From contig VGEV01000017.1 in NCBI GenBank assembly GCA_016869175.1, positions 1 through 39,147 of the forward strand: a stretch of DNA of 39,147 nucleotides, read 5' to 3'. The DNA comes from Alphaproteobacteria bacterium (lineage in GTDB: Bacteria; Pseudomonadota; Alphaproteobacteria; GCA-2731375). Position numbers and translations under genes: made by a program. Shown here one piece after another: positions 1 through 39,147 of the stretch (the first letter of the stretch is position 1; each line of letters opens with the position of its first letter). A model generated the notes under the pieces. It did not search any database, was not told the origin of the DNA, and saw nothing but the letters and a program-made list of their open reading frames with translations.

Positions 1-51
1 GGCGATCTTCGCCTTGAATGCCGCATCAAACTTCCGTCTTGTCTTCGCCAT
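1..51 (-). CDS. IS3-family transposase OrfA, N-terminal fragment (runs off window)
   Basis: ATG on minus strand at 51; translated MAKTRRKFDAAFKAKIA, open to the window edge. Confidence 0.7.
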   Translation of the reverse strand, partial: MAKTRRKFDAAFKAKIA

Positions 52-183
52 CGCTCCCTCCGTCACAATGACGGATCAGAACGCGGCTCCACTCAAGCCC
101 CTGGTCCCAAAACCGGGGTCCACTTCTAAAAAGACTAACTCTGAACTAACATTCCACCCGGACCACTCGGTGGAGGCCGATCA
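1..183 (-). mobile_element. End of an IS3-family-like insertion sequence, cut by the window edge
   Basis: Reverse complement of 1-51 reads MAKTRRKFDAAFKAKIA, typical of an IS3-family OrfA N-terminus. The probable terminus is at 183: the minus strand begins TGATCGGCCTCCACCGAGTGGTCC, and hydantoinase-homologous sequence starts at 184. Confidence 0.75.
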
Positions 184-459
184 ATGGGGCTCTATCCGCG
201 CAAGGGCGCGATCGCCGCCGGCAGCGACGCCGACATCACGCTGCTGGATCCCACCCGGCGCGGCAAGATCCGCAAGGAGGATCTGCACGAGACCGATTAC
301 AGTCCCTGGGAAGGCCACGACATCTTCGCTTGGCCGGTCATGGACATCCTGCGCGGCAAGGTGGAGGTCGAAAACGGCAAACTGATGGCCAGCAACCGGG
401 ATGGCCGCTTCCACAAACGCAAGAGCCCGGCGGAGATCATCGCCGGTCCGGCATTGTAG
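184..459 (+). pseudogene. Hydantoinase/dihydropyrimidinase C-terminal remnant truncated by the IS
   Basis: 91 codons closely matching the C-terminus of the next gene (MGLYPRKGAIAAGSDADITLLDP...HETDYSPWEGHDI.AWP...ILRGK..VEN...KRK.PAEI..GPAL). Confidence 0.85.
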
Positions 460-470
460 CGGGGAGGAGC

Positions 471-1898
471 ATGCTCGATCTGCTGATCAAGGGCGGCCTG
501 GTGGTGACGCCCACCGGCGAGGCGCCACTGGACGTGGCAATCAAGGGCGAGCGCATTGTCGCGGTCGCGGCGCCGGGCGCCTTCGCTGCCGGCGAGGCCG
601 GCAGCGTCATCGACGCCAGCGGCAAGATCGTCATGCCGGGCGGCATCGACCCGCACGTGCATTGCCTGTGGCATCTGCCGCTGCCCGACGGCACGGCGAT
701 GCTGACCGACGGGCCGGAGAAGGTCAGCCGCGCGGCGCTGTTCGGCGGCACCACGACGATGATCGATTTCGCCGCCTGGTCGGTCGGTGAAAGCCTGCGG
801 CAAACTATCGAGAAGCGCGACCGCGAATGGCAGGGCCATTGCCACTGCGACTATTCCTATCACCTGATGCTGCGCGGCGCGCTGCCGCACCCCTTGATAG
901 GTGAGTTGGGCGAGGCGATCGATGCCGGCTACCCGACGGTGAAGATTTTCACCACCGACATCACGCCCAGCCGCAAGGGCCGCATGGTGGACTTCGGCGA
1001 CCTGTGGGAGGTGTTCCAGGTGCTGGCCCAGCGCCAGGGCCTTGGCGTGATCCACGCCGAGGACAACGACCTCGTCATGCATATGTACGAAAAGCTGATC
1101 CGCGAGGGCCGGGTCGGTTTCGAAAACATGGCGGAGGTGCACAGTGCCTTGTCGGAGGACCTGTCGTTCCGCCGCGTGCTGCGGCTGGCCGAAAGCGTGC
1201 CGGGCACCGCGCTCTACATGATGCATGTCAGCGCCGCGACCGGCGTTGCGGCCATCGCGGAGGCGCGCGCCAAGGGTCTGCCCGTCTATGGCGAGACGCT
1301 GCACCAGTACATGCTGTTCAGCAAGGACGACTACAAACGGCCGAACGGCCAGATCTATCACACCTATCCCTCGCTGAAGTCGGTGGCCGACCAGCGGGCG
1401 CTGTGGGCCGGCACGCTCTCTGGCGCGATCAACGCGGTGGCCACAGACGAAATCTGCTGCACGCTGAAGGTGAAGACGCTGGGCAACCGCATCGACGACA
1501 CAACCGGCGGCAACGCCGGCGTCGAGCCCCGGCTTGGCGTCATGTACACCGAGATGGTGGTACGCCGGGGCTATTCGCTGTCGCGCTATGTCGATCTCGT
1601 CTCCAGCAACGCCGCGAAGATCATGGGGCTTTATCCGCGCAAGGGCGCGATCGCCGCCGGCAGCGATGCCGACATCACGCTGCTCGACCCCCGCCTGCGG
1701 CGCCAGGTGCGCAAGCAGGACCTGCACGAGACCGACTACAGTCCCTGGGAAGGTCACGACATCTACGCTTGGCCCAGCCACACCATCCTGCGCGGCAAGC
1801 TGGTGGTGGAGAATGACAAGTTCCTTGGTAGCCCGGCGGATGGCCAATATCTGAAGCGCAAGATCCCGGCCGAGATCCGCCGCGGCCCCGCGCTCTAG
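471..1898 (+). CDS. Hydantoinase / dihydropyrimidinase family amidohydrolase
   Basis: GGIDPHVH metal motif, GGTTTMIDFA, TVKIF (candidate carbamylated Lys), IHAED, MHVSA, ATDE; RBS-like ggggagga before ATG at 471. Confidence 0.85.
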   Translation: MLDLLIKGGLVVTPTGEAPLDVAIKGERIVAVAAPGAFAAGEAGSVIDASGKIVMPGGIDPHVHCLWHLPLPDGTAMLTDGPEKVSRAALFGGTTTMIDFAAWSVGESLRQTIEKRDREWQGHCHCDYSYHLMLRGALPHPLIGELGEAIDAGYPTVKIFTTDITPSRKGRMVDFGDLWEVFQVLAQRQGLGVIHAEDNDLVMHMYEKLIREGRVGFENMAEVHSALSEDLSFRRVLRLAESVPGTALYMMHVSAATGVAAIAEARAKGLPVYGETLHQYMLFSKDDYKRPNGQIYHTYPSLKSVADQRALWAGTLSGAINAVATDEICCTLKVKTLGNRIDDTTGGNAGVEPRLGVMYTEMVVRRGYSLSRYVDLVSSNAAKIMGLYPRKGAIAAGSDADITLLDPRLRRQVRKQDLHETDYSPWEGHDIYAWPSHTILRGKLVVENDKFLGSPADGQYLKRKIPAEIRRGPAL

Positions 1899-1903
1899 GC
1901 CGG

Positions 1904-2206
1904 GTGGTGGCGGAGGCGGGCGAGCGCCTGGTCGAACTGCTGGGCGAGAGCCTGGCGGTCTGGAGGCTGGCCGGCCGTGTCGAGCGGCAAGGCGAGGCGG
2001 TTGTCGTGTGCGTCGCCGGTGCGGCGTCCTTGCGCATCGAGCCGCCGCCGCCCGGCCTGCCCTTTCGCTGGCTGCTGCGGGTCGGCGCACGGCAGCGCGG
2101 CATTTCCGGCCTGCCGGGCCTGCTGCGGCATCTGCGCGCGGAACTGGCACCCGAACGTGCCGCCAGCCGCCTGCGCCTGACGCCGCGCCCGTTGCTGCTG
2201 CCGTGA
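1904..2206 (+). CDS. Small hypothetical protein (about 100 aa), coupled to CobW
   Basis: Open frame between hydantoinase and cobW; its TGA overlaps the GTG start of cobW (GTGA at 2203-2206). Confidence 0.5.
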   Translation: MVAEAGERLVELLGESLAVWRLAGRVERQGEAVVVCVAGAASLRIEPPPPGLPFRWLLRVGARQRGISGLPGLLRHLRAELAPERAASRLRLTPRPLLLP

Positions 2207-3213
2207 TCCCCGTCGCCGTCCTGACCGGCTTTCTCGGCAGCGGCAAGACGACGCTGCTCGGCCACTTGCTGCGGCATCCCGACTTCGCGCGCACCGCCGT
2301 CATCATCAACGAGTTCGGCGAGATCGGTCTCGACCACGAACTGATTGAGGCGAGCGACGAGAGTTTCATCGAGCTGAAAACCGGCTGTGTCTGCTGCACG
2401 CTTCGCGGCGACCTGGTGCTGACGCTGGCCGATCTGCTGCGCCGGCGCGACCAGGGCGCGATCATACCGTTCGAGCGGGTGGTGGTGGAGACGACGGGCT
2501 TGGCCGATCCGGCGCCCATCCTGCATGCGCTGGCCAGCGACCCGCTCATGGCCGAGCGCACGCTGCTGCAGGGCGTCATCGTTACGGTCGACGCGCAGGC
2601 AGGTCTCGGCACGCTGGCGCGTCATGGCGAGGCGGTGAAGCAAGTGGCAGTGGCCGACCGGCTGGTGCTGACCAAGAGCGATCTCGGCGGGGCCGATCTG
2701 CCGGCATTGCGCGAGCGGCTGCGGCAGCTCAACCCGGCGGCGCCGCTGCAGGTCGCGCTTTTCGGCGCTCTCGATCCGGCAAGCTTGCTCGACATCGGCC
2801 CGGTCGATGCCGCGGGCAGGGCCGCCGACCTGACTGGCTGGTTGGCGGCAGAGGCTGTCGAGCGGCTCAACCACCATCGCAAGGGCGAGATCACGGCCTT
2901 CTGCATCACCCTCGACCGACCGGTCCGCGCTGTGACGCTGGCGCTGTTCCTGGAACTGCTGGCCGAGCATGCCGGCGAGGATCTGCTGCGCGTGAAGGGC
3001 ATCCTCGACATCGTCGAAAGCCCGGATCGGCCGGCCGTTATTCACGGCGTGCAGCACGTCTTCCATCCGCCGGCCTTCCTGCCGCGCTGGCCTTCGGCCG
3101 ACCATCGCGGCCGCATCGTCTGCATCGTGCGCTCGATCCCCCGGCGCTGGATCGAGCTGCTGCTGGCGATGCTGGAGGACGAGGTCGCCGTGGCGGAGGC
3201 GGCGCGCGGCTGA
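2203..3213 (+). CDS. CobW/COG0523-family GTP-binding protein
   Basis: Walker A TGFLGSGKTTLL, CVCCTLRGDL (CxCC metal motif), ETTGLADPAP, TKSD. Confidence 0.9.
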   Translation: MIPVAVLTGFLGSGKTTLLGHLLRHPDFARTAVIINEFGEIGLDHELIEASDESFIELKTGCVCCTLRGDLVLTLADLLRRRDQGAIIPFERVVVETTGLADPAPILHALASDPLMAERTLLQGVIVTVDAQAGLGTLARHGEAVKQVAVADRLVLTKSDLGGADLPALRERLRQLNPAAPLQVALFGALDPASLLDIGPVDAAGRAADLTGWLAAEAVERLNHHRKGEITAFCITLDRPVRAVTLALFLELLAEHAGEDLLRVKGILDIVESPDRPAVIHGVQHVFHPPAFLPRWPSADHRGRIVCIVRSIPRRWIELLLAMLEDEVAVAEAARG

Positions 3214-3343
3214 TGCCGGCGTGCGTGGGAACCGCTTGCGCGCGGCGGTCGATTGCGCTTCGGTGTGTCGGCCGCGGCGGCAAGGCCGTTTGCGGCGATC
3301 CGCCAAGGAGCAACCTGGAATTGACCATGACGGTTTTGCGGTG

Positions 3344-4549
3344 ATGTCGGCCCTGCGGCCCGACGCGCGCTGCGCGCTGGACGGCGTGCGCATCCTCGAT
3401 CTGTCGCGCGTGGTGGCGGGCAACGCGCTGACCGCATGGCTGGCCGACCAGGGCGCCGAGGTGATCAAGATCGAGCCGCCGGGCCGCGGCGACGACTTGC
3501 GGGGCTGGCGGGTCAAGGGCGTTTCCACCTATTGGAAGGTCTATGCCCGCAACAAGAAGAGCGTGACGCTCAACTTGCGCGATGCCCGCGGGCGCGACCT
3601 GCTGCTGCGGTTGGTGGCCGGCGCACAGGTGCTGGTGGAGAACTTCCGTCCCGGCGTGCTGGAGGAAATGGGCCTGGCCCCGGACCGTCTGTGGCAGGAG
3701 AACTCCAGGCTTGTGGTCGTGCGCGTCTCCGGCTGGGGCCAGGACGGCCTCTTTCGCCACAAACCTGGCTTCGGCAGCCTGGTCGAAGGCATGTCGGGTT
3801 TCGCCGCGATGAACGGCTTCGCCGACCGGCCGCCGGTGCTGCCGCCGCTCGCCATGGCCGACATGATCGCCGGCCTGTCGGGGGCGGCCGCCGTCCTGGT
3901 CGCGTTGCGCGAAGTGGAAGTGAAGGCCGGCGGGGGGCAGGTGATCGACCTGCCGCTGTTCGATCCCATCTTCTCGATCCTGGGGCCGAACGCCGCCAAC
4001 TTCCGCCTGAACGGCAAGGTCGAGCCGCGCGTCGGCAACCGCTCGCACACCACCGCACCGCGCAATGTCTATGCCACCAAGGATGCCGGCTGGGTTGCGC
4101 TCTCGGCCTCGACGCAGGGCATGTTCGAGCGCCTCATGCGTTCGATCGGTCGCGCGGAGCTGATCGCCGATCCGCGTTGCCTGGCGAATGCCGATCGGGT
4201 GAAGAACGTGGAGATGCTGGACGAGGCGATCGGCGGCTTCATCGGCCAGCGCAGCCTGGCGGACAACCTGGAGCATTTCGAGCGCGAAGGCGTGACGGTG
4301 GGGCCCATCTGCGACATCGCCGACCTGATGGAACACCCCTATATCAAGAGTCGCGGCGTCATCGTCGAAATTCCTGACGACGAGATGGGTTCGCTGCCGA
4401 TGCACGCGGTGCAGCCGCGGCTCTCGGGCACGCCCGGCGCCATCCGGCTGGCGGCACCCAGGCTCGGCCAGCACAATGCCGAGATCCTGGGCGCGCTCGG
4501 CCTCGACGCGGGCGAGTTGCGGCAATTGGCCGGGGACGGCGTTCTGTAG
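3344..4549 (+). CDS. CaiB/BaiF (class III) CoA-transferase family protein
   Basis: LDGVRILDLSRVVAGNALTAWLADQGAEVIKIEPPGRGDDLRGW, KKSVTLNLRDARGRDLLLRL, LVENFRPGVLEEMGL. Confidence 0.88.
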   Translation: MSALRPDARCALDGVRILDLSRVVAGNALTAWLADQGAEVIKIEPPGRGDDLRGWRVKGVSTYWKVYARNKKSVTLNLRDARGRDLLLRLVAGAQVLVENFRPGVLEEMGLAPDRLWQENSRLVVVRVSGWGQDGLFRHKPGFGSLVEGMSGFAAMNGFADRPPVLPPLAMADMIAGLSGAAAVLVALREVEVKAGGGQVIDLPLFDPIFSILGPNAANFRLNGKVEPRVGNRSHTTAPRNVYATKDAGWVALSASTQGMFERLMRSIGRAELIADPRCLANADRVKNVEMLDEAIGGFIGQRSLADNLEHFEREGVTVGPICDIADLMEHPYIKSRGVIVEIPDDEMGSLPMHAVQPRLSGTPGAIRLAAPRLGQHNAEILGALGLDAGELRQLAGDGVL

Positions 4550-4564
4550 CCAAGGAGAGCGGCC

Positions 4565-5644
4565 ATGGCCGGTACGGTGCTCATCGCCGGTGCAACGGGA
4601 TTGGTTGGCGCCGCCGCGGTCAAGCATTTCGATGCCCTTCCCGGCTGGCAGGTGGTCGCCCTGTCGCGCCGTCGCCCGGACTATCCGTTTCAGGCCCGCT
4701 ACCTGGCACTCGACCTGACCGACCGCGCCGCTTGTCAACGGCAGCTGAGCGAGCTGCATGAGGTGACGCACGTCGTCTACGCCGCGCTGTTCGAGAAGGG
4801 TGACGTGGTCGCCGGCTGGCGCGATCCCGAACAGATGCGCACCAACGACGCGATGCTGCGAAACTTGATGGACCCGTTGCTGGCGGCGGCCGCCGATTTC
4901 CGGCACATCAGCCTGATGCAGGGCGCCAAGGCCTATGGTGTGCATGTGCATCATTTCGCGGCGCCGGCCAAGGAGCGCTGGCCGCGCGACCCGCACGACA
5001 ACTTCTACTGGCTGCAGGAAGACTATGTCCGCCAGACTCAGGCCCGGGCCGGCGGCTGGTGCTACACCATCTTCCGCCCGCATGTGGTGGTGGGCTTCGC
5101 GCCAAGGAGCCCGATCAACATTGTTGCCGCGATGGGCGCCTACGCCGCGATCCAGCGCGAATTGGGCCAGCCGTTGACTTTCCCGGGCGGGCCGCCCTTC
5201 GTACAGCAGATGTCGGACAGCCGATTGATCGCGCGCGCCTTCGCCTGGGCGGCCGAGGCGCCCAGCGCGGCCAACCAGACCTTCAATATCGCCAACGGCG
5301 ACATTGTGATCTGGCAACATCTGTGGCCCGCCATCGTCCGGCATTTCGGCATGGCGATGGGGCCGGCCGAGCCGCGTTCGCTGGCGCAGGCCATGCCGGC
5401 CCTATCGGCGGTCTGGGAGCGCATCATCGCCCGGCACGGCCTCAGGTCAACGCCGCTCGACGCGCTCATCGGCTCGTCCTGGATCTTCGCCGACTTCGTG
5501 TTGGGCCATGGCAAGCGGCCGAGCGCCACGGTGCTGTCGACTGTCAAGCTGCAACAGGCGGGCTTCGGCGACTGCCTGGACAGCGAGGATGCGCTGATCG
5601 ACTGGTTCCGCATCCTGCAGGAGCAGCGCATCCTGCCGCGCTGA
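4565..5644 (+). CDS. PRISE-like NAD(P)-dependent SDR (atypical SDR enone-reductase type)
   Basis: Rossmann motif IAGATGLVGAAAVKHF, SRRRPDYP, HVVYAALF, NFYWLQEDY candidate catalytic Tyr motif, RPHVVVGF. Confidence 0.8.
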   Translation: MAGTVLIAGATGLVGAAAVKHFDALPGWQVVALSRRRPDYPFQARYLALDLTDRAACQRQLSELHEVTHVVYAALFEKGDVVAGWRDPEQMRTNDAMLRNLMDPLLAAAADFRHISLMQGAKAYGVHVHHFAAPAKERWPRDPHDNFYWLQEDYVRQTQARAGGWCYTIFRPHVVVGFAPRSPINIVAAMGAYAAIQRELGQPLTFPGGPPFVQQMSDSRLIARAFAWAAEAPSAANQTFNIANGDIVIWQHLWPAIVRHFGMAMGPAEPRSLAQAMPALSAVWERIIARHGLRSTPLDALIGSSWIFADFVLGHGKRPSATVLSTVKLQQAGFGDCLDSEDALIDWFRILQEQRILPR

Positions 5645-5651
5645 AGGCGCG

Positions 5652-6830
5652 TCAGACCGGGCGGTTATGCCGGCGTTCCGGCGGGCTGTCGCTCAACAGG
5701 AAATCCGGCCCCAGGCCGTCGATGCTCGTGCAGCCCATCTGTGCCATGGTGAGCGAGATTTCGCTGGTCATGATGTCGATGGCGCGTTTGGCGCCGCCCA
5801 CTCCGCCGGCGGCGGCACCATAGAGCGTCGGCCGGCCGGCGAAGACGAACTTGGCCCCCAGGCACAAAGCGACGATGGCATCGGCCCCGCGTCGGATCCC
5901 GCCGTCCAGCATCAGCGTGACGCGATCGCCGACCGCCTCGCGGATCACCGGCAGCACTTCGAGCGGCGAAGGCGCGCGATCGAGCTGCCGTGCGCCGTGG
6001 TTTGAGACCATGATGCCATCGACGCCCAGCTCGGCCGCGCGCACCGCGTCGTCGGGATGCATGATGCCCTTGATGACGAACTTGCGCGGCCACAGCCGCC
6101 GAAAATCCTCCACGTCCTTCCAGGTTGGCGGCACCGGCATCTGCTGCTGGCTGAAATCGGCGACTTCGTCGGCACTGGCGCCGGCCGGGGCATAGGTTGC
6201 CCAATTGGGGAACATCGGGGTCCCGGTGCGCATGTATTCCGCCAGCCAGCCCGGATGCAGCAGTGCTTCCAGCCGCGTGCGCAGCGTCATCTTGAGCGGT
6301 CGGGTGAAGCCGTTGCGCAGGTTGCGTTCGCGTTTGGAATGCGCCGGCACATCGCAGGTCAGCACGAAGGTTGACAGGCCGGCATCGGCGGCGCGGCGGA
6401 TCATGTCCTCGGAAATCTTGCGATCCCGGGCCGGATAAAGCTGATACCAGCCGTGTTCGGGTGCCACCTTGCCCAGATCCTCGATCGAGGCGGTGGCGCT
6501 GCCCGACATGATGAAAGGAATATTGGCATCGCGCGCTGCGGCCGCCAGCATCAGATCGGCGCCGGGGCGGAACAGCGCGGCGATCCCCGTCGGCGCGATG
6601 CCGAACGGTGCGGCATAGCGCCGGCCAAACACTTCCTGGGTGGTGTCGCGCGTGCTGATGTCCACCATGTAGCGCGGCACGATGCGGTGGCGGCGAAACA
6701 TCGCTTCGTTGCGGGAGAGCCCGTCCTCGTCCTCAACGCCGCCTTCGATGAAGTCGAAGGCGATTTTCGGCAGCCGGCGCTTGGCCAGCTTGCGCAAGTC
6801 GTCGATGTTGATGGCGCTGTCGAGGTTCAT
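5652..6830 (-). CDS. FMN-dependent alpha-hydroxy-acid oxidase/dehydrogenase
   Basis: INIDDLRKLAKRRLPKIAFDFIEGGVEDE, PFGIAPTGIAALFRPGADL, VIKGIMHPDDA, GIMVSNHGARQLDRAPSPLEVLP, LMLDGGIRRGADAIVALCLGAKFVFAGRP. Confidence 0.92.
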   Translation of the reverse strand: MNLDSAINIDDLRKLAKRRLPKIAFDFIEGGVEDEDGLSRNEAMFRRHRIVPRYMVDISTRDTTQEVFGRRYAAPFGIAPTGIAALFRPGADLMLAAAARDANIPFIMSGSATASIEDLGKVAPEHGWYQLYPARDRKISEDMIRRAADAGLSTFVLTCDVPAHSKRERNLRNGFTRPLKMTLRTRLEALLHPGWLAEYMRTGTPMFPNWATYAPAGASADEVADFSQQQMPVPPTWKDVEDFRRLWPRKFVIKGIMHPDDAVRAAELGVDGIMVSNHGARQLDRAPSPLEVLPVIREAVGDRVTLMLDGGIRRGADAIVALCLGAKFVFAGRPTLYGAAAGGVGGAKRAIDIMTSEISLTMAQMGCTSIDGLGPDFLLSDSPPERRHNRPV

Positions 6831-6870
6831 GGCCTTCCGCCGTTCGTCTTGGTCCGAGGCTACTATACCG

Positions 6871-7629
6871 TCAGGCGAGCAACGCGAGCATCCCCTTATA
6901 GAGCATCTGTAGCGCGAGCAGCGTCAAGATCGCTTGCAGGATGCGCCCGAAGCGGCGGTCACCCAGGCGGTCGAGCAGCCGGCGGCCGACGAGCGTGCCC
7001 AGAAAACCGCTGCCGATCATGGCCGCCAGCAGCGGCAGGTAGGGCCGATAGTCGAAGCCAAGCGTGCCGAAGGCCACGATCTTCAGCCCGTGCTGGGCGG
7101 TCATGCAGGCGGAAAAGGTGGCGACATAGGCGATGCTGCCGAGCCCGATCGTCTTGACCAGCGCGGCAACGAACGGGCCCGTGGCGCCGAACAGCATGGT
7201 CAGGAAACTGGAGAGCGCGCCGCCCAGGCCCAGCGCGTGGCGACCGCGCATGACCGGCGGCCGGCCCCAGGCGGCCGAGATCAGGAAGCCGCCCAGCGCC
7301 AGGTTGAACAGCCAGTCGGGAAAGCGCACGGCCAGCAGGCCGCCCGCCGTCACACCGACCAGGCTGCCTGCGACGAACGGCCCCAGCAGGTCCAGGCGCA
7401 CGTGGCGCAGCATCAGGGCGGTGCGGCCGGAATTCGAGCCGATCTGCACCACCGCATGCACCGGTATCAGCGCCGGACCTGGCATCAGCACCGCCATGAT
7501 GCCCAGCAGCACCATGCCGCCACCGATGCCAAGAGCGGCTGTGATGAACGAGGTGAGGCCACTGGCGGCGATTAGGCTGAAGGCCACCCAGGCCGGAAGG
7601 TCCGCCGGCAGCAGCGCGTAGGACGGCAT
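6871..7629 (-). CDS. TauE/SafE-family membrane transporter
   Basis: Start MPSYALLPADLPAW; hydrophobic multi-TM protein with AALGIGGGMVLLGIM and SSFLTMLFGATGPFVAALV repeats typical of TauE/SafE. Confidence 0.82.
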   Translation of the reverse strand: MPSYALLPADLPAWVAFSLIAASGLTSFITAALGIGGGMVLLGIMAVLMPGPALIPVHAVVQIGSNSGRTALMLRHVRLDLLGPFVAGSLVGVTAGGLLAVRFPDWLFNLALGGFLISAAWGRPPVMRGRHALGLGGALSSFLTMLFGATGPFVAALVKTIGLGSIAYVATFSACMTAQHGLKIVAFGTLGFDYRPYLPLLAAMIGSGFLGTLVGRRLLDRLGDRRFGRILQAILTLLALQMLYKGMLALLA

Positions 7630-7634
7630 GTTGG

Positions 7635-8687
7635 TCAGGGGATGATGCGGTCGCGGCGCAATTCGCCCAAGAGGCGCAGGTACATTTCCTCGCTGTCGAC
7701 GACGCCGGTCCAGCCGGCCTGCCTGAGCTTGGTCATGCTCGACATGATGTCGTAATCGGTACTGTAGAGCCAATCGCCGAAGGCGCCGTTGGCCAGTTCC
7801 GAGAGCCGATAGGGCTTCAGGCCGTGCTGCGCCACCATCCGATCCCAGAGCGCGGCCCGTTCGCGCATGAAGGCGGTCAAGTTGACCGGCTGCGGCGGCC
7901 CGTCGGGCACGCCGAAAAAGCGGGCGAAGCCCGGCCAAAGGTTGCGCCAGCGGACGAAATCGCCGTTGGTGAAGTTGAACGCCTGGTTGGCGCAAGCCGG
8001 GGCCTCGGCCGTCCACAGCATGCCCGCCGCCAGATGCCGGGCCTCGGTCAGCTGATAGATGGCGTGGAAGGCCCCGGGCTTGCCGGGAAAGCGCAATGGC
8101 ACCCCCAGTTCCGCCGAGATCGCGCCATAAGCCGCCAAGATGGTGAGCTGACTGATCGGGCTGCCGACCGCGAAGCCGCAGATGCCGTGCGGCCTGAGCG
8201 CCGACCAGGTCCAGCGCTTGCCGCGCTGGAAGGCTTCCAGCCAGTCCTGCTGGTCGTAGTACCAGATGGGCGAGACGATGCGTGGGTCGTCCTCGACCGC
8301 GGGCGTCTTGTAGGGGCCGAGATGGCAGCCATACCACTTGCTGCCATGCACGAGTTGCACATGTCTCAGGTTGGGCGCCACCGGCTCCAGCACCTCCATC
8401 AGGTTGACCAGTAGCGGCAGGTTGGCGGCCACATCCTCGGCTTGGCTGAGCGTGGCCTGATAGGCGGTGTGGAACACATGCGTGACGGCGGCGAGTTCGC
8501 CTGCCTGGGCCGTGAGCGTCTCGCGCTTGCCCAGGTCGATCCGCAGGAATCGAGCGCGGGTCGGAAAGTCGGGCGTCCGGCGCGACAGGCCGATCACCTG
8601 CCAGTCGGTGCGACCTTCGAGATGAGTGAGCAGCGCCCGGCCAACCACCCCCAGCGCGCCGGCGACCAGGGCAACTTTCTGGGCCAT
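7635..8687 (-). CDS. PRISE-like NAD(P)-dependent SDR, second paralog
   Basis: MAQKVALVAGALGVVGRALLTHLEG, LSRRTPDFP, HVFHTAYQ, IWYYDQQDWL, RPHGICGF; similar layout to 4565-5644. Confidence 0.8.
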   Translation of the reverse strand: MAQKVALVAGALGVVGRALLTHLEGRTDWQVIGLSRRTPDFPTRARFLRIDLGKRETLTAQAGELAAVTHVFHTAYQATLSQAEDVAANLPLLVNLMEVLEPVAPNLRHVQLVHGSKWYGCHLGPYKTPAVEDDPRIVSPIWYYDQQDWLEAFQRGKRWTWSALRPHGICGFAVGSPISQLTILAAYGAISAELGVPLRFPGKPGAFHAIYQLTEARHLAAGMLWTAEAPACANQAFNFTNGDFVRWRNLWPGFARFFGVPDGPPQPVNLTAFMRERAALWDRMVAQHGLKPYRLSELANGAFGDWLYSTDYDIMSSMTKLRQAGWTGVVDSEEMYLRLLGELRRDRIIP

Positions 8688-8704
8688 GACGGGGCGTCCT
8701 TGGT

Positions 8705-10060
8705 TCAGGTGGCGAGCAGCGGGGTGCGGCGGCAATGCCAGTCGGTCGCCGCTTGGTAGGCGGCGCCGATGCGCAGCAGCAGGCCCTCCCGCCAGCGGGC
8801 GGCATGCAGTTGCAGGCCGATGGGCAAGCCGTCGGCCGTGAAGCCGCAGGGTATCGCCAGCCCCGGCACCGCCGCCCAGGAAAAGGGAAACGTGAAGCGC
8901 GTCAACTGGTGCGTCGTCGCCAGCATGTTGGTGGCATCGGCGATGGGCGGCGCGGGCACCGGCGTGGTCGGCGTCAGGATCGCATCGACCTCGCTGAACG
9001 CACGGTCCATCGTGCGCAACCAGCGCTCGCGCCAGCGCATAGCGGCGGCGTAGTCCGCGCCGCTCACGTTCTTGCCCAGCAGCAAGCGGCTCAGCACGTC
9101 CTCGCCGAACATTGCCGGCTGGCGCTCGGCCCGCTCGCGGTGGAAGGCATAGAGGTCGGCCCAGACGATGGGCATCATGCGGCCGTGCGCCTCCTCGGCG
9201 CCGTCGATGTGGATGTCGCGGATCTCGGCGCCCAGGCCGGCCAGCACGTCGGCCGCCGCCCTGACCGCCTGGCCGAAGCCGGGCGCCAGGTCCTGGAGGA
9301 AGAAATTGCGTGGCAGGCCGATCCGCAAGCCGGCGATGCCGTCGTCCAGGCGCGCCAGGAACTCCTCCCAGGGGTGGGGCACCGAACTGGTATCCTCGTC
9401 GTCATAGAACGCCATCACCGCGAACATGCGGGCAAGGTCGGCCACTGTGCGGGCCATCGGCCCGACGGTGTCGATCAGCGGGCAGAGTTGCAGCTTGCTG
9501 CCGCTCATCGGAATGGCGCCAACCGTCGGCCGCAATGCCGAGACGCCATTCACCGCCGCGGGCGTGCGCACCGAGCCGCCGGTGTCGGAGCCGACCGCGC
9601 CAACGCACATCTCGGCCGCCAGGGCCACCGCCGCGCCGCCGCTCGAGCCGCTGGGGATGCGCTCCGGGTCCCAGGCGTTGCGCACGCGGCCGAAATGCGG
9701 GTTCTGCGAGGTCGAGCCGTAGCAGAATTCGTGCAGGTTGGTCTTGCCGACGATCACTGCTCCCGCCTGGCGCAGCCGTTCAACGACCGGCGCATCCGCG
9801 TTGGGCACGTAGTCGCGAAAAAACAACGAGCCGTTGGTGCAGCGCACGCCGGCAACGTCGATGCAGTCCTTGACCGATATCGGCAGGCCGGCCAGCAGCC
9901 CGGAGCAGGCGCCGCGGTCCTGCTGGGCGTCGATCCGCTCGGCTTCCGCCAGGGCCTGCTCGGCCATGACGGTGATGAAGGCGTTCAGTCTCGGATTCAG
10001 CCGGGCGATGTTGTCGAGGCAGCGGCGCGTCGCCGCCACAGCGGATGGGGTTGTCGGCAT
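8705..10060 (-). CDS. Amidase signature family amidase
   Basis: GLPISVKDCIDVAG, GKTNLHEFCYGSTSQNPHFG, PSGSSGGAAVALAA, GSDTGGSVRTPAA (Lys-cisSer-Ser signature). Confidence 0.93.
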   Translation of the reverse strand: MPTTPSAVAATRRCLDNIARLNPRLNAFITVMAEQALAEAERIDAQQDRGACSGLLAGLPISVKDCIDVAGVRCTNGSLFFRDYVPNADAPVVERLRQAGAVIVGKTNLHEFCYGSTSQNPHFGRVRNAWDPERIPSGSSGGAAVALAAEMCVGAVGSDTGGSVRTPAAVNGVSALRPTVGAIPMSGSKLQLCPLIDTVGPMARTVADLARMFAVMAFYDDEDTSSVPHPWEEFLARLDDGIAGLRIGLPRNFFLQDLAPGFGQAVRAAADVLAGLGAEIRDIHIDGAEEAHGRMMPIVWADLYAFHRERAERQPAMFGEDVLSRLLLGKNVSGADYAAAMRWRERWLRTMDRAFSEVDAILTPTTPVPAPPIADATNMLATTHQLTRFTFPFSWAAVPGLAIPCGFTADGLPIGLQLHAARWREGLLLRIGAAYQAATDWHCRRTPLLAT

Positions 10061-10179
10061 GGCTTCCTGCGGATCTGCTGGGACCAGCGTTTCATGCTCG
10101 CGCCGGGCATGCAACCAGTGCCAAGCTGATGGTCTGCCGGCGGTCCGGCAGCAAGGCGATTTGGGCGACGGGGAATGCG

Positions 10180-11049
10180 ATGCGGCGGGTGGGCGAGTTC
10201 GAAGTGCGGCGGGTCGTGGAATCCGAGGGGCCGTTGCTGAAGCCGGAAGTATTCTTCCCGCAATCGACGCCGGATATCTTCGCCCAACATGCGCACTGGC
10301 TCAAGCCCCGGCATCTCGAGCCGGCCAGCGGCCTCTTGGTCTTGTGCATCCAGAGCTACCTCGTGCGCACCGGCCGCCATACCATCCTGGTCGATGCCTG
10401 CGTCGGCAACGACAAGGACCGAGCCGTGCACCGGCCAGCCTGGCACAGGCAGAACTGGCCCTATCTGGAAGACATGTGCAAGGCGGGTGTCAGGCCGGAA
10501 GAGATCGACTTCGTGCTCTGTACGCATCTGCATATCGACCATGTCGGCTGGAACACCCGCCTGCGGAACGGCCGCTGGGTGCCGACCTTTCCCAACGCGA
10601 AGTACATCTTCGCCCGCCAGGAATACGCCTTCTGGGAGGAGCGCCATCGCCAGGACGGCGGTGCGGGCCAAGGAATGGCTTTCGCCGACAGCGTGCTGCC
10701 GGTCATGGAAGCCAGGCAGGCGGTGCTGGTGGACACCGATCACGAGATCGCCGCCGGCGTCTGGTTCGAGCCGGCGCCCGGCCACACCGCCGGCAACGTG
10801 GTGGTCAACCTGCGGTCCGGGAGCGATCACGCGGTGCTGACCGGGGACGTGATCCATCATCCGATCCAACTCGTGCGGCCCGACTGGTCGAGCAGGGCCT
10901 GCGAGGATCCGGTGCAGTCGCATCGCACCCGGCGCGCCTTGTTGGAACGCTATGCCGACAGCGCAACGCTGTTCGCGCCGGCGCACTTCGCCTCGCCCAG
11001 CATCGGCCACGTGGTGCGCGCGGGCGAGCATTTCGCCTATCGCGACTAG
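10180..11049 (+). CDS. MBL-fold metallo-hydrolase
   Basis: VLCTHLHIDHVGWN (HxHxDH), APGHTAGNVVV, LTGDVIHHPIQL, AHF near the C-terminus. Confidence 0.88.
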   Translation: MRRVGEFEVRRVVESEGPLLKPEVFFPQSTPDIFAQHAHWLKPRHLEPASGLLVLCIQSYLVRTGRHTILVDACVGNDKDRAVHRPAWHRQNWPYLEDMCKAGVRPEEIDFVLCTHLHIDHVGWNTRLRNGRWVPTFPNAKYIFARQEYAFWEERHRQDGGAGQGMAFADSVLPVMEARQAVLVDTDHEIAAGVWFEPAPGHTAGNVVVNLRSGSDHAVLTGDVIHHPIQLVRPDWSSRACEDPVQSHRTRRALLERYADSATLFAPAHFASPSIGHVVRAGEHFAYRD

Positions 11050-11108
11050 GGCAATTTCCGTTCAAATCGAACCGGCATGTTCGGTTTGGACGAACGCCAT
11101 CGCCCTAG
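11046..11108 (+). repeat. Palindromic dispersed repeat, copy A
   Basis: CTAGGGC...GCCCTAG termini with inner TCAAATCGAACcggcatGTTCGGTTTGGA inverted repeat; homologous to minus-strand copy B near 15183-15245. Confidence 0.75.
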
Positions 11109-11950
11109 AGAGCGCCCGCGCCGCCGCTCGGGGCGTCAGGCCGCCAATCCGCGCGATGCGTTCGACGGTCCGCAGCCAGCCGTCGAGCTCGCGCTCCCAC
11201 GGCTCCAGCATGACGTGATCGAGGCCCCGGCGGCGTAGTCGGCAAGGCGCGTCGCCAGGCTGGCGTCGTCGCGGCCGTCCCAGCCGACGCGCATCGAGGT
11301 GACGAGATCCGGCCGGGCAGCCTTCAGGCGACGCACGATGGGGGCGCGGCCGCGGGCTCGAGCTGCGTGCCGTGCCAGCCGTCGCCCAGCGCGATGGCGC
11401 GCGCCAGCGCCGCTTCGGAGGTGCCGCCGATCCACACCGGGATCGCCGGCTGGGGCTTCGGCTGCATGCGCATGTTGGTAATTTCCGCCTCGATCCACGT
11501 CGTCTCGAAGCTGACCGGGTCGTCGTGCCACAGCGCGCGGATCAGGCGCAGACCCTCGTCCATGCGCCGGTCGCGTTCGGCGAAGGGCACACCCAGGGCG
11601 GCATATTCCTCCTTCAGCCAGCCGACCCCGGCACCGAGGATCAGCCGGCCGCCGGACAGCACCTGCAGCGTCGCCAGTTCCTTGGCCAGGGGTACCGGGT
11701 GGCGCATCGGCAAGACCAGCACGCTGGTGCCCAGCCGCACCCGCGCGGTGCAGGCCGCCGCCCAGGCAAGCGTCAGCAACGGATCGAGGAACAATGGCGA
11801 AGGCGGATAGGGCGCACCCACGGGGACGATGATGTGCTCGCTGGCCCAAACGTCGGCGAAGCCCAGCGCCTCCGCCTGCTCGGCCGCGCGGCGGATCGCC
11901 AACGGCCCCGCCTTGCGCCCGACATGCGGCAGGTGAATCCCCAGTTGCAT
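11062..11950 (-). pseudogene. LLM-class (luciferase-like) flavin oxidoreductase with two apparent -1 frameshifts
   Basis: MQLGIHLPHVGRKAGPLAIRRAAEQAEALGFADVWASEHI... is intact to about 11340. It continues as PIVRRLKAARPDLVTSMRVGWDGRDDASLATRLADYAAG in a second frame, then GLDHVMLEPWERELDGWLRTVERIARIGGLTPRAAARAL in a third. Confidence 0.8.
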
Positions 11951-11989
11951 GACTTCCCCCTTGGCCCTTGTCGCCTAGGTATCACAGGC

Positions 11990-13288
11990 CTAGTAGCCGA
12001 CGGCCTTGGGCAGCCAAGTGGCGATGTCGGGAAAGGCCATGACGGTGGCGAGGCCCAGCAGCAGGACCAAGACGAACGGCAGAGAGCCGGCGGCGATGTC
12101 CCTGCTGGAAATGTGCTTTGGCACCACCCCTTTCAGCACGAACAGGTTGAGGCCGACCGGCGGGGTGATCATGCCGACTTCGACCGCGATGGTCACCAGC
12201 GCGCCCAGCCAGACCGCGTCGAAACCTAGCCGTTTCAGGCCCGGAAAGGCGATCGGCAGGGTGATGACCAGCATCGAGGCCGGGTCCATGACGCAGCCCA
12301 GGATCAGCAGCACGACGACATAGCCGATCAGCACCCAGATGGGCGCGACCTGGGCCGCCGTCAGCGCCTCGACAATGCCATACGCCACGCCGCAGGCCGC
12401 CACGACGAAGCCGAAGAACGAGCCGCAGATGATCAGCAGCAGGATCATCGCGGTCGTCTGCGCGGTGCGGATCAGCACGGTGTCGAGGCCGGCGAAGCCC
12501 ATGCCCTTGCGGGCGAAGGTCAGCACCAGCGCCACCCCGGCGCCGATCGCCGCCGCCTCGGTCGGCGCGGCGATGCCGGTATAGATGGCGCCCATCACCG
12601 CGGCGAACAGCACCATGATCGGCCAGATGCCGCGCAACGAGGCCAGCCGTGCGGGCCAGGTGACGGCCATGGACCGGCCCGTGCGATCGCCCCGCGAACG
12701 CCAGATGACATAGGCCGACAGCAGGCCGGAAAACATCAGGCCCGGCACGACGCCAGCGGTGAACAGGGCGCCGATCGCGGTCTCGGTGATGATGCCGTAG
12801 ATGATCATGACGACGCTGGGCGGGATCAGGATGCCGAGCGTGCCGCCGGCGGCGACGATGCCCACGGCCAGGCGTTTGTCGTAACCGTGGCGCAGCATCT
12901 CCGGCACCGCGGTATAGCCGATGGCGGCGGCCGTGGCGGGGCTGGAACCGGAGATGGAGGCGAACAGCGTGGCCGAGGCGACAGTGCTGACACCGAGCGA
13001 GCCCGGCAGCCAGTTCAGCCATTTCTTGGCGCCGTCGAAGGACCGCGTGGCCACATCGGACCGCGACACCGTCCCCGCCATCAGCACGAACAGCGGGGCC
13101 ACGATGAAAAGATGCGTGCTGGCCACATCGAAGCTGATGCGCGCAAGCTGCATCAGCATCGCCGGGCTGAGAAACAAGTAGACCCCCGCCATGCCCGCCA
13201 GGCCGAGACTGAACGCCACCGGCACGCCGGCGAACAACAGCAGCAACAGGATGGCGAACAGCGCCAATCCCATCTGATCCCATTCCAT
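11990..13288 (-). CDS. TRAP transporter large permease (DctM type)
   Basis: FAGVPVAFSLGLAG, ASISGSSPATAAAIG, GTLGILIPPSVVMIIYG, ITPPVGLNLFVLKGV. Confidence 0.95.
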   Translation of the reverse strand: MEWDQMGLALFAILLLLLFAGVPVAFSLGLAGMAGVYLFLSPAMLMQLARISFDVASTHLFIVAPLFVLMAGTVSRSDVATRSFDGAKKWLNWLPGSLGVSTVASATLFASISGSSPATAAAIGYTAVPEMLRHGYDKRLAVGIVAAGGTLGILIPPSVVMIIYGIITETAIGALFTAGVVPGLMFSGLLSAYVIWRSRGDRTGRSMAVTWPARLASLRGIWPIMVLFAAVMGAIYTGIAAPTEAAAIGAGVALVLTFARKGMGFAGLDTVLIRTAQTTAMILLLIICGSFFGFVVAACGVAYGIVEALTAAQVAPIWVLIGYVVVLLILGCVMDPASMLVITLPIAFPGLKRLGFDAVWLGALVTIAVEVGMITPPVGLNLFVLKGVVPKHISSRDIAAGSLPFVLVLLLGLATVMAFPDIATWLPKAVGY

Positions 13289-13338
13289 GCGACCTCGCCC
13301 GCCTGGCGGCTACCGGCGGTTGGCGATCAGCGCCCGGT

Positions 13339-14412
13339 TCAGCCCGGGCAGGCCGCAATCGGCCCGATCGCCGGCTTGGCCTTAACGTTTGGACGGTAGC
13401 GGTCTACGATGGCGAGGATCTTCGCGCCGTCGGGCGTGACGGATCCTCGGACCGAATCCAGCACCTTGTCGGCACCGGCGACCAGGCGAGCGAACTCCCG
13501 GTCCGAGGGCGTGCAGAACTGCACGCCGGCGGTTGCCAGGCGCTTGATCACATCGTCGAGGCGATTGTTGGTTTCCTGCGAGGCCCAGGCGACGATTTCG
13601 TCGCCGGCGTCGTTCATCGCCTTCTTCTCCGCGTCCGACAGCTTCGCCCAGGTCTGGCTGGCAACGTTGATGGTGCCGAACGCAATCGAATGATCGACCC
13701 GCGTCACGCGCGGAGCCACCTGGAACAGCTTTAGCGATTCCAAGCCGTTATAGACCATCAGCGTGCAGTTGGCGGTGCCGCGTTCGAGCGCGCTGTAGAG
13801 CTCGCCGGGAGGAATCACCACCGGGCTGCCGCCCCAGTTCTTGATGGTCTCAGCCTGCCAGCGCCCAGCGGTGCGCACGATGACGCCGCGCCAGGCATTG
13901 GGGCCGCTGAGGAACCGGTCGCGGCACGTCACAGGGTCCGGCAGGATGATCGGCGCGGCCGCCACCACCTGGCTGCCGAAGCGGGCGTAGATCGCCTGCA
14001 CCGGCGCCTTCACCTCCTGGTGGAAACTGGCCAGATCCTTGGCATCCAACGGGAAGCTGAAGGGAATGTCGAAGGCCGCGAGATCGACGATATCGCCCGA
14101 GACATAGGGGGTGAACTGCAGCGCCACGTCGACCGCACCGTCGCGCAGCGCGTCCAACGTCTTGTTGCCCACCAGACTGCCGGCCCAGTGATAACGGAAG
14201 GTCAGCTTGCCGCCGGCGCGCTCGGTGACCAGGCCGGCCCAGCGCTTGATCACCTCGGAGGAGAAGTCGGTCTCGGGAAATACCGTCGTCACCTGCAAGG
14301 TACGCGCCGTTTGCGCGGCCGCACCGCCGACGAACAGCGTCAAGCCCGCTCCCAGCAAGACGCCAGCGATCCATCCAGCGCCGCCAAGGCGCGCCTTCGA
14401 TTCCGTGGTCAT
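13339..14412 (-). CDS. TRAP transporter substrate-binding protein (DctP type)
   Basis: Start MTTESKARLGGAGWIAGVLLGAGLTLFVGGAAAQ (signal peptide); ERAGGKLTFRYHWAGSLVGNKTLDALRDGAVDVA, YSALERGTANCTLM. Confidence 0.88.
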   Translation of the reverse strand: MTTESKARLGGAGWIAGVLLGAGLTLFVGGAAAQTARTLQVTTVFPETDFSSEVIKRWAGLVTERAGGKLTFRYHWAGSLVGNKTLDALRDGAVDVALQFTPYVSGDIVDLAAFDIPFSFPLDAKDLASFHQEVKAPVQAIYARFGSQVVAAAPIILPDPVTCRDRFLSGPNAWRGVIVRTAGRWQAETIKNWGGSPVVIPPGELYSALERGTANCTLMVYNGLESLKLFQVAPRVTRVDHSIAFGTINVASQTWAKLSDAEKKAMNDAGDEIVAWASQETNNRLDDVIKRLATAGVQFCTPSDREFARLVAGADKVLDSVRGSVTPDGAKILAIVDRYRPNVKAKPAIGPIAACPG

Positions 14413-14617
14413 GGCGGGTCCCCCGTTCGGCCGGCATGCGACGTGCCATCGGTTGGCGGCGCGCGGGCGCGGCTCGTGGCCATCATCTTGCGAGCCAACC
14501 TGTTCATCAATTTCATGACACCTGTGCGAGCCGCAACAGGAGCGCATACCACCTCGGCCCGACTTTGCTCTGCCCACCGTTGCACGGCATCGTGCAGCAG
14601 GGGCGAGTGGGGGCGGC

Positions 14618-15151
14618 ATGCCGGACCAGCACAATCGCGCGGTGGCGGGGCTCTACGGCCTCAATCTCTGGCTCATCCGGCTGGCCGGTTGGTTGATCTT
14701 GGGCATCACCGTGGTCACCGTTTTCGGTGTGTTCATGCGCTACGCGCTGCGGGCGCCGGAGGTCTGGTCCTATCCTCTCTCCGCGTATCTCTTGTGTCTG
14801 GTGGTCTTTCTGTCCGTCGCGCATACCCATCAGGAGGGCGTGCATGTGCGGGTCGACTATTTCCTGGAACTGCTGCCACGCCGCATGGCCTTGGCGTTGC
14901 GGCTGGTCGGCGATGTGCTATCGGCCTGCTTTCTGGTGGTAATGACCTGGCTGCTCTGGAAACTATTCGCCGAGACGGTGCAGCGCGGCCGCATCGACGA
15001 GACGACGCTCGGCTGGCCGCTGGCGGCGATCCAGTGGTGCCTGCCGGCAGGCATCGCTCTGCTGCTGCTGACGCATGTCGTGGTGTCGTGGTCCGAGTTC
15101 GCCCGCGCGCGAAGGCCGCCGGCGCAAGGGCACGGCGAGCAGACATTCTGA
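14618..15151 (+). CDS. TRAP transporter small permease (DctQ type)
   Basis: Four-TM profile: VTVFGVFMRYALRAPEVWSYPLSAYLLCLVVFLSVAHTHQEGVHVRVDYFLELLPRR; adjacent to DctP/DctM. Confidence 0.82.
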   Translation: MPDQHNRAVAGLYGLNLWLIRLAGWLILGITVVTVFGVFMRYALRAPEVWSYPLSAYLLCLVVFLSVAHTHQEGVHVRVDYFLELLPRRMALALRLVGDVLSACFLVVMTWLLWKLFAETVQRGRIDETTLGWPLAAIQWCLPAGIALLLLTHVVVSWSEFARARRPPAQGHGEQTF

Positions 15152-15182
15152 CAAGTCAGCGCAACGCGCCGCCTTCATGGTT

Positions 15183-15245
15183 GCCGGGCAATGGCTTCCG
15201 GGGAAACCGAACCTGCCGGTTCGATTGGAACGGCAGTTGGCCTAG
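15183..15245 (-). repeat. Palindromic dispersed repeat, copy B
   Basis: Minus strand CTAGGCCAACTGCCGTTCCAATCGAACCGGCAGGTTCGGTTTCCCCGGAAGCCATTGCCCGG aligns with copy A. Confidence 0.7.
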
Positions 15246-16921
15246 CCTAATCGAAAGTCGATCCGCGGCACAGGGCGCGGGCGCGTCGGAACGGCGCCGG
15301 GCGCGAGGCCGGTACGGCGATAGAGTGGCAGCCTGTCGCCGGCGGGCTGCATGCGCATGACGGTGTCGCCTCGCCACTCCATGCGATAGTCATCGCCCAG
15401 CACGCGTTCTTGGCTCGTGCGCGTGGCGACGGGGAAGGTCAGCTCAATGGGCTGCCCCGCTGGCAGGCGATCGAATTCGATGAAATGCCTGCTGGGCGCA
15501 AGCCAGGTTAACTCTTGCCCGGCCAGCGTTGCATTCAGCGTTCGGCGATCAACCCAACTTGGTATCCGCACGGCCAGATTGCCCGCCTGCCGCAGCGTCA
15601 CCTGCAATCGGCCTTCGTGCGGCAGCCAGCTTCTGACAACCGCCCGTTCGTCGGCATGGTTCAGCAGCAGGTTGACCTGCACGCGGCCGGGCACGGCGGT
15701 GACCGCGTTGGTCCAGGCGTTGAACAAGCCGCGCACACCTTGCGCGCAGCAGCACATGTAGAGGTCCCAGGAGTGCATGACCTTGGAGACGAGGTCGTTG
15801 GGTTGCGACCAGCCCGCGAAGCCGCCCAGCGCGCGTGCGGCGACATCAACCGTGGTCTGCCATTCATCCGCCGCACGCTCGTCCGCGCAGGCTTCCGCCC
15901 AATCGACCGAAGTGAGTTGGCTTTCCACCACATGGTTGCGCAGGAAGCGCTCGGCATCCTCCCAGCACTCATCGTGGCCCGAGCGTGCCAGCCAAATCGC
16001 GGCTTCCATCATGTCGACGATGGCGCAGGTCTCGGCGCCATGCGCGCGCTCGCGCACCAGCCGTTCGGGGAACCAGCCGAAAGTCGTGCCATAGCTCTTG
16101 GCCCGCTCGAAAACCTGGCGGCCCCAGGCCAGCGCCCGTGCGTCGCCAAACCCGTGGCCATAGCGGATCACGCCCAGCATGGTCAGCGCGCGGCTATGGA
16201 AATGGCCTTCGCGAAACTCCATGCCGGTGGCGAACCCGCCGTCCGGCAGGTAGGCGCTGGAATGATGCATCACGTGGTTGGCGTAAGCCGCCGCCAGCCG
16301 GCCCGCATTCTCGTCGCCCAGCAGTTCGTGAAGTCGGGTCAGGCCGAACAGCAGGCGGCCGTTGGTGTTGGCGGGATCGACGCCGAAACTGAGGATGCCC
16401 CAGTCGCCGCGCGGCCAGCCATCCGGCAGGCGCTCGACGCTCGGGAAGTACCAGAAGCCATCGCGTTTGATCGAAATGTCGACCAGCGCCTTCGTCAGCG
16501 CGCGCGCCTGCGCCGCCGCGCGTTCGGAGCCGCGCGCCAGAATGAGGCTCAGCAGGGCGCTGATGACCGAGCGCTGGTAATGCATGTTGGCGTGCCGGAA
16601 GCTCCACGGATTGTCCGGCGTGTAGTGCAGGCCGTCCGTGCCGAAGCCCGGCCAGAACAACGCTTCCAGCCGTTCCAGCTCGGTCTCGCCGCGACGTTCG
16701 CCGGACAGCGCCTGCGCCAGCAGCAAGGCGTCGATCAGCCGCGCGGTGTGGTCGCTGTAGTCGAACTGCGTGTGCTGCATGCGCGGTGGCGAGCCGGTCA
16801 GGTCGATCAGGCAGTAGGGCAGGTGGTGTTTCGTCGGGTTCAGGCAACGGGTCAGGCAGTTGAGCGCCAGAGCCGCGTGTTCCGGCAGGTAGAGCGTGTC
16901 GGGGAAAGACTCTGTCGGCAT
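15242..16921 (-). CDS. Putative GH127-like (DUF1680/beta-L-arabinofuranosidase-like) (alpha/alpha)6-barrel protein
   Basis: ETCAIVDMMEAAIWLARSG and HSWDLYMCCCAQGVRGLFNAW resemble the GH127 ETC...CC motif; the C-terminal region resembles a beta-sandwich. Confidence 0.55.
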   Translation of the reverse strand: MPTESFPDTLYLPEHAALALNCLTRCLNPTKHHLPYCLIDLTGSPPRMQHTQFDYSDHTARLIDALLLAQALSGERRGETELERLEALFWPGFGTDGLHYTPDNPWSFRHANMHYQRSVISALLSLILARGSERAAAQARALTKALVDISIKRDGFWYFPSVERLPDGWPRGDWGILSFGVDPANTNGRLLFGLTRLHELLGDENAGRLAAAYANHVMHHSSAYLPDGGFATGMEFREGHFHSRALTMLGVIRYGHGFGDARALAWGRQVFERAKSYGTTFGWFPERLVRERAHGAETCAIVDMMEAAIWLARSGHDECWEDAERFLRNHVVESQLTSVDWAEACADERAADEWQTTVDVAARALGGFAGWSQPNDLVSKVMHSWDLYMCCCAQGVRGLFNAWTNAVTAVPGRVQVNLLLNHADERAVVRSWLPHEGRLQVTLRQAGNLAVRIPSWVDRRTLNATLAGQELTWLAPSRHFIEFDRLPAGQPIELTFPVATRTSQERVLGDDYRMEWRGDTVMRMQPAGDRLPLYRRTGLAPGAVPTRPRPVPRIDFRLG

Positions 16922-16929
16922 GGCGTCGT

Positions 16930-17814
16930 TCAGGCGGCCAGCACCGGGCCGTCACCGCGCAACGTCGTGCGGTGCATGATGCGCCTGAGGCGAGCGTTGT
17001 CGTAAGGCGTCACCATGTGCATGGTGGCGCGATTGTCCCACATGATCACGTCGTCCTTGGTCCATTTGTGAGGGTAGACGAAGCGGTCCTGAGCGGCGAA
17101 GGCGTTGAGTTCGTCGAGCAGTACCCGGCTCGCTTCCGCCGACAGCCCCTCCACCAGGTCCGTGGAATGCGGGCTCAGGAACAGCGAGGCCCGACCCGTC
17201 ACCGGATGGCGGCGTACCAGCGGATGCCAGACCGGCTTCAGTTCGTCGTACTTGCCGCTGTGCTCCAGCGCCTGGCCGCGGCTCAGCACGGTGTCGTGGC
17301 TGTGCCGCGCGCGGGCCCCGGCGATGCGGCGTTTGGTCGCCTCCGGCAGGGCATCGTAGGCCGCCTGCAGGTTGCAGAACAGTGTCTCGCCGCCCTCGTC
17401 GGTGATCTCGATGCCATGCAGGATAGAGCCGTTGCTCGGCACGTCTCGGAACGAGCTGTCGGAATGCCAGAGCCACGTGATGTTCAGATAGCGCCAGGCC
17501 TCGCCGGATGGCGGCAGGATGCTGCCGGCCTCGTCAACGTTGGCGACCCGGTAGATTTCCGGGTGCCGGCTGGAGCGATGAGCCTTGGAGGGATGGATCT
17601 CCAGTTGGCCGAACTGCCGGGCGAAGGCGACCTGCTGGGCGTCGCTGATCGGCTGGTCGGGAAAGATCAGCAGCAGGTGCTCGCACCAAGCCTGCGCGAT
17701 CGCCGCGCGGTCGGCGGCGCTGAGCGGCCGCCCAAGGTCGATGCCGCGCACTTCGGCGCCGATCGCCTTGTGGCGCCGGAGGATGCGAAGCTCGCTGGGG
17801 CTGGGTCGCGGCAT
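16930..17814 (-). CDS. TauD/TfdA-family Fe(II)/2-oxoglutarate dioxygenase
   Basis: WHSDSSFRDVPSNGSILHGIEI (HxD), GGETLFCNLQAAYDALP, HPVTGRASLFLSPH, VIMWDNRATMHMVTPYD. Confidence 0.92.
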   Translation of the reverse strand: MPRPSPSELRILRRHKAIGAEVRGIDLGRPLSAADRAAIAQAWCEHLLLIFPDQPISDAQQVAFARQFGQLEIHPSKAHRSSRHPEIYRVANVDEAGSILPPSGEAWRYLNITWLWHSDSSFRDVPSNGSILHGIEITDEGGETLFCNLQAAYDALPEATKRRIAGARARHSHDTVLSRGQALEHSGKYDELKPVWHPLVRRHPVTGRASLFLSPHSTDLVEGLSAEASRVLLDELNAFAAQDRFVYPHKWTKDDVIMWDNRATMHMVTPYDNARLRRIMHRTTLRGDGPVLAA

Positions 17815-17945
17815 GGCGGGGTTCCTGTTGCGCCCGTCGAGTTAGGGCATGCCGCAGCCTTGCGTCAATGTGGCAGGGGCGCCCCTGCCATGCGCGCGGT
17901 TTCGCCACTTGCCGTCGGCGACGCGAACGGGCATCGCTGGCGCGC

Positions 17946-19142
17946 ATGAGCGAGCCCGGATTGGAAAGTCCCTATGCGTGGCGGCTTGCCGTCGTCTCCA
18001 TGTTGGCGATCGCGGTCGGCGTGGGCGGCCTGTACTTGCCGGTCGTGGCGATGGCGCCGATGGCGGCCGAGTTCGGCAACCAGCGGCAGATTCCATCACT
18101 CGCCTATACGCTGGCCTATATCGGCACCGGCTTCGGCGGCATCGCCATGGGCTGGCTGGCCGACCGGCTGGGGCCGCGCTGGCCGGTCATGCTGGCCGGC
18201 CTGATGATCGCGCTGGGGTGTGCGCTGGCGAGCCGCTCGGGCGCGCTGGGCCTGCTTGCCAGCTACACCCTGCTGGTCGGCCTGTTGGGCCATTCCGGCA
18301 CCTTTGCGCCGCTCGCCAACAACATCACCGGCTGGTTCGAGCGCCGCCGCGGCACGGCGCTCGCGATCGTCGCGGTCGGCAACGCCCTGGGTGGGTTCGC
18401 CTGGCCGCAGGTCTACCGCTTCCTGCTGCCGGCCTGGGGCTGGCGGCAGACGCTGCTGGCTTATGGCCTGTTCGCCGGCGCCCTGCTGCTGGCGGCCGGC
18501 CTCTATGTGCGGCCGCCGCCGGGCGGGCGGCTCGGCCGGCACGCCCCGCGCGAGGATTTCCACCGCCTGCCCTTCCGCTCGCCGTTCGTCATGGGCCTCT
18601 TGGGCGCGGCCGGGCTCGGCTGCTGCACACCGATGGCGATGCCGCTGGTGCACATGGTGGCGTTCTGCGGCGATCTCGGCCTGCCGGCGGCGCGCGGCAG
18701 CGAGGCGGTGTCGCTCATCCTGCTGGTGGCGGTGGCCAGCGCCTTCCTGGGCGGCCGGGTGATCGACCGCATCGGCCCGCTGCCGACCGTGCTCATCGGC
18801 TCCTCGATCCAGGCCTTCGCGGTGATCGGCTTTATGACCTGGGTCGACGACCTGGCCAGCCTGTGGCTGTTCTCGGCCATCATGGGCGTGCCGTTCATCG
18901 TCACCGTGCAGGGCTATGCCCTCATCCTGCGCGATTTCTATGGCCCGCATCTGGCCGGCTGGCGGCTTGGCTACATCATGCTGTTCACGCTCTGCGGCAT
19001 GGCGCTCGGCAGCTGGCTCGCGGGCGTGATCTTCGATCTCACCTTGCGCTACCAGGGGGCGTTCCTGGCAGGGCTTGCCTTCAACGTCCTCAATCTGGCC
19101 GCCGTCGGCCTGCTCTACTGGCGCTGGCAGCGGGTGAAATGA
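17946..19142 (+). CDS. MFS transporter
   Basis: Start MSEPGLESPYAWRLAVVSMLAIAVGVGGLYLPVVAMAPMAAEFG; GWLADRLGPRWP loop, about 12 hydrophobic segments. Confidence 0.9.
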   Translation: MSEPGLESPYAWRLAVVSMLAIAVGVGGLYLPVVAMAPMAAEFGNQRQIPSLAYTLAYIGTGFGGIAMGWLADRLGPRWPVMLAGLMIALGCALASRSGALGLLASYTLLVGLLGHSGTFAPLANNITGWFERRRGTALAIVAVGNALGGFAWPQVYRFLLPAWGWRQTLLAYGLFAGALLLAAGLYVRPPPGGRLGRHAPREDFHRLPFRSPFVMGLLGAAGLGCCTPMAMPLVHMVAFCGDLGLPAARGSEAVSLILLVAVASAFLGGRVIDRIGPLPTVLIGSSIQAFAVIGFMTWVDDLASLWLFSAIMGVPFIVTVQGYALILRDFYGPHLAGWRLGYIMLFTLCGMALGSWLAGVIFDLTLRYQGAFLAGLAFNVLNLAAVGLLYWRWQRVK

Positions 19143-19150
19143 CAAGGCGT

Positions 19151-19168
19151 CGGGCGGTGGTCCGCCCG
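19151..19168. terminator. Candidate bidirectional hairpin between convergent genes
   Basis: CGGGCGG-TGGT-CCGCCCG, perfect 7-bp stem with a 4-nt loop between the ends of the MFS and DUF2852 genes; no clear U-tract. Confidence 0.4.
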
Positions 19169-19190
19169 GCGCCCGTCGTTCAAGGCCGCT

Positions 19191-19622
19191 TCAGGCCGCC
19201 GGCTGCGGCTCCGGCGCTTGCGGCGGACCGGCCGGCCGGTGGCGCCGGTCGGCCATGAACTGGTCGAACTCGGCCTTGTCCTTGGCATGGCGCAGCCGCT
19301 CCAGGAAGCCCTGGAATTCCTGCTGCTCCTCCTCCAGCCGCTTCAGCGTCTCATGGCGATACTCGTCGAAGGCGCGATTGCCGCTCGACGCCGGCTCGCG
19401 CTCGCGCCGGTGCCACCAGCGGCCGACCTGCTCGCGCGCCTCCTCCGCGCCCTCGAAAACCCAGCGGCCCGCGCCACGATGCTTCCTGCAACCCATGCGT
19501 CCACTCCAGATGAGAAAGGCGAGAAGGGCCAGGCCCAACGGCCAGAACAAGATGAAACTCAACACCAACAACCCGATCCAGGCCGGCTTGCCGATGTCGT
19601 CCACCTTCGCAACGAGTTCCAC
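19191..19622 (-). CDS. DUF2852-like membrane protein
   Basis: KPAWIGLLVLSFILFWPLGLALLAFLIWSGRM, then FDEYRHETLKRLEEEQQEFQGFLERLRHAKDKAEFDQFMADR. Confidence 0.8.
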   Translation of the reverse strand: MELVAKVDDIGKPAWIGLLVLSFILFWPLGLALLAFLIWSGRMGCRKHRGAGRWVFEGAEEAREQVGRWWHRREREPASSGNRAFDEYRHETLKRLEEEQQEFQGFLERLRHAKDKAEFDQFMADRRHRPAGPPQAPEPQPAA

Positions 19623-19642
19623 GGGCGTTCCTCCTCGTCCCC

Positions 19643-19669
19643 CATGTGAATGTTACTGACATTCACATG
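19643..19669. promoter_or_regulatory. Candidate operator: 11-bp perfect inverted repeat
   Basis: CATGTGAATGT-TACTG-ACATTCACATG, ending 21 nt upstream of the DUF2852 start codon. Confidence 0.6.
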
Positions 19670-19715
19670 GATGCGCGCGAGCCAGGCCCTTGTCAACCGG
19701 GCAGGCGAAAAAATC

Positions 19716-20360
19716 CTAGCCCTGGGCACCGAAGCCAAGGCCGCGCAGATAGCCCAGCACGGCCGCTTCCAGCAGTTCCTCCGGCGGCATGGGCAGCGCA
19801 CGGCGGGCGCCGTCGCCGCGCCCGAACAACGAGGCGATGCCGTGCGCCAGCGCCCAGACATGCAAGGCCAGCATCAGGGCGGGCGGCCGTTGTGGCCTGG
19901 GCAACAGGCCGCACAGCGTCTCCGCCGCGCCGCGCAGCACCTGGAAGGCGCGTTCGCTTGCCTGGCGCAACTCGCCGTCGAGAACGAGCGGCAGGCCCGA
20001 TTCGAACATCGCCGTATAGTAGGCCGGCTCCTCGCGCGCAAAACGCAAATAGGCCTTGCCCAGGTCCTCGAAGGCCCTGAGCGGTTCCGGCCGGCCCTCG
20101 TTCCAGGCCGCCGCCAAGGCGGCCTCGAAGCGCTGGAAGCCCTGCCGCGCCACATCGGCCATCAGCGCCTCGCGATCGCGGAAATGGCGATAGGGCGCGG
20201 CGGCACTGACCCCGGCGGCCCGCGCCGCCTCGGCGAAGGTGAAGCCGCCCGGACCTTTCTCGACGATCAGGTCCAGCGCGGCGCGGATCAGCGCCTCGCG
20301 CAGGTTGCCGTGATGATAGCCCCGCTCGCCGGGGCCACGACCATGCCGGGACCAGCTCAT
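19716..20360 (-). CDS. TetR-family transcriptional regulator
   Basis: YHHGNLREALIRAALDLIVEKGPGGFTFAEAARAAGVSAAAPYRHFRDREALMADVA; start MSWSRHGRG at 20360. Confidence 0.92.
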   Translation of the reverse strand: MSWSRHGRGPGERGYHHGNLREALIRAALDLIVEKGPGGFTFAEAARAAGVSAAAPYRHFRDREALMADVARQGFQRFEAALAAAWNEGRPEPLRAFEDLGKAYLRFAREEPAYYTAMFESGLPLVLDGELRQASERAFQVLRGAAETLCGLLPRPQRPPALMLALHVWALAHGIASLFGRGDGARRALPMPPEELLEAAVLGYLRGLGFGAQG

Positions 20361-20479
20361 GTGAACGGCTTTTACATCAAGCCGCCGCCCCCGGCCAGTT
20401 CCGCCAGGGTCTCTACAGCGCCCGGGCAAAGGCTTAAGCTCAGGCCGACGAGCCGATCGGCGATCCTTCGGAGGCAGGC

Positions 20480-21358
20480 ATGGACAGGCAATTCGACCGG
20501 GGCGTGGAGGATCTGGGCAATGTCGTGGGGTTGGAGCACGTCAACATCCGTGTGCCCGACCAGCGGCTGGCGACGCTGTTCTATGTGGTCGGGCTGGGCC
20601 TCACGCGCGACCCCTTTCTCATGACCGGCGTCACCAACATGTGGGTCAATGTCGGGCGCAGCCAGTTCCACTTGCCGACCGGCGAACCACAAGTGTTGCG
20701 CGGCGTGACGGGGCTGGTGTTGCCGGACCGGGAGGCCTTGCTGCGGCGGCTGGAACGGGTGCGCGAGGCGTTGGCTGGCACGCGCTTCAGCTATGAGGCC
20801 CGCAACGATTGCGTCGAAACCGTCAGCCCCTGGGGCAACCGCGTGCGCTGCCATGCGCCGCAGGCCCGGTTCGGCCGCATCGTGCTGGGCATGCCGTATG
20901 TCGAATTCGACGTGCCGACCGGCACCGCCGATGGCATCGCCCGCTTCTACCGCGAGATACTGGAGACCAGTTCCGGCGTGAACGCGGAAGATGGCGCCAC
21001 GGTCGCCCGCGCCGTGGTGGGTCAGAACCAGGAACTGGTGTTCCGCGAGACCGACCAGCCGCCGGCGGAATATGACGGCCACCACTTGCAGATCTACATC
21101 ACCAATTTCTCGCGCCCGCACGCGCGGCTGCAGGAGCACGGGCTGGTGAGCGAGGAAAGCGACCAGTACCAGTATCGCTTCAAGGACATCGTCGATCTCA
21201 AGAGCAACCGGCACCTGTTCACCATCGAGCACGAGGTGCGCTCGATGACGCATCCGCTCTATGCCCGACCGTTGGTCAACCGCAATCCGGCGCAAAGCAA
21301 CATGATGTTCGCCGGCGGTTACGAGGAGCAGGCCTACAACATGCCCTACGGCACCTGA
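20480..21358 (+). CDS. VOC-family protein
   Basis: LEHVNIRVPDQRLATLFYVVGLGLTRDPF, a second module MPYVEFDVPTGTADGIARFYREIL, and DGHHLQIYI. Confidence 0.8.
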   Translation: MDRQFDRGVEDLGNVVGLEHVNIRVPDQRLATLFYVVGLGLTRDPFLMTGVTNMWVNVGRSQFHLPTGEPQVLRGVTGLVLPDREALLRRLERVREALAGTRFSYEARNDCVETVSPWGNRVRCHAPQARFGRIVLGMPYVEFDVPTGTADGIARFYREILETSSGVNAEDGATVARAVVGQNQELVFRETDQPPAEYDGHHLQIYITNFSRPHARLQEHGLVSEESDQYQYRFKDIVDLKSNRHLFTIEHEVRSMTHPLYARPLVNRNPAQSNMMFAGGYEEQAYNMPYGT

Positions 21359-21378
21359 ACGGGGTCTGGCGGACCGCC

Positions 21379-22431
21379 ATGCCGACCGTCGCCGCCGACC
21401 GCCTGCGCGCCATCGCGCGCGAACTGCTGGTGGCGGCCGGCGCGCCGGTCGAGGAGGCGGCGATCGTCGCCAAGCACTGCGTCGCCGCCAATCTCGCCGG
21501 GCACGACAGCCACGGCGTCATCATGATCCCGACCTATATCGAGCGGGTGGGGGCCGGCCATATCGTGCCGGGCGCGCCCTGGACCATCACGCAAGAATCG
21601 CCCGCGACCACGGTGATCGACGGCCATTGGGGCTTCGGCTACGTGGTGACCGAAAAGGCAATGCGGCTCACCATCGACAAGGCCAGGCACCATAACGTGG
21701 CGGCCGCCACGGTGTTCCGGCAGGGCCATATCGGCCGCCTGGCCAGCTATCCCCTGATGGCGGTCAAGGCCGGCATGATCGGCCTCATCACCGCCGATTC
21801 CGGCCGTTCGCCCAAGGCCGTGGCTCCGTTCGGCGGGCGCGAAGCCCGGCTCGGCACCAACCCGCTCTCGATCGCCGTGCCCTCCGATCTCGACGGTCCG
21901 CTCTATCTCGACATGGCGACTTCGGCGGTGGCCGCCGGCAAGGTGGCGCTGGCGGCGGCGCGCGGCGAAACCGTGCCGGACGGCTGGATCGTTGACGCCG
22001 AAGGCCGCCCCACGACCGATCCGCGCAAGCACCGGCAGGGCGGCGCGCTGCTGCCGCTCGGCGCCAGCGAGGGCTATAAGGGCTATGGCCTGGCGGTGAT
22101 GGTGGAGATCCTGTGCGGCCTCTTGACCGGGCTCGGCTTCGGCGTGGAACCCAGCGGCCGGCACAACGACGGCTGCTTTCTCGCGGTATTCAACGTCGAA
22201 GCCTTTCGCCCGCTGGCGGCGTTCAAGCGCGAGGTGGCGGAGTTCGCGCGCTATCTCAAGGCGACCCCGCCGTCGGACGGCAGCCCGGGCGTGTTCTATC
22301 CAGGTGAACTGGAATACCGCCGCGAGGCTGAGCGCCAGCGCACCGGCATCGCGGTGGAAGAAGCAACCTGGGAGAAGCTGCGCGTGCTGGCCGCCAAGCA
22401 CGGCCTCGCGGCCAGGCTGGAGTTGGACTAG
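21379..22431 (+). CDS. Ldh-family (malate/L-lactate/ureidoglycolate dehydrogenase type) oxidoreductase
   Basis: HDSHGVIMIPTYIERV, GHWGFGYVVTEKAM, RQGHIGRLASYPLMA, GTNPLSIAVP, LDMATSAVAAGKV, GYKGYGLAVMVEILCGLLTG. Confidence 0.92.
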   Translation: MPTVAADRLRAIARELLVAAGAPVEEAAIVAKHCVAANLAGHDSHGVIMIPTYIERVGAGHIVPGAPWTITQESPATTVIDGHWGFGYVVTEKAMRLTIDKARHHNVAAATVFRQGHIGRLASYPLMAVKAGMIGLITADSGRSPKAVAPFGGREARLGTNPLSIAVPSDLDGPLYLDMATSAVAAGKVALAAARGETVPDGWIVDAEGRPTTDPRKHRQGGALLPLGASEGYKGYGLAVMVEILCGLLTGLGFGVEPSGRHNDGCFLAVFNVEAFRPLAAFKREVAEFARYLKATPPSDGSPGVFYPGELEYRREAERQRTGIAVEEATWEKLRVLAAKHGLAARLELD

Positions 22432-23792
22432 GCGACGATCGCCGGCCGCGCCTTCCAGTCGCCGATGGTGGCCTTGGGCAGACCGAGATTTTCGCGCAAG
22501 GTGGCGCCAGCGTAGTCCCGGTGATAGAGCCCCCGGCGCTGTAATTCCGGAACGACGTGTTGCACCAGGTCGGTGTAGCCGCCCGGCACATGCGTGGCGG
22601 CCATGACGAAGCCGTCGCAGCCATGCTCGACGAACTGCCGCTCCAGCGCGTCCGCTACGTCCCCGGGGCCACCGACGATGGCGTTGTGCGGCCGGGCACG
22701 GCCGCTGAACAGCATGAAGTCGCGCACCGTCGGGTTGCGCTTGCCGCTGGACTGCAGCACGCGGTCGCGCATGGTCCGCAGGCCGGAAATGCCGGCCAGT
22801 TCCGCGTCACTGAACGGCTCGTCCAGGGCCTTGCTAGCGAAGTCGAAGTTGAGCGCTTCCGAAAGCAGCGACAGGGCGTCGATGTCGGTCGGCAAGCGCT
22901 CGATCAGGGCGTACTTGTCCTCGGCTTCAGCCTTTGTCGCGGCCGTCACCGTGTAGGTCAGCGAGCAGATGCGCAAGCGGTCGGGATCGCGGCCCGCGCT
23001 TTCGGCGTCGCCGCGCAATTGCGCATATTCCCGCTTCTGCTGTTCGAGTGTGTTGGGTGCGTTGAAGATCACCTCGGCCCAGCGGCCGGCGAAGCGCCGG
23101 CCGCGGCCGCTCTGGCCGGCCTGGATGATCACCGGATGGCCCTGCGCCGAGCGCGGCACGGTGAAGGGTCCGCGCGACTTGAAGAAGCGCCCGTGATGGT
23201 CGAGGCGACGCACCTTGGCGGGATCGGCGAACCGGCCGCTTGCCTTGTCCTGCACGATGGCGTCGTCGTCCCAGCTATCCCAATGGCCCAGCACCACTTC
23301 CATGAACTCGTCGGCGCGGTCATAGCGCAGGTCGTGCTCCATGACCGCGTCGTGGCCCATGTTGTGGGCCTCGCCCTCGTTCAACGAAGTGACGACGTTC
23401 CAGGCGGCCCGGCCGGCGGTCATCAGGTCGACCGTTGCGAACAGGCGAGCGACATGGAAGGGCTCGAAATAGGTCGTGGAACAAGTGGCACCGAGACCGA
23501 GGCGCCTGGTCGCCATGCCCATCGCCATCAGCACGGTGACCGGGTCCATCTTCACGCAGCGGATGCCGTATTCAACGGTATGCGCGTGGTCGTTGCCGTA
23601 ACGGTCCGGCATCGCCAGTCGATCGTCGAAGAAGGCGAGGTGGAACTTTCCGGCTTCCAGGATGCGGCCGATCTCCTGGTAGTAATCGGCGCTGGTCGAG
23701 TCCGGGCGCGACAGCGGATGTCGCCAGGAACTCACCAGGTTGGTGCAGTTCTGCGCCTGCAAGAAGCCAACCATGGTCATCTGTCGCGTCAT
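22428..23792 (-). CDS. NtaA/SnaA/DszA-type FMN-dependent LLM monooxygenase
   Basis: FFDDRLAMPDRYG, TVDLMTAGRAAWNVVTSLNEGEAHNMG, RYDRADEFMEVVLGHWDSWDDDA, VIIQAGQSGRGRRFAGRWAEVIFNA. Confidence 0.93.
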   Translation of the reverse strand: MTRQMTMVGFLQAQNCTNLVSSWRHPLSRPDSTSADYYQEIGRILEAGKFHLAFFDDRLAMPDRYGNDHAHTVEYGIRCVKMDPVTVLMAMGMATRRLGLGATCSTTYFEPFHVARLFATVDLMTAGRAAWNVVTSLNEGEAHNMGHDAVMEHDLRYDRADEFMEVVLGHWDSWDDDAIVQDKASGRFADPAKVRRLDHHGRFFKSRGPFTVPRSAQGHPVIIQAGQSGRGRRFAGRWAEVIFNAPNTLEQQKREYAQLRGDAESAGRDPDRLRICSLTYTVTAATKAEAEDKYALIERLPTDIDALSLLSEALNFDFASKALDEPFSDAELAGISGLRTMRDRVLQSSGKRNPTVRDFMLFSGRARPHNAIVGGPGDVADALERQFVEHGCDGFVMAATHVPGGYTDLVQHVVPELQRRGLYHRDYAGATLRENLGLPKATIGDWKARPAIVA

Positions 23793-23822
23793 GCGCGCAC
23801 CCCCAGCCCGGGCAAGGATCGC

Positions 23823-24152
23823 CTATTTTCGCGCTTCGAACACATCCTTGGCCAGCAGCGCGGCGCTGACGCCGGTGGGCCAGCCGGAATAGAAGGCCAG
23901 ATGTGTGAACAGCTCGATCAGCTCGTCCTGGGTGACGCCGTTGTCCAGCGCGCGGACCAGGTGGCTGCGCAATTGCTGCTCGCGATTGAGCGCGACGAGG
24001 GCCGCCACGGTAATCAGGCTGCGGTCGCGTTTCGACAGGCCCGGGCGTTCCCAGACGTCGCCGAACAGCACGGTCTCGGTCAGTTCGATCAGCTTCGGCG
24101 CGAAGCTCCGCAGCTTGTCGCGCGGGTTCTGCGGTGGCGGCTGGGTGCTCAT
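23823..24152 (-). CDS. Carboxymuconolactone decarboxylase-family protein
   Basis: LFGDVWERPGLSKRDRSLITVAALVALNREQQLRSHLVRALDNGVTQDELIELFTHLAFYSGWP. Confidence 0.93.
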   Translation of the reverse strand: MSTQPPPQNPRDKLRSFAPKLIELTETVLFGDVWERPGLSKRDRSLITVAALVALNREQQLRSHLVRALDNGVTQDELIELFTHLAFYSGWPTGVSAALLAKDVFEARK

Positions 24153-24175
24153 GACGCGCTCTCCGGTGGATGGGT

Positions 24176-25111
24176 TCAATCGACGTGCAGCACGGCCTTG
24201 CCGACGATCTGCCGGCTGTACAGCCGTTCGGCCAGCTTGCCCAGGTTGCCCAGCTTGTCATCCGCATCGATATGCGGCTGCAAGCGGCCCTGGCTCATGA
24301 GGCCGGCCAGCACCGCCAAGCCGTCGCTGGCCGGCCGGCGGCCCAGTTCGCTGAACAGCATCAGGCCGTAATAGCGCACGCGGCCGGTACGGAAGAACTG
24401 ACCGACATCGATCGTGGCCGGCGCCTCGGAGGAAATGCCGTAGCTGACCAGAACGCCTCCTTGTGCGACCTGCCCCAGGCAGTCCGCCAGCACCGGGCCG
24501 CCGACCGATTCCAGCACGCAATGGAAGGGGCCATGCGCGGCCGTGCCGCCCGCGCGTTCGCCGACCACCACCTGGACGGCACCCGCGCCGCGCACCAGCG
24601 TTTCCTGTTTCGGCTGCCGGATCAGCGCCGTCGCCAAGGCCCCCGACTGGGCCGCGAGCTGGATGCCGTACAGCCCGACGCCGCCCGAGGCGCCGGTCAC
24701 CAGCACGCGGCGGCCCAGCAACTGTCCGGCCTGTTCCAGGGCGTAGAGCGCGGTCAGGCCGGCAACCGGCAGGGTCGCAGCGTGCGCGAAGGACACATTG
24801 TCCGGCAGCGCCGCCAGGGCGGCCGAGTCGACCGCTGCGCGCTCGGCCCAGGCGCCCGACGGCACCAAGCCGACGACGCGGGCTCCGGCCTTCGGACCGG
24901 AGCCGTCGGCGGCCGGCTTCTCGACGATGCCGGCCAGATCCCAGCCGAGCAGCTGCCCCGGGCTGCCGCGGCGCGCGCGCTTGACTTCGCCCAGGTTGAG
25001 CGAGATCGCCTTGATCGCGACGAGCGCCTGGCCCGGCTTCGGGTCCGGCTCCTGCGCCTCGCCGAGCTTCAGATGTCCGGCCGCGTTCGCATCCACCAAC
25101 ACCGCGCGCAT
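24176..25111 (-). CDS. MDR-family zinc-binding-type/quinone-like oxidoreductase
   Basis: GWDLAGIVEKPAADG, LPVAGLTALYALEQAG, VLVTGASGGVGLYGIQLAAQSGA. Confidence 0.88.
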   Translation of the reverse strand: MRAVLVDANAAGHLKLGEAQEPDPKPGQALVAIKAISLNLGEVKRARRGSPGQLLGWDLAGIVEKPAADGSGPKAGARVVGLVPSGAWAERAAVDSAALAALPDNVSFAHAATLPVAGLTALYALEQAGQLLGRRVLVTGASGGVGLYGIQLAAQSGALATALIRQPKQETLVRGAGAVQVVVGERAGGTAAHGPFHCVLESVGGPVLADCLGQVAQGGVLVSYGISSEAPATIDVGQFFRTGRVRYYGLMLFSELGRRPASDGLAVLAGLMSQGRLQPHIDADDKLGNLGKLAERLYSRQIVGKAVLHVD

Positions 25112-25134
25112 GCCTGTCCCCCCGTGGCCTGTCT

Positions 25135-26406
25135 TCAGGTCCGTTCGAAATCGATGCGCTCGACCACCGGCAAGCCTTGCAGATAGCGACGCAGGCAGTC
25201 GAGGCCCAACTCGGCGGCGCCCAGCCGCACCCAGTCGCGACCGCCCAGCATGCGTGCGCGGCGCGACACCACCTCATCCGGGCTGGCAACGGCAAGGCAG
25301 ATGGTGCCGCCCAGGTCGATGCGGTCGGCACCTTCGTCGAGCTCCACCAGCACCGCCAACGCGTGGCTGGCGGCGGTGGCCTTGCGCGCCGCCTCGGCCA
25401 CCGTTTCCGCCGCTTCGCAACTGACTTCGCCGTTGAGATTGCGGCCATCGAGGCCGACCGCCGAGCGTATTTGCGCCAGGTCGCGCGAAACGATCCCCCG
25501 CTTGAACACCGCCTCGGCTCCCGGCAAATGCACAAGACGGCTGGCGATGTGGCCGGCGGTGAAGGTCTCCACCACCGCCAAGGTGCTCCGCTCTACGGCA
25601 AGCGCCTTCAACACCACGCCCTCCAACGTGTTGTCGTCTTCCGCCAGGATGAAGTTGCCGAGCCGCTTGCGCACCTCCTCCTGCACCGGGGCCAGCTTCT
25701 GCTGCACCTCGTGCAGGTCACAGCCGCGCACGGTGATCTTGGTCTCCAGCTGCGGATAGTGCGCGCGAAAGCCCAGCTTCACGCCACCGCCCGGCACCAG
25801 ATCCTCGAGGCCGGCGAGCAGCGCATCGACATGCGACTCGCCAAGCCCATAGGAATGGAAGCGCTTGAGGTGGATGGCGGCCTGGGTGCCGCTCAGCGAC
25901 AGCAGCCGCGGCACGATCTCTTCTTCCAGCATGCGGCGCAGTTCGCGGGGCACGCCGGGCGTGAAGAAGAAGCGCGCGCGACCGATATCGAGCGCGAAGC
26001 CGCAAGCGGTGCCGACCGGGTTGTCCAGCACCTCGGCGCCTTCCGGCAGCATGGCCTGCTTGCGGTTGTTGGGCGGCATCACCCGCGCGCGCCGGCGGAA
26101 GAATTCCTCCATCCGGGCGAGCCAGTCCTCGTTGAGCCGCAATTCCAGGCCGGCCGCCTTGGCGGCGATCTCCTGCGACAGGTCGTCGATGGTCGGTCCC
26201 AGCCCGCCGTTGACGATCACCGCATCGGCGCGTTCGCCGGCCTCACGAAACGCGTTTAGCAGCGTCTCGCGGTCGTCGCCGACGGTCGTTCCCCAGCGCA
26301 CCGTCAGCCCGAAGTCCTCCAGCTTCTGGCTGATGCAGCTGAAATTGCTGTTGACGATCTTGCCGGTCAGCACCTCGTCGCCGGTGCAGATGATCTCGAT
26401 GAGCAT
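25135..26406 (-). CDS. CinA-like protein (MoCF-biosynthesis domain plus degenerate PncC-like domain)
   Basis: N-terminus IEIICTGDEVLTGKIVNSNFSCISQKLEDFGL...VIVNGGLGPTIDDLSQE, FFTPGVPRELRRMLEEEI; C-terminus VVETFTAGHIASRLVHLPGAEAVFKRGIVS. Confidence 0.85.
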   Translation of the reverse strand: MLIEIICTGDEVLTGKIVNSNFSCISQKLEDFGLTVRWGTTVGDDRETLLNAFREAGERADAVIVNGGLGPTIDDLSQEIAAKAAGLELRLNEDWLARMEEFFRRRARVMPPNNRKQAMLPEGAEVLDNPVGTACGFALDIGRARFFFTPGVPRELRRMLEEEIVPRLLSLSGTQAAIHLKRFHSYGLGESHVDALLAGLEDLVPGGGVKLGFRAHYPQLETKITVRGCDLHEVQQKLAPVQEEVRKRLGNFILAEDDNTLEGVVLKALAVERSTLAVVETFTAGHIASRLVHLPGAEAVFKRGIVSRDLAQIRSAVGLDGRNLNGEVSCEAAETVAEAARKATAASHALAVLVELDEGADRIDLGGTICLAVASPDEVVSRRARMLGGRDWVRLGAAELGLDCLRRYLQGLPVVERIDFERT

Positions 26407-26471
26407 GGTTTCGACCCGGGCGGAAAGCGCAATGCTAGTGGATGCGGCAGGCGACCGCCAGCGAGGGCCGC

Positions 26472-27389
26472 TCAGGCCGCCCGGACGGCGTAGCCCAGGC
26501 GGGGGAAGTGCACCACGACCTCGCCCGTTGCCGGGTGTTCGCGCCGCAGAGAGATGCGCCGGTCGTCAAGGCCCGCAAGTATGCCGATAACCGCGTCGCG
26601 GCCGTAATCGTCGGGCGTCACGGCGATGGAGGCGCCGGCTCGCAGGCCTAGTCCATTCTCGCCATCGACGCCCTGGCCGCCCGCCGGGCTGGCGGCGGCG
26701 GCGATGGCCAAGGCATCGCCAGACGCCAGTGGCCGGGCGTCGCCATGGCCGATGGCGGCGATGCGGTCCATCCAGGCCAACACCGCCGGTTGCGGGTCCA
26801 GCAGGGCCGCCGTCCTGGCATGCGCCTGCCGCAGGAACCAGCAATGGCCGTAGATCGCCGCGTCAGCCAGCGTCGGCCCAGCCCCCAGCAGGAAGGGGCG
26901 CTCGCGCAGCATGTCGGCCAGCCAGCGCAATTGCTCGCGCAGGCGGTCGCGATAGCGCGGCGCCGAGCGCCTGAGACGGTTGAGATCGAGCGGCACGGCC
27001 CACATCGCCGCGCGGTCGGCGTGGAACTCCATGGGAAAGGCCTCCGGCGCCGTGCCGACGATGAAGCGGCCGACATTCCAGGCCAGACCCAGACCCGCCC
27101 AGTGCTGCAACGCCAGGGCAAGGCCGCGCAGCCCCTGCGGCAGCAGCGCCGGCTCGCGATGGCGCGCTTCCAGCTCTTCGAGGATGCAGGCGGTATCGCA
27201 GTAGACGTCGGCACCGACCTGCAGCACCGGAATGCGCCGGTAGCCGCCCGTCAAGGCCAGCAGGTCGGGCTTGGGCATGATCATCGGCGCCTCGACCGAG
27301 CGCCAAGCAAGCCGCTTGATGCCGAGCGCGACCCGCACGATCTCGGCAAAAGGCGAGAGTGCGTAGTGATACAGCAGCAGTTCCGCCAT
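26472..27389 (-). CDS. Glutathione S-transferase family protein
   Basis: LLLYHYALSPFAEIVRVALGIKRLAWRSVEAP, GGYRRIPVLQVGADVYCDTACILEELEAR, FLLGAGPTLADAAIYGHCWF. Confidence 0.88.
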   Translation of the reverse strand: MAELLLYHYALSPFAEIVRVALGIKRLAWRSVEAPMIMPKPDLLALTGGYRRIPVLQVGADVYCDTACILEELEARHREPALLPQGLRGLALALQHWAGLGLAWNVGRFIVGTAPEAFPMEFHADRAAMWAVPLDLNRLRRSAPRYRDRLREQLRWLADMLRERPFLLGAGPTLADAAIYGHCWFLRQAHARTAALLDPQPAVLAWMDRIAAIGHGDARPLASGDALAIAAAASPAGGQGVDGENGLGLRAGASIAVTPDDYGRDAVIGILAGLDDRRISLRREHPATGEVVVHFPRLGYAVRAA

Positions 27390-27394
27390 GGCGC

Positions 27395-28945
27395 TCAGCC
27401 CCGCTGCTCTTGATCGGCCTCTCGCGACAGCTGACGGCGCAGCTCGGTCTTCAGGATCTTGTTGTAGGCGCTCTTCGGCAGGCTGTCGACGAAGCGATAG
27501 GCGCGCGGGCGCTTGTAGCGGGCAATGCGGTTCAGGCAATGCTCGTCGAGCGCGGCCTCGGTCAGGTTGCAGCCCGGGCGCGGAACCACGAAGGCCACGA
27601 CTTCCTCACCCCATTCGCGGTGTGGCCGGCCAACCACCGATACTTCCAGCACGTCGGCATGGCCCAACAACGCTTCCTCCACCTCGCGCGGATAGATGTT
27701 GGAGCCGCCGGAGATCAGCATGTCCTTGGCGCGGTCTTTGAGGGTCAGCAAGCCATCGGCCTCCAGCGTGCCCAGGTCGCCGGTGTGCAGCCAGCCGCCT
27801 TTCAGTGTCTCGAGCGTGGCCTCGGGATTATTCCAATAGCCGCGCATCACGATGTCGCCGCGCACCAGCACCTGGCCAAGCTCGCCCGGCGGTAGCGGGC
27901 GATCCGCCTCGTCGGCTACTTGGATTTCGACGCCCGTGCGGGTGTAGCCGGCGGAATTGAGCCTGGCATCGTGCCGGGGGTGCCGGGTCTCCAGGTGCTG
28001 TGCCTTGGACAGCAGGGAGATGGTGTTCGGGCTCTCGCCCTGCCCGTAGATCTGCACCAGGCGCGGCCCCAGCAGCGCCAGCGCCCGTTCCAGATCGGCC
28101 CGATACATGTGGCTGCCGCCATAGATCAGCGTGCGCAGGTTGCGGTAGTCGGCACCTTGCGCGCCGGCATCGTTGACCAGGCGGGTCAGCATGGTGGGCG
28201 CGTGATACATGGTCACGTTGCGATAGTGGCCGAGCAGCGACACCGCCTCCGCCGGCTGGTAGCTGGCGCCTTCCGGCACGACGTTGGTCGTGCCGGCCGC
28301 CAGCGCGGGGATCGACCACAGGCCGCAGCCATGCGACAGGGGGGCCGCGTGCACCATGCTGTCGCCGACCCGAAGCTGGTCGATGTCCGCCAGGAACGTC
28401 AATGTCAGCACCATCAGATTGCGATGCGTCAGCGTGGCGCCCTTGGGTCTTCCCGTCGTGCCGCTGGTGTAGAACAGCCAGGCCGGATCCTCCGGGCCGG
28501 CCTCGCTGAGCGCGAGCTCATCGCCGCGCAGCAGGCGTTGGTATTCCGCCGTCTCGACGCTGACCACCGGCAGCCGGCCTTGGCGGACCTGTGGCAGGTT
28601 GGCCAGCCGCTCCGCCAGCGCGTCGTCGGCCAGGCACGCCTTGGCGCCGGAACTTTCGACGACATAGGCGATCTCGTTCTCGTGCAGGCGGAAGTTGACG
28701 GGCACCGCCACCAGGCCGGCATGCCAAAGTCCGAACAACACCTCGAAATAGTCCGGACGATTGGCCATCGCCACCACGACGCGCTCGGTCGGCGCCAGGT
28801 TCAGCCGCGTGCGCAAGCCCCCCGCCAATCGTGCCACGCGCGCCGCGAGCCCGGCATAGTCGTAGACGGGCCGGGGGCCATGCGCCACGGCGAGCGCCCG
28901 GGGATAGGTCAAGGCGGTGTTGCGCAACAGCCGCGCCGTGTTCAT
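27395..28945 (-). CDS. AMP-forming acyl-CoA synthetase/ligase
   Basis: LFYTSGTTGRPKGATLTHRNL, QIYGQGESPNTIS, GWLHTGDLGTLEADGLLTLKDRAKDMLISGGSNIYPREVEEAL. Confidence 0.95.
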   Translation of the reverse strand: MNTARLLRNTALTYPRALAVAHGPRPVYDYAGLAARVARLAGGLRTRLNLAPTERVVVAMANRPDYFEVLFGLWHAGLVAVPVNFRLHENEIAYVVESSGAKACLADDALAERLANLPQVRQGRLPVVSVETAEYQRLLRGDELALSEAGPEDPAWLFYTSGTTGRPKGATLTHRNLMVLTLTFLADIDQLRVGDSMVHAAPLSHGCGLWSIPALAAGTTNVVPEGASYQPAEAVSLLGHYRNVTMYHAPTMLTRLVNDAGAQGADYRNLRTLIYGGSHMYRADLERALALLGPRLVQIYGQGESPNTISLLSKAQHLETRHPRHDARLNSAGYTRTGVEIQVADEADRPLPPGELGQVLVRGDIVMRGYWNNPEATLETLKGGWLHTGDLGTLEADGLLTLKDRAKDMLISGGSNIYPREVEEALLGHADVLEVSVVGRPHREWGEEVVAFVVPRPGCNLTEAALDEHCLNRIARYKRPRAYRFVDSLPKSAYNKILKTELRRQLSREADQEQRG

Positions 28946-28964
28946 GGCGAAGTCCCTTCGGTTG

Positions 28965-29903
28965 TCACCAGCCGAGTTGCCGACGCAACTCGGCCACGAG
29001 TTCGAGATGTCGTTCGTGCTCGCCGGCGAAGCGCAGCACGAGATGCGTGGCGCCGGCCTCGGCATAGCCGTTCACCCACTCGGCCGCCTGCCCGGGCGCT
29101 CCGCCGAAGCAGGCCTGGCGCTGGCGCAGCAGGTCGGGACGTTGGCCATAATAGGCCTTGAGGAAGGCGTCGATGCGGGCTTCCGCGCGGGCGCTGTCGT
29201 CGTCGATGGCAAGTGTCAGGTATATGGCGCCGGCAATGCCGGCCGGGTCGCGGCCCGCTTCGCGCGCCATCGCCTGCACCTCGGCCCACTGCGTTCCCCA
29301 TGTGCCGGCGTCGGGGCCGGTCGGGAACCAGCCGTCGAAATGCCGGGCCGCGCGTGTACGCGCCGCCTGCACCGAACCGCCGATCCAGATGGGCGGGCCG
29401 CCCGGGCGGTGCGGCGTCGGACCCAGGATGCCGCCACGCACCAGCCAGCGGCCGTCCCAGTCGACCGGCTTGCCCTGCCAGAGGAGGCGCGTCAGCCGCA
29501 GGCCTTCCAGCAAGCGGCCCACCCGCTTCTCGAAGGGCACGCCGGCGGCGGCGAATTCGGCGCGGATGTTCGGCACGTCGGTGGCGATGCCGACGCCCAG
29601 GATCAGGCGGCCTTCCGCGATCTGGTCGAGCGTCGCCAACTGGTGCGCCAGCACCACCGGATTGCGCAAGGCGGGCAGCAACACGGCGGTGCCCAGCGTC
29701 ACGCGCCGCGTGCGCGCGGCGGCCGCCGCCAGCAGCGTGACCGGATCGTGCCGCGGCCGGGCCAGCAGCGAGTCGCCCGCCCAGACGGAATCGTAGCCGA
29801 GCGCCTCCGCCCGCTCCGCCAGGCGCAGCAGCGGAGCCGCCGCGGGCCGGCCTTCCATGATCTGCTCGCGCGTTGGCAGCAGGTAACCAAGCTTGGGTGT
29901 CAT
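28965..29903 (-). CDS. LLM-class flavin oxidoreductase (F420-type annotation group)
   Basis: RLAERAEALGYDSVWAGDSL, VTLGTAVLLPALRNPVVLAHQLATLDQIAEGRLILGVGIA, PPIWIGGSVQAARTRAARHFDGWFP. Confidence 0.92.
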   Translation of the reverse strand: MTPKLGYLLPTREQIMEGRPAAAPLLRLAERAEALGYDSVWAGDSLLARPRHDPVTLLAAAAARTRRVTLGTAVLLPALRNPVVLAHQLATLDQIAEGRLILGVGIATDVPNIRAEFAAAGVPFEKRVGRLLEGLRLTRLLWQGKPVDWDGRWLVRGGILGPTPHRPGGPPIWIGGSVQAARTRAARHFDGWFPTGPDAGTWGTQWAEVQAMAREAGRDPAGIAGAIYLTLAIDDDSARAEARIDAFLKAYYGQRPDLLRQRQACFGGAPGQAAEWVNGYAEAGATHLVLRFAGEHERHLELVAELRRQLGW

Positions 29904-29939
29904 CGGCCGCTTCCTTGCTGCTGGTCAGGCCCCCGGCAT

Positions 29940-30338
29940 TCAGGCGCCCAGCACAACGAAACCCGGCAGTGCCGCCGCCGCGCGATCGAAGGTCGCGGTC
30001 TCGGCGCAGCCGGCAGCCCGATTCGTGGCGCCGATCAGGCAGTCCGCAAAGTCCGCCCGAACATCGCGATAGCGCCGAAACGCCGCCCAGGCTTCCTCGG
30101 CCCCTTCGATCATGAAACTCTTGGTCCGCAGCAGGTTAGCCAGAATGCCGGCGACCTCCTGCCGACGATAGCGATACCCGCTCTCCAATACCCAGACCAA
30201 TTCCACCAGCACAACGCGGTTGATCCACAACGGAGCTTCCGCCGCGGCCCGTTCGACAAAACGCTGCGCCCGGGCCGCCTCATCGGCGTCGTCGCGCAGC
30301 AAGAGGCGCAGAAGCACGTTGGTATCGAGGCCCTTCAT
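29940..30338 (-). CDS. PIN-domain ribonuclease toxin (VapC type)
   Basis: MKGLDTNVLLRLLLRDD, VVLVELVWVLESGY, ADFADCLIGATNRAAGCAETATFDR; overlaps the antitoxin by 4 nt. Confidence 0.92.
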   Translation of the reverse strand: MKGLDTNVLLRLLLRDDADEAARAQRFVERAAAEAPLWINRVVLVELVWVLESGYRYRRQEVAGILANLLRTKSFMIEGAEEAWAAFRRYRDVRADFADCLIGATNRAAGCAETATFDRAAAALPGFVVLGA

Positions 30339-30586
30339 GCGCGCCGCGCCCGCTTGGCGGAACGTCGGCGGATCGTCGCTTCGATCTCTGCCAGGTCGAG
30401 CTTGGCGCGCGGCCGCGGCACCGAAGCCTGCAGCTCGGCCAGCGTGATCGTCGTCGGCACCATCAGGGCCGTGCCATCCTCCTGCAGCAGGAACTCGACC
30501 CGGTCGCCCGCCTTGAGACGCAGACGGTCGCGCACGTCCTTGGGAATGGTGGTCTGTCCCTTGCTGGTGATCGTCGCGATGGCCAT
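30335..30586 (-). CDS. AbrB/MazE-like antitoxin (VapB type)
   Basis: ATITSKGQTTIPKDVRDRLRLKAGDRVEFLLQEDG. Confidence 0.93.
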   Translation of the reverse strand: MAIATITSKGQTTIPKDVRDRLRLKAGDRVEFLLQEDGTALMVPTTITLAELQASVPRPRAKLDLAEIEATIRRRSAKRARRA

Positions 30587-30663
30587 CGCCTTGCCCTTTC
30601 GTTCGAACCTGCTCCTTGCTTTATGGTAAGGGGAACAAGTTGCGAAGGCGTGGTTGGTCCATT

Positions 30664-31845
30664 TCAGATCACGCCCTCGCCGCGCAGGCGCTGCAACTCC
30701 GCCGGCGACAGGCCGCAGAGCTCGTCCAGCAGGGCCTCGCTATGCTCGCCCAGAAGCGGCGGCCGGCTGAGGGTGGCGGGCGAGTCCGACAGCTTGATCG
30801 GGCAGCCGACGGTCTGGAAGGCCCCGCGCGGCGGATAGTCGAGTTCCACGATCATCTCGCGCGCCTTCAAGTGCGGGTCAGCCAGCACCTCGGCGGTGTC
30901 CTGGCAGGCGCCGCACGGCACGCCCGCCTCGCCCATCAGGCGCATCACCTCGTGCTTGCCGCGCGCGCTCGTCCAGGCGGTGAGCAGGGGGTCGAACGCC
31001 GCGCGGTTCTGCCAGCGGGCTTCGGGCGTGCTGAACCGCGGATCGTGGGTCAACTCCGGCTGGCCGAGCACGCGCGCCAGCGCCGGCCACATCTGCTGCT
31101 GGGCGTAGATGTAGACGTAGTCGTTGGGGCCGCCCGGCGCGCAAGGGTAGGTGCTGCCCGGCACGGTCTGGCCCAGTTGGTTGCCGGTGCGCGGACCGAC
31201 CCCGCCCCGGCGCTGGTGGTCGCGCAGGCTGATGCGGATGAGGTTGACCACGGCATCCTGCATGGAGACTTCCACATGCTGGCCACGGCCTGTCGCGTGG
31301 CGCTGTTGCAGGGCCGCCAGGATGCCGATCGTCATGTGCATGCCGGTGCCGCTGTCGCCGATCGCCGGCCAAACATAGGTCGGCGGGTTGTCGGGGAAGC
31401 CGGTGATGCACATGGCCCCGCCCATGGCCTGCGCAATGGGCTCGAAGCTCTTGAACTCGGCATAAGGGCCATGGGTGCCGAAGCCTTTGATCGTGGCGTA
31501 GATCAGCCTGGGGTTGAGCGCCTTCAGCGCGGCATAGCCCAGGCCCAGCCGGTCGAGCGCGCCGGGCCCGAAATTCTCCACCAGCACGTCGGACTTGGCG
31601 ATCACCTGGCGGAACAGCGCCTTGCCCTCCGGCTTCTTCAGGTCGAGCGTCAGGCTCCGCTTGTTGGCGTTCAGCACCAGGAAGAACAGGCTGTCGCCGG
31701 CTTGCGCGCGGGCGATGTCGCCGCCCTTCGGCTCCTCCAGCTTGATCACTTCGGCACCCAGGAAGCCCAGGATCTGCGTGCAGGCGGGCCCCGCCTGGTT
31801 GTGCGTCATGTCGATCACCCGGATACCGCTCAGCGCCTTGTCCAT
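30664..31845 (-). CDS. CaiB/BaiF CoA-transferase, formyl-CoA:oxalate CoA-transferase-like
   Basis: MDKALSGIRVIDMTHNQAGPACTQILGFLGAEVIKLEEPKGGDIAR, NANKRSLTLDLKKPEGKALF, SDVLVENFGPGALDRLGLGY. Confidence 0.9.
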   Translation of the reverse strand: MDKALSGIRVIDMTHNQAGPACTQILGFLGAEVIKLEEPKGGDIARAQAGDSLFFLVLNANKRSLTLDLKKPEGKALFRQVIAKSDVLVENFGPGALDRLGLGYAALKALNPRLIYATIKGFGTHGPYAEFKSFEPIAQAMGGAMCITGFPDNPPTYVWPAIGDSGTGMHMTIGILAALQQRHATGRGQHVEVSMQDAVVNLIRISLRDHQRRGGVGPRTGNQLGQTVPGSTYPCAPGGPNDYVYIYAQQQMWPALARVLGQPELTHDPRFSTPEARWQNRAAFDPLLTAWTSARGKHEVMRLMGEAGVPCGACQDTAEVLADPHLKAREMIVELDYPPRGAFQTVGCPIKLSDSPATLSRPPLLGEHSEALLDELCGLSPAELQRLRGEGVI

Positions 31846-31913
31846 GTCGCGTCCCCCTGCTGCCGCGCCTAGCTTAGCAGCCCTGCTCCGCTATGCTGCC
31901 ATGCGGAGCGAGG

Positions 31914-33068
31914 ATGACGATGGCCGAGATCGAAGCCTTGCGGGGCGATGTGCTGCCGGCGGGCATTCGCGCCCGCTTCGTCGACGGCATCAACGGCTTG
32001 CGCATGCATGTCCTGGAGGCGGGCTACGAGACACCCGGCCGGCCTTGCCTCTTGCTGCTGCACGGCTTCCCGGAACTGGCCTATAGCTGGCGCAAGGTGA
32101 TGCTGCCCTTGGCGGCGGCCGGCTTCCACGTGGTCGCGCCCGACCAGCGCGGCTATGGCCGCACGACCGGCTGGAATGCCGACTACGACGGCGATCTGGC
32201 GCCGTTCCGCTACCTCAACATCGTGCGCGACAGTCTGGGGCTGGTCGCGGCGCTCGGCCATCGCCAAGTGGCGGCGGTGATCGGCCACGATTTCGGCTCG
32301 CCCATCGCCGCCTATTGCGGGCTGATCCGGCCGGACGTGTTTCGCAAGGTGGCATTGTTGAGCGCGCCGTTCGCCGGGCCGCCGGACCTGCCCTTCGCCA
32401 CCGATGGCCAGCCCTCGCCAGCGCCGGCCGCCGACATCCATGCCGCGCTGGCCGCCCTGCCGCGCCCGCGCAAGCACTATCATTGGTATTACTCGACGCG
32501 GGCCGCGGACGCGGACATGCGCCATTGCCGGCAAGGCATTCACGCCTTCCTGCGCGCCTACTACCATCACAAGAGCGCCGACTGGCGGGCCATCCGGCCG
32601 TTCCGGCTGCAAGCCTGGCGGGCGGACGAACTGGCCCGCATGCCGACCTACTACATCATGGACTTGGGCGAGAACATGGCCGAGACGGTGGCCAAGGAAA
32701 TGCCGGGCCCGGCCGAGGCGGCGGCCTGCCGCTGGCTCGGCGAGGCCGAGCTTGCGGTCTATTCGGCCGAGTTCGCCCGCACCGGTTTCCAGGGCGGCCT
32801 CAACTGGTATCGCTGCCGCACCAACGGCCGGTTCGCAGCGGAACTGCAGATTTTCTCGGGCCGGCGGATCGAGGTGCCGACCCTGTTCATGGCCGGCGAG
32901 GCCGACTGGGGTGTTTACCAGACGCCGGGCGATTTCGAGAAGATGCAGACCGCGGCCTGCGCCCGCATGCTGGGCTGTCACCTGCTGCCGGGCGCCGGCC
33001 ACTGGGTGCAGCAGGAGCAGCCCGAACCGGTTGCCCGGCTGCTGCGCGACTTCCTCGCAGCCGGCTGA
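31914..33068 (+). CDS. Alpha/beta hydrolase (epoxide-hydrolase-like)
   Basis: LLLLHGFPELAYSWRKVMLPLAAAGFHVVAPDQRGYGRT, VIGHDFGSPIAAYCGL (HD nucleophile), PGAGHWVQQEQPEPV. Confidence 0.9.
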   Translation: MTMAEIEALRGDVLPAGIRARFVDGINGLRMHVLEAGYETPGRPCLLLLHGFPELAYSWRKVMLPLAAAGFHVVAPDQRGYGRTTGWNADYDGDLAPFRYLNIVRDSLGLVAALGHRQVAAVIGHDFGSPIAAYCGLIRPDVFRKVALLSAPFAGPPDLPFATDGQPSPAPAADIHAALAALPRPRKHYHWYYSTRAADADMRHCRQGIHAFLRAYYHHKSADWRAIRPFRLQAWRADELARMPTYYIMDLGENMAETVAKEMPGPAEAAACRWLGEAELAVYSAEFARTGFQGGLNWYRCRTNGRFAAELQIFSGRRIEVPTLFMAGEADWGVYQTPGDFEKMQTAACARMLGCHLLPGAGHWVQQEQPEPVARLLRDFLAAG

Positions 33069-33071
33069 GCC

Positions 33072-33614
33072 TCAGAGCCCGGCTTCGGCCCGCATGCGGA
33101 AGATCGGGTCGTCCTTGTCGCGGCGCTGCTGGGCCCATTCCGGCTTCAAGGGCGGCGCGTTGCCGGTGAAGGTGCGGGTCGCCTCGAACACCACGATCCG
33201 CCGGGCAATGCCCCACTTGCCGCCCCGCCGCTCCATGCGATCGACATAGCGGCCGTAAGAGGAAAGCTGGACGGGGCTGTTGCCGTCGCCGGCGCCGTAT
33301 TCCTTCTGCGCCTTGGGCCCCAGCGTGTGCGCGGTCATGAAATAGGTCTCGACGATGGCGAGATCGTTGCCGGCGAACTCGATAAGGCAGTTGCCGATGA
33401 AGTGCATGCATTGCGGCGCGCCGCCGGTGCGCGTCTTGGCGAAGGCGATGAAGCCATCCACCCCGCCTTTGTAATCGCCATGGTCGTCATAGGCGTCGGC
33501 GAAATATACCTCGCGGATGGCTTCCCAGTCCGCGCGGTCGACGGCGCGGCAATAGCGCGCCATCACGTCGCGAATCTCTTCCCGGTCGAGGATGCGGCGG
33601 GTCGCGTCGGTCAT
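33072..33614 (-). CDS. NTF2-like/SnoaL-like domain protein
   Basis: DREEIRDVMARYCRAVDRADWEAIREVYFADAYDDHGDYKGGVDGFIAF, HFIGNCLIEFAGNDLAIVETYF, YGRYVDRMERRGGKWGIARR. Confidence 0.88.
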   Translation of the reverse strand: MTDATRRILDREEIRDVMARYCRAVDRADWEAIREVYFADAYDDHGDYKGGVDGFIAFAKTRTGGAPQCMHFIGNCLIEFAGNDLAIVETYFMTAHTLGPKAQKEYGAGDGNSPVQLSSYGRYVDRMERRGGKWGIARRIVVFEATRTFTGNAPPLKPEWAQQRRDKDDPIFRMRAEAGL

Positions 33615-33696
33615 GGCGGGCGGGCTCCTTGGCTTGGCGCCGGCAAGACTAGCAGAGGGCATGGGGCGGCGCGGGCGGCGCATACCAGGAATGCCC

Positions 33697-33720
33697 TAGC
33701 CGGCGTTGGCCGGCCGGCTA
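33697..33720 (-). terminator. Stable hairpin at the 3' end of the molybdenum hydroxylase gene
   Basis: TAGCCGGC-gttggccg-GCCGGCTA, perfect 8-bp stem; includes the minus-strand stop codon TAG; no evident U-tract. Confidence 0.4.
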
Positions 33721-35967
33721 TTTCCCGTCCGGCTCCAGTGCCGCCAGCACTTTCGGCGGCGACATCGGCAGGCTGCTGAAGCGGATGCCAAGCGCACCGT
33801 AGAGGGCGTTCCTGACCGCCGCCAGCGGTGGCACGATCGGCACTTCGCCCACCCCGCGCACGCCCTGCGGGTGCTTGGGATTGGGTATCTCGATCATCAC
33901 CGCCTCGAGCTTCGGCAGGTCCGAGGCGACCGGCATGCGGTAGTCGAGGAAGCTCGGATTATCGACATGGCCGTTCTTGTCGTAAACCACTTCCTCGGTG
34001 AGCGCCCAGCCGATGCCCTGCGCCACGCCGCCCTGCATCTGGCCCTCGACATAGGCGGGGTGGATCGCACGGCCGACATCCTGAAAGGCGGTGTAGCGGG
34101 TCACCCAGACCCGGCCGGTGGCGCGGTCGACCTCGACATCGCAGATATGCGTGGCGAAGCCGCCCTCGGCGCCGGTGGTATTGAGCTGGACTCCGGCGCC
34201 GATCGGCCCGCCGGTCTCGCTCGCCTTGGCGGCGAGCTGGGCCAGCGTCAGCGGCGGGAACCTGCCGGCATTGTCGCCGGCCGGCCGTGCCTCGCCATCT
34301 TCCCAGGTGACCGCTTCGGGGTCGATCTTCCATAGCTTGGCCGCCCGCTCGCGCAAGCTCTTGATCACCTGCTCGATCGAACGGGTCACCACCATTGCGG
34401 AAGCATAGGTCACGCGGCTGCCGCCGGTCAGATTGCTGAAGCCGATCGAGCTCGTGTCGCCGATCAGCACCTGCACCTTGCGGTAGTCGATGCCCAACAA
34501 TTCGGCCGTGATGTTGGCGATGGAGGCCCGGCTGCCGCCGATGTCCGGATGCCCGGTGACGACGACAACACTGCCATCCTCGTTGATGCTGACATGCGCG
34601 CTCGACTCGCCGCCGGCGTTGAACCAGAAGCCGCTGGCCACGCCACGGCCCTGGTTGGGTCTCAGCGGGGCCTGGTAATGCGGGTGCACCAGCGCCGCCT
34701 TCAGCGTCTCCTCGTAGCCGATGATCGGAAGGACCGGGCCATAGGCCGCCTTGGTGCCCTGCTTGGCGGCGTTCTTCAGGCGCAGTTCCAAGGGGTCCAT
34801 GCCCAGCGCCGCGGCCAGCTCGTCCATCACGCATTCCACGGCATAGGCGCCGATCGGCGCACCGGGCGCCCGGTAGGCGGCGACCTTGGAGCGGTTGCTG
34901 ACGACATCGAAGCCCAGCGAATGCACGTTGGGGATGTCATAGGGGGTGAACGAGCAGCCGGCAGCGCCGCGGATGGGCGACCCGGGCATCGCGCCGGCCT
35001 GCAGGCAGAAGGTGCCTTGCGCGGCGACGATGCGGCCGTCCTTGGTGGCGCCCAGTCTGACGGTGCTGGATGAGCCCGAGGTCGGGCCGGTGGCGCGGAA
35101 CACTTCGCCGCGCGTCATCACCATTTTCACCGGGCGGCCGGACATGCGCGCCAGCACCAGGGCCAGCGGCTCCAGGTAGACGATGGTCTTGCCACCGAAG
35201 CCGCCGCCGATCTCGGCCGGGATGGCGCGGATGTCGCTCTGCGGCAGCCCGGTCAGATAGGCGCACATCGCGCGCACCATGAACTGCCCCTGGCTCGAGC
35301 TCCAGATCGTCGCCTTGCCGTCGCCGCTGACGCTGACCAGGCAGGCATGCGGCTCGATATAGCCCTGGTGCACGGGCTCGGTCTTGAAGCTGCGTTCCAC
35401 GATGACGTCCGCTTCGGCGAAGCCGGCTTCGACATCGCCCAGCTTGTGCTCCAGCCGGCCGGCGATATTGGAAGGCTTGCCGTCGAAACGAATGTGCTCG
35501 TGCAGGATCGGCGCATCGGGCCGCATGGCCGCATCGACGTCAATCACCCAGGGCAGCACCTCGTAATCGACCGCGATCAGTTTCAGGGCCTGCTCGGCGA
35601 TGGCCGCCGTGGTGGCCGCCACAGCGGCGACCGCATGGCCCGCATACAGCGCCTTGTCGCGCGCCATGACGTTGCGCGAGATCCAACGCATGTCCTGAAT
35701 GCCCAGGATGACCGGCTTGTCGAGCGGGAACTCCACCAGATCCCTGCCGGTCATCACGGCCCTCACGCCCGGTAGCGCCGCCGCCTTGCTGGTGTCGATG
35801 GAGCGGATCCGGGCGTGCGGGTGCGCGCTGCGCAGCACCCGGCCCCAGAGCATGCCGGGCATGGTGGCGTCGGCGCCATAGGCGGCGCGTCCCGTCACCT
35901 TGTCGGCACCATCGGGCCTGAGGGTGCTCTGGCCGATCCACTTGTTGTTCGACTTGGCGATGTTCAT
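33718..35967 (-). CDS. Xanthine-dehydrogenase-family molybdopterin-binding (large) subunit
   Basis: KVTGRAAYGADATMPGMLWGRVLRSAHPHARI, PAEIGGGFGGKTIVYLEPLALVLAR, AAYRAPGAP, RGVGEVPIVPPLAAVRNAL. Confidence 0.93.
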   Translation of the reverse strand: MNIAKSNNKWIGQSTLRPDGADKVTGRAAYGADATMPGMLWGRVLRSAHPHARIRSIDTSKAAALPGVRAVMTGRDLVEFPLDKPVILGIQDMRWISRNVMARDKALYAGHAVAAVAATTAAIAEQALKLIAVDYEVLPWVIDVDAAMRPDAPILHEHIRFDGKPSNIAGRLEHKLGDVEAGFAEADVIVERSFKTEPVHQGYIEPHACLVSVSGDGKATIWSSSQGQFMVRAMCAYLTGLPQSDIRAIPAEIGGGFGGKTIVYLEPLALVLARMSGRPVKMVMTRGEVFRATGPTSGSSSTVRLGATKDGRIVAAQGTFCLQAGAMPGSPIRGAAGCSFTPYDIPNVHSLGFDVVSNRSKVAAYRAPGAPIGAYAVECVMDELAAALGMDPLELRLKNAAKQGTKAAYGPVLPIIGYEETLKAALVHPHYQAPLRPNQGRGVASGFWFNAGGESSAHVSINEDGSVVVVTGHPDIGGSRASIANITAELLGIDYRKVQVLIGDTSSIGFSNLTGGSRVTYASAMVVTRSIEQVIKSLRERAAKLWKIDPEAVTWEDGEARPAGDNAGRFPPLTLAQLAAKASETGGPIGAGVQLNTTGAEGGFATHICDVEVDRATGRVWVTRYTAFQDVGRAIHPAYVEGQMQGGVAQGIGWALTEEVVYDKNGHVDNPSFLDYRMPVASDLPKLEAVMIEIPNPKHPQGVRGVGEVPIVPPLAAVRNALYGALGIRFSSLPMSPPKVLAALEPDGK

Positions 35968-36091
35968 GGCTGTCTACTCCGAAACCAATGGCCGGCGTTC
36001 CGCTGGGCCCAGTCTAGCAAACCTCGGCGATGTCTCGAGGAAGGAAGCTCGGCGCCTGCTGGGGCGGCCTGCCGTGCCGGCGTCGCGCCGG

Positions 36092-36397
36092 CTAATCCAG
36101 TTCGAGGTCCAACAACACCCAGATCGCCGCCTTCTGCCAGTGCAGGCCGGCATGCAAGGTGGCATACACCCCGCCCGGCAGCGCACCGCTCACCACGAAT
36201 TTCAGCGCGCGCAGCCCGGGCACCGCGTAGCGCTTGGCCTGGCCCGGCATCACCCGCGCGAGCGCGGCCTGCGCCACCGCCTCGGTCAGGCGCGATTCCA
36301 GCCAGCGGTAGCCGGCATCGTCGAGCGCCACCAGCGTCAAGTCCAGCGTGCCGCCCTTGTCGCCGGAACGGCCGATGGCGAGCGAACCGACCCTCAC
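36092..36397 (-). CDS. Small AtuA-associated ferredoxin-like-fold protein
   Basis: GTG start at 36397 (GTGA overlap with the upstream gene); VRVGSLAIGRSGDKGGTLDLTLVALDDAGYRWL... resembles the C-terminal domain of AtuA/DUF1446 proteins. Confidence 0.7.
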   Translation of the reverse strand: MRVGSLAIGRSGDKGGTLDLTLVALDDAGYRWLESRLTEAVAQAALARVMPGQAKRYAVPGLRALKFVVSGALPGGVYATLHAGLHWQKAAIWVLLDLELD

Positions 36398-37707
36398 GGC
36401 GCCTGCTCCCAAACGGTCTCGGTCCTGACCAGCTCGCGGGGAATGAGGCCGTCCACCACCGCCAGGCTCGGCCGCCGTTCGCTGCGCACGCTGCCGCCGC
36501 CGGCCGGCCCCGACAGCGTCAGGGAATAGACCTCGTCCTCGACGATCTGCGCCATTTCCGCGTCGGCACAGCGGGCCGAGACATGCACGCGAACTTCCGG
36601 CGCGCGGTTGGGCGCCGGCAGCGAGGCGGGTCCCAATGTCGAGTCGACACCGACCAGGTCGATGCGCAAGTCCTCCGGCTGCCAGTCGTCCAGCCGCAGG
36701 CGCAGCGCGTCCGCCGCGATCCGGCCGCGCTGCAGCGCATGCGTGCCGGCATAGCCGATTTCGACATCGGCAACGAAGCCCGGCTGCTCGACGAAGCCCG
36801 ATACCTTGAGTTTCCTGGGCCGGCCGCGTGCACGCGCCCCGCTCATGCGCACAAGGTTTCGGCCGATCTGCTCGAACTTGACGCCGGTGAAATCCAGGAT
36901 CACGTCCGGAGTGATGTAGCTGCCGGGGTCGTGCACCTCGTAGAGCAGTTGCAGCGTGCAGGTGAGGGCGTCCACCCGGCCCGATGCGCCATCGAGCAGG
37001 CCGATCTCGGCGCTGCCGTCGGCGAACACGCGGGCCAGCGGGAAGCCGAGTTCCGCGAACTCCCGCGCCGACAGGCTGTCGCCGTCCGGCATTTCGAAAT
37101 TGCCGCCGGTGACCTGGCCCGAGCATTCCAGCAGATGGCCAACCGTCGTGGCGCCGGCCAGCGCGTCGGCCTCGTCCAACAGGATCGGAAGCAGTTCGGC
37201 CGAGAACAGGGCCGAATCCGCGACCCGCCCTGTGACGATGACGTCCGCGCCCTCGACCACCGCCTCGCGCAACGCGTCGGCGCCAAGATAGGCATGCGCG
37301 CCCAGCAGCTCGCCGCTGAACGGTTCCTGCCATTCGACCTGCGCCGCCAGCGCCATCACGTCGTCGCCCAGGACGGCGGCCACGCGCAGGCCCGAGCAGC
37401 CGCAGGCGCCGGCGAGCCGGGCGATCTGGAGGCCCGCGGCGCGCGGATTGGCGGCGCCCAGATTGGAAATCACCCGGCAACCGTTGGCCCGGGCAACCGG
37501 CAGCAGCGGGCGCAGCCGGCGTCGCAGTCGCGGATCGGCGCCCGCCTGCGGATCGCTGCGACGCGCCCTGAGCCCTGGCACCAGCGTGCGTTCGGCCAGA
37601 CATTCCAGGGCAACGGCATGCACCCGACCGGAGGCCGCCAGCGCAACCGCCGGTTCGGTCCGGTCGCCTGCGAAACCGGCGCCACAGGCCACCACGCGCT
37701 CATTCAT
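36394..37707 (-). CDS. Acyclic terpene utilisation AtuA-like (DUF1446) protein
   Basis: CRVISNLGAANPRAAGLQIARLA, GADVIVTGRVADSALF, VGHLLECSGQVTGGNFEMPD, FTGVKFEQIGRNLVRMSGARARGRPRKLKVS. Confidence 0.85.
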   Translation of the reverse strand: MNERVVACGAGFAGDRTEPAVALAASGRVHAVALECLAERTLVPGLRARRSDPQAGADPRLRRRLRPLLPVARANGCRVISNLGAANPRAAGLQIARLAGACGCSGLRVAAVLGDDVMALAAQVEWQEPFSGELLGAHAYLGADALREAVVEGADVIVTGRVADSALFSAELLPILLDEADALAGATTVGHLLECSGQVTGGNFEMPDGDSLSAREFAELGFPLARVFADGSAEIGLLDGASGRVDALTCTLQLLYEVHDPGSYITPDVILDFTGVKFEQIGRNLVRMSGARARGRPRKLKVSGFVEQPGFVADVEIGYAGTHALQRGRIAADALRLRLDDWQPEDLRIDLVGVDSTLGPASLPAPNRAPEVRVHVSARCADAEMAQIVEDEVYSLTLSGPAGGGSVRSERRPSLAVVDGLIPRELVRTETVWEQAP

Positions 37708-37867
37708 CCGTTGACCTCCAGACAGCCGATCCGGTGGCTGGGCGTTCCCACTCGGTCCACACGGGGGCAAGACGCTGGGAGCCAAGCCGGAAGGCGCGCC
37801 CGACTGTTGCGCCACCCTTCCAGCCGGCCGCCAAGCGGCGGGCAACACGGCCAATTCGGCGAAAAGT

Positions 37868-37975
37868 GAGATTTGGCTGCCGTTCCTGAAGACCTATCGC
37901 ACCATGTGCCTTGCGCCCAAGCCCGAATTTCGGCGAGTCCTTGAGGAAATCCGCGAGTTGCGGCTGGCGGCCTGA
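37868..37975 (+). pseudogene. Possible C-terminal remnant of an unidentified gene
   Basis: In-frame EIWLPFLKTYRTMCLAPKPEFRRVLEEIRELRLAA* without a plausible complete gene upstream; the composition looks protein-like. Confidence 0.3.
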
Positions 37976-38005
37976 ACGTCCGGGCGACAAGTGTTTAGCG
38001 GATAG

Positions 38006-38035
38006 TTGACAGCCGGCGCGAATCGACTGTAGAGT
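38006..38035 (+). promoter_or_regulatory. Candidate sigma70-type promoter for the XRE gene
   Basis: TTGACA (38006-38011), 18 nt, TAGAGT (38030-38035), upstream of the ATG at 38068. Confidence 0.55.
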
Positions 38036-38067
38036 GACACCTAAACAGCAGACGGGAGTGAGGAACG

Positions 38068-38421
38068 ATGACCGGTGCGAGGGAGAAGTTCGGGGCGTTC
38101 ATCCGCCGCGAACGCGAAGGCAAGGAGATCGGATTGCGCGAAATGGCGAAGATGATCGGGGTGAGCCCCACCTACCTGTCGAAGGTCGAGCGGGACGAGT
38201 TCCCGCCGCCGGCCGAGGACAAGGTCCGGGCGATCGCCGGGATCATCGGGTGCGACACAGACGATCTGCTGGCGCGGGCCGGGCGCGTCTCGACCGACAT
38301 CACCGACATCATCAAGCGCCATCCGGTCGAGTTGGCGGCGCTCCTGCGCACCACCAAGGGCCTGACGGCTGATGATATCGCCCGGCTGGCGCGGCAGGCG
38401 CAAAAGGCGAAGGACGACTGA
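38068..38421 (+). CDS. XRE-family HTH transcriptional regulator
   Basis: FGAFIRREREGKEIGLREMAKMIGVSPTYLSKVERDEFPPPAEDKVRAIAGIIGCDTDDLLARAG. Confidence 0.93.
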   Translation: MTGAREKFGAFIRREREGKEIGLREMAKMIGVSPTYLSKVERDEFPPPAEDKVRAIAGIIGCDTDDLLARAGRVSTDITDIIKRHPVELAALLRTTKGLTADDIARLARQAQKAKDD

Positions 38422-38471
38422 CGGCCCGCCGACCCGGGCTTCAACGATGCAGATGAAAGGCTGACGATCCG

Positions 38472-39107
38472 ATGGCAAAGCGAGTTCCCTACCTTCACGA
38501 GGAGCAGATCGAACGCGACGCTGCGGCGCTGCTGGCCGAGTACGAGCAAGCGCTCGGCGTGACGATCCTCCGAGTTGTCCCGATCGAGGACATCGTCGAG
38601 AAGCATCTGAAGCTCGGCATCGAGTTCGACGACATGCACCAACTGCTCCGCGTGCCGCGTTCCGGCCTTGGCCTCGATCCCGACATTCTTGGAACAATGT
38701 TCTTCGACGAGGCCATGACCCGCCGCGCGCTCGACCTGCTCGGCTCGCGCCGCAACGATCGCTACGAGGCCGCGCTGGCGGCGCTGCGGGAGGATGCGCG
38801 GGACCGGTGGACGGACAGGCTGGCCCGCGATCCCGACGAGTTGGACGAGGGCGAGGAGGCGGCCACGCCCGACGAAGACGGCTTGCGCCGCTTCCTCGAA
38901 GGGACGGTGATGCCGTGGTTCGATGGGCGCAAGAAAGAACTCGCCAACCGCCCGCTGATCCGCGAACAGGCGTTCGGCGAGGCGCTCGACCCCGACAAGC
39001 TGGAGCGGCTCGGCCGCTACGAGGTGCACCTCGACCGCAAGCTCGAACGCATGCTGGCCATGCTGCTGCGCCTCAAGGACCTGCGGGCGGGCGCCGTTCC
39101 CGGGTGA
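38472..39107 (+). CDS. Chimeric ORF: ImmA/IrrE-like N-terminus joined to an unrelated C-terminus
   Basis: The N-terminus VPYLHEEQIERDAAALLAEYEQALGVTI...VPIEDIVEKHLKLGIEFDDMHQLLRVPRSGLGLDPDILGTMFFDE resembles ImmA/IrrE partners of XRE. No HExxH follows; the C-terminus is charged and helical (RYEVHLDRKLERMLAMLLRLKDLR). Confidence 0.6.
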   Translation: MAKRVPYLHEEQIERDAAALLAEYEQALGVTILRVVPIEDIVEKHLKLGIEFDDMHQLLRVPRSGLGLDPDILGTMFFDEAMTRRALDLLGSRRNDRYEAALAALREDARDRWTDRLARDPDELDEGEEAATPDEDGLRRFLEGTVMPWFDGRKKELANRPLIREQAFGEALDPDKLERLGRYEVHLDRKLERMLAMLLRLKDLRAGAVPG

Positions 39108-39147
39108 TCCGTTTGGCAAAACAGCGCCCAAGAGCCCGGGTCCTTCC

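Follow-up and report, generated by a model that had tools for sequence, protein, structure and literature searches.

ImmR-ImmA, CapH-CapP and DdrO-IrrE are systems in which DNA damage activates a protease that then cleaves the partner repressor (PMC10233336), and ImmR-ImmA is the regulatory pair of ICEBs1 and TnSmu1 (PMC8960796, PMC10233336). The window analysed here, the whole 39,147-nt stretch of contig C17 (VGEV01000017.1) in a draft genome of 285 contigs, ends in a variant of this arrangement, which the initial annotation had described as an XRE regulator followed by a second ORF that begins like ImmA/IrrE and carries no HExxH. Both ORFs are present, separated by 50 bases, and neither HExxH nor HExxxH occurs in the 211-aa second ORF or in the six frames of 38400-39147. 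That annotation had considered the second ORF a chimera, arising either from a deletion that fused two genes or as a new sensor architecture in which a helical domain replaces the protease. We conclude, with a probability of roughly 0.92, that a single deletion within an integrated, element-like block of genes produced this ORF, which is hence an ordinary decay product.

The 117-aa XRE protein contains a helix-turn-helix domain (Pfam HTH_31, PF13560; E=3.9e-11; 43.5 bits, cut-off 27), shares 115 of its 117 residues with the copy at locus L008 and has a dN/dS of 0.05 relative to that copy, indicating an intact and well conserved gene. The 211-aa ORF gave no match in Pfam (even at E<=1), NCBIfam or PHROG. 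With the fused protein as query, a single contig from a genome of the same class (G058) was hit at two distinct sites, each within a longer open frame: residues 1-88 at 87025-87291, in an ImmA/IrrE gene of 257 aa that immediately follows a nearly identical XRE gene, and residues 70-211 at 80816-81241, in a 269-aa gene further down. This contig is the one of locus L008; further loci came from a pattern scan of genome contigs. In L008, L009 and L011 an intact ImmA/IrrE protease of 257-260 aa comes after the same XRE gene, and the charged helical tail of the fused ORF corresponds to the C-terminal 132 aa of another gene, 269-276 aa long, that lies approximately 5.6-5.8 kb downstream, behind primase and helicase genes. 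The order and strand of the two parental genes are the same in these three loci and in L010, a partial copy on a 5.4-kb contig that begins at the ImmA gene and has only 3.1 kb between the two parents. Residues 1-79 and 80-211 of the fused ORF match two different genes in the same relatives. Residues 1-79 align with intact ImmA/IrrE proteins, so the homologous N-terminal region is present; this remnant has 71-84% nucleotide identity to the ImmA genes of L008, L009, L010 and L011, and 69% identity to the L010 query over query residues 1-105. For the remnant of the last gene, nucleotide identity is 91% to L008, 88% to L010, 86% to L009 and 79% to L011.

Table 1. Coordinates of features at the end of the window and of protease genes with the HEGGGH motif in related loci.
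Feature	Position	Strand	Remark
Left edge of homology common to element copies	37850..37975	+	End of small ORF ...LPFLKTYRTMCLAPKPEFRRVLEEIRELRLAA (stop)
Intact XRE/HTH repressor, 117 aa	38068..38421	+	ImmR/CapH-like by position
Chimeric ORF, 211 aa	38472..39107	+	Two separate parents
ImmA/IrrE gene remnant, first ~80 codons, without zinc site	38472..38714	+	Nucleotide identity to relatives
Deletion junction, 9-base microhomology GACGAGGCC	38706..38714	+	Both parents fit
Remnant of the last gene of the element, 132 C-terminal codons out of 269-276 (all-helical protein)	38706..39107	+	
Right flank common to L009, L014, L015 and L017, reaching contig end	39108..39147	+	Nucleotide comparison
HEGGGH-bearing ImmA relative, L008	3918-4691		
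HEGGGH-bearing ImmA relative, L010	14-790		
HEGGGH-bearing ImmA relative, L011	1184-1966		
HEGGGH-bearing ImmA relative, L036	~5443-6210		

Nucleotide comparison places the onset of homology on the left at 37895 relative to L008 and L009 and at 37850 relative to L011. From 37895 the window matches the left part of the parental block up to 38714 in L011 (38710 in L008 and L009), and the match to the right part begins at 38706 in L008, L009, L010 and L012 (38697 in L011) and extends to approximately 39121-39147. The left parent (L011, encoding ...FFDEARIVID...) fits the window up to ...TTCGACGA(A/G)GCC, and the right parent (L009) fits it from GACGAGGCCATGACC. Since the left fit ends and the right fit starts within the same nine bases, these belong to both parents, and such identical ends point to slippage or microhomology-mediated joining. 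The junction lies close to the place (FFDE/AMTRR) where a switch between the two halves had originally been suspected, and the fused ORF keeps its frame with no internal stop.

Judged by the spacing in L008, L009 and L011, the window lacks about 5.6-5.8 kb, a segment that starts at codon ~80 of the protease gene and reaches as far as codon ~137 of the last gene. In the intact L008 ImmA protein the only PF06114 match (31.7 bits, cut-off 22) covers residues 97-178, wholly beyond the cut, and in relatives the HExxH zinc motif and the third ligand are encoded downstream of it; both are absent in the fused ORF. On a structural model of L011 ImmA (mean pLDDT 76) the cut falls at about residue 77, between the strands 72-75 and 80-84 and ahead of the zinc helix at 93-118, and therefore no catalytic residue is left. 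It runs through the middle of the sheet of the ImmA fold rather than along a domain border. The last gene, for its part, has lost its first ~137 codons, which constitute its conserved N-terminal half. No other M78 peptidase was detected in the genome with a family profile that was positive in 7 of 14 control genomes.

The solved chains nearest to the L011 ImmA model are CapP (7t5t, the best fold match), PprI and IrrE (3dti, 8sln), and a sequence search of the PDB with the intact ImmA relatives likewise retrieved CapP alone (E=9e-11). Four of the five intact ImmA/IrrE relatives carry HEGGGH, a HExxxH motif with one extra residue between the histidines, within an otherwise M78-like flanking sequence, the fifth (L009) having the usual HEVGH. 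Among 385 genomes of the class, a DNA-pattern search found HEGGGH in two. HEXXXH has been reported in some metallopeptidases of polyvalent proteins (PMC5512222), and we found no published description of it in M78.

The fusion was not met again in a pattern scan of 84,980 genomes with six peptides, including one that spans the junction, nor in searches of IMG/VR and of complete genome assemblies from the class (overlapping sets of 143 and 385 whole genomes); since peptide-pattern scans reach close relatives only, rare or diverged copies could be missed by the first of these. When the junction DNA was searched in five genomes of the group, a match across it was obtained in the window's own genome alone, with none in the four others that carry parts, and the fused protein has no match in plasmid collections. 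The deletion reading is supported because the junction was seen only in its own assembly and each half is a separate intact gene in relatives. According to this reading, a parental XRE-ImmA block would have lost the 5.6-5.8 kb between the protease gene and the last gene, the two ends being joined at the nine-base identical stretch by slippage or microhomology, with the frame retained by a one-in-three chance. As one deletion in three keeps the frame, an open frame is accounted for without invoking any function, and the joined protein would be functionless. The intact XRE protein would remain as a repressor without its cognate protease, which would leave the rest of the block locked in a repressed state. 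Since the protease is gone and the genome yielded no other M78 peptidase, the repressor is probably no longer cleavable by a partner.

The principal rival, to which we give only a slim chance, is an assembly or strain-mixture artefact, whereby the sampled cells carry an intact element whose two ends were joined by the assembler. The draft is fragmented into 285 contigs, and C17 stops at 39147, just 40 bases past the stop codon of the fused ORF. Moreover, the genome includes a separate contig of 3.9 kb (C221, locus L024) whose primase-helicase module, at 206-3263, shares 86% identity with the part of the L008 interior that the window lacks. However, the shared stretch at the junction is just nine bases, below the usual assembler word length, which makes a misjoin over it unlikely, while strain mixture keeps a small probability, the more so with C221 bearing a related module; the flanks of C221 (1-205 and beyond ~3263) match no copy, and the assembly yielded neither ImmA nor the last gene in full length. 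With such flanks C221 was rejected as simply the missing interior, and its sequence suggests that it is probably another, differently built copy. A 56-base match in a further contig, C60 (E=5.9e-4), was taken as chance, and a search of the genome for the contig that would adjoin C17 on the right found none.

Two other alternatives grant the fused protein a function. We regard it as very doubtful that the protein is made and still binds XRE through its ImmA N-terminus, acting as a protease-free partner or decoy that silences the remaining element. Substitutions private to the window number 10 nonsynonymous and 6 synonymous, against 67 and 56 in relatives (P=0.6). In these small counts no relaxed constraint is seen, which, like the retained open frame, counts against a functionless remnant and would fit either a deletion that happened very recently or continued selection on the protein. 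Least credible of all is a working new architecture, in which the ImmA N-terminus binds the repressor or acts as a sensor and the helical tail replaces the protease: the open frame, the intact XRE gene directly upstream and the absence of relaxed constraint in these small counts are in its favour, but the fusion does not recur in the genomes searched, the cut splits the ImmA fold within its sheet, the last gene is left without its conserved N-terminal half, and both parents are ordinary separate genes elsewhere.

The parental block has the order XRE, ImmA/IrrE, small ORFs, primase (or primase/helicase), two small proteins and the 269-276-aa helical protein. Its interior encodes a TOPRIM primase (PF13362, DUF7146) and a 651-aa partner, in place of which L009 has a single protein of 865 aa containing a RepB-primase domain. 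None of the element ORFs was recognised as an integrase or a conjugation gene. The last gene, present in full in L008 at 9590-10399, has no match in plasmid or phage collections and its full-length L008 version gave no Pfam, NCBIfam or PHROG family; a low-confidence structure model (pTM 0.45) is all-helical. Its N-terminal ~70 aa (TRFNALRHGVLSR...EEHLVEELAGILWRKRRLR) recur at ~40-46% identity in two other genomes, at six places in G144 (loci including L052, L065, L071, L073 and L074) and three in G327 (L054, L067 and L072). An IMG/VR contig (L033, 1-3110) carries a relative with 48% identity downstream of ORFs that, read by eye, resemble an Erf-like annealing protein and a YqaJ-like exonuclease, a setting that may hint at a role of the last gene in phage DNA recombination or replication.

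Decay is also evident in other copies. Of the last gene, L013, L014, L016 and L017 have nothing but the 3' end, with stops or foreign sequence upstream, and L015 combines an internal deletion with premature stops. L010 contains, at 2551-3753, a different in-frame fusion, of a helicase-like ORF to the last gene (...DATGWRV joined to AEAAAHRRGL...), generated by the internal loss of ~2.7 kb in comparison with L008; it is independent of the fusion in the window. The window copy is one more decayed copy of an element that often decays. From reading translations, the right flanks of L009, L011, L012 and L036 contain FitAB- or Phd-like toxin-antitoxin genes and those of L011, L012 and L036 also contain type I restriction genes (HsdR/HsdM-like), giving a recurring neighbourhood of the XRE-ImmA-primase block with defence genes.

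A chimeric ORF that invited the new-sensor reading is therefore explained by one deletion with both parents at hand, which removes a false lead. The locus provides a natural example of an XRE-protease switch whose protease is gone, and draws attention to an XRE-ImmA-primase block that decays repeatedly and lies beside restriction and toxin-antitoxin genes in Proteobacteria. Compared with the described systems, it resembles ImmR-ImmA in that, within an element-like block, the gene of a short XRE repressor precedes one of the ImmA/IrrE family in the same orientation, an arrangement that is intact in L008, L009 and L011, but differs in that the protease gene in the window is cut before its zinc site, so that the cleavage step is absent. 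Similarity to IrrE/PprI-DdrO of Deinococcus lies in the M78 fold of the intact relatives (3dti, 8sln), although identity is only ~15%, the setting is that of a mobile element and the window copy is devoid of the zinc site. CapP (7t5t) is nearest to the intact relatives by both sequence and fold and, in keeping with the role of CapH-CapP as regulators of anti-phage operons, several element copies adjoin type I restriction or toxin-antitoxin genes; in contrast to CapH-CapP, however, CBASS genes were not seen, the protease domain is missing from the window copy, and the pair precedes primase/helicase genes.
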